Positions 1 to 64,000 of a stretch of DNA of 64,000 nucleotides are shown here, piece after piece. The stretch lies in NCBI RefSeq assembly GCF_029946005.1, contig NZ_JAQSDR010000038.1:62001-126000 (forward strand), read 5' to 3'. The stretch is from Aquabacterium sp. (GTDB lineage: Bacteria; Pseudomonadota; Gammaproteobacteria; Burkholderiales; Burkholderiaceae_C). Below the pieces are notes generated by a model, which did no database searches, had not been told where the DNA came from, and was given only the letters and a program-made list of their open reading frames with translations. The position numbers and the translations under genes were made by a program. How positions within the stretch are numbered: position 1 is the first letter of the stretch; the number at the start of each line of letters is the position of its first letter.

Positions 1-1679
1 GGGCCCACCTGGTCGTTGCCAGTCACCTGCGCGTTGGTCAGGCCCACATTGCGAATCACCGCACCAAAGGCTTTGCCGATCAGGCCCAGGTTGTTGGACG
101 CGGGGTTGTTGAAGGTGAGGTGGTCGATGGTGTGGCCCAGGCCGTCAAACTGCCCGGTGAAGGCGGTCGAGGCGTTGCCCACGGGCGTGAAGCCTTGCCC
201 GCCGTTCCAGGCGGCGGTGGCGCTGGCATCGATGTCGCTGCCGAGCGCGTAGAAGCCGCTCAGGTTGCCCCCCATGCCTTGCAGGTCGGTGGCGGTGCTG
301 CTGCCAGCATTGCCCAGGCTGTTGATGACCGTGTAGGCGTTGCCATTGATGGTGAGGAGGCCGCTGCCAGCGCGCCCCGCGAAATCCACCCGGCCCGCGA
401 AGCCATTGGCCTCGCCCGGCGCGAAGCCCACTTTGACCGCGCCGTCGCCGTTGCCGCCATCGTTGCCATTGGTGGTGCCTGTGTTCATGACCAGGCTGGA
501 CGTGCCGCTGGCGGTCAACACCGCATTCAGGTTGATGTCGCGGGCGGCGGTCAGCGTCAATTCATGAGCCGACCAGCTCGCCGCGTCATTCACGTGGATG
601 TCACCATGGCCAGCAGCGCCACCGCTGCTGCTTTCGATGGTGACGTTGGTGCTGGCCAGAAAGCCCGTCAGTTGCGCCCCGGTGATGTCCCCACCACTGG
701 CCGCGATGGTGAAATCCTGCGGGTCGATCAGCCAGGTGCCGGTGTGGCCGTTGGCGGCCAGTGTGCTGACCTGCAGGTCAGCCGCCAAGGCCACGTGGGC
801 GGCGCTGGTTTCCACAAAGCCGCCATCACCGCCATGCGGGGCGCTGGCATCCAGCGTGCCGCCGACCACCATGCGATCGGTGTCCATGCCGCCCATCAGG
901 TAGATCTGGCCGGTCTCGCCACTGGCCAAGGTTTGCGCCTCGGTCACGCCGGTGTGGTTGATCACAGTGGTGGCCAGGTCACCGGCCGCTTTGGCGGTGA
1001 GATACACCAGCCCACCATCGGCCTTGATGGCCCCGCCCTGGGTGATCAGGGCATCCAGGGCCCCTTGCGACACCTGGATCTTCACGGGCCCACCCAGGTC
1101 CAGCGTGACCCGGCTGCCCGCGCCCATCAAGACCTGGCCTTGCCGGGCCACCAGGCTGCCGGTGTTGGTGATCCGGGCCGCGATCAAGGCGATGGTGCCC
1201 CCGTTGGCGGTGGTGATGCGCCCCTGGTTGACGATGGCGTTGCTGCTGGTGCCCGCAAACTGGTAGCGGCCCGCCATGAAGTCGGCGGTGCTCAGGCTCA
1301 GGGTCGACGCCACCAGGCCGCCCACATTCACCTGCGCGGTGGGCGTGAACAGCACGCCGTTGGGGTTGATGAGGAACACCAGGCCATTGGCGATCAGGGC
1401 CCCCTGGATCACCGACACGTCGGTGCCCAACACCCGGTTCAGGGCCACCGCGTTGGCGGACGGCTGGATGAAGTGAACCGTGTGCCCCAAGCCAATCGAA
1501 AAGCCCTGCCAGTCGGCGGCCATCGTGGCGCTGGTCTGGGTGATAGTCAGGGTGGTGCCATCGGTGGTCAGGCTGCCCGATCCGGTGATGATCTGCCCGC
1601 CCGTGGGCAAATCGGTGGCCGAGGCCGCAGCACAGGTCAACAGCGCGGCAGACGCGACCAAGGGTGTCAGTTTTTTCAT
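1..1679 (-). CDS. Two-partner secretion exoprotein (TpsA / filamentous haemagglutinin type), N-terminal part
   Basis: The minus-strand frame opens at the ATG ending at 1679, behind a GGAGGA ribosome site, and stays open to the left edge (559 residues visible). Residues 1-21 form a Sec signal peptide (MKKL start, hydrophobic core, ASA end). The next part reads like a TPS domain: residues 81-83 are NRV and residues 105-109 are NPNGV, the signature asparagine motifs that let a TpsB pore in the outer membrane recognise the exoprotein. Further on are repetitive beta-helix-like stretches rich in G, T, N and short hydrophobic pairs. The family exports adhesins, proteases or contact-dependent toxins; the deciding C-terminus lies outside the window. 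No TpsB gene is visible on this side. Confidence 0.85.
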   Translation of the reverse strand, partial: MKKLTPLVASAALLTCAAASATDLPTGGQIITGSGSLTTDGTTLTITQTSATMAADWQGFSIGLGHTVHFIQPSANAVALNRVLGTDVSVIQGALIANGLVFLINPNGVLFTPTAQVNVGGLVASTLSLSTADFMAGRYQFAGTSSNAIVNQGRITTANGGTIALIAARITNTGSLVARQGQVLMGAGSRVTLDLGGPVKIQVSQGALDALITQGGAIKADGGLVYLTAKAAGDLATTVINHTGVTEAQTLASGETGQIYLMGGMDTDRMVVGGTLDASAPHGGDGGFVETSAAHVALAADLQVSTLAANGHTGTWLIDPQDFTIAASGGDITGAQLTGFLASTNVTIESSSGGAAGHGDIHVNDAASWSAHELTLTAARDINLNAVLTASGTSSLVMNTGTTNGNDGGNGDGAVKVGFAPGEANGFAGRVDFAGRAGSGLLTINGNAYTVINSLGNAGSSTATDLQGMGGNLSGFYALGSDIDASATAAWNGGQGFTPVGNASTAFTGQFDGLGHTIDHLTFNNPASNNLGLIGKAFGAVIRNVGLTNAQVTGNDQVG

Positions 1680-1796
1680 CCCGCCATCCTCCGGCCGCGG
1701 GCGGGTGTCGGGTCTTCGGATAACGGCCCTTCAACGGGGTCACCTCTGCGCAGCCCTCCCGCCGTAGGGACATTGGGCGGCAGTTGGTTGACTGTC

Positions 1797-1820
1797 TGTG
1801 CGCTAGCGCACACAGTGTGC
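1797..1820. promoter_or_regulatory. Nested palindromes, Crp/Fnr-type operator candidate
   Basis: Bases 1797-1812 are a perfect 16-base palindrome, TGTGC-N6-GCACA, the layout of Crp/Fnr sites (TGTGA-N6-TCACA). A second overlapping palindrome, GCACAC-A-GTGTGC, covers 1808-1820. A good -10 hexamer TATACT sits at 1858-1863, so the 16-mer would centre near -65 of a plus-strand start near 1870, a usual class I activator position. The 308-base gap 1680-1987 between the divergent exoprotein and regulator genes otherwise holds only the two ribosome sites. Binding by the adjacent regulator is an inference. Confidence 0.55.
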
Positions 1821-1987
1821 TGAAGGGCACAGGGCGACGAACGGCCGTGTGCGACCCTATACTGGTTTGGTCAGGATTCAACGCCTCAGCGAACCTTCCA
1901 TCGACCATGGTTTGGCTGGCGCATGCCGTGCCGTCAAGGTCGCCATGCAAAGGCGCACCCTCAGGCCGATATTTCCTGGAGGACCGG

Positions 1988-2707
1988 ATGACCCTGGCCG
2001 CCGATCCCCGACAGAACCGCTTGCTGGCAGCCTTGCCCGAGGCGGAATGGGTGCGTTGGCTTCCGCAGTTGGAGCTGGTCGACATGCCGCTGGGCAAGGT
2101 GCTTTACGAGCCAGGCACGCGGCTGAGCCACGTCTACTTTCCCACCGACTCGATCGTGTCCCTGCTGTATGTGATGGAAGACGGCGGGTCGGCCGAAATT
2201 GCCATGGTCGGGTTTGAGGGCATTGTGGGCATCTCGCTGTTCATGGGCGGAGAGTCCACGCCAAGTCGGGCCGTGGTGCAAAGCGCGGGGAAGGCGTTCA
2301 GGCTCCAGGCGGGGATGATGCTGCGCGAGTTCAACCGTGCGGGGCCGGTGTTGCACCTGCTGCTGCGGTACACGCAGGCGCTGATCACCCAGATGTCTCA
2401 AACGGCGGTGTGCAACCGCCACCATTCACTGGACCAGCAGTTGTGCCGCTGGTTGCTGCTGAGCCTGGACCGCCTGCCTTCGAATAAAATCTTCATGACG
2501 CAAGAGCTCATCGCCAACATGCTGGGCGTGCGGCGCGAGGGCGTGACCGAAGCGGCGGGCCGGCTGCAAAAAGCCGGCCTGATCAGCTATCAGCGGGGGC
2601 GGATTGCCGTGCTGGACCGACCGCGCCTGGAAGAGCGCACCTGTGAATGCTATGCCGTGGTCAAGACAGAGTACGACCGCTTGCTGCCCACCACCGTGGC
2701 CAACTGA
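1988..2707 (+). CDS. Crp/Fnr family transcriptional regulator
   Basis: This 239-residue protein has a cyclic-nucleotide-binding-like beta-roll at about residues 20-140 (YEPG at 40-43, YFPT at 50-53, AEIAMVG at 69-75) and a Crp-type winged helix at about 150-215, with the recognition-helix region MLGVRREGVTEAAG at 178-191. It belongs to the short, very conserved proteobacterial group lacking the cysteines of Fnr and a clear cAMP pocket, so the ligand is unknown. The ATG at 1988 follows GGAGGA (1978-1983) and matches the usual family length; upstream in-frame codons are non-homologous. It is divergent from the exoprotein and faces the palindromes at 1797-1820, suggesting self- or neighbour control. 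Confidence 0.9.
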   Translation: MTLAADPRQNRLLAALPEAEWVRWLPQLELVDMPLGKVLYEPGTRLSHVYFPTDSIVSLLYVMEDGGSAEIAMVGFEGIVGISLFMGGESTPSRAVVQSAGKAFRLQAGMMLREFNRAGPVLHLLLRYTQALITQMSQTAVCNRHHSLDQQLCRWLLLSLDRLPSNKIFMTQELIANMLGVRREGVTEAAGRLQKAGLISYQRGRIAVLDRPRLEERTCECYAVVKTEYDRLLPTTVAN

Positions 2708-2809
2708 CAACCCCTCAATGTGCGGTGGCAGACAGACGCCACGCGAGGGCTTCCCTAGGCTTGTTCAACACGGCACCTCATGCCGATGATTCAACCCGGG
2801 AAGATCCAC

Positions 2810-3205
2810 ATGACCAGATCCATTTCACTTCGCCATCCCCATGCCATCTTGACCATGGCCGTGCTGGGGCCGTGTGCTCTGTTTTTGGCAGGATGCGCCA
2901 GCAAGCCCGGGCCCAAAGCCGAAATGGCGGTGGCCAACGCGGCGGTGCAACGTGCCAGCACCAGCGGCACCAATGAAGATGCCGCCGCGCAATTGCAGGT
3001 GGCCACGGGCAAGCTGGCCAGCGCACGGCAAGCCATGGCCGCCAAAGATTTCGAGCGGGCCAAGCAACTGGCCGAGCAGGCCCAGGTGGATGCGCAAGTG
3101 GCCGAACTGCACGCGCAGTCGGAGCGCTCGCGCAAGGCGGCCCAGGAGTCGCAAGACGCGGCCCGCGTGCTGCGCGACGAGATCAACCGAAACACGGTCC
3201 GTTGA
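2810..3205 (+). CDS. DUF4398-type lipoprotein
   Basis: A 131-residue protein starting at ATG 2810 after GGGAAG. The N-terminus is a lipoprotein signal (LFLAGC) with the lipidated cysteine at residue 29. The mature part is almost wholly Ala/Gln/Glu/Lys-rich helix (about residues 40-125) with spaced alanines, the look of DUF4398 proteins, which often sit next to an OmpA-domain protein. The next gene, 32 bases on, is exactly such a partner and shares the same helical style. A periplasmic coiled-coil that spaces or tethers the envelope is likely; the precise role is unknown. Confidence 0.75.
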   Translation: MTRSISLRHPHAILTMAVLGPCALFLAGCASKPGPKAEMAVANAAVQRASTSGTNEDAAAQLQVATGKLASARQAMAAKDFERAKQLAEQAQVDAQVAELHAQSERSRKAAQESQDAARVLRDEINRNTVR

Positions 3206-3237
3206 TCCACCCCATTCAAAAAATACAGGAGATTTCC

Positions 3238-4101
3238 ATGAACATCCGATTGATTGCCTTGGCCGCCATCGCCGCCACCTTGACCGCCTGCGGCACCGCC
3301 CGTGAACCCAACAGCGCGCTGGAGCAGGCCCGCCAGAACTTCAACCTGGCGCAGCGCGATGCCCAGGTCATGGCGCTGGCCCCCGATGAACTCAAGCTGG
3401 CGCAAGACGCGCTGGCCGCTGCAGACCGAAGCTGGGCCGCAGGCGGCACGCTCTCGGCCGTGGACCACCTGGCCTACATGACCGCCCAGCGCGTGGTCAT
3501 CGCGCAAGAAACCGCGTCGCACAAAGCCTCTGATGCCGTGGTGGCGGGCGCCGCCAGCGAGCGCGACAAAACACGCCTGGCCTTGCGCACCCAGGAGGCC
3601 GACATGGCCCAGCAAAAGCTGGCCTTGGCTCAGCAAAGCAATGCCCAGAAGAACATGGACCTGGCGCGTGGTCAGGCCAAGGTCAACAGCCTGGAGATGC
3701 AGCTCAAAGACCTCAATGCCAAACAGACCGACCGGGGCCTGGTGGTGACCTTGGGTGACGTGCTGTTCGACACCGGCGCCTCCAGGCTTCGCCCGGAAAG
3801 TGCGGGCCACATGGCCAAGCTGGCGGCCGTGTTCAAGACACCTCCGGCACGCCGGGCCTCGATCGAGGGCTACACCGACAGCACGGGCTCAAGCACGGCC
3901 AACCTGGCCTTGTCGCAGCGGCGTGCCGACGCGGTCTTGTCGGCCTTGCTGGAGCTGGGTGTTTCACCGGGCCTGCTGACCACGCGGGCGCATGGCCAAG
4001 AGCAACCTGCGGCCAGCAACAGCAACGCGGCAGGTCGGCAGATGAACCGGCGTGTGGAGATCGTGTTTGCCCAGCAGGCGGCTGACGCCCCTGTCAACTA
4101 G
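3238..4101 (+). CDS. OmpA-family lipoprotein with N-terminal DUF4398-like helix
   Basis: A 287-residue protein with a lipobox LTAC (Cys18), a long helical stretch (about 25-155) resembling the preceding lipoprotein, and a C-terminal OmpA-like peptidoglycan-binding domain (about 165-285). The domain shows GDVLFDTGAS at its start, then EGYTDSTGS and the NRRVEIVF end typical of OmpA/MotB folds. It should be anchored in the outer membrane and grip the cell wall. The start at 3238 follows an AGGAGA-type site (3226-3231). It is probably co-transcribed with the lipoprotein before it and, 12 bases downstream, a sensor kinase, so envelope state may be what that kinase reports. Confidence 0.85.
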   Translation: MNIRLIALAAIAATLTACGTAREPNSALEQARQNFNLAQRDAQVMALAPDELKLAQDALAAADRSWAAGGTLSAVDHLAYMTAQRVVIAQETASHKASDAVVAGAASERDKTRLALRTQEADMAQQKLALAQQSNAQKNMDLARGQAKVNSLEMQLKDLNAKQTDRGLVVTLGDVLFDTGASRLRPESAGHMAKLAAVFKTPPARRASIEGYTDSTGSSTANLALSQRRADAVLSALLELGVSPGLLTTRAHGQEQPAASNSNAAGRQMNRRVEIVFAQQAADAPVN

Positions 4102-4113
4102 CCTGAACACGCG

Positions 4114-5511
4114 ATGAACGCGCCTCGCACCAACTCGAACGTGGCGAGTGCACTGAGCCTGGTGGCGCAACTGCACCGCCAGACCGACCACATGCGTGCG
4201 GAACTGCGGCACCTGCGGCAGGACATGGCGCAGGTCAAGAACGAGTTCAACGAGACCCACGGCGCGCACATGCTGGAAGCCAATGAGAACTTGGTGATGG
4301 CCGTGTTGCACGCCGAAACGGTGGCCGAGACCGCGGTGAGCGACCTGGGCGAGCTGGCGTGTTCCAGCCAACGCGATGCCCTGCTGAGGTTGGCCATTGA
4401 ATCGGCCAACATTGGTGAATGGGAGATGGACCTGAGCAGTGGCGCCATGATTCATTCGCTGCGGCATGACATGTGTTTTGGGCACCACGAGCGGCAACTC
4501 GAATGGAGTGTCGATGCCTTCCTGAAGCAGGTGCACCCGGATGACCGGGACGAAGTGGCGCAGGGGCTGGCCCAAGCCACCCGACAGTTGAGCGATTGGC
4601 AGGCGGTGTGCCGCGTGGTGTGGCCCGATGCCAGCACCCATTGGATCAGCATCCGTGGCGGGATCTTCCACGACAGCGGGCATCCCGCGCGCCTTCTGGG
4701 CATCATCACGGACGTGACCGAGGTCAGGCAGGCCGAAGCATCGCGCCATCAACTGGAAGGGCTGGCGCTTGAAAATCGCCAGATGCTGGAAGCCAGCAGG
4801 TTGAAGAGCCAGTTCATCTCCAACATGTCGCACGAGCTGCGAACGCCACTCAATGCCATCATCGGATTCAGCGACTTGCTGGTCATGGGCCTGGTGCCGG
4901 AGGGCTCGCCCAAACAGAAAGAGTACCTGGGCCACATTGGTGGCAGCGCCCGCCACCTCTTGCACCTCATCAACGATGTGCTGGACATGTCCAAGGTCGA
5001 ATCCGGCAAGTTCGAGTTCTTCCCTGAGCCGGTGGACCTCCGGCAGCTGGTGTCCGAGCTGGGCGATGTCTTGCACACCGCCTTGCAGCGCAAATCCATC
5101 CAGTTCAACATGAAGATCGACGAGGCCGTGAAGGGTTTGGTCATTGATCCTGCCCGGCTCAAGCAAGTGCTCTACAACTACCTCTCCAACGCCATCAAGT
5201 TCACGCCTTCGGGCGGCCAAGTGACGGTGAGTGCCCACTCGGAAGGGCCTGATCAGTTCCGGCTTGAAATCGAGGACACCGGCATCGGCATTGCTCAAGA
5301 CGACCTGCCCCGCTTGTTCGTGGATTTTCAACAGCTGGACGCTGGCTACAGCAAGCTGCACCAGGGAACGGGCCTGGGCTTGGCCTTGACGCGCCGCCTG
5401 GTGGAGGCCCAGGGCGGCAGCGTGGGCGCACGCAGCACCCTGGGTTTGGGCAGTGTGTTCCACGTGGTGCTCGACCGAGTGCACCCGGTCCATTCAGGGG
5501 GCGCCGCATGA
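4114..5511 (+). CDS. PAS-domain sensor histidine kinase
   Basis: A 465-residue soluble kinase. Residues 1-60 look like a short coiled coil, about 90-212 a PAS domain (ANIGEWEMD start, VHPDDRDEV in the middle), about 228-295 a HisKA dimerisation helix with the phospho-acceptor His240 in SHELRTPLN, and about 340-455 the ATPase domain with an N box near 350 and the G1 box DTGIGI near 388. There is no transmembrane segment, so it should sense an internal cue. The stop overlaps the start of the following receiver by ATGA, giving a clear cognate pair. Confidence 0.92.
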   Translation: MNAPRTNSNVASALSLVAQLHRQTDHMRAELRHLRQDMAQVKNEFNETHGAHMLEANENLVMAVLHAETVAETAVSDLGELACSSQRDALLRLAIESANIGEWEMDLSSGAMIHSLRHDMCFGHHERQLEWSVDAFLKQVHPDDRDEVAQGLAQATRQLSDWQAVCRVVWPDASTHWISIRGGIFHDSGHPARLLGIITDVTEVRQAEASRHQLEGLALENRQMLEASRLKSQFISNMSHELRTPLNAIIGFSDLLVMGLVPEGSPKQKEYLGHIGGSARHLLHLINDVLDMSKVESGKFEFFPEPVDLRQLVSELGDVLHTALQRKSIQFNMKIDEAVKGLVIDPARLKQVLYNYLSNAIKFTPSGGQVTVSAHSEGPDQFRLEIEDTGIGIAQDDLPRLFVDFQQLDAGYSKLHQGTGLGLALTRRLVEAQGGSVGARSTLGLGSVFHVVLDRVHPVHSGGAA

Positions 5512-5900
5512 GCTCGCCGCGTGTGCTGATCGTGGACGACAACGTGCTGAACATGGAGCTGGCGCGGGTGGTTCTGCAGGCCTCTGAGATCACTGTGGAC
5601 TGTGCGGCCGATGCCAACCAGGCCGTGGACCAGATCACCGCGTTTGAACCTGATCTGATCCTGATGGACATCCAGATGCCCGGGATGGACGGCCTGGAGT
5701 TGATGCGCCGACTGAAGGCCTCGCCCCAAACCCAGGGCATCGTCGTGGTGGCCTTCACCGCCTACGCCATGAATGGCGACCAGGCCAAGATGCGCGAGGC
5801 CGGTTGCGATGGCTACATCGCCAAGCCCATTGACGTGGCGACCTTCACGGCCACGGTGCTGTCCTTCCTTGGGGCCCCGCAGAGGATTCGACATGCCTGA
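5508..5900 (+). CDS. Single-domain response regulator
   Basis: A 130-residue CheY-like receiver with acidic residues in VDDN near the N-terminus, the phosphorylation site Asp54 in LMDIQMPGMDG, the conserved Thr in AFTAYAM and Lys in AKPI. No output domain follows, so it must act through protein contacts or as a phosphate relay or sink. It overlaps the upstream kinase by four bases and precedes the KaiC-like gene, so it may carry phosphate between the kinase and the KaiC/second-kinase part of the operon. Confidence 0.92.
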   Translation: MSSPRVLIVDDNVLNMELARVVLQASEITVDCAADANQAVDQITAFEPDLILMDIQMPGMDGLELMRRLKASPQTQGIVVVAFTAYAMNGDQAKMREAGCDGYIAKPIDVATFTATVLSFLGAPQRIRHA

Positions 5901-6027
5901 ACGCAGTAACGACCATGGTCCCGTGACCGAAGCGGCCACCCCCACTCGACAGCGCCTTGCTTTAGCAGCGCAGGAACAAGGCGTACCATCGACCATCCCG
6001 CGTGGGCGGATCGTCACCGGACCCAAC

Positions 6028-6453
6028 ATGCCAAACGAGGCGCCAAGCACGAAAGCAATACTTGCGCAGTTGGCGGCCAACGGTGCCCATGCAGCGCAAG
6101 CGGCCAGCATTGCCGTGACCACCTGGACCGCCATGGATGTTGCCTTGTCGCCCATCATCGGGCAGCGCGGGTTTGCCGCGCTTTACAAGCGCAGCCTGCA
6201 GCTCACCCGGGTCGAGTTTCCGTGTTTGGCCACCGTGCAAGATAGCGTGCTGCAGCTGGCCGAGTTCTCGGTGCTGCATGCGGTGTTGGCCCAGCAATCC
6301 AGCGCCACCGCCGCGGCCGCGAGTGCGGCCTTGCTGGAAAACTTCTACGACATCCTGACCACGCTCATTGGCCGATCCCTCACGGACCGGCTGCTCAGAC
6401 CCGTCTGCGAAACAACTTCAAGCGGTCAACCCGCACAGGACACCTCGCCATGA
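6028..6453 (+). CDS. Small helical protein of unknown function in the KaiC operon
   Basis: I do not recognise a named domain. From ATG 6028 it is 141 residues, mostly helical, with a central stretch SPIIGQRGFAALYKRSLQLT (about 45-64) that looks like the conserved core. It ends by ATGA overlap with the KaiC-like gene, so it is translated with it. An alternative ATG at 5893 with a better ribosome site would add 45 residues and overlap the receiver gene, but that stretch uses codons rare here (TTA, GTA, CTT), so I prefer the shorter form. A histidine-phosphotransfer role is not supported: there is no suitable His in the helices. Confidence 0.6.
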   Translation: MPNEAPSTKAILAQLAANGAHAAQAASIAVTTWTAMDVALSPIIGQRGFAALYKRSLQLTRVEFPCLATVQDSVLQLAEFSVLHAVLAQQSSATAAAASAALLENFYDILTTLIGRSLTDRLLRPVCETTSSGQPAQDTSP

Positions 6454-7940
6454 ACACCCCCGGTAAAGCCATCATCACGCGCCTGCGCACCGGCGTGCCA
6501 GGATTGGACGAGGTGCTGGGCGGCGGGCTGCCCGAGTATTCGTTCAACGTGATTGCCGGCACCCCCGGCTGTGGCAAGACGACCCTGGCGCACCAGATGA
6601 TGTTCGCCATGGCCACGCCTGAGCGGCCCGCGCTGTACTTCACCGTGCTGGGCGAGCCCCCCTTGAAGATGCTGCGCTACCAGCAGCAGTTTGATTTCTT
6701 TGACCTGGACAAGCTCAACCGCTCCATCCGTTTCGTCAACCTGGCGGATGACACCGCCACGGGCGATCTGGACAAGGTCCTGAACCGCATCGTGGCCGAA
6801 GTCGAGTCCCGCCAGCCCGGCCTGGTCTTCATCGACTCGTTCCGCTCGGTGGTCCTGGCCAGCCAGAGCCAAGGGCATTCCTTCATCAGCCTGCAGCACT
6901 TCATCCAGAACCTGGGTGTGCTGATGACGAGCTGGCAGGCGACCACCTTCCTGATTGGCGAGTACTTCACCGACAACGACCCCAACCCCATCTTCACCGT
7001 GGCCGATGGCCTGATCTGGTTGCGCCAAAGCGTGCAGCGCAACTCGGTGGTCCGCAAGATGGAGATCATGAAGATGCGTGGTCAGCCCACCGAACCGGGC
7101 CTGCACACCTTCCGCATCAACATGGCGGGCGTCCATGTTTTTGCGCCCCCGCCACTGGCCCAGGACCCACACCCGGAGCCTGTGGCTGGCGACAGCCCGC
7201 GCTTGCAAACCGGGTTGCCCGCGCTCGACGAGATGATGGGTGGGGGCCTGCCCAAAGGCTACTCCCTGCTGGTGGCCGGGCCTTCCGGCTCCGGCAAGAG
7301 CATCCTCGCGATGGCCTTCCTGGCCGAAGGTGCCCGCCAGGGCGAGACGGGTGTCATCGCGGCCTTCGAGCAGCGGCCCCACAACTCGCGTGGCGGCATC
7401 ATGGCCGAGTTGATTGAAAGCGGCCGCGTGGGGGTGATCGACACCCGGGTGGGCGCCTTGTCGGTGGATGAGATCGCCTCCTTGCTCATCATCGAGATCC
7501 GCCGACTCAAGGCCACGCGGGTGGTCATCGATTCGCTGTCGGGGTTTGAGCTGGCCCTGGCCCCCACCTTCCGCGAAGACTTCCGGGAATCGCTGTCGCG
7601 CATGGTGGCCGCCTTGGCCAGCACGGGCGTCACCGTCTTGATGACCTCGGAGCTGGAAGATCGCTACGCCGACTTGCGCTTCAGCCCCTATGGCACGGCC
7701 TTCCTGACCGATGCCATCGTGTTGCAGCGCTATGTGGAGGTTGACAGCCGCCTGCAGCGCGTGATGGCGGTGGTCAAGGTGCGCGGCAGTGCGCACTCCA
7801 ATGAGCTGCGCTCGTTCACGATCAACGACCAGGGCATCCAGGTCGGTGACATGCTGCTGGGCCAGGAAGGATTGCTGGGCGGCGCGCCAAGTCGCGGCTC
7901 CTTGTTTCCTGAGGCCCCCACCAGCCTGGGCCATGGTTGA
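6450..7940 (+). CDS. KaiC-like double-domain RecA-superfamily ATPase
   Basis: A 496-residue protein with two RecA-like ATPase domains in tandem, as in cyanobacterial KaiC. The first has Walker A GTPGCGKTT (residues 37-45, Lys43) and a Walker B region ending FIDSFRS; the second has GPSGSGKS (Lys283) and VVIDSLSGF. Both domains open with the RTGVPGLDEVLGGG-type start typical of KaiC. No KaiA or KaiB is encoded in the window. Outside cyanobacteria such proteins mostly act with histidine kinases in stress signalling. Here it is sandwiched between kinase/receiver genes, with four- and eight-base overlaps to its neighbours. Confidence 0.88.
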   Translation: MNTPGKAIITRLRTGVPGLDEVLGGGLPEYSFNVIAGTPGCGKTTLAHQMMFAMATPERPALYFTVLGEPPLKMLRYQQQFDFFDLDKLNRSIRFVNLADDTATGDLDKVLNRIVAEVESRQPGLVFIDSFRSVVLASQSQGHSFISLQHFIQNLGVLMTSWQATTFLIGEYFTDNDPNPIFTVADGLIWLRQSVQRNSVVRKMEIMKMRGQPTEPGLHTFRINMAGVHVFAPPPLAQDPHPEPVAGDSPRLQTGLPALDEMMGGGLPKGYSLLVAGPSGSGKSILAMAFLAEGARQGETGVIAAFEQRPHNSRGGIMAELIESGRVGVIDTRVGALSVDEIASLLIIEIRRLKATRVVIDSLSGFELALAPTFREDFRESLSRMVAALASTGVTVLMTSELEDRYADLRFSPYGTAFLTDAIVLQRYVEVDSRLQRVMAVVKVRGSAHSNELRSFTINDQGIQVGDMLLGQEGLLGGAPSRGSLFPEAPTSLGHG

Positions 7941-8751
7941 TTTTCCGGAAGCAGCCGGCCTGGCGGTCGATCCGCGTTTGCGCGATCTTCGCGAAGCCAA
8001 TGCCCAATTGGTGATCGCGGCTTTGACCGCCCAGGAGTTGGAGGCCAAGGCCGAGCATGCCCACGCCCAGCAGATCCGTTTTTTGGCCATGGTGGCCCAT
8101 GAGTTGCGCAACCCCTTGACGCCGATCCGCACCGTGGCCTTGCTGCTCAACCACGCGGGGCTGGACAAGTCTCAGCTCACGCGCCTGCAAGGCATCATCG
8201 AGCGGCAGGTGACCCACATCTCGCGGCTCATCGACGACTTGCTGGACGGCTCCAGGGTCAGCGCGGGCAAGTTTCAGCTCATGCGACAAGTCATGGGGTT
8301 GGCCGATGTGCTGGACGCCGCGGTGCAGATGTGCAAGCCGACCATGGACCAAAGGCGCCAGCGCCTGGTGGTGAGCCTGCCTGAGGGACCCGTCAGTGTC
8401 GATGGGGATGCCGTGCGCCTGACGCAAGTGTTCAGTAACCTGCTGGAGAACGCCTCCAAGTACACGCCCGACGAGGGTGAGATCCAGCTGACCATGGCGC
8501 AGCAGGGGGCCATGGTGGTGGTCAAGGTGTCCGACAACGGCATGGGCATCAGTGCCTCGGCCCTGCCTTACATCTTTGACCTGTTTGTGCAGGACACCAC
8601 GGCGTCCGCCTTCGCCCAGACCAACCAGGGCTTGGGCATTGGTCTGGCGGTGGTGCGCGACCTGGTGGAGGCGCATGGCGGCACGGTCGCGGCCACCAGC
8701 CCGGGCCGCCACCTGGGAAGCGAGTTTGTCGTGATACTGCCGACCATTTGA
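7933..8751 (+). CDS. Sensor histidine kinase without a visible input domain
   Basis: A 272-residue kinase whose start (ATG 7933) overlaps the KaiC-like gene by eight bases. A short helical N-terminus (1-40) leads straight into HisKA with His56 in AHELRNPLTP, then an ATPase domain with N box (NLLENASKY), G1 box DNGMGI and G2 region GLGIGLAVV. With no sensor domain, its input may be supplied by the co-translated KaiC-like ATPase, as SasA reads KaiC in cyanobacteria. SasA, however, has a KaiB-like N-terminal domain that is missing here. It ends the operon; a 294-base gap follows. Confidence 0.88.
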   Translation: MVDFPEAAGLAVDPRLRDLREANAQLVIAALTAQELEAKAEHAHAQQIRFLAMVAHELRNPLTPIRTVALLLNHAGLDKSQLTRLQGIIERQVTHISRLIDDLLDGSRVSAGKFQLMRQVMGLADVLDAAVQMCKPTMDQRRQRLVVSLPEGPVSVDGDAVRLTQVFSNLLENASKYTPDEGEIQLTMAQQGAMVVVKVSDNGMGISASALPYIFDLFVQDTTASAFAQTNQGLGIGLAVVRDLVEAHGGTVAATSPGRHLGSEFVVILPTI

Positions 8752-8965
8752 TTTCGCCCTGTGTGCGCTGGCGAACAGACAGTTTGAAAATAGGCTGGCG
8801 CGCATTAACTTCATATTCTGAAACTTGCCGCATCAGGCATCCAAGATGCGCCTTTGAACTGCGAATAGGTGCCCCCTCCGCTGGGCGCCAGATATACTCG
8901 CCGCGGCGGATCAATGTGATTCGTGCCTGTTTCGGATTGCGCATTTTTTGGCGACCGCCCCCCCA

Positions 8966-9011
8966 TTGCTCATGCCACCGAGCAGTCATATACCCATGCC
9001 GTCCCGGCATG
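8966..9011 (+). promoter_or_regulatory. Promoter and inverted repeat upstream of the stressosome operon
   Basis: TTGCTC at 8966-8971 and TATACC at 8989-8994 are spaced by 17 bases, a fair sigma-70-type promoter predicting a start near 9001. A perfect seven-base inverted repeat, CATGCCG-TCC-CGGCATG, covers 8995-9011, so it overlaps the predicted start site, 35 bases before the rsbR start codon. That is a classic repressor position, or a 5' hairpin in the mRNA. The remaining gap 8752-8965 contains nothing I can assign apart from a weak TTGAAA box near 8782. Confidence 0.45.
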
Positions 9012-9045
9012 ATGTTCTGCTGTGTGGTGCCCACCAGGAAATCCG

Positions 9046-9906
9046 ATGAAACCCGTCAATGTGGCCTTTGACAATGTGCTCAAGGCGTCGCCCGATGCCT
9101 TCCTGAAATCCTGGATCGAGGAAGTGGCGCATTCCGGGGAAGGCCCCTCCGGGGCCAACCCCCGCGTCGCCCAAAACGAAGCCCGGGAACTGCTGACCGC
9201 ACTGCAAGATGCGGTGCGCAACGATGCAGACCTGACCCAGTTTGGCAGTGATGCCTGGAGCAAGACGCGGGCCGTGCTGACCGAGTTGTCGCAATCCCGC
9301 GCTGCGCAGGGCGCCAGCGCTGGCGAAACCAGCTACTTCGTGATGGCCATCAAGAAGCCGCTCTTCGCCGGGCTGCAGCAATTGATTTCCACCGATCCGC
9401 AGCAGGTGTTCGACACCGTGTGGGCCGCCTCCACCCTGGTCGACAAAATGGCCCAGTGGACGGCCACCACCTACCAGCGCAGCCGCGAGCAAGTCATCAA
9501 GCGCCAGCAGCAGGAGCTGCTGGAGCTCTCCACCCCGGTGGTGAAATTGTGGGAAGGGGTGTTGGCGGCCCCCATGATTGGCACGCTCGATTCCAGCCGC
9601 ACCCAGCTGGTGATGGAGTCCCTGCTACAGCGCATTGTCGAGACCGGGGCTGAGTTGGCGATCATCGACATCACCGGCGTGCCCACGGTTGACACGCTCG
9701 TGGCGCAGCACTTGCTCAAAACCGTCACCGCGATCCGCCTGATGGGCGCGGACTGCATCATCAGCGGTATCCGCCCGCAGATCGCCCAAACCATTGTCCA
9801 TCTGGGCATCGACCTGCAAGGCATCACCACCAAGGCCACGCTGGCCGATGCCCTGTCGCTGGCGATGAAGCGGTCGGGCTGGATCGTTTCGCGCGCCCAA
9901 GGCTAG
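9046..9906 (+). CDS. rsbR: RsbR-type stressosome co-antagonist (STAS)
   Basis: A 286-residue protein. The N-terminal half (about 1-155) is helical, like the non-haem globin-like sensor of RsbR proteins; the C-terminal half (about 165-280) is a STAS domain. The region around IGTLDSSRTQLVMESLL (178-194) and IIDITGVPTVDTLVA (206-220) follows Bacillus RsbR closely. By spacing, Ser183 sits where Bacillus has Thr171 and Thr217 where it has Thr205, the two sites phosphorylated by RsbT. It starts the rsbR-rsbS-rsbT-rsbX order, so it should form the sensory turrets of a stressosome. Confidence 0.9.
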   Translation: MKPVNVAFDNVLKASPDAFLKSWIEEVAHSGEGPSGANPRVAQNEARELLTALQDAVRNDADLTQFGSDAWSKTRAVLTELSQSRAAQGASAGETSYFVMAIKKPLFAGLQQLISTDPQQVFDTVWAASTLVDKMAQWTATTYQRSREQVIKRQQQELLELSTPVVKLWEGVLAAPMIGTLDSSRTQLVMESLLQRIVETGAELAIIDITGVPTVDTLVAQHLLKTVTAIRLMGADCIISGIRPQIAQTIVHLGIDLQGITTKATLADALSLAMKRSGWIVSRAQG

Positions 9907-9913
9907 GTCGGCC

Positions 9914-10285
9914 ATGGAACGCATACCCGTTTTGAAGATGGGCAAATGTTTGCTCGTCACGATCCAGGTGGATTTGCAAGATCAGATGGCGGTTCAACTC
10001 CAGGACGACCTGGCCGTGAAGATCTCGGCCAGCGGTGCCACCGGGGTGCTGATCGACATCTCCTCCTTGGAGATCGTGGACTCGTTCATCGGCCGAATGC
10101 TGATCAGCATCTCCGGCATTGCCGGGGTGTTGGGTGCCACGACGGTGGTGGTCGGCATGCAACCGGCCGTGGCCATCACACTGGTCGAGCTGGGCTTGTC
10201 GCTGGAGGGCGTGCGCACGGCCTTGAACGTCGAACGAGGCATGACACTGCTGCATCGCGCAGACGGGGGTGACCTTGAATGCTGA
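9914..10285 (+). CDS. rsbS: RsbS-type stressosome core protein (STAS)
   Basis: A 123-residue single STAS domain. The core LIDISSLEIVDSFIGRML (46-63) is nearly the Bacillus RsbS sequence, with Ser57 matching the phosphorylated Ser59. In the known system RsbS and RsbR build a large icosahedral shell that holds RsbT until stress, and RsbT then phosphorylates both. The gene lies seven bases after rsbR and its end overlaps the GTG start of rsbT by 17 bases, so the three products are likely made in fixed proportion. Confidence 0.93.
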   Translation: MERIPVLKMGKCLLVTIQVDLQDQMAVQLQDDLAVKISASGATGVLIDISSLEIVDSFIGRMLISISGIAGVLGATTVVVGMQPAVAITLVELGLSLEGVRTALNVERGMTLLHRADGGDLEC

Positions 10286-10691
10286 ACCGGAAGATCTCAC
10301 AGGCACCATCCCCATTGGGATAGACAGCGACATCGTCACGAGCCGGCAAATGGTGCGCAAACTGACGCGGCAGTTGATGTTCTCGCTGGTCGATCAGACA
10401 AAAATGATCACGGCGGCGAGCGAGCTGTCGCGCAATACCCTGGTGTACGGCGGGGGGGGCGAAATGCGCTGGGAGATCATCGAGCGAGACTCGATGTTGG
10501 GCCTGCGCTTGAGCTTCGAAGACCATGGTCCCGGGATTGCCGATGTGGCGCTGGCCCTCACCGATGGGTGGACCTCGGGCAAGGGCATGGGCATGGGCCT
10601 GTCCGGCAGCCGCAGGCTGGTCAACGAATTTGACTTGCGCACCGCCGTGGGCAAGGGAACCTGCGTCACCATCACGCGGTGGAAGACCTGA
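10269..10691 (+). CDS. rsbT: RsbT-type serine/threonine kinase
   Basis: A 140-residue GHKL-fold kinase beginning at GTG 10269 (a TTG at 10275 is the alternative). It has the N box ELSRNTLVYGGGG, the G1 box DHGPGI and the glycine-rich lid GKGMGMGLSG. The family phosphorylates RsbR and RsbS in the stressosome, is released on stress, and then binds a downstream effector. In Bacillus that effector is the RsbU phosphatase leading to sigma-B. No RsbU or sigma-B exists here, so the target is probably one of the two genes that follow. Confidence 0.92.
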   Translation: MTLNAEPEDLTGTIPIGIDSDIVTSRQMVRKLTRQLMFSLVDQTKMITAASELSRNTLVYGGGGEMRWEIIERDSMLGLRLSFEDHGPGIADVALALTDGWTSGKGMGMGLSGSRRLVNEFDLRTAVGKGTCVTITRWKT

Positions 10692-10692
10692 C

Positions 10693-11724
10693 ATGACGCC
10701 GCATCTCGATCTTCGTGTTGACGAGGCATCGCAGGTTGGCGAGGCTCGCCGAATGGCCTTGCGCTTGGCGGCAAGCCATGAGCTGGGCGAAGACATTGGT
10801 GGTCGCATCGCCCTGGTGGTGACCGAGTTGGGCACGAACCTGGTGCGCCATGCCAAGGCCGGGCGACTGCTGATCGCCTGTACCGCTGTTGAGGGCGGTG
10901 CCCATTTCGAGGTGATCTCGATCGACAGTGGCCCCGGCATGCACGACGTCAACCAATGCCTGCGTGACGGCTATTCAACTGGCGGCACGCCCGGCACGGG
11001 TCTGGGGGCGGTGCAGCGGCTCTCGACCGACTTCTCCGTGTTCTCCAAGCTGGATCAAGGCACGGTGATCCTGTCGCGCATCCGCATTCCCACCGGTGGC
11101 GCGGCGGCAAATCGTGCAGCGCTGCTCAACAGGCGGTTCTTGCACGCGGGCATCTGCCTGGCTGCGCCCGGCGAAGTGATCAGCGGCGACGCGTGGGACA
11201 TCCGCTTCGAAGGTGACCATGCCTGCGTCATCGTCGCGGATGGGCTGGGGCATGGGCCCGAAGCTGCCGCTGCCGCGCAGGTGGCCATGGACGCGTTTCG
11301 TGCGGCCGATTTGGGCGATGGGTTCGGTTCCCCGAGCACCGTCCTGGAGCAGGCCCACCCCCTGATGCGCCAGACACGCGGTGCCGCCGTGTCGATCTGT
11401 GCGCTGGACTTGGCGGCCAACAAGGTGGTGGCCGCCGGGGCCGGCAATGTCTCGGGCCGAGTCATCTGCGGCCTGTCTGACCGATCGCTGCTCTCGCAGC
11501 ATGGCACGCTGGGGCTGAGGATCAGAACCCTGCAAGACGCCAGCTACGCGTGGCCCGAGCACGCCTTGCTGGTGATGCACTCGGACGGCCTGAAGACGCG
11601 CTGGAGTTTGGACCAGGTGAGCGGCTTGCTCCGGTGCGATCCCGCCGTCATTGCCGCTTGGTTGGTGCGCGACCACACTCGGGGTTTGGATGACGTTTTG
11701 GTCGTCGTGGTCAAGCGAGCCTGA
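10693..11724 (+). CDS. GHKL ATPase - PP2C (RsbX/SpoIIE-type) fusion protein
   Basis: A 343-residue fusion. Residues 1-135 are a second GHKL ATPase domain (TELGTNLVRHA, DSGPGM, GTGLGAV), like RsbT or anti-sigma kinases. Residues about 145-343 are a PP2C phosphatase with metal-binding motifs GDAWD, VADGLGHG and, near the end, MHSDGL. The phosphatase part resembles RsbX, which resets the stressosome by removing phosphate from RsbR and RsbS. The one-base gap after rsbT supports that job. The fused ATPase may help dock it or act as another switch kinase. Confidence 0.88.
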   Translation: MTPHLDLRVDEASQVGEARRMALRLAASHELGEDIGGRIALVVTELGTNLVRHAKAGRLLIACTAVEGGAHFEVISIDSGPGMHDVNQCLRDGYSTGGTPGTGLGAVQRLSTDFSVFSKLDQGTVILSRIRIPTGGAAANRAALLNRRFLHAGICLAAPGEVISGDAWDIRFEGDHACVIVADGLGHGPEAAAAAQVAMDAFRAADLGDGFGSPSTVLEQAHPLMRQTRGAAVSICALDLAANKVVAAGAGNVSGRVICGLSDRSLLSQHGTLGLRIRTLQDASYAWPEHALLVMHSDGLKTRWSLDQVSGLLRCDPAVIAAWLVRDHTRGLDDVLVVVVKRA

Positions 11725-11726
11725 CC

Positions 11727-13448
11727 ATGGGCGACACCCTCAATGATTCACGCGAGGATGCCCTGGCAGCCTTGGCGGCAATGACGGTAGAGCTGGCGGA
11801 GCTTCGAGAGGAGCTGAACGAGACGAACACCGGGGTCGTGGCGCTGTATGCCGAACTGGACCATCAGGCCGAACAACTGCGGCTGGCATCCGAGCGCAGC
11901 GAATCCAAGTTCCACACGATTTACGCCCAGTCGCCCAGCGGCATCGTGCTGCTCGGTGACGATGGCACTGTGGTCGGGGCCAACCCCGCCATGCTCAAGC
12001 TCCTGCGGCGAGGCATGGCCGAGGTCGTTGGTCAAAAGTTGAGCAGCTTCAGTTTTCCAGAGTGGGTCGCACAGCTCGATGGTTTGTCGCCGCAAGGTGG
12101 AGCCGAGTGGCAAAACCAGGGGGTGCCGATGCGACTGCCTGGGGGCGGGCTGGTGCACCTGGAGTGGAGCGTGCTGTCTCAAATCGAGCCGGGCATCGCC
12201 ATGGTGTTGGCCACCGACATCTCTGAACGGGTGGCGCTGGAGCATCAGCGTTTGCAGTTGCTCGACAGCGAACGTGTGGCGCGCGGCGAAGCCGAACAGG
12301 TCAGCCGGATGAAAGATGATTTCATCGCGGTGCTCTCACACGAGTTGCGAACACCGCTCAACGCGATCATGGGATGGACGCACGTGCTGATGAAGCGCGG
12401 TGGCACCGACGAGACCATGCGTGGCCTGGCGGTGATCAAGCGCAATGGCACCACGCAAGCGCGCATGATTTCCGACCTGCTCGACATGTCGCGCCTGAAC
12501 ATGGGCAAGTTGCCACTGTCGCTGTCGATGCTGGACCCCGCACAAGAGATCGATGCCGCCATCAGCGCGATGATGCCCGCGCTGGAAGACAAAGAGATCC
12601 GCCTGGATGTCATCGTGGCGCCGCCTTACCGTCCGATCCAGGCGGACGCGTCCAGGCTGCAGCAAGTGGTCTGGAACCTGCTCAGCAACGCCATCAAGTT
12701 TTCGCCTCGCGGCAGCACCGTGAGCGTCTCCTTGTTGGAGGTGGGCACGGGTTTGCGGATCCTGGTCACCGATTCGGGGCAAGGTATCTCGGCTGATTTT
12801 CTGCCCTTCGTGTTCGACCGATTTGCCCAAAGCGATGCGGCCAGCAACCGGCACCGAGGCGGCCTGGGCTTGGGTCTGTCGATCGCCAAGCAGTTGGTGG
12901 AAGCGCACGGCGGCGTGCTGTCCGTGCGCAGCGAAGGGCTTGGCCACGGCGCCACGTTCGAGGTGTGGCTGCCCACCGATCCGTGGTCGCTTGCCTCGTC
13001 TGGCTTGAATGCGGGCGACGACGAGCTGGACGTGTCGGCGGGCAGTGATGACTTGCCTTTGCGGCAGCTCAAAATCTTGATCGTTGACGATGACCCGGAT
13101 GCCGTGGCCATGCTCCACATCATCCTGGGCGATCGGGGCGCCACTTTGCGTGCGGCCAGTCACGTGGATCAGGCGTTGGAGATGGTGGAGAGCTTCCGGC
13201 CTGACGTGTTGATCAGCGACATCGGCATGGTGGGCAAGGACGGGCACGACCTGATCCGGGAATTGCGCAGGCGCGAGTCACTGGGGCTGGCTTCAGCCGC
13301 CAACCCGCGCTTGCCCGCCATCGCCTTGACCTCGTTCGCGCGCGACAGCGATCGCCTTCAGGCGCTGGAGGCGGGTTTCGATGCCCATTGCCCCAAGCCC
13401 CTGCGCCCCTTGAATTTGATCCAGCAGATTGTGAGCTTGCTGCGCTGA
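11727..13448 (+). CDS. PAS hybrid histidine kinase, output of the stressosome operon
   Basis: A 573-residue protein two bases downstream of the GHKL-PP2C gene. Domains in order: a coiled coil (about 10-55), PAS (about 60-170), HisKA with His205 in LSHELRTPLNAIMGW, an ATPase domain (about 310-425; DSGQGI and GLGLGLSIA), and a C-terminal receiver (about 450-573) with Asp498 in LISDIGMVGKDG. It lacks membrane segments. The co-transcribed stressosome genes suggest that released RsbT or the phosphatase tunes this kinase. Such stressosome to two-component wiring is known in outline from other Gram-negative bacteria, but the partner pathway here is open. Confidence 0.9.
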   Translation: MGDTLNDSREDALAALAAMTVELAELREELNETNTGVVALYAELDHQAEQLRLASERSESKFHTIYAQSPSGIVLLGDDGTVVGANPAMLKLLRRGMAEVVGQKLSSFSFPEWVAQLDGLSPQGGAEWQNQGVPMRLPGGGLVHLEWSVLSQIEPGIAMVLATDISERVALEHQRLQLLDSERVARGEAEQVSRMKDDFIAVLSHELRTPLNAIMGWTHVLMKRGGTDETMRGLAVIKRNGTTQARMISDLLDMSRLNMGKLPLSLSMLDPAQEIDAAISAMMPALEDKEIRLDVIVAPPYRPIQADASRLQQVVWNLLSNAIKFSPRGSTVSVSLLEVGTGLRILVTDSGQGISADFLPFVFDRFAQSDAASNRHRGGLGLGLSIAKQLVEAHGGVLSVRSEGLGHGATFEVWLPTDPWSLASSGLNAGDDELDVSAGSDDLPLRQLKILIVDDDPDAVAMLHIILGDRGATLRAASHVDQALEMVESFRPDVLISDIGMVGKDGHDLIRELRRRESLGLASAANPRLPAIALTSFARDSDRLQALEAGFDAHCPKPLRPLNLIQQIVSLLR

Positions 13449-13496
13449 GGTGGACAATGCGGCACCCGAAACCCAGCAATGCAAAGGACGATCGAA

Positions 13497-14210
13497 ATGG
13501 GCGCGCAGTGGAAAGCAAAACACAAGGACCTGGCCTCCAACGCCAAAGGCAGGCTGTTTGGCAAGCTGTCCAAGGACATCATGATTGCCGCGCGCCATGG
13601 GGCTGACCCGGCGGCCAACTCGCGTTTGCGCCTGGTGGTGGAGCAGGCGCGCAAGGTTTCCATGCCCAAAGACACCCTGGACCGGGCCATCAAGAAGGGC
13701 GCCGGGCTCACGGGCGAGGCCGTTCACTTTGAACACGTCGTGTACGAAGGCTTTGCGCCGCACCGCGTGCCGGTCATGGTCGAGTGCCTGACCGACAACG
13801 TGAACCGCGCGGCCTCTGAAATGCGCGTGCTGTTCCGCAAGGGGCAGTTGGGCACCTCAGGTTCGGTGGCTTGGGATTTTGACCACGTTGGCATGATCGA
13901 GGCCGAGCCGACCAAGCCGGGGGCCGATCCCGAAGTGGCCGCCATCGAAGCCGGGGCGCAGGATGTGGAGCCTGGTGAAGATGACGGCGCCACCGTCTTC
14001 CTGACCGACCCGACGGACCTGGATCTGGTCAGCCGCGCCTTGCCCGCGCAGGGCTTCACGGTGCTTTCGGCCAAGCTGGGCTACAAGCCCAAGAACCCCG
14101 TCGATCCTGCCAGCCTGAGCGCGGCCGACCTGGAAGAGGTAGAGGCCTTCCTGGCCGCGCTGGACGCCAACGAAGACGTGCAGAACGTGTTCGCGGGTCT
14201 GGCGGGCTGA
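13497..14210 (+). CDS. YebC/PmpR family protein
   Basis: A 237-residue member of the YebC/TACO1 family, starting at ATG 13497 ([11 protein letters not shown]) behind AAGGA. The family features are clear: the N-terminal helical domain ([21 protein letters not shown]), the [12 protein letters not shown] stretch near residue 60, and the VYEGFAP and [10 protein letters not shown] strands of the second domain. Members act as DNA-binding regulators or as translation factors easing proline stalls. The canonical version begins MAGHSKWANIKH; this one has a shorter, different start as in the second paralogue group found in many proteobacteria. It is probably its own transcription unit, convergent with the ion-channel gene. 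Confidence 0.88.
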
Positions 14211-14219
14211 GCCCTGTTG

Positions 14220-14885
14220 TCAGCGCCGGATCAAGGTCAACCCGATCAGGCGTGACACCACGGCGGCCAGGTACATCACGCCGGTGAACATCTCGATGCT
14301 GGCCAGCGCCCGCGCGGGTGGCCTGACCGGGATCACATCCCCGATGCCTGTGCTGGACAGCAGCGCGAAGCTCAGGAACATCAGCTCGGTCCAACTGCGG
14401 GGTTGCTCGGGGTTGACCGCGGCCAGGAAGCTGCCCGGCTGCAAAACCTGCAGCATCACCAACAAGTAGGTGAAGCCCCAGACCAACAGGGTGAAGGTGG
14501 CGCCCGCCGCGAACAGCTCGTCGGTCGTGGCGTGCATGTCCTCCATCATGTAGGCGATCAGACTGCCGGCCGCGTAGAAATAGAACATGGCCTCCAGCCC
14601 GGCTGACCAGGGCAGCAGCCAGGCCATGTCGTCGCGCAGGGCCTGCAAGGCCAGCATGGCGATGGCCGGCAGGGCGATGCAGACGCTGATCCAGGTCAGG
14701 CCTGGCGTGCGGCGCACCATGCGCGTGGTGATGATCAGCACGCAGATGCCGAAGGCGCCCAGGGCGATGGGTGCGCCCGGGGTCTCCTCCAGGAAGGGGT
14801 AGAGCAACAGGCCCGCCAGTTGCACCACCAGCAAGATGGCTGAGGGGTGGCGGCGTGTCAGTCTGAGCAAGTTGGCGTAGTGCAT
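14220..14885 (-). CDS. Two-pore-helix ion channel protein (potassium-channel fold)
   Basis: A 221-residue membrane protein with about five to six hydrophobic segments. The last pair flanks a pore loop reading LSSTGIGDVIPV, a variant of the TVGYGD potassium selectivity filter. The change (TGIGD) leaves the ion preference uncertain, though such filters occur in the Ion_trans_2 family of proteobacteria. No cytoplasmic TrkA-N domain follows. Two upstream ATGs (14900 and 14915) are possible; I chose 14885 because the residues before it are not hydrophobic and look non-homologous. It lies only nine bases from the convergent YebC gene. Confidence 0.75.
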   Translation of the reverse strand: MHYANLLRLTRRHPSAILLVVQLAGLLLYPFLEETPGAPIALGAFGICVLIITTRMVRRTPGLTWISVCIALPAIAMLALQALRDDMAWLLPWSAGLEAMFYFYAAGSLIAYMMEDMHATTDELFAAGATFTLLVWGFTYLLVMLQVLQPGSFLAAVNPEQPRSWTELMFLSFALLSSTGIGDVIPVRPPARALASIEMFTGVMYLAAVVSRLIGLTLIRR

Positions 14886-14931
14886 GCGCGCATTCTGCAT
14901 GGCAGCGCAGTGCACCCGGGCTTCAAACGCC

Positions 14932-15600
14932 TCAGGTGCGCAATTTGCCCACGGACACGATCGGGCCTGTGGGCGCGCCGGTGGGCGAGCCGCCGAGGGG
15001 CTCCACGCTCACCGCCAAGGCTTCGGTGTTGTTCAAGAGCCGAGCCTGCAACACGGTGGTGGTGCGGTCGGCGGCCACGACGCCCAGTGAGCGCGGCGCG
15101 CCCTTGGCGGGCACGGACCACAACTCCAGCGCGCGCTGAGGCTGCAGTGCCACGCCGTTCACGGGCTTGAGCACCAGGCTGGCACCATCGGCGCTCACGC
15201 TGGCCACGAAGCTGGCCGGGCCGGCCTCACCACCCATCACCACGAGCAAGGGCGGTGCTTGTGTTGAAGGCGTGGCCAGCAGCAGTGACAAGGTCAGGAT
15301 GGCGGCACCCAATGCGCCGGTGAGGCCTTGCCACAGGCCCAGGCGTTGCCACCAAGGTTGGGCGGCCGATGCTGGGAACAGCCGCGTTTCAATGGACCGC
15401 CACACGCGCGGCGGGGGCGCTTGCTCGGTGATGGGCTCTTCCAGCATCGCGAGTCGGCGCTGCCAGTCGGCCACCGAGGCGCGCATGCGCGGGTGGGCCA
15501 GCAGCAGGGTCTCGAAGCGCCTTCGGGCCGGGCCCCGCAGGGTGCCCAGAACATACTCGGCGGCCAGGCGGTCAGACAGGGAGGGGCGGGCGTAGTCCAT
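14932..15600 (-). CDS. Anti-sigma factor (RskA-type), membrane-bound
   Basis: A 222-residue protein with an N-terminal zinc-less anti-sigma domain (about 1-70: AAEYVLGTLRGPARRRFE), one membrane helix at about 95-115 (LTGALGAAILTLSLLLA) and a periplasmic RskA-like domain (about 120-222) with the LELWSVPAKGAPRSLGV pattern. The family holds the partner ECF sigma factor at the membrane and lets it go on a periplasmic cue. The start lies one base after the sigma-factor stop, which identifies the partner. Confidence 0.9.
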   Translation of the reverse strand: MDYARPSLSDRLAAEYVLGTLRGPARRRFETLLLAHPRMRASVADWQRRLAMLEEPITEQAPPPRVWRSIETRLFPASAAQPWWQRLGLWQGLTGALGAAILTLSLLLATPSTQAPPLLVVMGGEAGPASFVASVSADGASLVLKPVNGVALQPQRALELWSVPAKGAPRSLGVVAADRTTTVLQARLLNNTEALAVSVEPLGGSPTGAPTGPIVSVGKLRT

Positions 15601-15601
15601 G

Positions 15602-16222
15602 TCAGCGCAGGGCCGCGGAGGCCCGCTCCAGGCAGTCTTTCAGGGCAGACAGGCCACGGCGCACCCAGCTCTTGACCGTGCCCAGCGGTTGCACCAGGTG
15701 CTGCGACACTTCCGCGTGCGACATGCCTTGGTAGTAGGCCAGGGCCAGGCTTTGACGTTGCTCGTGCGACAAACCCTGCATGCAGTGCGCCAGCTGGCGC
15801 TGTTCGGCGGCTTGTTCCAGCAAGGCCAGGGGGCCCAGTTGCTCCGAGGGCAGTTTGTCCAGGGGGCTGACTTCCTCCCCATCGACCCCCACATGGGCCG
15901 TCACGGTTTGCGGCGAGGTCTGGGTGCGGCGCAGGCTGTCGATCGCCCGGTTGCGCGCGATGCTGCGCAGCCAGGTCAAAGGCTGGCTCAGCGTGGGGTT
16001 GAAAGATTGCGCGGCGCGCCAGACATTCACGTAGACCTCCTGAAGCACATCTTCTGCAGCGCTTCTGTCAGCCTGTATACGCAGCACGACGCCAAACAGA
16101 CGCGATGAGGTGAGGCGGTAAAGCGTGGCAAATGCCGCACGATCGCCCAGTGCGACGTGGCTGAGCAGCCGCGCCAGTTCCTGGGTGGCGGCCTCTGTCT
16201 CTGGAGAGGAGGGGGAGATCAT
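15602..16222 (-). CDS. ECF sigma factor (RpoE/SigK-like)
   Basis: A 206-residue sigma-70-family protein. Region 2 (about 25-100) includes AEDVLQEVYVNVWRAAQSF and WLRSIARNRAIDSLRR, the -10-recognition and melting part. Region 4 (about 135-195) has LAYYQGMSHAEVSQHLVQ and GTVKSWVRRGLSALK, the -35-binding helix-turn-helix. It is followed immediately by its anti-sigma factor. Upstream in the same direction lie a HupE-like gene, a TPR gene, a small lipoprotein and a DUF4331 gene; the ECF-type promoter at 20578-20607 suggests it controls this whole operon and hence itself. Confidence 0.93.
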   Translation of the reverse strand: MISPSSPETEAATQELARLLSHVALGDRAAFATLYRLTSSRLFGVVLRIQADRSAAEDVLQEVYVNVWRAAQSFNPTLSQPLTWLRSIARNRAIDSLRRTQTSPQTVTAHVGVDGEEVSPLDKLPSEQLGPLALLEQAAEQRQLAHCMQGLSHEQRQSLALAYYQGMSHAEVSQHLVQPLGTVKSWVRRGLSALKDCLERASAALR

Positions 16223-16237
16223 GTGTGCACGATAGCG

Positions 16238-17449
16238 CTAAAAACCCGGGATCCCAACGGGCAGTGTGGTGTCGAACACGCGTTCAATCAGCCAGACGGT
16301 GGCCATGAAGGCGATCAGCAGGGAGCCGCCGCCCACGAACACCCAGCGGTACAGCGGCGTGCGGCGCAGCAGGCCGATGATGGGCAAGGTCACCGCCACC
16401 AGCGCCAGCTGCCCCAGTTCGACCCCGAGGTTGAAGCCGAGCAGTGGCACGGCCAGGTCACCGCCCGACAAGCCCAGATCCTGCATGGCCCCCGCGAAAC
16501 CGAAACCGTGCACCAGGCCGAAGCCGAACACCACGGTCCAGCGGGGCGCGCGCAGCAGGGGCAGCATGTTGTCGAGCGCGGCCAGCAGCACGCTGAGCGC
16601 GATCAGGGATTCAACCCAGCGCGAGGGCGGCGACAAGACCCCGAAAGCAGCCAGCCCCAAGGTGATGGAGTGGGCCACCGTGAAGGCGGTGACCAGGCGC
16701 AGCACTTCCGTGGCCGAGCCGCCCCAGCTTGGGCGAGGCTGCCAGCCGGCCATCGGCGGGTACCAGCGCGCGGGCCCCGGGCGTTGCCACACCGAGACCA
16801 GCAGCAGCGACATCAGGAACAGGATGTGGTCGGTGCCGATCGCGATGTGGTGCATGCCGTCCAGGATGAAGCGCCACAGGCTGGGCCAGAACGATGGCGG
16901 CGAGCTGCCGTGAAAAGTCAATGTTTGCGTGGGCCGGGGCGTGCCCAGCACCACGGCGCGGGTGTCGCCCAGTGAGGCGGTCAAGCGCACGATGCCCCGG
17001 TGCGTCGGGTCGGTCAGGGCGAAGAGGCGGTAATCGATGTCCAGGCTCTGCCAGGCGTGCCCGGTGGCCAAAGGGCATTGGGCGGTCCAGCGCAAGACCG
17101 CGTAGCGGCCGTCGGTGTGGGTGTCGATCTGTGGTTCGGCCGGTGGTTCGGCCATGGGCGTGCAATCCTGGCCGTCATGGCGCAAACGCAAGGTCGGTCG
17201 GGCAAAGTTCATCAGCTCTGACCAGCGGGGCCGCACTTCGCCCCAGGTGAGCAGGCCATCGTCGTCGCGGTCCAACCCCAACTCGGTGTCCAGGTCACGC
17301 AGGGCAATGTGCCAGCTCACGTCCACGCGGCCAGCGTCCTGCGGGGTCAGGGTGAGGTAGCTGTCGCTGGGCTTGTGGGCTTGAGCCAGGCCTCCCAAGA
17401 GCAGCAAGGCCAAAGCCAGCAGCAAGAGTTTGAGCTTGAAGTTTTTCAT
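16238..17449 (-). CDS. HupE/UreJ-like membrane protein with an EF-hand loop
   Basis: A 403-residue protein with a signal peptide ending AQA (24), a periplasmic N-terminal part to about 185, then six to seven membrane helices. The membrane part has the HIAIGTDHILFLMSLLL start, VHGFGFAG and NLGVELGQ motifs of HupE/UreJ 2 proteins, which are linked to nickel or other metal uptake. Residues 60-71 (DRDDDGLLTWGE) fit a 12-residue calcium-binding EF-hand loop: acidic at 1, 3, 5 and 12, Gly at 6. It overlaps the TPR gene by four bases. Confidence 0.85.
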   Translation of the reverse strand: MKNFKLKLLLLALALLLLGGLAQAHKPSDSYLTLTPQDAGRVDVSWHIALRDLDTELGLDRDDDGLLTWGEVRPRWSELMNFARPTLRLRHDGQDCTPMAEPPAEPQIDTHTDGRYAVLRWTAQCPLATGHAWQSLDIDYRLFALTDPTHRGIVRLTASLGDTRAVVLGTPRPTQTLTFHGSSPPSFWPSLWRFILDGMHHIAIGTDHILFLMSLLLVSVWQRPGPARWYPPMAGWQPRPSWGGSATEVLRLVTAFTVAHSITLGLAAFGVLSPPSRWVESLIALSVLLAALDNMLPLLRAPRWTVVFGFGLVHGFGFAGAMQDLGLSGGDLAVPLLGFNLGVELGQLALVAVTLPIIGLLRRTPLYRWVFVGGGSLLIAFMATVWLIERVFDTTLPVGIPGF

Positions 17450-18597
17450 CGCAGCCAGGGTTTCAAGCGCTGGTCGGACCAGCCTGCCTGGGCGATGAAA
17501 TCGCGCACGGGCTGGGCGGCGGCGTCTTGCCGGGCAGCGCGGGCGGCTTCCAGCAAGATGCGCGCATCGGCGGGTTCTTTCTGCACGGCCCAGTTGGCCT
17601 GGGCCAGCTGCAAGGCGGTGTCGGGGCGCTGGAGCAGGTGCAAGGCAAAGCGCGCTTCTTCGCGGCGGTGCACCTCGTCGCCCCGTTCGTGCGCGGCGTG
17701 GAAGCGGGCGCGCAGGGCTTGCACGGTGGCGTCCAGGCGCGGCGCGTCCTTGGTCTGGGCATAGGCCAGGGCCAGGCGCAGCAGCAGGCCGTCGTTGCGT
17801 TGCAGTTTTTCAAGGCGCTTGATCACCTCGCTGGCCTGGCCCTGGTCCAGCAGGAAGTCGGCGTAAGCCCCTTCGGTGTAGGCGTCTGGCGCGGTGACGA
17901 GCAAGCGCTGGTACAAAGTTTGGGCTTCATCGCGGCGGCCCAGGCGTTCGGCCAGCTCGGCCTGGATCAGGTTCAACCAGGGATGCAGGTCGGGTGGGGC
18001 CTGGCGGGTCAAGGCCTGCAGGGAGAGCCTGGCGGGTGCGCCTTGTCCTTGCAGGCTGGACAGCTCCAGCAGGCAAGCCTGGCCGTGCCAAGCGGCGCCG
18101 ATGCCGATCAGGGCTTCGCACGAGGTCTTGGCCTCTTTGTAGCGGCCGGTCACTTGCAGTATGGAAGCGCGCGTCAGCCAGGCTTGGGCATTCGAGCGGT
18201 CTTGCCTCAGCACCGCCTCCAGATCGCGCAAGGCGGGTTCGAAATCATGCTGGTTCTGCAAGATGGTGGCGCGAAGCAGGCGGATGGGCAGGGGCGGCGC
18301 GGGCAGGCTCCACCAGGCTTGCAGGGCGCCTTGGGCCTGGCCCATCCAGCGGGGATCGCCATCGCGGCGGGATATCTCGATGGCTTGGTGCGCCAGCCGT
18401 GCGGCCAGCGCAGCGTCGTTGGGGTTCTGTCGGGCCTGGGTGCGCAGGCTGCGCCAGGTGCGTTCTTCGTCCGGCAAGGGGCGGTCGCGCAGGGTTTCGA
18501 TCACCTCGCTGTCGGCCTGGGGTGTGAAAGGGGCGCCATGGGCCCTGCCCGCCACCAAGGTGACGAGCAAGAACGCCATGAGCAACCCCCTTCTCAT
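17446..18597 (-). CDS. Secreted TPR protein
   Basis: A 383-residue protein with a signal peptide (MRRGLLMAFLLVTLVAG, cleavage near 22) and an all-helical mature part. Several degenerate tetratricopeptide repeats are visible, including DLEAVLRQDRSNAQAWLTRA (about 141-160) and ASILQVTGRYKEAKTSCEAL. It should be a periplasmic protein-protein adaptor. It overlaps the downstream HupE-like gene by four bases (ATGA) and follows the small lipoprotein by ten, so it is part of the DUF4331-sigma operon. No enzymatic motif is present. Confidence 0.8.
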   Translation of the reverse strand: MRRGLLMAFLLVTLVAGRAHGAPFTPQADSEVIETLRDRPLPDEERTWRSLRTQARQNPNDAALAARLAHQAIEISRRDGDPRWMGQAQGALQAWWSLPAPPLPIRLLRATILQNQHDFEPALRDLEAVLRQDRSNAQAWLTRASILQVTGRYKEAKTSCEALIGIGAAWHGQACLLELSSLQGQGAPARLSLQALTRQAPPDLHPWLNLIQAELAERLGRRDEAQTLYQRLLVTAPDAYTEGAYADFLLDQGQASEVIKRLEKLQRNDGLLLRLALAYAQTKDAPRLDATVQALRARFHAAHERGDEVHRREEARFALHLLQRPDTALQLAQANWAVQKEPADARILLEAARAARQDAAAQPVRDFIAQAGWSDQRLKPWLR

Positions 18598-18607
18598 GCG
18601 CGGCCGA

Positions 18608-18880
18608 TCAGTTCACCACGGTGGGCTCGGCCGAGTCGTCGGATGCCAGCATCTCTGGCACGACGACCGGCTCCAGCACGTCCGAGGTGGCCGTGGGCAC
18701 AGCGGACAGATCGCTGACGTACAGGGTGGCCACATCGGGCGAGTTGGCCGCCGCCGGCGGCACTTGCGCGGTGACGTCGGCAGGCGTGGTGGAGGGGATG
18801 TTGGGATCATCACCACCCCCGCACGCCACCAGCACGGTGGACAGTACGGCGGCCAGTAGCAGGTTGGGCAGGCGTGTCAT
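18608..18880 (-). CDS. Small lipoprotein of the DUF4331 operon
   Basis: A 90-residue protein starting at the ATG ending at 18880, behind GAGGAG. It has a lipoprotein signal (LSTVLVACGGGDD; lipidated Cys at residue 20) with the CGGG pattern common in betaproteobacterial lipoproteins. The rest is Pro/Thr/Ala/Val-rich and acidic, with no fold I recognise. The gene is ten bases from each neighbour in the same operon. A tether between the secreted DUF4331 protein and the envelope is possible but not shown. Confidence 0.7.
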   Translation of the reverse strand: MTRLPNLLLAAVLSTVLVACGGGDDPNIPSTTPADVTAQVPPAAANSPDVATLYVSDLSAVPTATSDVLEPVVVPEMLASDDSAEPTVVN

Positions 18881-18890
18881 GTCAGGCTCC

Positions 18891-20537
18891 TCACAGGTTC
18901 TTCGCGCCAGGCAGCGGCGCATTCAGGTAAGGGAAGGCGTTCTTGAAGTGCAGCGGGTTCGCGCGCACCGCATCGTTGAAGCCCAGGCCGCCCACGGGTG
19001 CATCGCTGGGGGCGCATCCCACCTTCAAGGCATCGTTTGACCCGGTGAGGGTGCACAGCGCACCCATGGCCACGCGCAGCGACACGTCGACCACATCATC
19101 GCCCAGACGTCGCCCATTGGGGAAGCCCGCGCTGTCGCCAGCCGCCACGCCCAGAGGATTCTGCGAAGCCAGCTGCCTTGGGGCGATGGCCGTGTTCAGC
19201 CGCAGCATCTCGGCCAGCGGGCCGCGGCGGTTGGCGTCCGCACCGGTCAGGTCGGTGATGTTGGCGGGGCGGTTCACCGTGGGCAAGCCGGTCAGGAAGG
19301 CCGTCATCAAATCCTTGCGCGGGAAGTTGGTGGGTGCCACGGCGGTGGGAAACAGCACCTGGATCAGCGCGGGCAAGGTCGGGTGGGTCACGTAGTCCGC
19401 GAAGTTGGCCGCGTCGTCCTTGGGCTTGGACGCGTTGAACTTGTCCTTGTCCTTCAGGCCGATGACGACTTCATTGACCAGGGGCATGCCCAGGCGCGAG
19501 ACCTGCGTCCAGGCGCCACCGGTTTTTTCGCTGGCCTGCAGGCCCGACTTGGGCTTGCCATCGAGCAAACGGGCCTGGCGCAAGCTGGCCGTGGTCCAGG
19601 CACCGACGACCTTGTCGGTGGTGGAGGCGGTCAGGCAACTGGCGGGCATCTCGACTGCGAGCGAGGTCACGTTCTTGTCAGACAACTCGCCGAACTCGTT
19701 GGCGTCATTGGTGCCGTTCAGGGCCTTGGCATTGGCCTCGTTGGTGATGACGCTGGCGGGCGCGTTGACCAGGTCAAAAATGCGGCCGAGGTTGACCGAG
19801 AAGGCCTCCTTGCGCTGGCCCACGAAGACACGGCCAGGCGCGCTGCAGCCAGGGATGGTGATGTTGTAGATGTACTTGTTGGCGTAGGCCTCGTAAGCGG
19901 TGGCATCCCCCAGGGTCTTCTCGCCGATGTAGTCGATCGGCTTGGTGAAGGTGGTGCCTGACTGACCCGTGGGACTGCCGCTGGCGATGCTGATCTGGTG
20001 GCGTGCGCCAGTGCGTCGATCGCCCCGCACGATGAACATTTCATAGGTCTCGGCGAAGCTCAGCGGGTCACCCGCCACGCCGGAGATGCCGCCTGCCTGG
20101 CGCAGCGGGATGGACACGTTCTTCTTCGCACCCGTCGGGCCGATGGGCAGCGTGATGCCCGCCCCTGCGGCGTTCAAGGTGTTCTTGAAGCGGAACTGGA
20201 GGGTGATGTCTTCGACCGCGTCACCGTTGTTGTCCACGTGGATTTCGTACAGCGCGTTCGGGTCCAGCGAGAAGTAGTTGGGGCCGCCATAGGCGTCCTG
20301 CAAGGGCAGGTAGTTGGCGATCAAGGTCACGAAGGCGCTTTTGCCGCCGGAGCCGTCGCTGGCCACGCCTTCGTAGCTGTTGAACAGGTAGAAGTCGGTG
20401 GCGTCGATCTTGGGCGCGGTGGTGATGAAGGGCGCTTCACGGTGGCTGGACGCCATCGCTGTGGTGGCCAGCAGCGACAAGGCGCAGGCAAATAGGGTGG
20501 GCCGCAAGGGCGGCAAAACGCGTGAGTTGGTAGGCAT
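18891..20537 (-). CDS. DUF4331 family secreted protein
   Basis: A 548-residue protein beginning MPTNSRVLPP at the ATG ending at 20537, with AGGAG eight bases upstream. A signal peptide ends at AMA|SSHREAP; the SSHREAPFI start and KIDATDFYLFNSYE are the hallmarks of DUF4331. Other conserved blocks include LQFRF near residue 105, and GRRLGDDVVDVSLRVAMGALC in the C-terminal part. The function of DUF4331 is unknown; genes of this family recur with HupE-like, TPR and ECF sigma genes, as seen here. It is the first gene of the operon and has its own ECF-type promoter. Confidence 0.9.
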   Translation of the reverse strand: MPTNSRVLPPLRPTLFACALSLLATTAMASSHREAPFITTAPKIDATDFYLFNSYEGVASDGSGGKSAFVTLIANYLPLQDAYGGPNYFSLDPNALYEIHVDNNGDAVEDITLQFRFKNTLNAAGAGITLPIGPTGAKKNVSIPLRQAGGISGVAGDPLSFAETYEMFIVRGDRRTGARHQISIASGSPTGQSGTTFTKPIDYIGEKTLGDATAYEAYANKYIYNITIPGCSAPGRVFVGQRKEAFSVNLGRIFDLVNAPASVITNEANAKALNGTNDANEFGELSDKNVTSLAVEMPASCLTASTTDKVVGAWTTASLRQARLLDGKPKSGLQASEKTGGAWTQVSRLGMPLVNEVVIGLKDKDKFNASKPKDDAANFADYVTHPTLPALIQVLFPTAVAPTNFPRKDLMTAFLTGLPTVNRPANITDLTGADANRRGPLAEMLRLNTAIAPRQLASQNPLGVAAGDSAGFPNGRRLGDDVVDVSLRVAMGALCTLTGSNDALKVGCAPSDAPVGGLGFNDAVRANPLHFKNAFPYLNAPLPGAKNL

Positions 20538-20577
20538 GACAGGCTCCTGGAAAGGGTTGGACGAACGACTGCTGAAT

Positions 20578-20607
20578 CCCTTACGCCGCGAAGCGGTGAA
20601 TGGATGC
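20578..20607 (-). promoter_or_regulatory. ECF-type promoter of the DUF4331 operon (predicted)
   Basis: On the minus strand GCATCC (20607-20602) is followed after exactly 18 bases by TAAGG (20583-20579), ending 41 bases before the DUF4331 start codon. This resembles promoters of Rhodobacter SigE-type ECF factors (TGATCC, 18 bases, TAAGA-like) and has no sigma-70 character. The obvious user is the ECF sigma factor encoded at the end of this operon, which would give positive autoregulation. The pattern is seen directly; the assignment is inferred. Confidence 0.5.
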
Positions 20608-20684
20608 ACGGGTTGCAAAAAACCTTCGCGTCGAAAGCCTTTTTCTTTGGAGGGGTTAATTCGAGCCGCGCCCCGTTTCAAGAC

Positions 20685-20699
20685 GACCGGTCATATAGT
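20685..20699 (+). promoter_or_regulatory. TetR operator core and -10 box before the TetR/ene-reductase genes
   Basis: GACCGGTC, a perfect eight-base palindrome, lies at 20685-20692, directly before a -10-like TATAGT at 20694-20699. The TetR gene begins seven bases later, so the mRNA would be almost leaderless. A GACCGGTC core next to a promoter is what one expects of the operator of an electrophile-sensing TetR regulator such as NemR. No good -35 box is seen, and the palindrome is short, so this is a suggestion. Confidence 0.4.
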
Positions 20700-20705
20700 T
20701 TGTCC

Positions 20706-21299
20706 ATGCCCCGCACCGCCGACCCCACCGACATCCCCCGCCGCTTGAGCGACGCGGGTTACGCCTTGTTCCAGCTCCAGGGCTACAACGCCACCGGCAT
20801 CCAGCAGATCACCGACAAGGCCGGGGTGCCCAAGGGCTCGTTCTACAACCACTTCAACAGCAAAGAGGCCTTTGCAGCGCAGATCCTGCGCAACTACGCG
20901 AAGTGGGTGGGCGATGCCTGGATCGCGGCCTTGAAGGACGCTCCGCCGGCCCCTTTGGCCGCCATCCACCACGTGTTTGGCCAGTTCATCGCGCACCACG
21001 ACCAAACCGGTTGCCAGGGCTGCCTGGTGGGCAACTTCGCCGCCGAAGTGGTGGAGGCCAGTGAGACCTGCCGCGCCGTGCTGTCCGATGTGTTGCGCGA
21101 TTGGCGCGACCGCCTGGCCGACCTGATTCTGCAAGCCCAGCAAGCCGGCGAAATCCGCGACGACGTGGACGCCAAGGTGCTGGCCAACTTCTTCTGGGAC
21201 GCGTGGGAGGGCGCCGTGCTGCGCAGCAAGGTTGAGCACAGCGTGCGGCCCTTGAACGAAGTGCGGCATCTTTTGCTCGACAAATTCTTCCTGCCCTGA
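20706..21299 (+). CDS. TetR family regulator (NemR-like)
   Basis: A 197-residue protein with a TetR helix-turn-helix at about 15-60 (GYNATGIQQITDKAGVPKGSFYNHFNSKEAF). The C-terminal part carries DQTGCQGCLVGNFAAEV (98-114), holding two cysteines (Cys102, Cys105) in the place where NemR/AcuR-type repressors keep reactive cysteines. It precedes an old-yellow-enzyme gene by 69 bases, the standard nemR-nemA arrangement, so it probably represses that gene until an electrophile (quinone, aldehyde, chlorine species) modifies the cysteines. Confidence 0.82.
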   Translation: MPRTADPTDIPRRLSDAGYALFQLQGYNATGIQQITDKAGVPKGSFYNHFNSKEAFAAQILRNYAKWVGDAWIAALKDAPPAPLAAIHHVFGQFIAHHDQTGCQGCLVGNFAAEVVEASETCRAVLSDVLRDWRDRLADLILQAQQAGEIRDDVDAKVLANFFWDAWEGAVLRSKVEHSVRPLNEVRHLLLDKFFLP

Positions 21300-21368
21300 C
21301 CACACGGGCTTCATCCACGCATCGCCGCCTGTGCGGCACCCCCCGTTTCCCAACCAGGAGTCCATTGC

Positions 21369-22481
21369 ATGACTGCCCCCGATCACACGACCCAAGACGC
21401 CGCGCTGTTCCAGCCTTTCCAACTGGGGGGCATCACCCTGGCCAACCGCCTGGTGATGGCGCCCTTGACGCGCAACCGTGCCGAAGCGGGCAACGTGCCC
21501 GGCCCCCTGACCATCGAGTACTACGCCCAGCGCGCCTCGGTCGGCTTGATCATTGCCGAAGCCACCCAGGTGTCGGCGCAAGCCCAGGGTTACAACGCCA
21601 CGCCCGGCGTGCACAGCCCCGAGCAGATCGCCGGTTGGAAGAAGGTGACCGATGAGGTGCACGCCCGTGGCGGCCGCATCTTCGTGCAGCTGTGGCACAC
21701 CGGCCGCATGTCGCACACCGCTTTCCAGCCGGGCGAGCAAGCGCCCGTGGCCCCCTCGGCCATCGCGGCCAAGGCCAAGACCTTCATCCCCGGCGCTGGC
21801 TACGTCGACACCTCCACGCCGCGCGCGCTGGAGACGGAAGAGATCGCGGGCATCGTCAACGATTTCCGCACCGCGGCCCGCCATTCGATTGAAGCCGGTT
21901 TTGACGGCATTGAAGTCCACGGCGCCCACGGCTACCTGCTGGACGCCTTCCTGCGCGATGGCTCCAACAAGCGCACCGACCGCTATGGTGGCAGCATCGA
22001 GAACCGCGCCCGCTTCCTGGTCGAGGTGATGGCCGCCGTGATCGACGAGATCGGGGCGGACAAAGTGGGCGTGCGCCTGTCGCCCGTCTCGCCCGTCAAC
22101 GATTCCAGCGAGAGCCACCCGCAGCCCTTGTTTGAGCACGTGGTGCGCGAGCTGAACAAGCTCAAGCCCGTCTACATCCACGTGGTGGAAGGCGCCACCG
22201 GCGGCCCGCGCGACATCGCCCCGTTTGACTACGAAGCGCTGCGCAAGCTGTACGACGGCGTCTGGATGCTGAACAACGGCTACGACAAGGCCATGGCCGT
22301 GGACGTGGTCGCTTCCGGCAAGGCTGACCTGGTGTCCTTTGGCCGCCTGATGTTGACCAACCCCGACCTGCCGCGCCGCTTCAAGGAAAACGCGCCGCTG
22401 AACGAGTTGTTCAAGGACGCGCCTTTGTATGGCGGCGTGGGTGCGCACGGCTACACCGACTACCCCGCCTTGCCCGCTTGA
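21369..22481 (+). CDS. Old-yellow-enzyme ene-reductase (NemA-like)
   Basis: A 370-residue FMN-dependent oxidoreductase of the NADH:flavin oxidoreductase family. The barrel starts LFQPFQLGGITLANRLVMAPLTRNRA (about 14-39); EATQVSAQAQGY, the WHTGR motif (FVQLWHTGRMSH, about 107-118), the active-site pair in GFDGIEVHGAHGYLLDAFL and the C-terminal SFGRLMLTNPDLP phosphate-binding part are all present. It reduces activated C=C bonds and nitro compounds such as N-ethylmaleimide using NAD(P)H. The ribosome site AGGAG precedes ATG 21369. It is very likely controlled by the upstream TetR protein. Confidence 0.93.
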   Translation: MTAPDHTTQDAALFQPFQLGGITLANRLVMAPLTRNRAEAGNVPGPLTIEYYAQRASVGLIIAEATQVSAQAQGYNATPGVHSPEQIAGWKKVTDEVHARGGRIFVQLWHTGRMSHTAFQPGEQAPVAPSAIAAKAKTFIPGAGYVDTSTPRALETEEIAGIVNDFRTAARHSIEAGFDGIEVHGAHGYLLDAFLRDGSNKRTDRYGGSIENRARFLVEVMAAVIDEIGADKVGVRLSPVSPVNDSSESHPQPLFEHVVRELNKLKPVYIHVVEGATGGPRDIAPFDYEALRKLYDGVWMLNNGYDKAMAVDVVASGKADLVSFGRLMLTNPDLPRRFKENAPLNELFKDAPLYGGVGAHGYTDYPALPA

Positions 22482-22506
22482 CGCGTTGAACGGGTATCCT
22501 GACCGG

Positions 22507-23385
22507 ATGCCCGCTGCTGATTTGATGACCCCTGCGCCCGACATCGCGACCCTGCTCGCCTTGTTGGGCGCTGGTCCTTGGGCCGTCCTCACTGGCGCGG
22601 GCCTGAGCACCGGCAGCGGCATCCCCGCCTACCGCGATCGCCACGGGCAATGGCAGCACTCCAAGCCCATTCAGCACCAGGAGTTCCTGGGCTCTGAGGC
22701 CATGCGGCGCCGCTACTGGGCCCGCAGTTTCGTGGGTTGGCAAACCATGTCGCGGGCCCAGCCCAATGCCGGACACCGGGCCATCGCCCAGCTGGAAGCG
22801 CGGGGCTTGGTCAGCACGGTGATCACCCAGAACGTGGACAGCCTGCACCACCACGCCGGCAGCCAGTCGGTGATCGAACTGCACGGCAGCATCGCCCGCG
22901 TGCGGTGCCTGTCGTGCCAGCAGCGCTACTCACGTGCGCAGGTGCAGGTGCTGCTGCAAGACCGCAACCCGGAGTTTGACCCGATGCTGCGGTTGGACTT
23001 CCATGCTGCGCCCGATGGCGATGCCCACCTCGAAGACCAGCACCACGCCTCCTTCCAGGTGCCGGCCTGCCCCGCCTGCCAGGGCGTGATGAAACCCGAC
23101 GTGGTGTTCTTTGGCGACAACGTGCCGCGCGACCGTGTCGCGGCCGCCAGCCAGGCCGTGGAGAACGCCTCGGCGCTGCTGGTGGTGGGCTCCTCCCTGT
23201 CGGTGTACTCGGGCTTTCGCTTTGCCGAACAGGCTCACCGCCTGGGCAAGCCTGTGCTGGCCATCAACCAGGGCGCGACGCGCGCCGATGCCCTGCTGTC
23301 GGCCAAGCTGGAGCTTGATTGCAGCGAGGCGCTGGCCCAGCTTTTGAGCGCCAGCCTTGATGCTGGTCAAGCCACCGGGCCTTAA
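22507..23385 (+). CDS. Sir2-type NAD-dependent protein deacylase
   Basis: A 292-residue sirtuin. The NAD-binding part shows LTGAGLSTGSGIPAYRD (28-44) and TQNVDSLHHHAG (107-118); the catalytic His126 is in ELHGS; a zinc site is formed by Cys134 and Cys137 and the later CPAC pair; FFGDNVP and the GSSLSVYSG Rossmann motif follow. It should remove acetyl or other acyl groups from lysine using NAD. The start at 22507 excludes a longer frame overlapping the ene-reductase. It lies 25 bases after that gene and may share its message. Confidence 0.92.
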   Translation: MPAADLMTPAPDIATLLALLGAGPWAVLTGAGLSTGSGIPAYRDRHGQWQHSKPIQHQEFLGSEAMRRRYWARSFVGWQTMSRAQPNAGHRAIAQLEARGLVSTVITQNVDSLHHHAGSQSVIELHGSIARVRCLSCQQRYSRAQVQVLLQDRNPEFDPMLRLDFHAAPDGDAHLEDQHHASFQVPACPACQGVMKPDVVFFGDNVPRDRVAAASQAVENASALLVVGSSLSVYSGFRFAEQAHRLGKPVLAINQGATRADALLSAKLELDCSEALAQLLSASLDAGQATGP

Positions 23386-23450
23386 GTCTGGACGATCGGG
23401 CGGGGGCTGCCTAGACTGGGGTTCCCATATAGACCCAGCAGGAGCAGACC

Positions 23451-24527
23451 ATGGCCCAGATGATGAAAGCAGCGATCTTTGTGGAGCCCGGTCGCATCGT
23501 GCTGGATGACAAACCCATGCCCGATGTGGGGCCGCTGGATGCGCTGATCAAGGTCACCACCACGACCATCTGCGGCACCGATGTGCACATCCTCAAGGGC
23601 GAATATCCCGTCGCCCGTGGCCTGACCATTGGCCATGAACCCGTGGGCATCATCCACAAACTGGGGTCGGCGGTGAGCGGCTTTCAGGAAGGCCAGCGCG
23701 TGATCGCCGGGGCCATCACCCCCAGCGGCTGGAGCAGCGCCTGCCAGTGCGGTGTGAGCTCGCAAGATGGCGCTGGCACGCCCCATGGCTTCAAGCTGAT
23801 GGGGGGCTGGAAGTTCGGCAACACCATCGACGGCTGCCAGGCCGAATACGTGCTGGTGCCCGATGCCATGGCCAACCTGGCGCCCGTGCCCGATGGCCTG
23901 AGCGATGAACAGGTGCTGATGTGCCCGGACATCATGTCCACCGGCTTCAGCGGCGCCGAGCGCGCTGGCATCCGCATTGGCGACACCGTGGCGGTGTTCG
24001 CGCAAGGCCCCATCGGCTTGTGCGCCACCGCCGGGGCCAAGTTGAGCGGGGCCACCACCATCATTGGCGTGGACCGTTTGGCGCAAAGGCTGACGGTGTC
24101 CAGCCGCATGGGCGCTGACCACGTGATCGACGCCAGCCGCCTGGACCCGGTCGATGAAATCATGCGCCTGACCGGTGGGCGTGGCGTGGATGTGGCCATT
24201 GAGGCCTTGGGCACGCAAGCCACCTTCGAGGCCTGCTTGAAAGTGCTGCGCCCGGGCGGTACCTTGTCCAGCCTGGGCGTTTACTCCACCGACCTCACCA
24301 TTCCGCTGGGCGCTTTCGCCGCCGGCCTGGGCGACCACAAGATCATCACCTCCTTGTGTCCGGGTGGTTCAGAGCGCATGCGTCGGCTGATGTCGGTGAT
24401 CGAATCCGGTCGGGTGGATTTGAGCGCCATGGTCACGCACCGCTTCAAGCTGGACGACATCGAACAGGCCTATGAGCTGTTCGGTCATCAACGAGATGGT
24501 GTGCTCAAAGTGGCGATCACGCCCTGA
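23451..24527 (+). CDS. Zinc-dependent secondary alcohol dehydrogenase
   Basis: A 358-residue medium-chain dehydrogenase. Catalytic zinc ligands Cys41 (ICGTD), His62/Glu63 (GHEP) and the Asp of MCPDIMSTG are all present, and the structural-zinc cysteine lobe is missing. This matches the tetrameric secondary ADHs of Thermoanaerobacter and Clostridium, as does the AITP...GGWKFGN loop. The cofactor fold has GVDR rather than the NADP-type GVGSR, so NAD is the likely cofactor. It interconverts secondary alcohols such as isopropanol with ketones. AGGAG precedes the ATG. The PHA synthase gene follows 16 bases later. Confidence 0.9.
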   Translation: MAQMMKAAIFVEPGRIVLDDKPMPDVGPLDALIKVTTTTICGTDVHILKGEYPVARGLTIGHEPVGIIHKLGSAVSGFQEGQRVIAGAITPSGWSSACQCGVSSQDGAGTPHGFKLMGGWKFGNTIDGCQAEYVLVPDAMANLAPVPDGLSDEQVLMCPDIMSTGFSGAERAGIRIGDTVAVFAQGPIGLCATAGAKLSGATTIIGVDRLAQRLTVSSRMGADHVIDASRLDPVDEIMRLTGGRGVDVAIEALGTQATFEACLKVLRPGGTLSSLGVYSTDLTIPLGAFAAGLGDHKIITSLCPGGSERMRRLMSVIESGRVDLSAMVTHRFKLDDIEQAYELFGHQRDGVLKVAITP

Positions 24528-24543
24528 ACAGAAGCAATCACGG

Positions 24544-26280
24544 ATGAACATGCACGACAAGCCCACCCCACCGCCGGTGTTGGACCTGGACCGGGCGGCC
24601 CACGCGGCTTTGGGCCGGATGACCCAAGGCCTGTCCCCGGCGGCTTTTTTGCTGGCCTACCTGGACTGGGTCGTGCACCTCGCCATCGCGCCGGGCAAGC
24701 AGCAGGCGCTGGTCCAACGGGCCCGCCAGCAATGGCTGCGGTTGGCCGAGGTGTCGCTGCCCTCCGCGAGCCCTGCCACCCCGTGCATCGAGCCCTTGCC
24801 CCAGGACCACCGTTTCGACGATCCTGCCTGGGGCCAGTGGCCCTTCAACGTGATGGCGCAGGGCTTCTTGTTGACGCAGCAGTGGTGGCACTGTGCCACC
24901 ACGGGCGTGCGCGGCGTGACCCCGCACCACGAAGACGTGATGACCTTCAACGCGCGGCAGGCACTGGACATGCTGTCGCCTTCCAATTTCCTGGCCTCCA
25001 ATCCGGAGGCTTTGGCCGCCACGTTCAGCGAGCAGGGGCTCAATCTGCTGCGCGGGGCCTTCAACGCGGCGGAGGATCTGACGCATTCGCTCAAGCATGA
25101 GCACCACGCCGATCCGGCCCCCTTCGTCGTGGGTGAGCACGTGGCCGTGACGCCGGGACAGGTGGTGTTCCGCAACCACTTGATCGAGCTGATCCAGTAC
25201 GCGCCCACCACCGCCAAGGTCCACCCGGAGCCGATCCTGATCGTGCCGTCGTGGATCATGAAGTACTACATCCTGGACTTGTCGCCGCACAACTCCCTGG
25301 TGCGTTACCTGGTCGGGCAGGGGCACACGGTGTTCATCCTGTCATGGCGCAACCCCACGCCCGCCGACCGGGCGCTGGGCATGGACGACTACCTCGAGCT
25401 TGGGCCGGTGGCCGCGATGAAGGCCGTTAACCAGCTGATGCCGAGCCGCCCCGTGCACGGCGTGGGTTATTGCCTGGGCGGCACCCTGCTGTCCATCGCG
25501 GCGGCGGCCTGGGCGCGCGATGGGCAGGACGGCCTGGCCACCCTGAGCCTGCTGGCCACGCAAACCGATTTTGAAGAACCAGGCGAGTTGTCCCTGTTCA
25601 TCGACGACAGCCAGCTCACCTACCTGGACGACCTGATGTGGGAGCAGGGTGTGCTGGAAGGGCCCCAGATGGGCGGCAGCTTCACCTACCTGAACACGCG
25701 CGATCTGCTGTGGTCGCGCCTGGTGCGGGACTACCTGTTGGGCCATCGCCAGCCGCTCAACGATCTGATGTCGTGGAACCAGGACGTCACGCGCATGCCC
25801 TACCGCATGCACTCGGAGTACCTGCGCAGCCTGTACCTGCACAACGACCTGTCGCACGGCAGCTACGAGGTGGGTGGCCGGCCGGTGGCCTTGTCCGACA
25901 TCAGCGTGCCGATCTTCGCGGTGGGCACGGTGAAGGACCACATCTCGCCCTGGCGCTCGGTTTACAAGCTGCATTTGCTGACCCAGGCCCCTTTGACCTT
26001 CGCGCTGGCCAGTGGGGGCCACAATGCCGGCATCGTCAGCGAACCTGGTCACGCCGGGCGCACCTACCAGTTGCGAGCTCGTCCCGAGGGTGACAAGTAC
26101 ATGGACCCCGACACTTGGCTTGACGCGGCAGAGCAGCATGAAGGGTCCTGGTGGTCTGCCTGGCAGGGCTGGTTGGCCGCGCACTCCGGCAAGGTGGGCA
26201 AGCCGCCTTCATTGGGGAATGCCTCGCGGGGATTGCCGCCGTTGGACGATGCGCCGGGGCAATACGTGTTGTCGCGCTAG
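24544..26280 (+). CDS. phaC: Class I poly(R)-hydroxyalkanoate synthase
   Basis: A 578-residue enzyme close to the usual length of class I PhaC. It has the N-terminal Poly(3HB) polymerase region (about 90-260) and an alpha/beta hydrolase core with the lipase-like box GYCLGG carrying the nucleophile Cys310, plus the histidine of SGGHNAGI late in the chain. It polymerises (R)-3-hydroxyacyl-CoA into storage granules. The usual phaA and phaB genes are absent; instead it follows a secondary ADH and precedes a P-type ATPase by three bases. A second, canonical pha operon elsewhere in the genome is probable. Confidence 0.92.
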   Translation: MNMHDKPTPPPVLDLDRAAHAALGRMTQGLSPAAFLLAYLDWVVHLAIAPGKQQALVQRARQQWLRLAEVSLPSASPATPCIEPLPQDHRFDDPAWGQWPFNVMAQGFLLTQQWWHCATTGVRGVTPHHEDVMTFNARQALDMLSPSNFLASNPEALAATFSEQGLNLLRGAFNAAEDLTHSLKHEHHADPAPFVVGEHVAVTPGQVVFRNHLIELIQYAPTTAKVHPEPILIVPSWIMKYYILDLSPHNSLVRYLVGQGHTVFILSWRNPTPADRALGMDDYLELGPVAAMKAVNQLMPSRPVHGVGYCLGGTLLSIAAAAWARDGQDGLATLSLLATQTDFEEPGELSLFIDDSQLTYLDDLMWEQGVLEGPQMGGSFTYLNTRDLLWSRLVRDYLLGHRQPLNDLMSWNQDVTRMPYRMHSEYLRSLYLHNDLSHGSYEVGGRPVALSDISVPIFAVGTVKDHISPWRSVYKLHLLTQAPLTFALASGGHNAGIVSEPGHAGRTYQLRARPEGDKYMDPDTWLDAAEQHEGSWWSAWQGWLAAHSGKVGKPPSLGNASRGLPPLDDAPGQYVLSR

Positions 26281-26283
26281 GCC

Positions 26284-28857
26284 ATGCCCACCGCGCCCGA
26301 ACCGGGCCATCCCAGCCCCATGGTCGGCTTGACCACCGAGCAGGCCCTGGCCCTGCGCCAGATCCACGGCCCCAATGCCCTGGCCACCCAGGAGGCCCGG
26401 CCGCTGTGGCGGTCGGCGCTGGAGGTGGCGCGCGAGCCCATGTTCCTGTTGCTCATGGCCTGCCTGGTGCTGTACTTCCTGATCGGAGACTGGCAAGAGG
26501 GCCTGGCTTTGATGGTCTCGGTCATGGCCGTGATGGGCATCACCCTGGTGCAAGAGCGGCGCACCGAGCGGGCCCTGGACGCCCTCAAGGACCTGGCCAG
26601 CCCCCGTGCCTTGGTCATCCGCGATGGCCAGCGGCAACGCATCGATGCCCAGGCGCTGGTGCCGGGTGACCTCATGGTGCTGCTGGAAGGAGACCGCGTG
26701 CCCGCTGACGGCGTGCTGGTTCAGGCCAACAACCTGCAGACCGACGAATCACTGCTCACTGGCGAATCCCTCCCGGTGGACAAGCAGGCCACCCACCGGC
26801 CGGCCCCCTGGACCATGACGCCACCGGGCGATGACAGCGCCAGCTGCGTGTTCTCGGGCGCCCTGGTCGTGCAAGGGCAGGGCTTTGCCCAGGTGCTGGC
26901 AACCGGCGCCCACAGCGAAATCGGCCGCATCGGCGGCGCGCTCAGCCTGATCGAGACGGGGCGCACGCCCCTGCAGGAAGCCACCCGCCACATGGTTCGG
27001 CGCGTGGCGGTCGGCGTGCTGGTGCTGGGGGTGGTGGTCTTGCTGGTCATGGGCTTGACCCGTGGCGACTGGGTTCAGGCCATGCTGGCCGCCATCGCCT
27101 GGTCCATGGCCTTGCTGCCCGAAGAGTTCCCCGTCGTGCTGACCATCTTCCTGGCCCTGGGCGCCTGGCGCATGTCACGCCGCCATGTCCTGACGCGGCG
27201 CATGCCCGCGCTGGAAACCCTGGGGGCGGCCACGGTCTTGTGCGTGGACAAGACGGGCACCCTCACCGAGAACCGCATGCGCGTGGCGCGGCTGGCCCTG
27301 GCGGGCGCGCTGGACCAGGAGTGGACCCTTGACGACTCAGGCCAATGGCCAGCGCAGTTTGGCGCGCTGGTGGACCTGGCCTTGCTGGCCAGCCGCCGCG
27401 AGCCTTTCGACCCCATGGAGGTGGCGATCCACGCGGTCAAACCCGCGGGATCGCCGCACGAAGCCTGGACCTTGGCGCGCGAGTACCCGCTGAGCCCGGA
27501 GTTGCTGGCCGTTTCTCGCGTTTGGTGCACCCCCGATGCTGATCACCAGTTGATCGCCACCAAGGGCGCGCCCGAAGCCATTGCCAGCCTGTGCCACCTG
27601 CCCCCCGACGAGGTTCAGGCATTGTTGGCCCATGTGCAGCGCATGGCAGGACAAGGACTGCGCGTGCTCGGGGTGGCCCGAGGCCGGACGCCACTGGGCT
27701 CGCTCGCCGAGCTGGTGCACGATTTCGATTTCGAGTTCATGGGCCTGATCGCCCTGGCCGACCCCGTGCGGGCCGAGGTGCCGCAGGCCATGGCGCAATG
27801 CCGCCAGGCGGGCATCCGCATCATCATGATCACCGGCGACTACCCGGCCACGGCCTGCAGCATTGCACGGCAGGCGGGCATTGGGTCGGCGGATGGCACG
27901 TTGGGTTGCCTGACCGGCGCCGAGGTGGCCCAGATGGACGACGCCTTGTTGCGCGAGAAAGTGCAGACCACGCACGTCTTCGCGCGCGCCACGCCCCAGC
28001 TCAAGTTGCGCATCGTTCGGGCGCTGCAGGGCCACGGCGAAGTGGTGGCCATGACCGGTGACGGGGTCAACGACGCACCAGCTTTGCGCGCGGCAGACAT
28101 CGGCATCGCCATGGGGGGCCGGGGAACCGACGTGGCCCGCGAAGCCGCGGACCTGGTCGTGACCGACGATCGCTTTTCATCGATCGTCGAGTCGATTCGG
28201 CTGGGGCGCCGGATTTACGCCAACCTGACCAAGGCCAGTGGCTACATCGTGGCCGTTCACATTCCCATCGCGGGGCTGGCCATGTGGCCGGTGCTGATGG
28301 GCGGGCCGTTGATGTTGCTGCCCATCCATGTCGCCTTCCTGGAGTTGATGATCGATCCGGCTTGCTCGATCGCCTTCGAGGCTGAGCCCGAGGAGGCCCG
28401 GGCCATGCGCGAGCCACCTCGGCGCGGGCCCACCTCCTTGTTTGGTGCGTCGGGCATCTGGCCCTGGGTCTTCCAGGGTTTGCTGTTGTTGGCGGCCGTG
28501 CTGCTGGTCCATGGGTGGGCCCATCAACAGACCGATGATGTGGCACAGGTCCGGGCCTTGAGCTTTGGCACCTTGGTGCTGGGCAACATGGCGCTGATCC
28601 TGAGCCGCCGGGCGGGCGGGCAGGCCAACTTGGCCATGTGGGCCGTGATCGCCGGCACCGGGCTGGTGTTGACCCTGATCCTGACGTGGCCCCTGTTGCG
28701 GGGTTTGTTCAGCCTGGCCTGGCCCAGCCCCCAGGCGGCTGCGGTGTGCGCCGTGGTCGGCGCGCTGCTGTGGCCTGCGCTGATGTTGGTTCGGTACCTG
28801 GGTTCGGGTGGGCGGACGGTTGACCCACGTCAAGCAACGCCAGCGCCTGGGCCTTAA
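26284..28857 (+). CDS. Cation-transporting P-type ATPase
   Basis: An 857-residue P-type ATPase with a Cation_ATPase_N start (GLTTEQALALRQIHGPNALA), the actuator motif LLTGES, phosphorylation Asp322 in DKTGTLTEN, the hinge TGDGVNDAPAL and about eight to ten membrane helices. The helix-4 motif reads LLPEEFPVVL, near PEGLP of calcium pumps but not identical, so the ion (Ca, Mn or a monovalent ion) cannot be named. There is no N-terminal heavy-metal domain or CPC motif, which rules out the copper/zinc class. It follows phaC by three bases and is followed by a universal stress protein. Confidence 0.88.
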   Translation: MPTAPEPGHPSPMVGLTTEQALALRQIHGPNALATQEARPLWRSALEVAREPMFLLLMACLVLYFLIGDWQEGLALMVSVMAVMGITLVQERRTERALDALKDLASPRALVIRDGQRQRIDAQALVPGDLMVLLEGDRVPADGVLVQANNLQTDESLLTGESLPVDKQATHRPAPWTMTPPGDDSASCVFSGALVVQGQGFAQVLATGAHSEIGRIGGALSLIETGRTPLQEATRHMVRRVAVGVLVLGVVVLLVMGLTRGDWVQAMLAAIAWSMALLPEEFPVVLTIFLALGAWRMSRRHVLTRRMPALETLGAATVLCVDKTGTLTENRMRVARLALAGALDQEWTLDDSGQWPAQFGALVDLALLASRREPFDPMEVAIHAVKPAGSPHEAWTLAREYPLSPELLAVSRVWCTPDADHQLIATKGAPEAIASLCHLPPDEVQALLAHVQRMAGQGLRVLGVARGRTPLGSLAELVHDFDFEFMGLIALADPVRAEVPQAMAQCRQAGIRIIMITGDYPATACSIARQAGIGSADGTLGCLTGAEVAQMDDALLREKVQTTHVFARATPQLKLRIVRALQGHGEVVAMTGDGVNDAPALRAADIGIAMGGRGTDVAREAADLVVTDDRFSSIVESIRLGRRIYANLTKASGYIVAVHIPIAGLAMWPVLMGGPLMLLPIHVAFLELMIDPACSIAFEAEPEEARAMREPPRRGPTSLFGASGIWPWVFQGLLLLAAVLLVHGWAHQQTDDVAQVRALSFGTLVLGNMALILSRRAGGQANLAMWAVIAGTGLVLTLILTWPLLRGLFSLAWPSPQAAAVCAVVGALLWPALMLVRYLGSGGRTVDPRQATPAPGP

Positions 28858-28893
28858 CATCCCCCCATCATCCTCAACGCCTTGGAGCCCTGC

Positions 28894-29316
28894 ATGAAGA
28901 TCCTGATGCCCGTCGATGGGAGTGAGTACACCAAGCGCATGCTGGGCTACATCGCCGCGCATGACGAATTGCTCGGGGCTCAACACGAGTACACCATCCT
29001 GACCGTCGTGCCGCTGTTGCCCGCCGGGGTGACCAGTTTCCTGGACCGTGCCATGGCCGACACCTACTACGAAGATTGCGCCCAGGAAGTGCTGCGGCCC
29101 ATCAAGGCCTTCACCGACCAGAAGGGCTGGAATGTCCAGTTGATCAGCCGCAAGGGCCATGCCGCAGATGTGGTCGCTGAGTTCGCTGAAAAACACCCGA
29201 TGGATCTGATCGTGATGGGCACCCACGGCCGTTCGGCCTTCGGCAACGTGGTGCTGGGATCGGTGACCACTGGTGTGCTGGCGCGCACCAAGGTGCCCAT
29301 GCTGCTGGTGCGCTGA
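28894..29316 (+). CDS. Universal stress protein (UspA family)
   Basis: A 140-residue single UspA domain. It opens KILMPVDGSEYTKRM and ends with the ATP-binding signature GTHGRSAFGNVVLGSVTTGVL, so it belongs to the nucleotide-binding type. Start ATG 28894 is chosen over an upstream TTG. It is 36 bases downstream of the P-type ATPase and probably on the same message; Usp proteins often accompany transporters and modulate them under stress or starvation. Confidence 0.92.
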   Translation: MKILMPVDGSEYTKRMLGYIAAHDELLGAQHEYTILTVVPLLPAGVTSFLDRAMADTYYEDCAQEVLRPIKAFTDQKGWNVQLISRKGHAADVVAEFAEKHPMDLIVMGTHGRSAFGNVVLGSVTTGVLARTKVPMLLVR

Positions 29317-29384
29317 CCCTGAAATAGCCGCTGAATCGGCAACCAATCCGCCCCTGGCGGTCATGATCGCGATGCGGCCCGGAA

Positions 29385-30107
29385 TCAGTCGGGCTTGAAC
29401 ACCTGGCGCACGTGAGCGACGATGTCGGTCTGCGCTGGCACCGCCTCGGAGCCGGGCACGGTCAGCTTCATCCAGCGCCGCAGGCCGCCCCACGCGGACA
29501 GGTTGTGCTTGACCACCGAGTCGATGTCGGCCTTGAAGCCCGTGTCGGACCATGCGATGGCGGTGTGGATGGCGGTGCCGAGCAGGCCGCTGGCGGCCAG
29601 TTTCAAGTCGATTTCTGTGCTCACCCGTGGGTGCAAGCCCTGAGTCAGCGTTTCGATGACCTGTTGATAGGCCAATAACTCCGATTGGCCTTCCCGAAGC
29701 TTGGATTGCTCGCGCCAGACGCCGTCAATCAGGATGATCTGGACCCGGCGGGGGTCGTCGCGGATGAAATGCAAAAAGGCGCCCAGGCCGGCTTCCAGCA
29801 GCGTTTTTTCAGTCAAGGGCGCCTGCATGATCGCGCCACTGACGGCGGCCATCAGGTCGCGCACGAGGTGCTTGTACACGGTGTCAAACACCTCGGGTGT
29901 GCTCTTGAAGGACTCGTAGAAATAGCGCTCGCTCAGGCGCGATTGCGCGCAGATGTCGCGCATGGTGGTCCGCGCAAATCCCTGGCGCCCAAAAACCTCG
30001 ATGCCCGCGTCAATCAGGCGCCGACGCCGCAAACGCGTGCGCTCCTCCAGCGGGACGCCGGAGTACATGCGTGGTTTCATGTCGGCGGGAAGGGGAGGCA
30101 AGGGCAT
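29385..30107 (-). CDS. TetR family regulator
   Basis: A TetR protein of about 240 residues with the helix-turn-helix at roughly 25-70 (GIEVFGRQGFARTTMRDICAQSRLSERYFYESF) and a ligand domain beyond. The start is unsure: ATGs at 30107, 30080 and 30068 lack a good ribosome site, and the domain would be complete with any of them. It is divergent from the secreted lipase gene, and the shared upstream region holds palindromes, one overlapping the lipase promoter. Repression of the lipase is therefore likely. Its ligand could be a lipid or a product of lipase action. Confidence 0.8.
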   Translation of the reverse strand: MPLPPLPADMKPRMYSGVPLEERTRLRRRRLIDAGIEVFGRQGFARTTMRDICAQSRLSERYFYESFKSTPEVFDTVYKHLVRDLMAAVSGAIMQAPLTEKTLLEAGLGAFLHFIRDDPRRVQIILIDGVWREQSKLREGQSELLAYQQVIETLTQGLHPRVSTEIDLKLAASGLLGTAIHTAIAWSDTGFKADIDSVVKHNLSAWGGLRRWMKLTVPGSEAVPAQTDIVAHVRQVFKPD

Positions 30108-30239
30108 TGGAAATGGGACAACGACAATTGCTGTTTGGATTGACCCTTTGAGTATGGGGTCTTCTCCCGGCTCAAGGGTGTTTGCATGTCTGTGGAAAGC
30201 CCTTGGATTGTCGCGTTCAACCCCCAAAAATCCTGCGAG

Positions 30240-30255
30240 CCCCGCATTTGCGGGG
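30240..30255. promoter_or_regulatory. Perfect inverted repeat in the TetR-lipase divergent region
   Basis: CCCCGCA-TT-TGCGGGG is a 16-base inverted repeat with seven-base arms, about 130 bases upstream of both start codons. It could be a regulator site or part of a leader hairpin on the TetR message. No T-run follows on either strand, so it is not a terminator. Confidence 0.4.
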
Positions 30256-30300
30256 AAAGTCGTTCTGCTTTGGCGCAAACCCTGTGATGAACTGCTTATT

Positions 30301-30333
30301 CAGTTTGTCAAACTGCTCCCACGCGGTTAATCA
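30301..30333 (+). promoter_or_regulatory. Lipase promoter with overlapping palindromic operator
   Basis: TTGTCA (30305-30310) and TAATCA (30328-30333), separated by 17 bases, form the best sigma-70-type promoter in this gap, 54 bases before the lipase start. A perfect 15-base palindrome CAGTTTG-T-CAAACTG (30301-30315) covers the -35 box. This is the typical geometry of a TetR repressor operator, and a TetR gene lies divergently beside it. Confidence 0.55.
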
Positions 30334-30386
30334 ATCGCTGGTAATCGATCACCGATAGGTTGCCGAAACCAAAATGGAGAGAGAAC

Positions 30387-32174
30387 ATGATCACCACCAT
30401 CCTGCGCAAGCCCGCCTTGGCCATGGCCGCCATCGCGTTCGCCGTGACGTCGGCCTACGCCGCCCCCACGACCGGCCCTTCGGGCATCGCTTTCTACACG
30501 GCGCCCGCCAGCCTCACCGGCACGCACGGTGATCTGATTTCTTACCGCACGGCCACTGTCAACCTGGGCGCCAATGCCCCCGCCGTCAAGGCCTGGAATG
30601 TGCTGTACCAGTCCACCGACTCGGTGGGTGCTGCCAATGCCGTCACCGGCACGGTGATCGTCCCCACGACCGCCTGGGCGGGCACGGGCGAGCGCCCGAT
30701 CATTTCTTACGCCGTGGGAACCCATGGTCTGGCCCAGCCTTGCGCGCCTTCGCTGCAACTGGCCGGCGGCACCGACTATGAAACCGCCAACATCGCCGCC
30801 GCCCTGAAGGCCGGTTACGCCGTGCTGGTCACCGACTACGCGGGTTACACCACCGGCAGCACGCCCACCTACCTGGCCGGGGCTTCGCAGGGCAATGCCG
30901 TGCTGGACATCGTCCGCGCCGCCAGCCAGGTCCCATCGGTGGGCCTGAGCGCCACCGCCAAGACCGCCATCTGGGGTTACTCGCAAGGTGGCCAAAGCGC
31001 TTCCTTTGCTGCTGAGCGCAAGGCCACTTACGCCCCCAGCCTGAACCTCGTGGGCGTGGCCGCTGGCGGCACACCCGCTGACTTCATCACCACGGCCAAA
31101 TACCTGGACGGCTCCAACGGCGCCTCCTTCCTGTTCGGTGGCGTGGTCGGTTTGGCCGAGCAGTACCCCGCCGCGATCCCGCTGAACACCTTGGCCAATG
31201 CCACGGGCCAGGCCGCCATCGCGCGTGCCAAGAACCAGTGCGTGTTCGAGGCGCTGTTCGACCTGATGAACCACAGCCTGTCCGAGTACACGGTGGGCAA
31301 CCAGACGCTGGACCAGCTGGTCGCGGTGCCGGCCATCAATGCCACTTTGAAGGCGCAAGACCTGGGCTCGACCAAGGTGACCGTGCCGCTGTACCAGTAC
31401 CACGGCCAGGCCGATGAGTTCATCCCCATCGAACAGCACGTGGAACTGAAGCGCAAGTACTGCGCCAAGTTCAGCAATGTGTACTTCGACGTGTACCCCA
31501 GCGAGCACATCGTGACCCAATTCCAGGCCGCGCCCACCGTGCTGACCTGGTTCGGTGACCGGTTCAATGGCAAGGGCGCGACCAGCAGCTGCCTGACCCT
31601 CTCGGCCTTCCCCAAGTCGACCGCCAATCCCAACAAGGGCAACTTCGTGGTTTCCCTCAAGAGCTGGCCTTTGGTCGCCAATGTGGGCCTGAAGACCTTG
31701 GGTCAGACCGTGAACCTGCCGACCACCTCGACCTTCACGGCCGAGACCGACATCACGGCCCAACGCCTGACCGGCACCCTCTCGGTCCCGAACTTCAGCC
31801 AGTCGATCAAGATCCTGGGCATTGGCTCGCAGGTCGGCATGAAGATCACGCCAGTGGGCGATGCCACCGGCACGGTGTCGCTGGACAACGATGGCCAGTT
31901 GCACGTTCATGGCCTGGTCAAGGCCGACATCACGATCACGTCCCTGTCGGGTCTGCCGATCGGTTCGTGCAAGACGGTGACGCCAGTCGAGTTCCCCATC
32001 AACTTCGATGGCCCGATCTCTTCGCTGGGCAATGGCAACCTGAACTTCTCGGGCACGACGACCTTCCCGCAACTGAAGGGATGCGGCGTCTCGGCGATCC
32101 TGACCGCGGTCATGTCCGGCCCTGGCCAGACCTACTCGTTCACCGTGAAGCCCCCGGCTCCTCGCAAGTTCTGA
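30387..32174 (+). CDS. Secreted lipase (LIP family) with extra C-terminal beta domain
   Basis: A 595-residue secreted protein starting at ATG 30387 behind GGAGAGA. The signal peptide ends at AYA (25). Residues about 40-420 are an alpha/beta hydrolase of the secretory-lipase type: nucleophile Ser199 in GYSQGG, acid candidate in GQADEFIP and histidine in SEHIV. About 170 further residues (425-595) form a beta-rich domain ending with KGCG and a SGPG motif. It should hydrolyse lipids or esters outside the cell. A strong terminator follows at 32200, so the gene is monocistronic. Confidence 0.85.
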   Translation: MITTILRKPALAMAAIAFAVTSAYAAPTTGPSGIAFYTAPASLTGTHGDLISYRTATVNLGANAPAVKAWNVLYQSTDSVGAANAVTGTVIVPTTAWAGTGERPIISYAVGTHGLAQPCAPSLQLAGGTDYETANIAAALKAGYAVLVTDYAGYTTGSTPTYLAGASQGNAVLDIVRAASQVPSVGLSATAKTAIWGYSQGGQSASFAAERKATYAPSLNLVGVAAGGTPADFITTAKYLDGSNGASFLFGGVVGLAEQYPAAIPLNTLANATGQAAIARAKNQCVFEALFDLMNHSLSEYTVGNQTLDQLVAVPAINATLKAQDLGSTKVTVPLYQYHGQADEFIPIEQHVELKRKYCAKFSNVYFDVYPSEHIVTQFQAAPTVLTWFGDRFNGKGATSSCLTLSAFPKSTANPNKGNFVVSLKSWPLVANVGLKTLGQTVNLPTTSTFTAETDITAQRLTGTLSVPNFSQSIKILGIGSQVGMKITPVGDATGTVSLDNDGQLHVHGLVKADITITSLSGLPIGSCKTVTPVEFPINFDGPISSLGNGNLNFSGTTTFPQLKGCGVSAILTAVMSGPGQTYSFTVKPPAPRKF

Positions 32175-32199
32175 TCCTCGCCTGAGGTGATCTGACAGG

Positions 32200-32244
32200 G
32201 AGGCCGACCCACCTGCAAAGCGGGCGGGTCGGCCTCTTGCTTTT
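32200..32244 (+). terminator. Rho-independent terminator after the lipase gene
   Basis: GAGGCCGACCC (32200-32210) pairs perfectly with GGGTCGGCCTC (32226-32236) to make an 11-base stem with a 15-base loop. TTGCTTTT follows. It begins 26 bases after the lipase stop codon and isolates that gene from the next one. Confidence 0.85.
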
Positions 32245-32350
32245 GTACGGGTTTTCACGTTCGGGTTTCATCGGGCTGGGCATTTTTCTCCACCCTGTGC
32301 AAACTGCCGGTTGGCACCGACATGGCGCAATCAAGCTAAGGATTCGAAAA

Positions 32351-33001
32351 ATGGCACAAGTTCAAGTGGAGCGCAGCGCGGGCAAACAATGGTTCGCCTT
32401 GCTGGCCCTGATTGGTGTGGCGATGGCGGCCGTGCTGTGGTGGTGGTCCCACCGCGATGACGCGGTGGGCGAACCCGTGGCCAGCTCGGCCTCTGCGCCC
32501 GAGATCCCCGCCCTGGCCCAGCCGGTGGCGCTGGTCCAGTCGGCGGCGGTCTTGCCCAGCACTGAAGCGGGCATGCTGGCACAGCAATTGGCAGCCGCCC
32601 AGGTCGTCGAGCGCTCTCCTGGCGTGGCGCCCATCAAGGGCCCCGTGACGGAACGTCCGGAATTCGTGTCCGAAATGGAATGGCAGATGCTGAAAGGCGT
32701 GGCCCAGCAAAACGCCACACCTGATGCGGAACTGACGCGCCTGGTCAACAAGCTGCGCTTCATGAAGCAGTTGGAGCTGTGGCAGTCGATGGAGCACTCC
32801 AATGACCTGGCCAAGCGCCAGGTGCTGGCCGAGCAATTGCTGGACGACATCCCCCAGCGCGTGGCCAATGCCGACCTGGACAAGCCCGAAGCGCAAAAGC
32901 TGCAAGCTGCCTTGTTGAAAGATGCGGTGAGCGATGAGCAAGCGCGCAAGAAGCGCGCCGAAGTGGAATCTCGTCGCCTGGGGGCTTCCGCCGCCAGCTG
33001 A
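32351..33001 (+). CDS. Single-pass membrane protein, helical periplasmic domain, unknown
   Basis: A 216-residue protein with an N-terminal anchor (WFALLALIGVAMAAVLWWW, about 14-32), a Pro/Ala linker and a charged helical domain (about 100-216). The block FVSEMEWQMLKGVAQQ followed by LTRLVNKLRFMKQLELW looks conserved and recalls accessory proteins of secreted phospholipase C or lipase foldases. Since it follows a secreted lipase, a foldase-like helper is tempting, but a terminator separates them and I am not certain of the family. Confidence 0.6.
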   Translation: MAQVQVERSAGKQWFALLALIGVAMAAVLWWWSHRDDAVGEPVASSASAPEIPALAQPVALVQSAAVLPSTEAGMLAQQLAAAQVVERSPGVAPIKGPVTERPEFVSEMEWQMLKGVAQQNATPDAELTRLVNKLRFMKQLELWQSMEHSNDLAKRQVLAEQLLDDIPQRVANADLDKPEAQKLQAALLKDAVSDEQARKKRAEVESRRLGASAAS

Positions 33002-33063
33002 CTCCGGGCTGGGCGTGCCCAGGGCAGTGCGCTTGGCCTGCTCGTTGTGGTAAACCTTGGGGC

Positions 33064-33714
33064 ATGAACAGCACCATGCCCTGGCTCTCCCTGATCCTGT
33101 CCCTGGCCATCCTGGGCGCCTACGAAGTGCACCTGGCGAGCGTGTCTCGTCGGCAGCCCTTGGCCACGGCCCGTTCGGCCCACGCCCTGCTGCGTGCGGA
33201 GTGGGTGCAGGCCCTGTCTCGGCAGGTCGGCTCTGAAATCGTGGCCGTGCAGGCGCTTCGCAACTCGCTGATGTCGGCCACCATCACGGCCTCGACCGCG
33301 GCGCTGGCCTTGATGGGCACGCTCACCGTCACCTCGACCACCGTGGCCCAGGACATGGCCTTGTTCGGCATGCAGCAATTGTCAACTCGGTTGGCGCTGG
33401 AACTGCTGCTGCTGGCCACCTTGTTCGCTTCGTACGTGTGCTCGGCCACGGCCATGCGCTACTTCAGCCACAGCAGTTTCATCATGTCGTTGCCGGTGGA
33501 TTCGGAAGAGCGAGTGCGCCGAACCCCCATGGCCGTCGACTATGTGCGGCGTGCCGGCATTCTGTACAGCTGGGGTCTGCGCTTGTTCCTGTTCCTGGCC
33601 CCGATCGTGGCCGGGCTGGTCAACCCGGTCGCCATGCCTTTCGCGGCCATTGCACTGGTCCTGGTATTGCGGGCTTTTGACCGCGCGCCGGCCGGTTTGC
33701 CACCGCTGGGGTAA
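33064..33714 (+). CDS. DUF599 family inner-membrane protein
   Basis: A 216-residue protein with four hydrophobic segments (about 5-22, 75-97, 110-130, 165-205). The arginine-rich first loop, the SEIVAVQALRNSLMSATITASTAALALMG core and the FSHSSFIMSLP stretch are as in DUF599 proteins. Function is unknown for the family. It stands alone between two unrelated small genes in the same direction. Confidence 0.75.
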   Translation: MNSTMPWLSLILSLAILGAYEVHLASVSRRQPLATARSAHALLRAEWVQALSRQVGSEIVAVQALRNSLMSATITASTAALALMGTLTVTSTTVAQDMALFGMQQLSTRLALELLLLATLFASYVCSATAMRYFSHSSFIMSLPVDSEERVRRTPMAVDYVRRAGILYSWGLRLFLFLAPIVAGLVNPVAMPFAAIALVLVLRAFDRAPAGLPPLG

Positions 33715-33778
33715 CCTGCCGCCCGTCGGCATGCGAATTGCTCATCTCCCCGACCAAATGCAAGCAGGCAGACCCATC

Positions 33779-34636
33779 ATGCGTGAACTTTCCAGCAGCG
33801 GCCAGCAGGCCATCAACGACATCGCCTCCCGCACGGGCTTCAGCCCAGATGCCGTCCTGAGCATGCTCGACTCCGTCATCAACGGCAACGGCGGCATGGC
33901 CCAGTTCAACCACCCCGAGTTTGGTGGCTACGGGCAGTGGATGCGCGGCGGCATGACCATGGTGTCCGACATGTTCAACAACCACTTGAAGGGGCGCGTG
34001 GATGGCCTTTGCTTCGAGTTGGCCAACCTGATCGCCAGTCAGCCCGACCTGGTCCGCACCGGCAGCTTCCAATCCCAAAGCCAGGGCGGGCAAGATGCCT
34101 ACGGTCAGCAACAGCAGAACCACCACAGCTACCAGGGCAGTTCGCCATCGCCAGGTGGGGGGCACGCCGAATCGGCCAGCCTGTTCGTGCCCGGCACCTC
34201 CAGCGATTGGTGGCCGACCGACTTGCGTTGGCCCAACAGCACCGGTGCCCAGAATGGCGTGCGTTACGCCTACTTCGCACAGGCGCGGCGCCTGGCGATC
34301 GACGTGGGTGGCCGGGTCACGGTCTACGACACGCTGGACCACCAGATTGGTGGTTTCTCTCAGCAGCAATCGGGCAGCGGCTCCATCAGCTTCACCAGCC
34401 AATACGGCCTGATCGACGTGGCCTCGTTGCCGGTGGTGTCGGGGGAGGGCGCACACCGCTCGGCGCCGACTTACAGCGCGCCGCAGCCGCAGCGTTTCGA
34501 GTCAGCGCCTGCGAACGCGGCCGACCCGGCTGACATCTTTGGCACGATTGAAAAGTTGGCCGCCTTGCAGGCCAAGGGTTTCATCAGCGCGGAAGAGTTC
34601 GCGGCCAAGAAGTCCGAACTCCTGGGCCGCCTTTAA
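33779..34636 (+). CDS. SHOCT-domain protein
   Basis: A 285-residue cytoplasmic protein. The N-terminus (1-100) resembles a helical oligomer module with GGMAQFNHPEFGGYGQWMRGG, the middle is Gln/Ser/Gly-rich linker, residues about 130-225 a compact beta unit, and the last 30 residues a SHOCT motif (IEKLAALQAKGFISAEEFAAKKSELL). SHOCT segments mediate oligomerisation. The start at 33779 matches the beginning of the conserved part. No enzymatic role can be inferred. Confidence 0.75.
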   Translation: MRELSSSGQQAINDIASRTGFSPDAVLSMLDSVINGNGGMAQFNHPEFGGYGQWMRGGMTMVSDMFNNHLKGRVDGLCFELANLIASQPDLVRTGSFQSQSQGGQDAYGQQQQNHHSYQGSSPSPGGGHAESASLFVPGTSSDWWPTDLRWPNSTGAQNGVRYAYFAQARRLAIDVGGRVTVYDTLDHQIGGFSQQQSGSGSISFTSQYGLIDVASLPVVSGEGAHRSAPTYSAPQPQRFESAPANAADPADIFGTIEKLAALQAKGFISAEEFAAKKSELLGRL

Positions 34637-34657
34637 GCCTTCGTCGTCCACTCGCGG

Positions 34658-35062
34658 TCAAAGCCAGGTGCCGCTGCCGTGTGGCATCTGGATGGTGTTG
34701 GCGGGGCTGTCGTTGGTGATGAATGAGCCGATGAAGATGCTCAGCAGGGCGATGAAGATGCTGGCAAAGAACGCCGTCCAGAAGCTGGACACCTTGAAGC
34801 CTTTGACCAGCGAGGCCACCAGCATGATCATCAAGGCGTTGATCACCAGCAGGAACAGGCCAAAGGTGATCAAGGTCAGTGGCAGTGTGAGCAAGACCAG
34901 CAGCGGCTTGACGATGGCATTGGCAAAGCCCAACAGCAAGGCTGACACGATCAGCGACGAGGCATCGTCAAACTTCAAACCTTTGAACAGGTGACTGGCC
35001 GCCCAAAGTGACAGGGCCGTGATGGCCCAATGGATCAGGAAAGGCGTCAAGTGGTCGAGCAT
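34658..35062 (-). CDS. Phage-holin superfamily IV membrane protein (YvlD-like)
   Basis: A 134-residue protein with four membrane segments and the pattern FANAIVKPLLVLLTLPLTLITFGLFLLVINAL seen in the four-TM 'phage holin family' (PF04020). No phage genes are near, so it is a chromosomal envelope protein rather than a lysis gene. The start is uncertain: ATG at 35092 is possible, which would leave 79 bases to the divergent ku gene. Confidence 0.78.
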   Translation of the reverse strand: MLDHLTPFLIHWAITALSLWAASHLFKGLKFDDASSLIVSALLLGFANAIVKPLLVLLTLPLTLITFGLFLLVINALMIMLVASLVKGFKVSSFWTAFFASIFIALLSIFIGSFITNDSPANTIQMPHGSGTWL

Positions 35063-35171
35063 GTGGGGCCAGTGCAATGGTGGTGGCGCCATTATCAATC
35101 GGCCAGGCAGGCACGCCAACTGCTGGAAGTCAGGACCATCACTACCGTCAGGGCATCGCGCCTTGCCTGCC

Positions 35172-36062
35172 ATGCCGCACAGTCTCTGGAAAGGTGCCAT
35201 TTCATTCGGCCTGGTGCACATCCCGGTCGCGCTCTACCCCGCGTCCCGCGAAGACGCCATCGATTTTGACTGGCTGGACAGCCGTTCGATGGACCCGGTG
35301 GGCTACAAGCGCATCAACAAGCGCACGGGCAAGGAGATCACCAAAGAGCACATCGTCAAGGGCGTGAAGTACGAGGACGACCGCTACGTCGTGCTCAGTG
35401 ATGAGGAGATCAAGCAGGCCTATCCCAAGACCACGCAGACGATCGAGATCGAGGCCTTCGTCAAGGCGCAGGACATCCCCTTCGTGCACCTGGAACGGCC
35501 TTACTACCTGGCCCCGATTGCCAAGGGCGAGAAGGTCTATGCCCTGTTGCGCGAGACCCTGTTGGCGTCCAAGCGGATCGGCATTGCCCGTGTGGTCATC
35601 CAGACCAAAGAGCACCTGGCGGCCTTGATTCCCGTGGGACCGGCCTTGATGCTGAACACCTTGCGCTGGCCTGCCGAGATCCGCCCCTGGGACGAGCTCA
35701 AGCTGCCGGCCGAAGGCGCCAAGGCGGCAGGCTTGAGCGAGCGTGAGTTGAGCATGGCCTCGCAGCTGGTGGACGACATGTCGGCCAACTTTGACCCCAG
35801 CCAGTACAGCGACAGGTTCCGCGATGCGGTGATGGGCTTGATCGAGACGAAGGCCCAAGCCGGGCAACTCAACGAGGTCAAGGCACTGGAATCGGAGGAC
35901 GCCGGGGCCAGCAGCAATGTGATCGACCTGACCGAGTTGCTCAAGCGCAGCCTGAACAAGGGATCGGCGCCCGGCGACCAAGCCGCCGCACCGAAGCCAG
36001 CGGCCAAGAAAGCCGCGCCCCGCAAGGGAACGGGGCGCGCACCCGCCCGCAAGCGCGCTTGA
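35172..36062 (+). CDS. ku: Ku protein, DNA end-binding
   Basis: A 296-residue bacterial Ku. It begins with the typical LWKGAISFGLVHIPVALYPA and continues with VGYKRINKRTGKEI, the DDRYVVLSDEEI segment and the ring-forming FVHLERPYYLAP region. After about residue 265 comes a basic tail rich in Lys/Arg/Pro/Ala that aids DNA binding. Ku threads onto broken DNA ends and recruits LigD, whose gene is two genes downstream in the same operon. It is divergent from the holin-like gene. Confidence 0.95.
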   Translation: MPHSLWKGAISFGLVHIPVALYPASREDAIDFDWLDSRSMDPVGYKRINKRTGKEITKEHIVKGVKYEDDRYVVLSDEEIKQAYPKTTQTIEIEAFVKAQDIPFVHLERPYYLAPIAKGEKVYALLRETLLASKRIGIARVVIQTKEHLAALIPVGPALMLNTLRWPAEIRPWDELKLPAEGAKAAGLSERELSMASQLVDDMSANFDPSQYSDRFRDAVMGLIETKAQAGQLNEVKALESEDAGASSNVIDLTELLKRSLNKGSAPGDQAAAPKPAAKKAAPRKGTGRAPARKRA

Positions 36063-36080
36063 CCCAGGCGGAGACCCACC

Positions 36081-36665
36081 ATGATCCACGCCCTGCCCAC
36101 CGATGACTTCCTGGCTGCGGTCCAGGACTTCGACCGCCATGCCCGGCTGGGCGAGCGGCAGGTGCGTGATCATCTGCAGGGCCGCCGGGGCGCGTGGTCG
36201 GCGGAGCGGCCGTGGAACCCCCTGCACCGGCATCCCCAGGCTGCGCGACTGAGCAGTGACCTGGTGCTGCGGCCGGTGGCCGGGCGCTCCTTGGTTCGGA
36301 TGGGGCTGTACGCTGACATGGGCGCGGCGGAGTCGGCCTTGGGGGTGTGCCACGACCTGTACGAATTTGCCCACGACCTGGCCCAGGCAGACGATGAGCA
36401 CGGCGCCTGCTTCGCCGCCTTGTTCAAAGGCCAGCCCATTGGCAGCGAGGTCCATTTCGACCACCTGCTGTGGCGCCAGTTGCAGACCATGCACGGCGTG
36501 GATGCGCAGTACTTCGATGGGGGTGACCCGGCCAGTGTGGATGCGACCAAGGTCCAGTTTGCATTCGGTGGCCGCGTTTACGTGGTGGTGGGGCGGCATC
36601 AGGGGGCTGGCGCCTTGCCGCGACCGTCCATGGTCTTCTACCCAGTCTGGGAGGCGTGGCGATGA
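36081..36665 (+). CDS. YqcI/YcgG-like protein between ku and ligD
   Basis: A 194-residue protein. Its C-terminal stretch FAFGGRVYVVVGRHQGAGALPRPSMVFYP (about 161-189) fits the end of YqcI/YcgG proteins (FxVxGRAFFVVGLHPxASRxxR...ALVFNP), and the HLLWRQLQTMH block fits their middle. That family includes haem-dependent N-oxygenases of the GntA type. Here the N-terminal part is short, so the assignment is tentative. It lies 18 bases after ku and overlaps ligD by four bases, so it is co-expressed with the end-joining genes. Confidence 0.55.
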   Translation: MIHALPTDDFLAAVQDFDRHARLGERQVRDHLQGRRGAWSAERPWNPLHRHPQAARLSSDLVLRPVAGRSLVRMGLYADMGAAESALGVCHDLYEFAHDLAQADDEHGACFAALFKGQPIGSEVHFDHLLWRQLQTMHGVDAQYFDGGDPASVDATKVQFAFGGRVYVVVGRHQGAGALPRPSMVFYPVWEAWR

Positions 36666-39154
36666 CATCGCAAGCCCTGGCACGCTATTGGGACAAGCGG
36701 GATTTTTCCGTCACCGCCGAGCCCCGAGGACAGCAGGTGGCCGAGGCCCAGGGTTGGACCTTCGTCATTCAAAAGCACGCGGCATCGCACCTTCACTACG
36801 ATTTTCGTTTGGAGCTGGGCGGCGTGCTGGTGTCCTGGGCGGTGCCCAAAGGCCCGAGCTTTGACCCGAGCGACAAGCGCATGGCGATCCACGTGGAAGA
36901 CCACCCCTTGTCGTACGGCGATTTCGAAGGGACCATCCCGCCCAAGCAATATGGCGCGGGCACCGTGATCGTGTGGGACAAGGGGCGGTGGGAGCCCGTG
37001 GGTGATCCACAGAAAGGCCTGGCGCAGGGCAAGCTGGTGTTCGCCCTGCACGGTCAGAAGCTGGCTGGGCTGTGGGAGCTGGTGAAGATTGCCAAACCTG
37101 GCGACCGGCAGGAGGCCTGGCTGCTCTTCAAGAAGCGCGACGAGTTCGCCCGGCCCCGGTCTGAGTACGACGTGGTGACCGCCTTGCCCGACAGCGTGAT
37201 CGCCAAGCCGATCAAGGCGCCTTCAACAGCGTCCCTGCCGGCCACGCTGGCGCCGCAGCTCGCCACCTTGGCCACGGGCGTGCCGGCCACGGGGCGCTGG
37301 TTGTTCGAACTCAAGTTCGATGGCTACCGCCTGATGACCCGAATCGAGCATGGCCAGGCCAGGCTCATCACACGCGGTGGCCATGACTGGTCTGACAAGA
37401 TGCCAGCGCTGGTGCAAAGCATCGAGCGGATGGGCATCCAATCGGCGTGGCTGGACGGTGAAATCGTGGTGCTGGGTGACGATGGCGCACCCCACTTCAA
37501 TGCGCTGCAAAGCGCTTTCACCCACCACACCCGCACCGATCAGATCATCTATTTCTTGTTCGACATGCCCTTCCTGAATGGCCAGGACTTGCGCCCCTCG
37601 CCGCTGGAAGCACGCCGACAGCAACTCAAGGCCTTGATCGATGCCAAAGGGTGCGAACCGATTCGGTTCAGCGCCGATTTCGAAGCAGACCCGGCCTCCA
37701 TCCTTCAATCAGCCTGCCAGTTGAAGATGGAAGGCGTCATCGCCAAGCGGGCCGATGCGCCCTACACCTCCGGCCGCTCCGACACCTGGCTCAAACTCAA
37801 GTGCAAGCAACGCCAGGAGTTCGTGGTGTGCGGCTACACCGACCGCAGCGATGGCTCGGCACAGGTGGGCAGCCTCCTGCTGGGGGTGCACGACGGGAAG
37901 GGCCCACTGATCTCGGTGGGCAGCGTTGGCACCGGCTGGAGCGCGCAGGAGGCGCGCGACTTGAAAGCGGCTTTGGCCAAGCGACACAGCGCCCAGGCGC
38001 CTTTCGCGGCGGGGGTGGCCAAACCGGGCCGGTGGTCCAGGCGTGTGTTGGGCAGCGAGCGCTGGGTTAAACCCACCTTGGTGGCCGAGGTCGAGTTCGC
38101 CGAGTGGACCACCGATGGCCAGATCAGGCAGGCTTCGTACGTGGCGCTGCGCAGCGACAAGCCTGCCAAAGCCATCGTGCGCGAGGTGGCCAAAACCGTG
38201 GGGGAGTCAGCAGCCATGCCTGCTTCAAGCGCATCGACCACTTTTGGCAAAGTCAAAGTCAGCCATGGCGAACGGGTCATCGACCCGGCCTCGGGCACCA
38301 CCAAGCTGGCACTGGTGCGTTACTACGAATCAGTGGCCGACTGGATCCTGCCGCACCTCAAAGGCCGGCCGTGTTCCCTGGTGCGGGGCCCGGAGGGCGT
38401 GGGTGGGCAGCTCTTCTTCCAGAAACATGGCGGCACCATCGGCATCCCAGGCATCCCAGGCATCCGGGAACTCGATCCCGCACTGTGGCCTGATCACGAG
38501 GCCTTGCTGGAGGTGCCCAGCGTGTCGGCCCTGCTGAGCGCCGCGCAAATGAATGTGATCGAGTTCCACACCTGGAACTCGCGCAGCCGCCACATCAACA
38601 AGCCCGACCGCATGGTGTTTGACCTGGATCCCGGTGAAGGCACATCCTGGGCGCATGTCCAGGAGGCGGCCATGCTGGTGCGGTCTTTCCTGACCGAGCT
38701 GGGCCTGGCCTCCTGGCTGAAGACCAGTGGGGGCAAGGGACTGCATGTGGTGGTGCCCTTGACGCCGCGCCTGACGGCCGACACGGTCAAGGCATTCTCC
38801 AAAGTGATCGTGCAGCACCTGGCCACCACCATCCCGACGCGCTTCGTGGCCAAGAGCGGGCCGGCCAACCGGGTGGGCAAGCTCTTCGTCGATTACCTTC
38901 GCAATGGCCATGGCGCCACCACGGCCGCGGCGTTCTCAGCCCGGGCCAGACCCGGTCTGGGCGTGTCCATGCCGGTGGCCTGGGACGAGTTGCCCACCCT
39001 GAAAAGCGGGGCCGACTGGACCGTCGCCACCGCGCGGGATCGCTTGTCCTTCCAGGCCGAGGATCCGTGGGCGGACTACTGGACGCACAAGCAAACCCTG
39101 AGCGGGGCGATGAAAGCGCTGGGCTTCAAGCCATCTCCCGCAGGATCGACATGA
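36662..39154 (+). CDS. ligD: Multifunctional DNA ligase D
   Basis: An 830-residue LigD with domain order phosphoesterase (about 20-150; HLHYDFRLEL), ATP-dependent ligase (about 195-500; nucleotidyl Lys218 in ELKFDGYRL) and primase-polymerase (about 535-815; metal-binding Asp654 and Asp656 in FDLDPGEG, GGKGLHVVVPL). It repairs double-strand breaks with Ku by trimming, filling and sealing ends. ATG 36662 overlaps the previous gene; a GTG six bases earlier is possible. Its last 29 bases overlap the convergent kinase gene. A 9-base tandem repeat lies at 38441-38465. Confidence 0.95.
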   Translation: MTSQALARYWDKRDFSVTAEPRGQQVAEAQGWTFVIQKHAASHLHYDFRLELGGVLVSWAVPKGPSFDPSDKRMAIHVEDHPLSYGDFEGTIPPKQYGAGTVIVWDKGRWEPVGDPQKGLAQGKLVFALHGQKLAGLWELVKIAKPGDRQEAWLLFKKRDEFARPRSEYDVVTALPDSVIAKPIKAPSTASLPATLAPQLATLATGVPATGRWLFELKFDGYRLMTRIEHGQARLITRGGHDWSDKMPALVQSIERMGIQSAWLDGEIVVLGDDGAPHFNALQSAFTHHTRTDQIIYFLFDMPFLNGQDLRPSPLEARRQQLKALIDAKGCEPIRFSADFEADPASILQSACQLKMEGVIAKRADAPYTSGRSDTWLKLKCKQRQEFVVCGYTDRSDGSAQVGSLLLGVHDGKGPLISVGSVGTGWSAQEARDLKAALAKRHSAQAPFAAGVAKPGRWSRRVLGSERWVKPTLVAEVEFAEWTTDGQIRQASYVALRSDKPAKAIVREVAKTVGESAAMPASSASTTFGKVKVSHGERVIDPASGTTKLALVRYYESVADWILPHLKGRPCSLVRGPEGVGGQLFFQKHGGTIGIPGIPGIRELDPALWPDHEALLEVPSVSALLSAAQMNVIEFHTWNSRSRHINKPDRMVFDLDPGEGTSWAHVQEAAMLVRSFLTELGLASWLKTSGGKGLHVVVPLTPRLTADTVKAFSKVIVQHLATTIPTRFVAKSGPANRVGKLFVDYLRNGHGATTAAAFSARARPGLGVSMPVAWDELPTLKSGADWTVATARDRLSFQAEDPWADYWTHKQTLSGAMKALGFKPSPAGST
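38441..38465 (+). repeat. 9-base tandem repeat inside ligD
   Basis: GGCATCCCA is repeated in tandem (2.8 copies), coding Gly-Ile-Pro units (GIPGIPGI) in the start of the polymerase domain. Being a multiple of three, gain or loss of a copy would keep the frame. Confidence 0.8.
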
Positions 39155-41093
39155 GCTCCTCGGGGTCCACCGGCTTGGTGAGGTGCCGGTCAAAGCCTGC
39201 GTCGTCCGCGGCTTGCTTGTCCTGCGCCTGGCCCCAGCCAGTCACAGCCACGAGCAGCATGTGGGCACCCCACGGTTGTTGCCGAATCAACTTGGCCACC
39301 TCGTAGCCATTGAGCTTGGGCAGGCCGATGTCCAGCAAGGTCAATTCCGGCAAGAACTCGCCCGCCAGGCGCAAAGCGGCCATGCCATCGCCCGCGCTGC
39401 GCACCTGATGGCCTTGCAGGCCCAGCAGCATCTCCAGGCTTTCGGCGGCGTCTGCATTGTCGTCCACCACCAGGATTCGCATGGTTCGCAGGTCGCTTTC
39501 GTCGGGCTTGTCCACCTGGGTTGCCGCGGCGCGAGCGCCGGGGGCCAAGGGCAGGGTGACCACGAACTCGCTGCCTTGGCCCGGCCCATCGCTGTGCGCT
39601 GACACGGCGCCGCCGTGCAGCTCGACCAGCCCGCGCACCAGGGCCAGGCCAATGCCCAGGCCACCTTGCGAGCGCTCCAGCGCAGGCGTCAGTTGCGAGA
39701 ACATCTCGAAGATGGTGGCCAGGTGCTCGCGGGGGATGCCCAGGCCCGAATCGCGCACCGTCACGGTCGCGTGCTCGCCCACCTGTTGCACGCTCAGCCA
39801 GATGCGGCCACCGGGCGGCGTGTACTTGATGGCGTTGTTGAGCAGGTTCAGGATGACTTGCGTGAGCCGCGTTGGGTCGGCGTCCAGCACGATGGCCTGG
39901 TCGGGCAGGTCCAAGGTCAAATCGTGCGAGGCGGCCTGCACCAGGGGCGTCGCGGCTTCGAGCGCGCCGTGCACCGCGTGGGCCAACTCAACGCGTTGTC
40001 GGCGCAGTACCAGCTTGCCTTGGGTGATGCGCGAGACTTCGAGCAAATCGTCCACCAGGTGGGTCAGGTGCTGCAACTGGCGCTCCAGCACTTCGCGCGT
40101 CCAGCGCAACTGGGTGGGGTCCAGGGTCTGCAGTTTGAGCAACTCGACCACATTGCGCATGGGGGCCAGCGGGTTGCGCAATTCGTGAGCGAGGGTGGCC
40201 AGGAACTCGTCCTTGCGGCGGTCGGCTTGTGCCAGGCGCTCGCTGATCTCTTGCCACTGGTCTTCCGAATGCTTGCGCTCGGTGATGTCGATGCCCAGGC
40301 CGTACAGTGTCACCGGTTTGCCTTGCTCATCGTAGACGGCGCGGCCCCGGCCTTCCATCCATCGCCATTGCCCGCTGGCATGCCGAAAGCGGAACTCGAC
40401 GCTGTAGTCGGTGCCCTGGGTCACGGCGTGTTCCACGGCCTCGCTGACCTTCGGGAGGTCTTCATGGTGAACGAGGTCGAAAAAGTCGGACCCGGTGCCG
40501 ACAAAGCCCCCGACGGGCAGGCCCATGAGCGCTTCAAGCTGGCGGCTCCACCAGACCTCGTTGGTGGCCAGGTTGCGGGACCATGCGCCCATCTGGCCGC
40601 CCTGCATGGCCAAGCCCAGCACATCGGCGGTTTCCTGCAGTGCCTTTTGCGCCTCGTGTTGGGCCGCCAGGGCGGCCTCGGCGTTCTTGCGCGACTGAAC
40701 CAGTTCGTTCTCGTACTTGTGTCGGTCGCGGACCACGATGACGGCCAGCTCGTGGTAAGTGGTGTCGCCATGTCGCTTGCGGATCGCATTGAGCAGCATG
40801 GGCACGTGGCCGCCATCGCGGTGCATCATGTCGAGCTTGACCTCGGCCACCGAGCCCTGGATCTGGAGCAAGGGCGACCAGTGGGTCTGGTAAAACACCC
40901 GGCCCCCCATCGTCAACAACTCCTGCACCCGGCGCTGGCCAATCAGGTCGGTGGCGTCTTGACCAATCCACCGGCAAAACGTGCCATTGGCGCGAAGGAT
41001 GGTGCCATCGGTGCTGGTGAGCAGCAAGCCTGACGCGGCCTGCTCGTAGAGCGCCTCAGCGGTGGGCAGCTGGGGGGGCGCGCTGGTGAGCAT
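39126..41093 (-). CDS. Double-PAS hybrid histidine kinase, RsbQ partner candidate
   Basis: A 655-residue soluble kinase. PAS 1 covers about 12-125 (SGLLLTSTDGTILRANGTF), PAS 2 about 155-275 (GAWSRNLATNEVWWS, then LYGLGIDITERK), HisKA holds His303 in LAHELRNPLAPM, followed by an ATPase domain (DSGLGI, GLGIGLALV) and a C-terminal receiver with LTLLDIGLPKLNG. It lies three bases after an RsbQ-like hydrolase gene. In Bacillus, RsbQ makes a ligand for the PAS domain of RsbP; here the PAS partner would be a histidine kinase. It overlaps ligD by 29 bases at its 3' end. Confidence 0.9.
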   Translation of the reverse strand: MLTSAPPQLPTAEALYEQAASGLLLTSTDGTILRANGTFCRWIGQDATDLIGQRRVQELLTMGGRVFYQTHWSPLLQIQGSVAEVKLDMMHRDGGHVPMLLNAIRKRHGDTTYHELAVIVVRDRHKYENELVQSRKNAEAALAAQHEAQKALQETADVLGLAMQGGQMGAWSRNLATNEVWWSRQLEALMGLPVGGFVGTGSDFFDLVHHEDLPKVSEAVEHAVTQGTDYSVEFRFRHASGQWRWMEGRGRAVYDEQGKPVTLYGLGIDITERKHSEDQWQEISERLAQADRRKDEFLATLAHELRNPLAPMRNVVELLKLQTLDPTQLRWTREVLERQLQHLTHLVDDLLEVSRITQGKLVLRRQRVELAHAVHGALEAATPLVQAASHDLTLDLPDQAIVLDADPTRLTQVILNLLNNAIKYTPPGGRIWLSVQQVGEHATVTVRDSGLGIPREHLATIFEMFSQLTPALERSQGGLGIGLALVRGLVELHGGAVSAHSDGPGQGSEFVVTLPLAPGARAAATQVDKPDESDLRTMRILVVDDNADAAESLEMLLGLQGHQVRSAGDGMAALRLAGEFLPELTLLDIGLPKLNGYEVAKLIRQQPWGAHMLLVAVTGWGQAQDKQAADDAGFDRHLTKPVDPEELMSILREMA

Positions 41094-41096
41094 CGG

Positions 41097-41900
41097 CTAG
41101 ACCTCCTGCTGGCGCAAAAAATCAGCCATGGCATCGGCGCTCGCGCTGGGAGCGCTCAGGTGCGGGCAGTGACCCACGTTGTCGATGATGCGCAAGGTGC
41201 TGCCCGGCATCGTGCGGTGCATGTACTGGCCCACGGACTGGGGCGCGATGATGTCTTCGCTGCACTGCAGGATCAGCGAAGGGGTGGTGACCAGGCTCAG
41301 CTCGGCCCGGTGGTCGGACAGGAAGGTGACGCGGGCGAAATGCTTGGCGATGTCGGGGTCGGTGCGGCAGAAGCTGTTGGTCAACTCGATGCCCAGTTCA
41401 GGTTGCATCGGCGAGCCCATGATGGCCGGCGCCATGGTGCTGGACCAGCCCAGGTAGTTGCGCTCCAGTGTGCTCAGCAGGTCGTCGATGTCGGGGCGTG
41501 TGAAGCCGCCAATGTAGTCGCCGTCGTTGATGTAGCAAGGCGAGGGGCCGATCATGACTTGCGCCGCGAAGCGATCCGGGGCGTTGATGGCGGCCAGCAT
41601 GCCGATGCACGCGCTCACCGAATGCCCGACGAAGACCACGGGGCCGTCGGCGAACTCGTCGATGATTTCGATCAGGTCCGAGGCGTAGCCCTGCAAGGTG
41701 CCGTACTTGTCCCTGTCATAGGCCGACAGGTCGGAGCTGCCACTGCCCACCAGGTCGAACAGGACGGTTTTGAAGTGGCCTTGAAAGTGGTGGGCCATGA
41801 GCCGCCACATGTGCTGATCGCAGCCGAAGCCATGTCCAAAGACCATGGTCGCCTGGCCTTGTCCGGCCGTTTGCACATGGTTGCGTGCCTGAATGCTCAT
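41097..41900 (-). CDS. RsbQ-like alpha/beta hydrolase
   Basis: A 267-residue hydrolase with a GGAG ribosome site before the ATG ending at 41900. Nucleophile Ser94 sits in VGHSVSACIG, the acid is Asp216 in CSEDIIAP and the histidine is in NVGHCPHLSAP; the FGHGFGCDQHMW oxyanion region completes the RsbQ/KAI2-like pattern. Bacillus RsbQ is needed for energy-stress activation of the PAS phosphatase RsbP, and plant relatives are karrikin and strigolactone receptors. The adjoining PAS-PAS kinase gene supports a ligand-producing or ligand-sensing role. Confidence 0.87.
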   Translation of the reverse strand: MSIQARNHVQTAGQGQATMVFGHGFGCDQHMWRLMAHHFQGHFKTVLFDLVGSGSSDLSAYDRDKYGTLQGYASDLIEIIDEFADGPVVFVGHSVSACIGMLAAINAPDRFAAQVMIGPSPCYINDGDYIGGFTRPDIDDLLSTLERNYLGWSSTMAPAIMGSPMQPELGIELTNSFCRTDPDIAKHFARVTFLSDHRAELSLVTTPSLILQCSEDIIAPQSVGQYMHRTMPGSTLRIIDNVGHCPHLSAPSASADAMADFLRQQEV

Positions 41901-41960
41901 TTGTGCTCCAACAAGACTGATGCCAAGGGCGATTACCTCACAGCGGGTCTGCGGTTTGCC

Positions 41961-41996
41961 TTGACAGCCCCAAGATGCTGGCTCATTCAAGCCAGC
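41961..41996 (+). promoter_or_regulatory. Promoter with inverted repeat between RsbQ-like and receiver genes
   Basis: TTGACA, a perfect -35 box, lies at 41961-41966, and CATTCA at the right distance (41984-41989, 17-base spacer) would be a weak -10. A perfect seven-base inverted repeat GCTGGCT-N6-AGCCAGC (41977-41996) is centred exactly on this weak -10. A regulator binding there, or a hairpin at the start of the message, would control the lone receiver gene starting at 42020. Confidence 0.4.
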
Positions 41997-42019
41997 GGTT
42001 TCTCACTCAGGAGCAACTT

Positions 42020-42391
42020 ATGAACCAGGCGGCAGGCATGGGCAAAGTTTTGGTGGTGGATGACTGGCGCGACGGGGCCGAAAGCCTGGCCATGCTGTTG
42101 AATTCGGCGGGCTACGAGACGGCCACCGCCTACAACGGCGCCCAGGCCGTGGAGTTGGCCAAGAGCTTTCAACCGGACACGGTGATCCTCGACATCAACA
42201 TGCCCGTGATGGATGGGCACCAGGCAGCGCGCGAATTGCGGCAGACTTTGCCGGATCGGCATTTGATCCTGGTGGCCTTGACCGCTTTGGATCAGCGCAC
42301 ACGGCTTGGCAGCGTGTCCGATTTCGACCTGTACCTTCAGAAGCCGTGTGACACGGCCTTGTTGTTGAGCTTGATGAGCCATCTGCACTGA
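42020..42391 (+). CDS. Single-domain response regulator
   Basis: A 123-residue receiver: acidic pair in VLVVDDW, phosphorylation Asp58 in VILDINMPVMDG, Thr in LVALTALD and Lys in LQKPCD. The start follows AGGAGC. It is divergent from the RsbQ-like/PAS-kinase operon and has no output domain, so it may be a shuttle or sink for that kinase, alongside the kinase's own receiver domain. Confidence 0.9.
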   Translation: MNQAAGMGKVLVVDDWRDGAESLAMLLNSAGYETATAYNGAQAVELAKSFQPDTVILDINMPVMDGHQAARELRQTLPDRHLILVALTALDQRTRLGSVSDFDLYLQKPCDTALLLSLMSHLH

Positions 42392-42407
42392 CGGCCCGTT
42401 TGGCGCC

Positions 42408-43490
42408 TCAGTGCTTGGCGGGGCGAGCGTGCCGCTTGAAGAAGCGCAGCATTTCCTGGGTGGCGTCCGGGCCCTTGGCATCGGTGTACGAACCCTGCGC
42501 GCGCCCCCCCGACCAGGCATGCGCCGACCCATGGACCACCCACTGCTCCGCCATCACCCGGCCTTCGCCATCGTGGTGGCGTCGGCGGGTGTAGGTGTGG
42601 CCATTGGCTGAACGCGCCTGTTCCTGTTCCATCACCGTGCCTTCGGGCATGTCCGCCATCAGGTGGTCACCATTGACCGGGTGCACCGTGGTATCGCGGT
42701 CCCCATGGAAGACGATGATGGGGGCGGATGCCGCCCGCTTGGAGGCAGGCCGTGGCGCGCCGCTCTTCATGGCCATCAAGGCGCTGCTGACATCGCGGGC
42801 CGAGCCCACCGGGAGGCCCGAGTGCACGCCCACCGCCATGAACAAGTCCGGGTAGGCCTGGCCCAGGATGGCGGCCATCGCCCCACCCGCTGACAAGCCC
42901 GCCACGTAGACCTGGCCGGGGTCGATGCCGTATTGCTTCATCACGTCGCGCGTCATGTTGGCGATCATGGCGGGCTCGCCGCGGTCACGCTGCTGGTGGT
43001 TGTGCTTGAACCAGTTCCAGCAGCGCTGGGCATTGGCCTGCTGCGATTGCGCGGGGTAGAGCACGAAAAAGCCCTCGGCCTGCGCCGCGTCATTCATGCC
43101 CGTGCCGGCGGCGAAGTCGTCGGGGTTTTGGGTGCAGCCGTGCAACATCACCACCAAGGGCAGGGGCTGACCGGTGTAGCCCGGGGGCACGTAGAGCTTG
43201 TAGTCCCGGGTGCCGATGGCATCGCGGTGCGTGGCGCTCAGGAATTGGCCGACGTGGTCCTGGGGTCTGTTGGGGGACACGGGTGAAGGTGGGGCTTCAC
43301 CCGGTTGAACCACCTCGCGGGCCACCACATCGATCACATTCAGGTCTGGCCGCGCGGGCGCTTTCGCGTGGGGCTGTGTCATGCCAGAGCGGGCCAGGGC
43401 ATCCTGGATCGCCGCCGTGGCCGAGCCCAGGTCGCCCGCCAAGGTCAGGCGCGAGGCCTGGCCCATGAGTTGTTTGAAGAGAGGATTCAC
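42408..43490 (-). CDS. PHB-depolymerase-family esterase (no signal peptide)
   Basis: A 360-residue esterase of the PHB depolymerase family. The oxyanion block VVMLHGCTQNPDDF (114-127), nucleophile Ser200 in GLSAGG, an acidic residue in HGDRDTTVHP and the histidine in VHGSAHAWSGG form the expected set. No signal peptide is seen, so it acts inside the cell on polyester oligomers or other esters. A GTG start (43490) is chosen because the frame further upstream runs into the preceding gene. It lies 25 bases after a ribbon-helix-helix regulator gene. Confidence 0.82.
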   Translation of the reverse strand: MNPLFKQLMGQASRLTLAGDLGSATAAIQDALARSGMTQPHAKAPARPDLNVIDVVAREVVQPGEAPPSPVSPNRPQDHVGQFLSATHRDAIGTRDYKLYVPPGYTGQPLPLVVMLHGCTQNPDDFAAGTGMNDAAQAEGFFVLYPAQSQQANAQRCWNWFKHNHQQRDRGEPAMIANMTRDVMKQYGIDPGQVYVAGLSAGGAMAAILGQAYPDLFMAVGVHSGLPVGSARDVSSALMAMKSGAPRPASKRAASAPIIVFHGDRDTTVHPVNGDHLMADMPEGTVMEQEQARSANGHTYTRRRHHDGEGRVMAEQWVVHGSAHAWSGGRAQGSYTDAKGPDATQEMLRFFKRHARPAKH

Positions 43491-43515
43491 GTGAGGTGTC
43501 CCGGTTGGGTGAGGT

Positions 43516-43935
43516 TCAGCGCAGGCGGTCGGCCAGCACGGCTTTGACGGCGGCGCTGGCATGCAGGGCCCCCATCACCGTCAACGAGTCGATGGTGGCC
43601 AGGGCCAGTTCAGGACTGACGTCTGGCGCGATGGTGGCGAGGCCCAGCACGCGAATTTGCAGGGTCTGACCCGCCGCCTGCACGGCGCGCAGGTCATCGG
43701 CGCTGAAGTGCTGGATGCCCAACACCAGCATTTTTCGAGCCACCACCTGCCGGACCACATCGGCATGGGCTGACAACTGGTGGCGGATCGCGGTGCGGAT
43801 CAGGTCGGTGCGGTTGGCATAAAAGCCCTCCTGCACCAGAAGGTCGATTTGGCCCAGGTCAACCACACCGATGTTGATCGTGATCTTTTCATCAAGCGGT
43901 TTGCTGGGGGCGGAATGGGCGGCGGGTGCTGGCAT
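43516..43935 (-). CDS. Ribbon-helix-helix (CopG-like) regulator
   Basis: A 139-residue protein whose residues about 15-52 (KITINIGVVDLGQIDLLVQEGFYANRTDLIRTAIRHQL) match the ribbon-helix-helix fold: a short strand, then two helices joined by a turn with Asn-Arg. The C-terminal 85 residues are an unknown effector or oligomer domain. It is the first gene before the esterase on the minus strand, and the repeated ACCATCC half-sites just upstream of its start look like its operator, pointing to negative autoregulation and control of the esterase. Confidence 0.78.
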   Translation of the reverse strand: MPAPAAHSAPSKPLDEKITINIGVVDLGQIDLLVQEGFYANRTDLIRTAIRHQLSAHADVVRQVVARKMLVLGIQHFSADDLRAVQAAGQTLQIRVLGLATIAPDVSPELALATIDSLTVMGALHASAAVKAVLADRLR

Positions 43936-43938
43936 GAA

Positions 43939-43968
43939 ACCATCCTATCACCATCCAAGTGGATGGTG
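43939..43968 (-). promoter_or_regulatory. Operator of the ribbon-helix-helix regulator (predicted)
   Basis: CACCATCCA and TGGATGGTG form an inverted repeat with nine-base perfect arms around AG (43949-43968), 13 bases before the regulator's start codon. A further ACCATCC half-site occurs at 43939-43945, 11 bases (one helical turn) from the first and overlapping the ribosome site. Tandem half-sites one turn apart are typical of CopG/MetJ-type binding. Confidence 0.6.
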
Positions 43969-44098
43969 CAATGACCTTGCCTCGTCGGCAGTGGGGGTGT
44001 AGGACAGCGCTGACAACGCATCGCGGTGAACGCTGCTGGATATCGGACAAGGCCTTCGCCTTAATGGTCCATCCTCGTCTACCTGGGTTTTGACATTC

Positions 44099-45304
44099 AT
44101 GAGCATTGCTGGCGACGCCGACGAAGCACCTCCGACCTCGTTCAAATCAGAACCGGACCGGGTGTTGCTGCACATGCCGGTGGACGTGCGCAGCGCGTCG
44201 CTGGCCGTCATCGCCGCTTTGCTGTGCCTGTTCGCGCTGCACTGGGCTCGCGCGGTGTTCGTTCCTTTGCTCTTGTCCATCATGTTCACCTACGCCTTGA
44301 CGCCGGTGGTGGATGCACTGTGCCGCTGGCGCCTGCCCCGTTCGCTGAGCGCGGCCGTGCTGATGCTGGGGCTGGTGTCGGCCATTGGCGCCGGGGCCTA
44401 CACCCTGCAGGACGACGTCGACAACATGATCCAGTCGATGCCCGAGGCGGCGCGCACCTTGCGCAAGGCGATTCGCGGCACGCACGCGCAGGCCGACAGC
44501 AACATGGACAAGGTGCAAAAGGCGGCCAACCAGTTGCAGCTGGCGGCCGAGCAATTGAGCCAGGTGAACTCATCCGGTGGCGCTGGCATCACGCGTGTGC
44601 GGATCGAGAAGCCCGCCTTCAACATCAATGACTACGTGGTGGTGGGCACCCTGGGCATCGTGGAGATGATCGGCCAGTTCACGGCGGTGTGCTTCATCAC
44701 CTACTTCATGCTGGCCTCGGGTGACATCTTCCGGCGCAAGCTGGCCCACATCGCCGGGCCCAACTTCGCCAAACGCAAGATCACGGTGCAGGCCCTCAAC
44801 GAGATCACGCAGCAGGTGCGGCGTTACCTGGTGGTGCAGATCGTCACCAGCATTGGCGTGGGCCTGGCCACCAGCCTGGCCTTCTGGGCGCTGGGCATGA
44901 AGCACGTGGCCGTGTGGGGCATCGCTGCAGCGGTGCTCAACCTGATCCCCTACCTGGGCTCGATCGCCATCTGCGTGCTGTCGGCCATCGTGGCGCTGAC
45001 GCAATTTGGCTCCATCGACAAAGCCATTCTGGTGGCGAGTGTGTCGGTGGTGGTGCACGTCATCTCTGGCTACATGATCACGCCCTGGCTCACCAGCCGC
45101 ACCAGCCGCCTGAACACCGTGGTGGTGTTCGTGGGCATGCTGGCCTGGGGTTGGTTGTGGGGCGTGTGGGGCTTGCTGCTCGGCACCCCCATCCTGATGG
45201 CCATCAAGGCCGTGTGTGACCGGGTGGACGAGCTCAAGGCGGTGGGCGAGTTGATGGGCGGGGTCGAGCCGTCCAAGGACAACGCCGCCATCAACGTGCC
45301 CTGA
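44099..45304 (+). CDS. AI-2E family transporter (PerM-like)
   Basis: A 401-residue membrane protein with seven to eight helices in the AI-2E/PerM pattern: two N-terminal helices (about 35-90), a large loop with a helical coiled region (about 105-180), then five to six helices including VLNLIPYLGSI and GWLWGVWGLLLGTPIL, the most conserved segments. The family exports small molecules such as AI-2, or works as a sodium/proton antiporter; specificity cannot be read from sequence. It is a single gene. Confidence 0.88.
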   Translation: MSIAGDADEAPPTSFKSEPDRVLLHMPVDVRSASLAVIAALLCLFALHWARAVFVPLLLSIMFTYALTPVVDALCRWRLPRSLSAAVLMLGLVSAIGAGAYTLQDDVDNMIQSMPEAARTLRKAIRGTHAQADSNMDKVQKAANQLQLAAEQLSQVNSSGGAGITRVRIEKPAFNINDYVVVGTLGIVEMIGQFTAVCFITYFMLASGDIFRRKLAHIAGPNFAKRKITVQALNEITQQVRRYLVVQIVTSIGVGLATSLAFWALGMKHVAVWGIAAAVLNLIPYLGSIAICVLSAIVALTQFGSIDKAILVASVSVVVHVISGYMITPWLTSRTSRLNTVVVFVGMLAWGWLWGVWGLLLGTPILMAIKAVCDRVDELKAVGELMGGVEPSKDNAAINVP

Positions 45305-45319
45305 GCGGGCGCGGCCGGA

Positions 45320-46117
45320 TCAGCCTCGTTCGACTTCCGGCAGGATCGCCAGGGTCTGGGCCGGGCCAAAGATGGTGGCAAAGGCCACGTCCTTGGCATC
45401 GCGGCCCGTGGCGATCAGCACCAGGTCGCGCGGGTCGGACATGCGGGTGGGGTCAAACAACTCCCAGCGGCCGCCCACATAGGCTTCGAACATGGCGTGA
45501 AAGTCCGGCGGCGGCGTGTCGAACATGGCGTAGCCCACGGCCAGCCGTGCCGGGATGTTCAGCGCGCGGCACAGGGTCACGCCCAGGTGGGCAAAGTCGC
45601 GGCAAACGCCCGCGTGGCGCAGGAACACATCGCAGGCCGTGGTGGTGCTGTCGCTGGAGCCGGTTCGGTACTCGATGTTCTGGTGGATCCACTCGCAGAT
45701 GGCCTCGACCCGTGAGCAGCCCGGGGGCACCTTGCCAAACAACTTGACCGCCGCCGAGGCCAACAGGTCGGATTCGCAATACCGCGTGGGCATCAGGTTG
45801 TGCAACACGTTGTCGGGCAACTCGGCAATGGGCAGCTCGGGCGCTTTGCGCCGCCGAGGGGGCCTGGTGACTTGCACCTTGGCCTTGTAGCGCAAGGTCA
45901 GCGCGCCGGCCGGGGCCTGCACGCGCAAAAAGCGTTGACCGGCTTGCGGATCCTCGTAGACGCGGTAGTGCGCGCTGGGCGTGATCTTGAGCGATTCGGA
46001 CTGGATGTGCTGATCCTGGCCTTCGAGCGCGTGGATCTGGAACACGAAGTCGGTGGTCTGGGCCAATTTGTAGGACAGCTTGCAGTCGACATTGAACAAA
46101 CGTGGTGTGGTGCTCAT
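45320..46117 (-). CDS. Transglutaminase-like cysteine protease-fold protein
   Basis: A 265-residue protein with an N-terminal beta domain (1-95) and a transglutaminase-like core. The catalytic triad is visible as Cys172 (GVCRDFAHL), His207 (FHAMFEAYV) and Asp222 (LFDPT). No signal peptide is seen. Such proteins act as peptidases or amidases, and are often found with others of the same kind. It lies 20 bases downstream of the second esterase on the same strand. Confidence 0.87.
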   Translation of the reverse strand: MSTTPRLFNVDCKLSYKLAQTTDFVFQIHALEGQDQHIQSESLKITPSAHYRVYEDPQAGQRFLRVQAPAGALTLRYKAKVQVTRPPRRRKAPELPIAELPDNVLHNLMPTRYCESDLLASAAVKLFGKVPPGCSRVEAICEWIHQNIEYRTGSSDSTTTACDVFLRHAGVCRDFAHLGVTLCRALNIPARLAVGYAMFDTPPPDFHAMFEAYVGGRWELFDPTRMSDPRDLVLIATGRDAKDVAFATIFGPAQTLAILPEVERG

Positions 46118-46137
46118 GATGGTTGCTTGGTTGTGAG

Positions 46138-47142
46138 TCATGGATTGGTGAGCTCGAACTGTTTGGTCACGAATGACCAAATCATGCGCGAGGCGTCTGG
46201 GCCTTTTGCATCGCTGTAGGCCTGCCGGGCCAGCCCCCCGCTCCAGGCGTGGTCGAGGCCGTCGATGGCGCACAAGGTGGCCACCGTGCGGCCGCCCCGC
46301 ACCTTGAAGTCGGTCACCGTCATGGGGTGGCGTTGGCCCCGGCTGACCTGTCGGCTTTTCTCGACATGGGGGCCCGCCGCTTCGGCCCACAGTTTGGCCG
46401 CCGCCTGGCCATTGCTGGCCGAGACGATCGCGTCCCGGTCACCGTGGATCACCAGCAGCGCAGGCCAGTCGGTGGTGGTGGACAAGGCCTGCGTGGCGCC
46501 ACGGCCCCGCATCGCGGCCAGTGCCGACACCGTTGATTCGGCCGCGCCCGGCGGCACGCCCGAGTGCATGGCCAGGGCCTTGAACCGGTCAGGGTAGCGT
46601 GTGACCATCAAGGCGGCCATGCTGGCCCCGGCTGACATGCCCGCGATGGCAACGCGGGCGGGGTCCACCTGGTACAGCTGGCTGACCTGCTGCACGGCCG
46701 TCATCAGGATGGCGGCTTCGCCATAGGCCGTTTTGGTGCGTGTGCCATACCAGTTCCAGCAGCCCTGAGGGTTGGCCCGGCGGTCCTGTTCGGGGTACAG
46801 CACCAGGAAGCGTTCACGCGCCGCCAGGCGGTTCATGCGGGTGCTGTGCGCGAAGGACTGGGCGTCCTGCCCGCAACCGTGCAGCATCACCAGCAAAGGC
46901 AGGCGCTCATGCCATTGAACGTCCGGTGGTTTGAACAGGTGGTAGCGGCGCGCGCCCATCGGTGACAGCGCCACCCCGGGGATCCACTCACCCTTGAGTT
47001 GGGTGCGCGGTGTGCTGGCCTTGGGCGCGCGCAGCGACTGGGCCAAAGCCCGGCTGCCCGCCTTGATCGTGCTGCGGGTGATGGCACTGACCGCCCGCTG
47101 GAGGGACCCAGTCCAGATGGATTGTTTGGAGCGCCTTGCCAT
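46138..47142 (-). CDS. PHB-depolymerase-family esterase (second copy)
   Basis: A 334-residue esterase similar in plan to the one at 42408: oxyanion LVMLHGCGQDAQSF (84-97), CWNWY, nucleophile Ser170 in AGMSAGASMA, acidic residue in IHGDRDAIV and histidine in DGLDHAWSGG. Both end with the shared AYSDAKGPDAS or SYTDAKGPDAT block. The N-terminus is basic and lacks a signal peptide. It is divergent from the giant kinase gene, with 185 bases between. Confidence 0.85.
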   Translation of the reverse strand: MARRSKQSIWTGSLQRAVSAITRSTIKAGSRALAQSLRAPKASTPRTQLKGEWIPGVALSPMGARRYHLFKPPDVQWHERLPLLVMLHGCGQDAQSFAHSTRMNRLAARERFLVLYPEQDRRANPQGCWNWYGTRTKTAYGEAAILMTAVQQVSQLYQVDPARVAIAGMSAGASMAALMVTRYPDRFKALAMHSGVPPGAAESTVSALAAMRGRGATQALSTTTDWPALLVIHGDRDAIVSASNGQAAAKLWAEAAGPHVEKSRQVSRGQRHPMTVTDFKVRGGRTVATLCAIDGLDHAWSGGLARQAYSDAKGPDASRMIWSFVTKQFELTNP

Positions 47143-47327
47143 GAACTGACCTGAACTGAGCTGTTGACTTCAGCCTCCATCCTCTGGCCGACCCTGTCGG
47201 GGTGACACCAGACACGCGCCCCGGATCTTGTAGGACATTGCCGCGTCTTGCGATTGGGATGCCTTGAACCGGCCGCAACTGCCTGACAATTCCCAAGCCT
47301 TCCTCCTGGATTCACGCGGATTCTCAG

Positions 47328-50300
47328 ATGCCCGAACAGACTTCTCATGAAACAGCGCACTTCCAACGCGTCTTGACGCGGCACCTGACCTTGCCGCTGG
47401 GGGTGGGGGCGTTCAGTGCCATGGCGTTCATCGGGCTGATTTTCTTCCTGCTGTCGCAACTCAACTGGGTGGAGCGCACTCAGCGGGTCATTGGCAAGGC
47501 CAACGAACTGAAAACCGTGATCCTGGACCAGGAAACGGGCACGCGCGGCTTCCTGATCACCGGCGAGGACAAGTTCCTGGCGCCCTACAACCTGGCCAAA
47601 CCCAAAATGGCCTCGGCGTTGCTGGACTTGAAGGGAATGGTGCTGGACAACCAATTGCAGCTGGACCGGGTCAACCGCATCGAGGCGCTGCAAAAGCAGT
47701 GGGACGTGTTTGCCCAGCGCGTCATTGCGCTGAGGCGCACCGAGGGTGATTACCTCAGCATCATCCGGGCCGAAACCGGCAAGCAACTTTTCGATGAAAT
47801 CCGCCGCGAAGTGCGGGAGTTCATCGGCGAGGAAAACAGGCTCCTTCATGAGCGCAATGACACGGCCCGCAGCACCACGTTCTGGGTCATCGTGACTTAC
47901 GTGAGCCTGGTGCTGATCCTGAGCGGGCTCATCGCCCTGAGTGGGCGGCGCCAGATCATGACCCTGTCGACCAGTTACGGCGACGCGCTGCGCCAGCATG
48001 TGCTCAGCACCAAAGCCTTGCAGGAGAGAGCCTGGTTCCGCATTGGGCAAACCCAATTGGCCGAGCGCTTGCTGGGCCAGTTGACCTTGCCCGTGCTGAG
48101 CCGCCATGTGCTGGAGTTCATGGCCGGTTACCTGGGGGTGGCCGTGGCCGCCCTGTACGTGCGCAATCAGGCGGGCAAGCTGCAGCGGGTGGGGGCCTAT
48201 GGGTTTGACAAAAACCATGAGCAGGCCGAGCAAAGCTTTGACCTGGACCAGGGCCTGGTGGGACAGGTGGCCATGGATGGGCAGCTCAAGCATGTTCCCC
48301 AGGTGCCTGACCATCACTTCAAGGTCACCACCGGCCTGAGCACGGGCGCGCCCACCGATGTGGTCCTGCTGCCCATCAGCAACGATGGCCAGGTCAATGG
48401 GGTGATGGAGCTGGGCTTCATGCGGCCTGTGGTCGAGCGCGATCTGGAGTTGCTGCGCATCCTGGCCTCCAACGTGGGCGCCTCGGTGGAAGCCGCGCAA
48501 TACCGCCAGCGCCTGCAAGACGCGCTGGAAGAAACGCACCAGCTCAATGAAGAGTTGCAGACCCAGCAGGAAGAATTGCGCACCGCCAATGAAGAGCTGG
48601 AAGAACAGTCGCGCGTGCTGTCGGAATCTCAAGTTCACCTGGAACACCAGCAAGCGGAACTGGAGCAGATCAATGTGCAGCTGACCGAGCAGGCCTTGAT
48701 CGTTGACAAGAAGAACGACGCCCTCAAGCAAGCCCAGGCCGAGCTCGAGAACCGTGCCGACGAGTTGCAGCGCGCCAGCCGCTACAAGTCCGAGTTCCTG
48801 GCCAACATGTCGCACGAGTTGCGCACGCCGCTGAACAGCTCCTTGATCCTGGCCAAGCTGCTGTGGGACAACAAGGCCGGCAACCTCAATGAAGAGCAGA
48901 TCAAGTTTGCCAAGACCATCTATGGCGCGGGCAACGACCTGCTCACCCTGATCAACGACATCCTGGACATCTCCAAGGTGGAAGCCGGTAAGCTGGAGCT
49001 GACGCCTCAGGTGGTGTCGTTGCACAACCTGGTCGAGTCGCTGCGCATGACCTTCGGTCCGCTGGCCGGTGAGAAACACCTGGCATTCGACATCCAGGTG
49101 GCGGCCGATGCGCCAGCCTCGATCTTCACCGACCGCCAGCGTGTGGAGCAGATCCTGAAGAACCTGTTGTCCAACGCCATCAAGTTCACGGACCAGGGCC
49201 AAATCTCCATGGCGGTGCAGGGCCGCGCCGATGGCCGCCTGGCTTTCGCCGTGTCGGACTCGGGCATTGGCATCGCGCCGGAGCAGCAGGAAGTCATCTT
49301 CGAGGCCTTCCGCCAGGCCGATGGCACCATCAACCGGCAGTACGGCGGCACGGGACTCGGCCTGTCCATCTCCCGCGAGTTGGCGGGCTTGCTGGGTGGG
49401 GCCATCTTCGTGGACAGCGAGCCGGGGCGAGGCAGCACCTTCACGCTTGACCTGCCCCAGCAATGGGTGGACCACTCGGGTGAGCAAGCCGCGACCACGT
49501 TGGCACCGCCGGCTGCGCCAGTGCCGGCCAGCCCACCCCCCGCGCCGACCGAGAGCATCCCGGCCTTTGCCGACGACCGCCCGGCCATTGCCGCTGGCGC
49601 GCGCCTGGTGCTGGTCATCGAGGACGATCCGCAGTTCGCCGCCATCTTGTTCGATCTGGCCCACGAGATGAACTACCAGTGCCTGGTCGCCCATGGCGCG
49701 GCCGAGGGTTTCCAGCTGGCCACGCAGCACCTGCCCAATGCCATCCTGCTGGACATCCGCTTGCCGGACGACTCGGGCCTGACGGTGTTGCAGCAGCTGA
49801 AGGACCACCCGCAGACGCGCCACATCCCCGTGCACATCGTGGCCGCCGAAGACGTCCGCGAGGTGGCCCTCCACATGGGCGCCATCGGCTTCGCCATCAA
49901 GCCCACCACGCGTGAAGCCCTGAAGGAAGTTTTCAGCAAGCTGGAAGAGAAAGGCGCCAAGAAGGTCAAGCGCGTGCTGGTGGTGGAAGACGATGCCCGC
50001 CAGCGCGACAGCATCGTGCACCTGATTGGCGACGACGACATCGAGATCGCGGCGGTGGAGCGCGGCGAGCAAGCCCTGGCCCTGCTGCGCACCACGGTGT
50101 TCGACTGCATGGTCATCGACCTGAAGCTGCCCGACATGGACGGCAGCGAACTGCTGGAGCGCATGACCCGCGAAGAGATCTGTTCCTTCCCGCCCGTCAT
50201 CGTCTACACCGGCCGCAACCTCACGCGTCAGGAAGAGACCGAGCTGTACAAGTACTCGCGCTCCATCATCATCAAGGGCGCGCGCTCGCCCGAGCGCCTG

Positions 50301-50783
50301 CTGGACGAGGTCACGCTGTTCCTGCACACGGTGGAATCGCAGCTCTCGGCCGAGCGCCAGACCATGCTGAAAACCGCGCGCAACCGCGACAAGGTGCTGG
50401 AAGGCCGCAAGGTGCTGCTGGTGGACGACGACGTGCGCAACATCTTTGCTCTGACCAGCGCGCTGGAGCAACGCGGCCTGCTGGTCGAGGTGGGCCGCAA
50501 TGGCTTTGAGGCGCTGGCCAAGCTGGAGCAGGTGGACGACATCGACCTGGTGCTGATGGACATCATGATGCCCGGCATGGATGGCCTGGAGGCCACGCGC
50601 CGCCTGCGTGCCAACCCCGCATTCGCCAAGCTGCCCGTCATCGCGATCACGGCCAAGGCCATGAAGGACGACCAGGAGCAATGCCGCCGTGCGGGCATCA
50701 ACGACTACCTGGCCAAGCCGGTGGAGCTGGAGCGCCTGTTCTCGCTCTTGCGCGTGTGGATGCCCGCCATGGAAAGGCTCTGA
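47328..50783 (+). CDS. Giant hybrid histidine kinase (CHASE3-GAF-HisKA-three receivers)
   Basis: A 1151-residue membrane kinase: helix 1 (about 25-47), a periplasmic CHASE3-like domain (ETGTRGFLITGEDKFL), helix 2 (about 184-205), a GAF domain (about 245-390), a long coiled coil (about 395-485), HisKA with His496 in SHELRTPLNSS, an ATPase domain (about 600-720), and three receivers near 765, 885 and 1025. The last carries Asp1078 in LMDIMMPGMDG. The middle receiver site reads MVIDLKLPDMDG. It begins a four-gene operon with CheR, CheB and a receiver-kinase. Confidence 0.93.
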   Translation: MPEQTSHETAHFQRVLTRHLTLPLGVGAFSAMAFIGLIFFLLSQLNWVERTQRVIGKANELKTVILDQETGTRGFLITGEDKFLAPYNLAKPKMASALLDLKGMVLDNQLQLDRVNRIEALQKQWDVFAQRVIALRRTEGDYLSIIRAETGKQLFDEIRREVREFIGEENRLLHERNDTARSTTFWVIVTYVSLVLILSGLIALSGRRQIMTLSTSYGDALRQHVLSTKALQERAWFRIGQTQLAERLLGQLTLPVLSRHVLEFMAGYLGVAVAALYVRNQAGKLQRVGAYGFDKNHEQAEQSFDLDQGLVGQVAMDGQLKHVPQVPDHHFKVTTGLSTGAPTDVVLLPISNDGQVNGVMELGFMRPVVERDLELLRILASNVGASVEAAQYRQRLQDALEETHQLNEELQTQQEELRTANEELEEQSRVLSESQVHLEHQQAELEQINVQLTEQALIVDKKNDALKQAQAELENRADELQRASRYKSEFLANMSHELRTPLNSSLILAKLLWDNKAGNLNEEQIKFAKTIYGAGNDLLTLINDILDISKVEAGKLELTPQVVSLHNLVESLRMTFGPLAGEKHLAFDIQVAADAPASIFTDRQRVEQILKNLLSNAIKFTDQGQISMAVQGRADGRLAFAVSDSGIGIAPEQQEVIFEAFRQADGTINRQYGGTGLGLSISRELAGLLGGAIFVDSEPGRGSTFTLDLPQQWVDHSGEQAATTLAPPAAPVPASPPPAPTESIPAFADDRPAIAAGARLVLVIEDDPQFAAILFDLAHEMNYQCLVAHGAAEGFQLATQHLPNAILLDIRLPDDSGLTVLQQLKDHPQTRHIPVHIVAAEDVREVALHMGAIGFAIKPTTREALKEVFSKLEEKGAKKVKRVLVVEDDARQRDSIVHLIGDDDIEIAAVERGEQALALLRTTVFDCMVIDLKLPDMDGSELLERMTREEICSFPPVIVYTGRNLTRQEETELYKYSRSIIIKGARSPERLLDEVTLFLHTVESQLSAERQTMLKTARNRDKVLEGRKVLLVDDDVRNIFALTSALEQRGLLVEVGRNGFEALAKLEQVDDIDLVLMDIMMPGMDGLEATRRLRANPAFAKLPVIAITAKAMKDDQEQCRRAGINDYLAKPVELERLFSLLRVWMPAMERL

Positions 50784-50793
50784 GGACCACGCC

Positions 50794-51606
50794 ATGCCGC
50801 ACGCCGACCTGGAATTGCGTTTGCTGATGGAGGCGATCTACGCCAAATACAGCCATGACTTTCGCGATTACTCGGGCTCGTCGCAGCGGCGGCGCGTGCT
50901 GTACGCCTTGCAGCAACTGGAGTGCGACACGATCTCCACCCTGCAGTCCAAGGTGCTGCACGACCCCACGGCTTTTCAAAAGCTGCTGGACATCCTGACC
51001 ATCCCGTTCAGCGAGATGTTCCGCGACCCCAGCTACTTCCTGGCCTTGCGCCAGCACGTCATGCCCGTCTTGCGCACCTATCCTTCGCTGAAGGTGTGGA
51101 TTGCCGGGTGCAGCACCGGTGAAGAGGTCTACTCCATGGCCATCCTCTTGCGTGAGGAGGGCCTGCTGGAGCGCACCATGCTCTACGCCACCGACATCAA
51201 TCCGGCCTCGCTCGACAAGGCGCGCCAGGGCATCTTCCCGCTCGCCAATGTGCAGACCTTCACCGCCAACTACCAGGCTTCCGGGGGCACGGCGGCGTTT
51301 TCCGATTACTACACCGCGGCCTACAACGCCGTGAAGTTTGACCGCACGCTGGCCGACAACATCACCTTCGCCGACCACAGCCTGGCCACCGACCATGTGT
51401 TCTCCGAGATGCAGCTGGTGTGCTGTCGCAATGTGCTGATCTACTTCAAGCGCAACCTGCAGGACCGGGCCCTGGGGCTGTTCCACGAATCCCTGTGCCA
51501 CCGGGGCTTCCTGGGCCTGGGCTCGAAGGAGAGCCTGGACTTCTCCTCGTTCGCCGACCGGTTTGACCCTGTGGTCAAGTCCGAGCGTGTGTTTCGCAAA
51601 CGTTGA
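50794..51606 (+). CDS. CheR-type methyltransferase
   Basis: A 270-residue SAM-dependent glutamate methyltransferase. The helical CheR_N part (1-75) is followed by the SAM site WIAGCSTGEEVYSMA (about 104-118), the ATDINPASLDKARQGIF loop and CCRNVLIYF near residue 216. In chemotaxis it methylates receptors, but no receptor gene is present. The kinase beside it has no MCP-like domain, so the methylated target may be the kinase's coiled coil or a distant receptor. Confidence 0.9.
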   Translation: MPHADLELRLLMEAIYAKYSHDFRDYSGSSQRRRVLYALQQLECDTISTLQSKVLHDPTAFQKLLDILTIPFSEMFRDPSYFLALRQHVMPVLRTYPSLKVWIAGCSTGEEVYSMAILLREEGLLERTMLYATDINPASLDKARQGIFPLANVQTFTANYQASGGTAAFSDYYTAAYNAVKFDRTLADNITFADHSLATDHVFSEMQLVCCRNVLIYFKRNLQDRALGLFHESLCHRGFLGLGSKESLDFSSFADRFDPVVKSERVFRKR

Positions 51607-51619
51607 CGAGGCCTCCCCC

Positions 51620-52231
51620 ATGTCACCACACACCAGCACCTCGTTCGATCCTGAATCACAGGCCATCCAGGCCGTGGTCATCGGGGCGTCGGCGGGGGGC
51701 GTTGATGCCCTGATGAAGGTGTTGGTGGGCTTGCCCGCTTCGTTCAGCCTGCCCATCATGGTGGTGTTGCACCTGCCCGAGGACAAGCCCAGCCGCCTCC
51801 CCGAGATCCTGGCTTACCGTCTGCAGCTTCGCGTGTGCGAGGCCATGGACAAACAGCCCATCGAGCCCGGCACGGTGTACGTGGCGCCCACCGGCTACCA
51901 CCTGTCGGTCGAGGCTGACCTCAGCCTGTCGCTCAGTGGCGAAGCCCCCGTCAACTACTCGCGGCCCTCCATCGACGTGCTGATGAACTCGGCTGCGGAC
52001 GCTTATGGGGTGGGCCTGGTCGGGATCTTGCTGACGGGTGCCAATCACGATGGTGCGCAAGGCATGGCCCGCATCAAGGCGCGTGGCGGCTGGACGGTGG
52101 TGCAAAACCCCGAGCAGGCGCAGTCCAACACCATGCCTTTGGCGGCCATCCGAATGCGGGCGCCCGACCTGATCCTGTCGCTGGGCGACATCCACGCATT
52201 GCTGCTCAAACTGGGACGAGAAAAATCATGA
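51620..52231 (+). CDS. CheB-type methylesterase domain protein
   Basis: A 203-residue stand-alone CheB methylesterase without the usual receiver domain. The triad Ser24 (IGASAGGVDAL), His51 (VVLHLP) and Asp144 (LLTGANHDGAQGM) has the same spacing as in enteric CheB. It should remove methyl groups set by the preceding CheR. It overlaps the downstream receiver-kinase by ATGA, so a separate protein may supply the missing phospho-switch. Confidence 0.92.
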   Translation: MSPHTSTSFDPESQAIQAVVIGASAGGVDALMKVLVGLPASFSLPIMVVLHLPEDKPSRLPEILAYRLQLRVCEAMDKQPIEPGTVYVAPTGYHLSVEADLSLSLSGEAPVNYSRPSIDVLMNSAADAYGVGLVGILLTGANHDGAQGMARIKARGGWTVVQNPEQAQSNTMPLAAIRMRAPDLILSLGDIHALLLKLGREKS

Positions 52232-53403
52232 CCGACGACCGCACCAAGCTGTTGATCGTGGACGACCTGCCGGAAAACCTGCTGGCCCTGAAGTCCCTGA
52301 TCCAGCACGAAGACCACCTGGTTTACCAAGCCTCGTCCGGCGAGGAGGCGCTGGGGTTGTTGCTGGAACACGAGTTCGCGCTGGCCATCCTGGATGTGCA
52401 GATGCCGGGCATGACCGGCTTCGAGCTGGCCGAGTTGATGCGCGGCACCGAGAAGACGCGGCACATCCCGATTGTCTTCGTGACCGCCGCCAACCGAGAC
52501 CGCAGCCACGCTTTCAAAGGCTACGAGAACGGCGCGGTGGATTTTCTGTACAAGCCGCTGGACAGTTGCGCGGTCAAGAGCAAGGTCAGCGTGTTCGTGG
52601 ACCTGTACCGCCAGCGCCAGCAGATGCAGCGGCAAGTCGAAGCGCTGGAGGACAGTCGCCGGCAGCAGCATGCCCTGTTGACCGAGTTGCAGGCCACCAA
52701 GGTGGATTTGCAGAACGCCTTGCAGATGCGCGACGACTTCATGTCCCTGGTGGCGCACGAGTTGCGCACGCCTTTGAGTGCCTTGTCCATCGACATCCAG
52801 GTGCGCCAGAAGCACCTTGAAAAAGGCAACGCGGATTTCTTCGGCCCGCAACAGCTGTCGGGCATGTTCGCCAAGTACCGGCGCCAATCACAGAGCATGA
52901 CGCGGCTGATCGAGGACATGCTTGATGTCTCACGCATCCGCAATGGCAAGCTGTCCATCCGGCCCTCGACCACGGACTTGTCCCGCTTGCTGGAGCGCCT
53001 GGTCGGCGATTTTCCCAGGCTGGACAGTGACAGCGTGATCAGTCTGAACATCCAGCCGGGCGTGACGGGGTTCTGGGACGAGTTCCGCATCGAACAGGTC
53101 GTCATCAACCTGTTGAGCAATGCCTTGCGCTATGGCGCCGGCAAGCCGGTGGAGGTGACCCTCACGGCCTCGTCCGGGGTGGCGCGCATCGAGGTGCGCG
53201 ACTGGGGCATCGGCATCGCGCCAGACGCTCAGCGGCGCATCTTTGAGCAGTTCGTGCGCGTGGCCGACCCCGTCGCCCACACCGGGCTGGGCTTGGGCTT
53301 GTACATCACGCAGCAGCTGGTCGAGGCGCATGGGGGCAGCATCAGCGTGCAAAGCCAGCTGGGCGAGGGTTCGGTGTTCGTCGTCACACTGCCTTTGGCG
53401 TGA
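52228..53403 (+). CDS. Receiver - histidine kinase fusion
   Basis: A 391-residue protein with an N-terminal receiver (about 5-125; Asp56 in LAILDVQMPGMTG), a short coiled coil, HisKA with His177 in VAHELRTPLSALS, and an ATPase domain (about 275-390; NLLSNALRYG, DWGIGI, GLGLGLYIT). The order receiver-first makes the kinase depend on phosphorylation from another protein, most likely the giant kinase in the same operon. Its 3' end overlaps the convergent exporter gene by 20 bases. Confidence 0.92.
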   Translation: MTDDRTKLLIVDDLPENLLALKSLIQHEDHLVYQASSGEEALGLLLEHEFALAILDVQMPGMTGFELAELMRGTEKTRHIPIVFVTAANRDRSHAFKGYENGAVDFLYKPLDSCAVKSKVSVFVDLYRQRQQMQRQVEALEDSRRQQHALLTELQATKVDLQNALQMRDDFMSLVAHELRTPLSALSIDIQVRQKHLEKGNADFFGPQQLSGMFAKYRRQSQSMTRLIEDMLDVSRIRNGKLSIRPSTTDLSRLLERLVGDFPRLDSDSVISLNIQPGVTGFWDEFRIEQVVINLLSNALRYGAGKPVEVTLTASSGVARIEVRDWGIGIAPDAQRRIFEQFVRVADPVAHTGLGLGLYITQQLVEAHGGSISVQSQLGEGSVFVVTLPLA

Positions 53404-55567
53404 GCAGTGGCGTCACGTTCGCGTGGCCCGAGTCGGGATCGCCATCCGGCTGGGTTTGCTCCACCAGCTTGATCAGCTTGCCGCCCGACAGCACGTGGAT
53501 CTCATCGCCTTCGCTGAGGCTGTGTTGGCGGTGCGTGATGATGAAGCGGCCGCAGCCCAGGTGGTTGATGGCCTCTTGCACATGGCGTTCGGTCTCGAAG
53601 TCCAGGTGGCTGGTGTACTCGTCCAGCAGTAAAAAGCGCGGCTGCTTGTACAGGGCGCGCGCGAGCAGCATGCGCTGCTTCTGCCCGCCCGACAGCGTGG
53701 CGCCCATGCCGCCCACCAGGGTCTGATAGTCCATGGGCATGCGCAGGATGTCTTCGTGGATGCAGGCTTGCCGCGCGGCCAGCATCACCTTTTCGGGCGT
53801 GGCCTCGGTGTCGTTCATGGCGATGTTGTCGTAGATCGAGCAGGTGAACAACTGGTCGTCCTGGAACACGGTGCCCAGCACCGAGCGGAAGGCCTCGGAG
53901 CCGATGCGGCTGATGGACACCCCATTGACCAGCACCTCACCCGATTCAGGCGTGACCTGGCCCGACAGCACCTTCAACAAGGTGGACTTGCCGCAGCCCG
54001 AAGGGCCCACCACCGCGATCGCCTGGCCACTGTGCAGGGTCATGCTGATGTCGTCCAGCACCGGCGCTTCACCCATCGCGTAGCGGAAGGTGACGTTGCG
54101 CAGCGACAAGGTCATCGGGCCATCGGTCTTCAAGGAGGCCTCGGCTTGGGCGGGCGAGGGCGGCTCGGGTTCGGTCAGCACGATGTCGGCCAGGCGCTCG
54201 CCTTGCAGCTTGAGCAGGCGCAGGTTGATGACACGCTCCAGCAGCTCGGAGGCGCGTTGCAGGAACTGGCTTTTGTAGGCCAGAAAGGCCACCAGCATGC
54301 CGATGGAGAACTGCTCGTCCAGGATCATGCGCGCGGCCAGGTAGATCACCAGCGACTGCTCCACCGCGCTGATCAGGCCGTTGACGCCCTGGTACAGCAG
54401 GCTGATGCGTTGCTGCTTGACCGAGGCGTTGACCATGGCCACCTGCTGGTTCATCCAGCCACCCACGCGCCAGCCCGGCTTGGCGAAGAACTTGATGGCG
54501 GCCACACCGCGCAGGGTCTCCAGCAAATAGGTTTGCGCATTGGCCTCGCGCACGATGGTTTCTTCGGTTGCTTGCCGGTAGGGCTTGAAGACGGCAAAGC
54601 GCACGATGGCCTGCAGCACGGCCACGGCCAGCACCACCATGGCCATCGTGGGGCTGTAAAAGAACATCAGGCCCAGCGTGATCAGGCTGACCGCGCCATC
54701 CAGCACCACTTCGACCAGGTGGTTGGTGATGGTGTCCTGGATGGTGTGGACGGAGCCGAAGCGCGACAGCACATCGCCCGTGTGGCGCTTGTCAAAATAG
54801 GCCAGCGGCAGCTTGAGCATGTAGCGGAACACATTGGCGCTCGACGACACGCGCCAGGACAGGCTGGCCCCCAGCACGATCCAGGTGCGCACCAGGCGCG
54901 TGCCCAGCGACATCACTGCCAGCAGGAAGATGCCGATGGCCAGCACGGCCAGCAGCGGTGCATCGCGCGTGACCACCACGTCGTCGATGATCCACTGGCT
55001 GAGCATGGGCATGAGGATGCCGAACACCTCCAGCACGATGGACAGCAGCGCCATCTGGCCGAAGGCGCGCCACAGGCCACGCTGGCCGGTGAACAACAGG
55101 CGCAAGTCAAACGGCGTCTTCTCTTGCTTCTTCTCGAAGCTGGTGCTGGGCGACAGCTCCAGTGCCACGCCAGTGAAGTGCGGGCTGGCTTCCTTGAGGG
55201 TGAGGGTGCGCTCGCCCAGGGCTGGGTCGAGGATGGTGATGCGTTGCGAATCGGCCTTGGTCAGCACCACGAAGTGGTTCAGGTTCCAGTGCAGCAGGCA
55301 GGGCGTTTGCAGTTGCGGCAGCTCGTCCATCTCCAGGCGCACGGCGCGGTTGGCAAAGCCCAGGTGCTCGGCGATGTTCATCAGGCGGGCCAAGGTGGCA
55401 CCGCGCGATGACAGCTCGAAGCGGCGCCGCAGAGTCAGCAGGTCGGTCTCGTGGCCGTGCGCGCTGGCGACCATGGCCAGGCAGGCCAGGCCGCACTCGG
55501 CCGCTTCCGATTGCAGGATCAGTGGCGTTGACTTGCGCGGCCACAGGGAAAGCAGATTCGTGCTCAT
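53384..55567 (-). CDS. C39-peptidase ABC exporter for double-glycine peptides
   Basis: A 727-residue exporter. The N-terminal C39 peptidase has Cys25 (AAECGLACLAMV), His98 (LNHFVVL) and Asp114 (ILDPALGE), all needed to cut leaders after Gly-Gly. Then come six membrane helices (about 160-440), and an ABC ATPase with GPSGCGKST, LSGGQKQR and LLLDEYTSHLD. It belongs to the CvaB/bacteriocin exporter group. It forms one operon with the adaptor and TolC genes; its natural substrate is likely the peptide at 58440. It starts within the adaptor's stop codon. Confidence 0.93.
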   Translation of the reverse strand: MSTNLLSLWPRKSTPLILQSEAAECGLACLAMVASAHGHETDLLTLRRRFELSSRGATLARLMNIAEHLGFANRAVRLEMDELPQLQTPCLLHWNLNHFVVLTKADSQRITILDPALGERTLTLKEASPHFTGVALELSPSTSFEKKQEKTPFDLRLLFTGQRGLWRAFGQMALLSIVLEVFGILMPMLSQWIIDDVVVTRDAPLLAVLAIGIFLLAVMSLGTRLVRTWIVLGASLSWRVSSSANVFRYMLKLPLAYFDKRHTGDVLSRFGSVHTIQDTITNHLVEVVLDGAVSLITLGLMFFYSPTMAMVVLAVAVLQAIVRFAVFKPYRQATEETIVREANAQTYLLETLRGVAAIKFFAKPGWRVGGWMNQQVAMVNASVKQQRISLLYQGVNGLISAVEQSLVIYLAARMILDEQFSIGMLVAFLAYKSQFLQRASELLERVINLRLLKLQGERLADIVLTEPEPPSPAQAEASLKTDGPMTLSLRNVTFRYAMGEAPVLDDISMTLHSGQAIAVVGPSGCGKSTLLKVLSGQVTPESGEVLVNGVSISRIGSEAFRSVLGTVFQDDQLFTCSIYDNIAMNDTEATPEKVMLAARQACIHEDILRMPMDYQTLVGGMGATLSGGQKQRMLLARALYKQPRFLLLDEYTSHLDFETERHVQEAINHLGCGRFIITHRQHSLSEGDEIHVLSGGKLIKLVEQTQPDGDPDSGHANVTPLLTPKAV

Positions 55568-56823
55568 CAGAGTTTTCCGCTGAAGGCGAAGAGGGGGTCG
55601 AGCATCCAGCGGATCAGGCGGCGTCGGTCGATTTCAATGTCGGCCGTGAGCGTGTGGCCTGGCCGCAGGGCGATGTCGGTGCCATAGGCCCGCACCTTGG
55701 GCTGGTCCAGGGCCACGCGCACGATGAAGACCGCGCGTCGGTCGGTGCCGCCTTGGGGGTTGCCGCTGGCCATGGGCACGTCGGTCTGCGACACGCTGCG
55801 CACCGTGCCCTGGTACTGGCCAAAGCGCTGGTAAGGAAAGGCGTCGTAGCTGATGCGCACGCGCTGGCCCGCCTTGATGAAGCCGACCGAGGTGCTGGGC
55901 AGGTAGAGCGTGGCCTCCAAGGCCGACCGCGTCGGCACGATGGAAGCCAGGGCGGTGTTGGCGTTGACGCTTTGGCCCGGCGTGGCCAGCAGGCCCGAGA
56001 CGATGCCATCGATCGGCGCCTTCAGCAGTACCTGGCGCGCGCCATGGCGTTGCACTTCTTCCTGCTGCAGGCTGAGCAGATCGCGGCCCAGGCTGGCCTG
56101 GTCAATGCGGTGCTGGGCCTGCAGGCGTTGGCGCTCGTCCTGCGATGCGGCCAAGTCGCCTTCCGCCGCGCTGCGCTGGCGCTTCAAGGTTTGCAGCCGC
56201 GCGGTCTGGTCCAGCAGCAACTGGCGTTGCTGCTCGTACTGCAGGTCGGAGATGATGCGTTCGTCCAGCAGCGGCTTGAACTGGTCCACCAGCTTGCGGG
56301 CCGAGGCGATCTGCTGCTCTTGCAGCTGGGCCTCCTCGCGCAGGGTCAGCAGGTCGCGGCGACTTTGGGCGATACGTTGGTCCAGCGCGGCCAGGGACGC
56401 GGTACTGGCCTGGGCCTGGCCTTCGGCCTGGTTGCGCATCTGGCTGCGCTGGCCTTCCAGGTTCTTTTGCAACAGCGCTTGCGTGCTGCCCGCGTCGCTG
56501 AAGCGTTCGTTGCTGATCTCGGCGATCACGTCGCCCGCCTTGACGGCCTGGCCTTCGGTGACCAGCACGCGCTGGACGATGCCGGGCTCCAGGGGGACGA
56601 CCATGGCCACGCCATCGCGGGGCTGCACCACGCCTTGCACGCGCTCCTTCTTGGTGTAGTGACCAAAGACCAGCACCGCCAGCACCAATGCGGCCAGGCA
56701 CAGGAAGAAGACAGTGAGGCGGCCAGCACCCACGGGGCGGATGTCGATGGAGGGGCCGGACGAGGTGTCTGAACGCGCGTCCAGAACCTCCTGGCGGAAC
56801 AGGGATTGGGCAGGGGTGCTCAT
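55567..56823 (-). CDS. HlyD/CvaA-type membrane fusion protein
   Basis: A 418-residue adaptor with a cytoplasmic start, one membrane helix (about 35-55; VFFLCLAALVLAVLVFGHY), a first lipoyl half-motif (GVVQPRDGVAMVVPLEPGIVQRV), a long coiled-coil hairpin (about 115-250), the second lipoyl half (VLLKAPIDGIVSGL) and a beta-barrel end. It bridges the C39 ABC exporter and TolC. It overlaps the TolC-like gene by four bases and the exporter gene by one, so all three are translated together. Confidence 0.92.
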   Translation of the reverse strand: MSTPAQSLFRQEVLDARSDTSSGPSIDIRPVGAGRLTVFFLCLAALVLAVLVFGHYTKKERVQGVVQPRDGVAMVVPLEPGIVQRVLVTEGQAVKAGDVIAEISNERFSDAGSTQALLQKNLEGQRSQMRNQAEGQAQASTASLAALDQRIAQSRRDLLTLREEAQLQEQQIASARKLVDQFKPLLDERIISDLQYEQQRQLLLDQTARLQTLKRQRSAAEGDLAASQDERQRLQAQHRIDQASLGRDLLSLQQEEVQRHGARQVLLKAPIDGIVSGLLATPGQSVNANTALASIVPTRSALEATLYLPSTSVGFIKAGQRVRISYDAFPYQRFGQYQGTVRSVSQTDVPMASGNPQGGTDRRAVFIVRVALDQPKVRAYGTDIALRPGHTLTADIEIDRRRLIRWMLDPLFAFSGKL

Positions 56824-58358
56824 GGCGTGCTCTCTGCCAGCAAGGGCAAGGGGGCGGTGTCAAAGAGGGGCATCAAGGGGGCAAGGTGGTCGGCATCCAG
56901 CTGGTCCAGCAGCGACAGGATGGTGACTTGCGCGGCCAGCGCGTTGACGCGCGCGCTGACCAGGCTTTGCCGTGCGGTGTAGATCTGCTGCTGGGCGTTG
57001 AGCAGGTCGAGGTTGGTGCGCAGGCCGGCCACGAAGGCTTTGCGCAGCGCGTCGTACGTGGCCGAGGCGGTTTGCTCGACCTGGCGCTGCAGGCTGACCA
57101 CCTGGCGGGCCTGAGACAAGGTTTGGTAGGCATCGCGCAGGCTCGATTCGACCTGGGCCTGGGCTTCATCGCGGCGGGCTTCGGCCTGGATCAGCAGGGC
57201 GGCGGATTCGCGGGTGCGGCCTTGCTGCAAGCCACCTGTGAACAAGGCCCAGTTCATCTGCACGCCGATGGCACGCTCCCGTGTGGTCTGACGTTGGCTG
57301 AAGCCGTCCAGTTGGGGCACCTCACGGACCAGGCTGGTGCTGGCCACGGCATCGACCGTGGGCTGCCAGCGTTCGGCGGTGCGGGCCTGGTCGGTGGCGG
57401 TGGCGGCCTTGACTTGGGCGAGGGCGTCACGCAACGGGGGGTGGCGGCTGGGGGCCAGCAGCAAGGCCTCGTCCAACGATGACACGGCGGTCGGCAGGTC
57501 CGGACTGTGTTCGTTCAAGCCGGTGGCCAGCGTCACCGCTTGGTGGCTGAGCCGTTCCAGCGTCAGCTTCTGGGTGGCCAGGCGGGTGTCCAGGTCCTGG
57601 ACCGCGACACGGCTCTGGTCGATGCGGGTGCGCGTTTCCAGCACATCCAGGATGGTGCCCGCACCTGCTTGCAGGCGCCGGTCGTTGATGCGCCATTGCT
57701 CTTGCAGCAGATCCTGCTGGGCCAGCGTGAGGCGGCGTTGTTCGGCCGCTTCGATGGCCATGAGGAAGGCCATGCTCAGTTCGCGGGCCACGTTGGTCCG
57801 GCTTCCTCGCGCCTGCCATTGCGCCTGTTCGGCTTGAGCGGCCTGGGCCTGGGCGGTGGCCTGGTCGGCCGCGCGCCACAGCGGCAAGGTGGCCGAGATC
57901 GACAAGGCCGTGGCGGGCGTGTTCACCGTGGTGTCGTTGATCTGCTGGCGGCGCCGACTGGCACTGGCGCTGGCATCGGCCCGGGGCATCCAGGCGGTGG
58001 CCCAGGCTTGTTGGCTCAGGGCTTGAGCGGCCTGCGCGCCGGCGTCAAAGGCGCGGTTGGCGGCCGCTTGCTGGTCGGCCGCCAGCAGCATCTGGGGCCA
58101 GGGCGTGGCGCCTTGGTCGCCTGCAGCTGGCGTTGGTTTTGTCCCATGACGTGAGGTGGTCGGCTGCGGATCTTTCAAGGTGCTCAGGGACGTGGACCAG
58201 TGCAACGCCAAGGAGCCGGAGGCCAGGGCCGGCAGCGAGGTGAGCAGCAGGCTCAGCGCCATGGCGAGTCGGCCCACGAGGGCTTGGCATGCAGGGCCAA
58301 GCCACCGAGGTTCATCGCGGAGAAGGGGTGACACGGTGTGCAGGCGAGAGGAAGGCAT
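56820..58358 (-). CDS. TolC-family outer membrane channel
   Basis: A 512-residue protein with a signal peptide (hydrophobic LAMALSLLLTSLPALAS, cleavage near 47), a low-complexity linker, and then paired OEP repeats with long helices (about 90-280 and 310-490). ALSQQAWATAW, the ATILDVLETRTRID-type region and the LNAQQQIYTARQ region mark the two TolC halves. The N-terminus is somewhat long, so a later start is possible. It is the dedicated outer-membrane part of the peptide exporter. No separate promoter is seen between the terminator at 58387 and its start. Confidence 0.88.
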   Translation of the reverse strand: MPSSRLHTVSPLLRDEPRWLGPACQALVGRLAMALSLLLTSLPALASGSLALHWSTSLSTLKDPQPTTSRHGTKPTPAAGDQGATPWPQMLLAADQQAAANRAFDAGAQAAQALSQQAWATAWMPRADASASASRRRQQINDTTVNTPATALSISATLPLWRAADQATAQAQAAQAEQAQWQARGSRTNVARELSMAFLMAIEAAEQRRLTLAQQDLLQEQWRINDRRLQAGAGTILDVLETRTRIDQSRVAVQDLDTRLATQKLTLERLSHQAVTLATGLNEHSPDLPTAVSSLDEALLLAPSRHPPLRDALAQVKAATATDQARTAERWQPTVDAVASTSLVREVPQLDGFSQRQTTRERAIGVQMNWALFTGGLQQGRTRESAALLIQAEARRDEAQAQVESSLRDAYQTLSQARQVVSLQRQVEQTASATYDALRKAFVAGLRTNLDLLNAQQQIYTARQSLVSARVNALAAQVTILSLLDQLDADHLAPLMPLFDTAPLPLLAESTP

Positions 58359-58386
58359 GGAGAAGGAGGCCGGGCGCTGGCATGAA

Positions 58387-58423
58387 AAAAACCCGCCTGG
58401 CTGCGACGGCCGGGCGGGTTTTT
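58387..58423 (-). terminator. Rho-independent terminator/attenuator between peptide and exporter genes
   Basis: A-run 58385-58391 and CCCGCC (58392-58397) pair with GGCGGG (58413-58418) and TTTTT (58419-58423); with further G-C and G-U pairs the stem is nearly 17 bases. On the minus strand the stem is followed by a run of seven T residues. It starts 16 bases after the peptide stop codon and sits before the TolC gene, so most transcripts should end here and the exporter would be made by read-through. Confidence 0.85.
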
Positions 58424-58439
58424 CAAACCTTCAAGCTGC

Positions 58440-58619
58440 TCAGGGCGCAGCCTTCTTCGTCACGTAAGGGATCTTCGTGGTCGAGAACAAGTTGATCGCG
58501 TAAATGCCAGCATTGATCAGGGGAACGCCATACGAGTTGTACTCGGCGCGGTGGATCGCGTCGATGAGGCTTTCGCCGCCGCTGACTTGGGACACTTCCT
58601 GGGTGCTCAAAACTTTCAT
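58440..58619 (-). CDS. Double-glycine-leader peptide, microcin-like or signalling, secreted
   Basis: A 59-residue gene with an AAGGA ribosome site seven bases before its ATG. Residues 1-15 (MKVLSTQEVSQVSGG) are a clear double-glycine leader: hydrophobic at -12/-7/-4-type positions, Glu at -8, Gly-Gly at the cut. The 44-residue mature part begins ESLID, has no cysteine, only two glycines, net charge about +1 with three lysines near its end, and an amphipathic centre (YGVPLINAGIYAINLF). It precedes a complete C39 ABC/HlyD/TolC set, its likely exporter. I recognise no homologue and no immunity gene. A bacteriocin or a signal are both possible. Confidence 0.82.
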   Translation of the reverse strand: MKVLSTQEVSQVSGGESLIDAIHRAEYNSYGVPLINAGIYAINLFSTTKIPYVTKKAAP

Positions 58620-58642
58620 GTTTTTTCCTTGTTTCAATGGTT

Positions 58643-58671
58643 TTATGAATGTGCCTTTGCAGGGCACACAA
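58643..58671 (-). promoter_or_regulatory. Predicted promoter of the double-glycine peptide gene
   Basis: On the minus strand TTGTGT (58671-58666) and TCATAA (58648-58643) are 17 bases apart, ending 24 bases before the start codon. GTGCC (58651-58655) and GGCAC (58663-58667) form an inverted repeat in the spacer, a possible repressor site. The boxes are only moderate matches, so this is tentative. Confidence 0.35.
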
Positions 58672-58783
58672 GGAATTTAACGGCGGCCGTTTTGGCGCCA
58701 TTTCGGGGAATCCCTGGCCACCCTTCAGATCGGCGGAGGAGATACCCCTAAATCAGGAAGTTTTGAATGTCAGTTTGTCAGAT

Positions 58784-58833
58784 ATTGATCCTGCCGTCGC
58801 AAATTGACCCTGCGGGTGTCGCAATGACGCTGC
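58784..58833. repeat. Three direct repeats upstream of the peptide promoter
   Basis: ATTGATCCTGC (58784), ATTGACCCTGC (58803) and AATGACGCTGC (58823) recur at 19 and 20 bases, i.e. about two helical turns, with shared GTCGCAA between copies. They lie between the corA stop codon and the peptide gene, about 110-165 bases upstream of the predicted start of transcription. Their spacing suits an activator. The 230-base gap 58620-58849 contains nothing else but the promoter. Confidence 0.5.
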
Positions 58834-58849
58834 AGAGGCTGGCCTGGAC

Positions 58850-59818
58850 TCACAGCCAGCCCGCGCGCCGAAAGCGCCAATACAGCACTCCGCAGGTGGC
58901 CGCGATGAGGCCCAGCGCCGCCGGGTAGCCCCAGCGCCATTGAAGTTCCGGCATGTGGGCGAAGTTCATGCCCCAGATGCCGGCGAAGGCCGTGGCCACG
59001 GCGAAGATGCCCGCCCAGGCGGCCAGGCGTTTGGTGGTCTCGGACTCTTCAATCGTGGCCATCGACAGGTTCACCTGGATGGCCGTGCCGATGGTTTCGC
59101 GGAAGGTGTCCAACGAGGCATTGATGCGGGCCAGGTGGTCGTACACATCGCGGAAATAGTCGCGGGTGCCCTCACACACCAGGGGCACGCGTCCGCTGGT
59201 GAGTTTGCCGGCGGACTCCAGCAACGGGGTCACCGCGTGCTTGACCACCGTGATCTTTTGCTTGAGCGCGTACAGGCGCTCCACATTGCCGCGCGCCGTG
59301 CCGGGATTGAAGATCTGCGCTTCGATGGCCTCCAGCTCGCCTTCCAGCGCTTCAATCACCGGGAAGTAACGGTCCACCACCGCGTCCATCAAGGCATAGA
59401 ACACAAAGCCGGCGCCCAGCTTGAGCAGGTGCGGCTCGCGCTCGGCCCGATCGCGCACGCCCAGCAGTCCCTGCTGGCAGCGGTTGCGGATGGAGATCAC
59501 GTAGTTGGGGCCCGCGAACACATTGACCTCGCCGACCTGGAGTTCGTCGGTGGCGGTGAACTCGACCGTCTGCAGCACGGCGAACACCATGTCGCCATAC
59601 TCTTCCACCTTGGGCCGCTGGTGCCCATGTCGGGCATCCTCGATGGCCAGGTCGTGCAGGCCGAACTCCTCCTGGACCTTGGCCAGCTCGGCATCGGTGG
59701 CATCGCGCAGGGCAATCCAGACAAAACAGCCGGGCCTGGCCAGGTAGTCGCTGATGGCATCGGGTTCGATGTCGGCCAGCCGCTTGCCCTCCTGGTAGGC
59801 CACACAGTTGATCAACAT
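58850..59818 (-). CDS. corA: CorA-family magnesium/cobalt channel
   Basis: A 322-residue CorA. The cytoplasmic alpha/beta domain and long stalk helix are followed by two C-terminal membrane helices, with the signature GMN in GIWGMNFAHMPEL between them. The protein forms pentameric channels for magnesium (or cobalt, nickel). The gene lies upstream of the peptide gene on the same strand but is separated by 230 bases and repeats, so it is probably its own unit. Confidence 0.93.
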   Translation of the reverse strand: MLINCVAYQEGKRLADIEPDAISDYLARPGCFVWIALRDATDAELAKVQEEFGLHDLAIEDARHGHQRPKVEEYGDMVFAVLQTVEFTATDELQVGEVNVFAGPNYVISIRNRCQQGLLGVRDRAEREPHLLKLGAGFVFYALMDAVVDRYFPVIEALEGELEAIEAQIFNPGTARGNVERLYALKQKITVVKHAVTPLLESAGKLTSGRVPLVCEGTRDYFRDVYDHLARINASLDTFRETIGTAIQVNLSMATIEESETTKRLAAWAGIFAVATAFAGIWGMNFAHMPELQWRWGYPAALGLIAATCGVLYWRFRRAGWL

Positions 59819-59852
59819 GGTGATGCTCCTGGTTCAGTGCGAAGGCGCGGTG

Positions 59853-60749
59853 CTAGGCTGCCAACGGCGTCGGCGGGGCAGGCCGTGCGGCGATGAACGC
59901 GCCGATCGACACCAGCACCAGGCCTGCGATCAGCTCCGGCGTCAGCGGCTCGTCCAGCAAGGGGGCTGCTGCCACGCCCGCCAGCACGGGCACCAACGCA
60001 ATCATCGACCCCATCCTGGCGGGGCCGATGGTGGACACGGCCTTGAGGAACAGCAGCATGGCCACGATCGTGGTCCCCACGCCCTGGTACAGGCCCTGCA
60101 GGATCAGCGTGGACCAGGGGGCGGCCTCCAGGTTTCGCGGCAGGAACAAGGCATAGATGGGCAGGTACAGCGCGGCCGATCCGATGGCCAGCACACGCGT
60201 CAGCACCCACGGGCTGAAGCCCCAGCGCTTGGCGAGCACGCTGTAGATGGCCCAGGCCACCGAGGCCAGCAGGAACAGCAGGTCGCCCAACAGCACCGCC
60301 GGGTCCCAATGGCCATGAAGGATGGACGGCGAAGCCACGCACAGCACGCCCAGGCCAATGGCGACCAAGCCCTGGAGTTGCTGCCGCTGGGCGCGTGTGC
60401 CCATGATCAGCCAGCCCACCAAGGGGATCAGGAAGGGCTGGATGCCGGGCAGCAGAATGCCGGCGTGGCTGGCCGGCGCGAACTTGAAACCCGAGTACAC
60501 CGCCAAGCCGTAGATGACCCCGCCACTCATGGTCAGGGTCCACAGGCGGGCGTCGGTCCAGCTGCCCGGGGGCAGGCTGCCGACAAAGGGCAAGAGCAGC
60601 AGGGCGGCAAAGCCCAGGCGCAGGGCCAGCACATCAAAAGGGGTCAGCACGCTTTTGCCGCCCAGGCGCGAGATGACGATGAAGCCGGACCAGATGGCCA
60701 CGGTGCCGATAGCGGCCAGGTAGCCTTGCAATTGTTCGCGGTCGTTCAT
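59853..60749 (-). CDS. EamA/DMT-family transporter
   Basis: A 298-residue inner-membrane protein with ten hydrophobic helices formed by two EamA repeats (about 10-140 and 155-290), each ending in the typical AxLxxPL-like patterns (GLVAIGLGVLCV and GLVLVSIGAFIAAR). Family members export amino acids or metabolites; substrate unknown. It is 34 bases upstream of corA on the same strand and may be co-transcribed with it. Confidence 0.88.
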   Translation of the reverse strand: MNDREQLQGYLAAIGTVAIWSGFIVISRLGGKSVLTPFDVLALRLGFAALLLLPFVGSLPPGSWTDARLWTLTMSGGVIYGLAVYSGFKFAPASHAGILLPGIQPFLIPLVGWLIMGTRAQRQQLQGLVAIGLGVLCVASPSILHGHWDPAVLLGDLLFLLASVAWAIYSVLAKRWGFSPWVLTRVLAIGSAALYLPIYALFLPRNLEAAPWSTLILQGLYQGVGTTIVAMLLFLKAVSTIGPARMGSMIALVPVLAGVAAAPLLDEPLTPELIAGLVLVSIGAFIAARPAPPTPLAA

Positions 60750-60800
60750 GGGTGGCGCTGCTCCGATGAGCGCAGCATAAAGCCCGGGCCGCGGGCGTGC

Positions 60801-62630
60801 TCAGGCGGGCAGCGTAGCCCGGGGCAGGTGCAGGGCCAATGTCTGCGCCAGGTCTTGCGAGCGGAAGGGCTTGGACAACTGGCCATTCATGCCCGCGTCC
60901 CGGCAGCGGTCGCCGCAGAGCTCGGGGGCGTTGGCCGTCAGCGCCACGATGCTGATGGGGGTCGCGCCTTCCAGGCGTTCGCGGGCACGGATCTGCCGCG
61001 TGGCTTCATAGCCATCCAGCACGGGCATCTCGCAGTCCATGAGCACCAGGTCGGCCTGCTGGTCGGCCAGCCAGTCCACGGCCTCCCGGCCATTGACGAG
61101 CATGGTCACCCTGACACCCAGCAACTGCAGCTCGGCTTGCGCCACCAGGGCGTTCACCGGGTTGTCCTCCACCAGCAGCACGTGGGGTTCGGACCACGGG
61201 TCGGGCCAAGCGGTCTGGTCGGCGCCCGCCCCGTCGAGTGCCCCTGGCTGGCTGGTCCGCTCATCGTGAACGACCGGCAGGGGCAGATTGAAGGTGAAGA
61301 GCGAGCCCACGCCGACTTCGCTGCGGCAGTCCAGGTCGCCGCCCATGGCGCGGCACAGCTCGCGCGAAATGGCCAGGCCCAGGCCGGTGCCACCATAGCG
61401 GCGCTGGTAGGTGCCCTCCGCTTGGTGGAAGGCCTCGAAGACGCGGGCCTGCTCGTGAGAGGGGATGCCGATGCCGGTGTCCTGCACCTGGATGCGCACC
61501 TCGCCGCTGAGGGCGTCGCGCGTGGCGTGCAGGCGCACGAAGCCTTTGCTGGTGAACTTGAGGGCGTTGCCCAGCAGGTTGTGAAGCACCTGGCGGATGC
61601 GGACCGGGTCGCCCATGACGAATTCATCGCGGTCCAGCTCCAGCTGCACCCTCAAGGCCAGCCCGCTTTCGGCGGCACTCACGAAGGTGGCCTCTGTCAC
61701 CTCCTCCAGCAGGTCGCGCAGCTTGAAGGGGCGTTCGTGCAAAGGCAGGCGGCCGGCTTCCATGCTTGAAAAGTCCAGGATGTCATTGATGACGCTGACC
61801 AGGTGCTCGCCCGAGCTGCGCACCAAGTCCAGCCGGTGCACCGCCTGTGCATCCTGCTCGCGCTGACGCAGCAGGCGCACCAAGCCCAACATGCCATGCA
61901 GGGGGGTGCGCATTTCGTGGCTCATCGTGGCCAGGAAGCGCCCCTTGGTGTCGCTCAACATCTGGGCCTGCTTCAGAGCCTGGGCCTGGGCCTGGGCCAC
62001 CATCTCGCTTTGCAGCCGCAGCCGCAACAGTTCAATGATGCGCAGGTTGGAGCGGCGGGCCTCCATGATCAACGCCACCATCAAGCCGGAGATGGCCAGG
62101 GCGCAAAACCAGCCCAGGCCATCGTGCCGGGTGGAGGCGTACACGGCATTGGGCAGCAGGATCGGGATGATGAACAGGCCGGCGGTGATGAAATCGACAT
62201 GCAGCATGCAGGTGGCCAGGGCCGCCACCCCGATCAGCACACTGATGCTGACGATGGCGATGTCCAGCTGGTGAATGGGCGTGATGGCCCAGCCCAGGGC
62301 ACTCCACGCGATGCTGTCCAGCAGGGCCAGGAGGCGGTACACCTGCAGTTCGTGAGGGCCTGGCGCCCCGGGGATCGATCCGCGCAGGTGAGAATGCGCC
62401 ATGCGGGCGATGGAGATCAGCACGCGCGCGGCGAACCAGGCCGCCAGCAGTCGGTGAGGCACCTTGTCGTGCAGCACCGCGACCACCCCGATGGCCGTCA
62501 GCATGCCAAAGACCATGGAGAAGGACAGCCTCTCGTGCAGCGCCCGATGCCGACCCTCGGTGACGCGCGCCTCCAGCTCGGGGTCGGGTGCGGCGTTCTG
62601 AGCAGAGAAAGGCAGGACAGGGGACGACAT
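60801..62630 (-). CDS. Membrane hybrid histidine kinase
   Basis: A 609-residue kinase with about six N-terminal membrane helices (about 35-195), like the membrane modules of RpfC or 7TM-type kinases but without a recognised extracellular domain. HisKA carries His238 in ATMSHEMRTPLHGM; the ATPase domain has NLLGNALKF, DTGIGI and GTGLGLAIS; the receiver near 485-600 has LVLMDCEMPVLDG. The RpfC-like plan lacks an HPt domain. It is a single gene, and no matching response regulator is adjacent. Confidence 0.9.
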   Translation of the reverse strand: MSSPVLPFSAQNAAPDPELEARVTEGRHRALHERLSFSMVFGMLTAIGVVAVLHDKVPHRLLAAWFAARVLISIARMAHSHLRGSIPGAPGPHELQVYRLLALLDSIAWSALGWAITPIHQLDIAIVSISVLIGVAALATCMLHVDFITAGLFIIPILLPNAVYASTRHDGLGWFCALAISGLMVALIMEARRSNLRIIELLRLRLQSEMVAQAQAQALKQAQMLSDTKGRFLATMSHEMRTPLHGMLGLVRLLRQREQDAQAVHRLDLVRSSGEHLVSVINDILDFSSMEAGRLPLHERPFKLRDLLEEVTEATFVSAAESGLALRVQLELDRDEFVMGDPVRIRQVLHNLLGNALKFTSKGFVRLHATRDALSGEVRIQVQDTGIGIPSHEQARVFEAFHQAEGTYQRRYGGTGLGLAISRELCRAMGGDLDCRSEVGVGSLFTFNLPLPVVHDERTSQPGALDGAGADQTAWPDPWSEPHVLLVEDNPVNALVAQAELQLLGVRVTMLVNGREAVDWLADQQADLVLMDCEMPVLDGYEATRQIRARERLEGATPISIVALTANAPELCGDRCRDAGMNGQLSKPFRSQDLAQTLALHLPRATLPA

Positions 62631-62797
62631 GGGGAGCGGCGGTCGGAATGGAGTACAACAAAGCCAGTCTCCAGTGTCGCCGTCTGCCGCTGTTTTGCGT
62701 CGGGAAATGCCCGCGCACCCGGGCGCAGATCATGACGAAATGCAGCTTTGTCCACCCTTGAATGAGGGGCGCGGCCACATCGGGTATGGTGGCCGCC

Positions 62798-63724
62798 ATG
62801 CCTCACATCATCCAAGTCACCCAGCTGTCCAAAACCTACGCCTCGGGTTTCCAGGCGCTCAAGAACATCAACCTGGACATCCGCCGTGGTGAGATCCTGG
62901 CCTTGCTGGGCCCCAACGGCGCCGGCAAAACCACGCTGATCAGCACCATCTGCGGCATCGTCACCGCCAGCGCGGGCACGGTGGTGGTCGATGGCCACGA
63001 CAACGTGTCCGATTACCGCGCCGCACGCGAACTGATCGGCCTGGTGCCGCAGGAGCTCACCACCGACGCCTTTGAAACGGTGTGGAACACGGTGTCCTTC
63101 AGCCGGGGCTTGTTTGGCAAACCGCCCAACCCGGCCTACATCGAGAAGGTGCTGAAAGACTTGTCGCTGTGGGACAAGAAGGACAGCAAGATGATCACGC
63201 TGTCGGGTGGCATGAAGCGCCGCGTCATGATCGCCAAGGCCCTCTCGCATGAGCCGCGAATCCTCTTCCTGGACGAGCCGACAGCCGGGGTGGACGTGAC
63301 CCTGCGGCGCGACATGTGGAACCTGGTACGCCTGCTGCAGAAGTCGGGCGTGACCATCATCCTGACCACCCACTACATTGAAGAAGCGCAAGAGATGGCC
63401 GACCGCATCGGCGTCATCAACAAGGGCGAGATCGTGCTGGTGGAGGGCAAGGACGAGCTGATGCGCAAGCTGGGCAAGAAGCAGTTGACCTTGCAGTTGC
63501 AGGACGCGCTGCCCCAGTTGCCTGCCAGTCTGGCCGACCACGCGCTGACCTTGTCCAACGAAGGGCGCGAGTTGACCTACACCTACGATTCGCTGGATGA
63601 GCGCACCGACGTCACCGCCTTGCTGTCCAGCCTGCAACAGGCCGGCATCAGGTTCAAGGACATCCAGACCAAACAAAGTTCGCTGGAAGACATCTTCGTC
63701 AATCTGGTGAAGGACAACGCATGA
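62798..63724 (+). CDS. ABC-2 exporter ATP-binding protein (YadG-like)
   Basis: A 308-residue ATPase with Walker [10 protein letters not shown], signature [15 protein letters not shown], Walker [13 protein letters not shown] and the switch His of LTTHYIEE. The C-terminal part (about 235-308) carries an extension typical of YadG/NodI-like exporters. It overlaps the permease by ATGA. The substrate cannot be inferred. Confidence 0.92.
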
Positions 63725-64000
63725 ACTGGCACGCCGTCAAGGCCATTTACGCATTCGAGATGGCGCGCACGCGGCGCACCTTGATGCAAAGCATCATCTC
63801 GCCCGTCATTTCCACCTCGCTGTACTTCGTGGTGTTTGGTGCGGCCATTGGCACCCGCATCCAGCAGGTCGATGGCATCAGCTATGGCGCCTTCATCGTG
63901 CCGGGCCTGATCATGCTGTCGCTGCTGACGCAGAGCATCTCCAACGCATCGTTTGGCATCTACTTTCCCAAGTTCACCGGCACCATCTACGAGCTGCTGT
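63721..64000 (+). CDS. ABC-2 type exporter permease, N-terminal part
   Basis: The first 93 residues are visible before the window ends. The cytoplasmic start ([19 protein letters not shown]) leads into a membrane helix ([20 protein letters not shown]) and the [22 protein letters not shown] stretch characteristic of YadH/ABC-2 permeases. It overlaps the ATPase gene by four bases, giving a two-gene exporter. Confidence 0.88.

What the first reader, a model, noticed from the sequence alone, without database searches (positions are those of the whole stretch)
58440..58619. Undescribed double-glycine peptide with its own complete type I exporter
A 59-codon gene encodes a textbook double-glycine leader (15 residues ending VSGG) and a 44-residue mature peptide without cysteines. 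The next three genes encode the C39 peptidase-ABC exporter (triad Cys25/His98/Asp114), adaptor and TolC channel. The mature sequence is not Gly/Ser-rich like colicin V or the known class II microcins, and I recognise no family. This is the strongest candidate in the window for a new secreted peptide system.
Basis: partly seen in the sequence, partly recalled or inferred. Interest (0 to 1): 0.85.

Follow-up and report, generated by a model that had tools for sequence, protein, structure and literature searches.

The report
New exported peptide family in Aquabacterium
A small gene in an Aquabacterium genome encodes a conserved peptide of no family we could find, carrying the tag for cutting and export by the transporter encoded next to it; it looks like a new cargo of a known kind of export machine, apparently without the usual self-protection gene beside it, and what it does outside the cell is unknown.

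Summary
Window 58440-58619 (-) is a 59-codon gene: a 15-residue double-glycine leader and a 44-residue cysteine-free mature part. TolC, HlyD and C39-ABC exporter genes follow on the same strand, with Cys25/His98/Asp114 present. The gene is real: 20 family genes in 18 of 42 same-genus genomes, none with a stop inside the match; mature-part omega 0.14-0.25. No Pfam, NCBIfam, PHROG or plasmid match at E 1; best PDB match E 0.083.

25 of 42 genomes have both such a leader and the exporter, 15 neither (partly circular). The peptide is probably its own transcription unit: a terminator-like hairpin precedes tolC, and five copies are divergent from tolC. It is not bound to the exporter: 6 of 20 copies lie elsewhere, and sister species carry other cargo behind like leaders.

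No membrane-type immunity frame lies in the gaps at 10 of 11 exporter-adjacent loci, 8 of 11 if overlap with the peptide is allowed, so a defining feature of class II microcins is not met. I favour a self-directed extracellular peptide; an immunity-less bacteriocin is the main rival. Secretion and function are untested.

The parts
58575..58619 (-). Leader MKVLSTQEVSQVSGG: double-glycine leader with L at -12, V at -7, V at -4 and E at -8
   Evidence: -4/-7/-12 match the hydrophobic contacts described for LahT150 (PMC6363468, passages)
58443..58574 (-). Mature peptide, 44 residues, ESLIDAIHRAEYNSYGVPLINAGIYAINLFSTTKIPYVTKKAAP; core I-D-x-I-H-x-x-E-x-x-x-Y-G-x-P-L-x-N invariant in the 17-row alignment A3 (the diverged G020 gene, L102, is not in it and departs from the second half)
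   Evidence: purifying selection
58626..58630 (-). Ribosome-site-like AAGGA upstream of the ATG
   Evidence: read
58389..58421 (-). Intrinsic-terminator-like hairpin plus T run between the peptide gene and tolC
   Evidence: such hairpins follow 23 of 34 related peptide genes, against 2 of 34 upstream and 6 of 170 single-base shuffles; 0 of the 6 short-type copies not seen beside the exporter have one. One search lists the site too, without excess over its shuffles
56820..58358 (-). TolC-type outer membrane channel protein (P0004)
   Evidence: PF02321, E 1.3e-37
55567..56823 (-). HlyD-type periplasmic adaptor (P0003)
   Evidence: PF13437, E 6.5e-21
53384..55567 (-). C39 peptidase-ABC exporter (P0002)
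   Evidence: PF03412 5.1e-34, PF00664 5.2e-35, PF00005 2.4e-33; aligned over residues 12-701 with 'bacteriocin transporter' structures such as 4ry2, E 1.5e-82; the best-scoring PDB rows are P-glycoprotein-type proteins, by the ABC core alone
55142..55528 (-). C39 peptidase domain, residues 14-142, with C25, H98, D114

Best explanation
The gene makes a precursor whose leader docks in the C39 domain of the neighbouring exporter, is cut after Gly15, and whose 44-residue mature part leaves the cell through the ABC-HlyD-TolC channel. Outside, the unmodified peptide most likely serves the producer population itself, as a matrix/biofilm or signal-type peptide with a conserved partner, rather than as a classical microcin with a paired immunity gene. 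Shown by sequence: the gene, the leader, the exporter with its triad, co-occurrence across the genus, purifying selection, a terminator-like hairpin, no membrane-type immunity frame next to it in the window. Inferred: cleavage, secretion, lack of modification, and the self-directed role. I put the export step at about 0.85 and the self-directed role at about 0.45.
For: Leader residues match the C39 recognition positions. Exporter domains and triad are present. In 42 genus genomes 17 of 18 with this peptide family have the exporter (E 1e-100 or better), against 9 of 24 without it (Fisher 2.6e-4; genomes not independent); the one miss, G015, is 53% complete. In the own genome the leader profile finds only this gene clearly (E 6.8e-7; next 0.96 and 7.8, partial). 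Pooled omega of the mature part is 0.25 (short type, 10 genes) and 0.14 (long type, 9 genes). In the long type the mature part is more conserved than the exporter in 32 of 36 genome pairs. Of 11 exporter-adjacent family loci with both neighbours identified, 10 have no frame of 45 or more codons with a membrane-type stretch wholly inside the gaps of 9-371 bases; with frames overlapping the peptide or running into a neighbour allowed, 8 of 11, the window among them. A near analogue: EbfG double-glycine peptides serve biofilm formation in Synechococcus (PMC4997328, abstract).
Against: No secretion or phenotype data. In the short type, which includes the window, the mature part is more conserved than the exporter in only 1 of 21 pairs. 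Sister cargo peptides look partly bacteriocin-like: sub-threshold matches to MccV (E 0.11) and Bacteriocin_IIc (E 0.1), and tandem pairs. A non-membrane immunity protein, or one encoded elsewhere, is not excluded; the window span has 5 other frames of 45 or more codons, none membrane-type. Bacteroidetocins show that a toxin can lack immunity genes. No receptor gene is consistently linked. The structure model is of low confidence (mean pLDDT 67).
Confidence: 0.45

Rival explanations
1. Antibacterial peptide without a dedicated immunity gene, working like bacteroidetocins: exported by the C39 system and aimed at related bacteria, with producers protected by target changes or not at all.
For: Sizes agree: 15-residue leader and 42-residue mature peptide in bacteroidetocins, whose producers inhibit themselves and have no evident immunity protein (PMC6671954, passages), against 15 and 44 here. 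Exporter in only 26 of 42 genomes. Other cargo beside the same exporter type is diverse and partly bacteriocin-like.
Against: No cysteines, net charge +1, and a helical moment no higher than in shuffles (611 of 2000 reach it). Purifying selection and close mature parts across species. Bacteroidetocin loci also carry a membrane protein and a thiol oxidoreductase gene; the window locus has none next to the peptide (names by eye).
Confidence: 0.35
2. Classical class II microcin whose immunity gene lies elsewhere in the genome or is unrecognised.
For: Leader, C39-ABC, adaptor and TolC are four of the five listed class II components (PMC10233263, passages).
Against: The immunity gene is typically immediately adjacent, often overlapping; no membrane-type frame in the gaps at 10 of 11 loci, 8 of 11 with overlaps allowed (L041 one same-strand frame, L042 and L043 frames antisense to the peptide). 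The mature part is 44 residues against 60-90 for known cores.
Confidence: 0.1
3. Chance open frame or decayed gene beside an unrelated exporter.
For: Short gene; leader-like strings can arise by chance.
Against: 20 family genes without a stop inside, omega well below 1, 0 leader hits in reversed sequence, co-occurrence with the exporter.
Confidence: 0.02

Closest known systems
Class II microcin systems (MccV and kin)
   Same: Double-glycine leader, C39-ABC exporter, adaptor, TolC; unmodified mature peptide likely
   Different: No adjacent membrane-type immunity frame in the window, shorter mature part, tolC in the cluster, probably a separate transcription unit, no Pfam MccV match
Bacteroidetocins (PMC6671954, passages)
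   Same: 15-residue leader, mature part of 42 against 44 residues, C39-ABC exporter, no immunity gene evident
   Different: Bacteroidetocins have four cysteines and linked thiol oxidoreductase and membrane protein genes; sequences not aligned here
EbfG peptides and PteB of Synechococcus elongatus (PMC4997328, abstract)
   Same: Small double-glycine proteins needing a C39 transporter; role in biofilm formation
   Different: Cyanobacterial; sequences not compared here; role of the Aquabacterium peptide unknown
Nap peptides of Neisseria gonorrhoeae (PMC11798529, passages)
   Same: Double-glycine peptides with a linked C39 protein; reported not to kill competitor species but to act on the producer (autolysis)
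   Different: Cationic, with a linked FapF-like export channel and a linked immunity-like gene (napI)
NHLP-type export (TIGR03796, best NCBIfam match of P0002)
   Same: Whole-length similarity of the exporter (477 bits)
   Different: Below the family cut-off of 853 bits; the leader is short, not of NHLP/Nif11 type (recalled)

Membership tests
C39/PCAT-exported double-glycine peptides | Short leader with hydrophobic -4, -7, -12 and GG/GA at the cut site | tested here: met
   V-4, V-7, L-12, GG; positions from PMC6363468
C39/PCAT-exported double-glycine peptides | Linked exporter with C39 catalytic residues | tested here: met
   C25, H98, D114; PF03412
C39/PCAT-exported double-glycine peptides | Cleavage after GG and secretion | not testable with these tools
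   Needs mass spectrometry
Class II microcin | Exporter, adaptor and TolC present | tested here: met
Class II microcin | Adjacent small immunity gene, usually a membrane protein | tested here: not met
   10 of 11 exporter-adjacent family loci, the window included, without such a frame in the gaps; 8 of 11 when overlaps are allowed. Non-membrane or distant immunity genes not tested
Class II microcin | Core of 60-90 residues | tested here: not met
   44 residues; range of the 10 known ones from PMC10233263
Class II microcin | Antibacterial activity | not testable with these tools
   No assay possible
Bacteroidetocin | Four cysteines; thiol oxidoreductase and membrane protein genes in the cluster | tested here: not met
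   No Cys; neighbours are TolC and, by eye, CorA, 233 bases away
Described peptide families (Pfam, NCBIfam, PHROGs, PDB sequences) | Profile or sequence match | tested here: not met
   0 families for P0001 at E 1. One long-type relative: TIGR03949 at E 0.041, 13.7 bits against a cut-off of 21.5, leader only, and NF038127 at E 0.063. PDB: 8 rows at E 0.083 to 0.54, formate/nitrite transporters and a saporin

The most novel reading that the evidence does not exclude
A secreted peptide family ('LIDAIH' peptides) so far seen only in Aquabacterium, without a linked immunity gene, kept under purifying selection and able to part from its exporter, that serves the producing community as matrix or signal: a non-antagonistic C39-exported peptide family of this lineage.
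Probability: 0.35. Interest if true: 0.65.

Novelty: new member of a known kind. Interest (0 to 1): 0.45.

Why it matters
Bioinformatic screens for double-glycine peptides have had little functional confirmation, and confirmed microcins outside Enterobacteriaceae are lacking, while some such peptides serve signalling or biofilms (PMC10233263, passages). This family comes with a conserved core, two subtypes, a complete exporter, a single recognised cargo in the window's genome, and species with and without it, so knock-out and supernatant tests are direct. If the role is self-directed it would weaken the habit of calling every such peptide a bacteriocin.

Tried and rejected
Leads that went nowhere. 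The conserved upstream string TTTAGGGGTATCTC as a regulon motif: one site in the genome, one in the backward control. Amphipathicity as evidence for a toxin: not above shuffles in the window peptide. AlphaFold model: mean pLDDT 67, one helix through leader and core, too weak for a fold search, so none was run. Plasmids: no match. Viral contigs: one match (L118), a 157-codon ORF beside what reads by eye as a phage portal gene, sharing IIDAIHKAEYN; it was found by a pattern taken from that motif, has no leader and no PHROG match; judged coincidence. Literature, seen as listings only unless named elsewhere: Aquabacterium with double-glycine, 0 papers; with bacteriocin, 41 papers, 15 listed, none on such a peptide by title or abstract start; any two of Aquabacterium, type I secretion and peptidase-containing ABC, 10 papers, 8 listed, none of the 8 naming Aquabacterium; any two of microcin, Burkholderiales and double-glycine, 63 papers, 15 listed; wider searches with 418, 57 and 197 papers, 25, 20 and 6 listed. 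Subscription papers are mostly not held.

Dropped rows. G003 (leader-only) and the leader-only second matches in G026 and G030 were not counted as family members. One search gave further weak rows (E up to 1) in the genus and outside it, not counted; its G013 row runs past the stop codon of that gene. In one search L093 (near copy of L094) was left out, so 34 of 35 peptide genes were scanned. One search left out second copies, G015 and G020. Four weak partial matches in other genera (E 0.014-0.046) were dropped. G002 counts as exporter-positive at 45% identity although it is a distant exporter with another leader.

Full report
What is there. The minus-strand ORF 58440-58619 encodes 59 residues. 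Fifteen form a leader with L-12, V-7, V-4 and GG, the contacts described for the C39 protease LahT150 (PMC6363468, passages seen). The 44-residue mature part has no cysteine, two glycines and net charge +1. Downstream on the same strand are TolC, HlyD and C39-ABC genes, with C25, H98 and D114 present. A terminator-like hairpin at 58389-58421 lies between the peptide gene and tolC; the simpler scan lists it too, but its 3 sites in the region do not exceed its shuffles (mean 2.0).

Is it a gene. The genus is Aquabacterium by 11 of the 16 record titles of relatives; the other five read Leptothrix, Comamonadaceae, Burkholderiales (two) and Proteobacteria. A profile search of the 42 genus genomes held gave a match in 19 at E 0.1 or better. 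One (G003) is leader-only, leaving 20 genes in 18 genomes, none with a stop inside the match. In 399 genomes drawn from the family, 7 matched at E 0.05 or better: three are of the genus and four are weak partial matches. In 399 genomes drawn from the order, only the own genome matched at E 0.001. The family falls into a short type (window; ESLIDAIHRAEYNSYGVPL) and a long type (ALDPELGLFKRTGIALIDAIHKNEWNTYGRPLYN) sharing a core, plus a diverged gene in G020. Pooled pairwise omega (Nei-Gojobori, not corrected for relatedness) is 0.25 for the short mature part (first 53 codons) and 0.18 for its leader over 10 genes; 0.14 and 0.51 for the long type over 9 genes.

Link to the exporter. The exporter is in 26 of 42 genomes at E 1e-100 or better. 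Of 18 genomes with the family, 17 have it; the exception G015 is 53% complete. Of 24 without the family, 9 have it (Fisher 2.6e-4). In these nine I found other double-glycine peptides: a leader matrix, trained on 12 leaders of this family, gave 35 hits in 54,931 starts over 40 loci and the window, 20 of this family and 15 others that cover eight of the nine, with 0 in reversed sequence; G002, the ninth, has one found with a looser pattern. In G003 the peptides lie at a contig end and the exporter at the start of another contig. A profile of leaders over the whole genus matched in 26 of 42 genomes; 25 have leader and exporter, 1 each alone, 15 neither (Fisher 2.5e-9). That last test is partly circular, because many seed leaders came from beside exporters, and the genomes are not independent. 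In the exporter tree the well supported small clades each carry one cargo type, with cargo labels set by me; 8 of 23 inner branches are unresolved and the long type sits on several of them. In the own genome this gene is the only clear leader hit.

Arrangement. Of the 20 genes, 11 lie beside the exporter: 6 in the window's orientation and 5 divergent from tolC. One more (G041) is probably adjacent across a contig break, 6 are elsewhere in a genome that has the exporter, and 2 (G015, G020) cannot be placed. Terminator-like hairpins follow 23 of 34 peptide genes, against 2 of 34 upstream regions and 6 of 170 single-base shuffles; none was found after the 6 short-type copies not seen beside the exporter. 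So the window's peptide is most likely its own transcript.

Immunity. In 11 exporter-adjacent family loci both neighbours were identified: TolC on one side; CorA, EamA, a hybrid kinase or TetR on the other, names by eye. Gaps, estimated from alignments, are 9-371 bases, and in 10 of 11 hold no complete frame of 45 or more codons with a membrane-type stretch; the exception is L041. With frames allowed to overlap the peptide or run into a neighbour, 8 of 11 have none, the window included; L042 and L043 gain frames antisense to the peptide. Non-membrane or distant immunity genes were not tested. The far-side neighbour changes even among the window's closest relatives. Class II microcins typically have the immunity gene immediately adjacent (PMC10233263, passages).

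What it does. Long-type mature parts are more conserved than the exporter in 32 of 36 genome pairs; short-type ones in only 1 of 21. The long-type result, the missing immunity frame, the loose linkage and the weak toxin-like physics lean me to a self-directed extracellular role, as for EbfG peptides (PMC4997328, abstract); the short-type result does not help it. Bacteroidetocins, toxins of like size without immunity genes (PMC6671954, passages), keep the antibacterial rival strong. Neither is tested.

Novelty. No match at E 1 in Pfam or NCBIfam, PHROGs or plasmids; best PDB match E 0.083; no paper in the held library names both Aquabacterium and double-glycine. The machine is of a known kind; the peptide family is new as far as these searches go.

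Noticed in passing
L091 7884-8320, L098 13282-13741: Tandem pairs of different double-glycine peptides; in L098 beside the same exporter type, in L091 at a contig end. Possible two-peptide systems.
   Followed up: partly
L092 13238-13450, L093 5121-5345, L094 6004-6228, L095 6425-6649, L096 13061-13240, L099 5020-5199, L097 4948-5127, L103 8830-9039, L104 5233-5427: Other cargo peptides behind a like leader beside the exporter in sister species; one type carries cysteines, one is glycine-rich and weakly MccV-like.
   Followed up: partly
L100 6489-6635: Beside a distant exporter (45% identity) in G002, a 48-residue double-glycine peptide with cysteines.
   Followed up: no
L037 and L039, beside the peptide: These distal short-type copies lie next to a protein that reads by eye as an EAL-domain (c-di-GMP) protein, near a metH-like and a GNAT-like gene.
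   Followed up: no
L118 4836-5309: A viral-contig ORF near a portal-like gene contains IIDAIHKAEYN, matching the peptide core; no leader and no PHROG match, probably coincidence.
   Followed up: partly
window 51563-53403 and 60801-62630: CheB-like, histidine kinase and hybrid kinase genes (names by eye) flank the system and are found around it in close relatives, but not at the other exporter loci fetched.
   Followed up: partly
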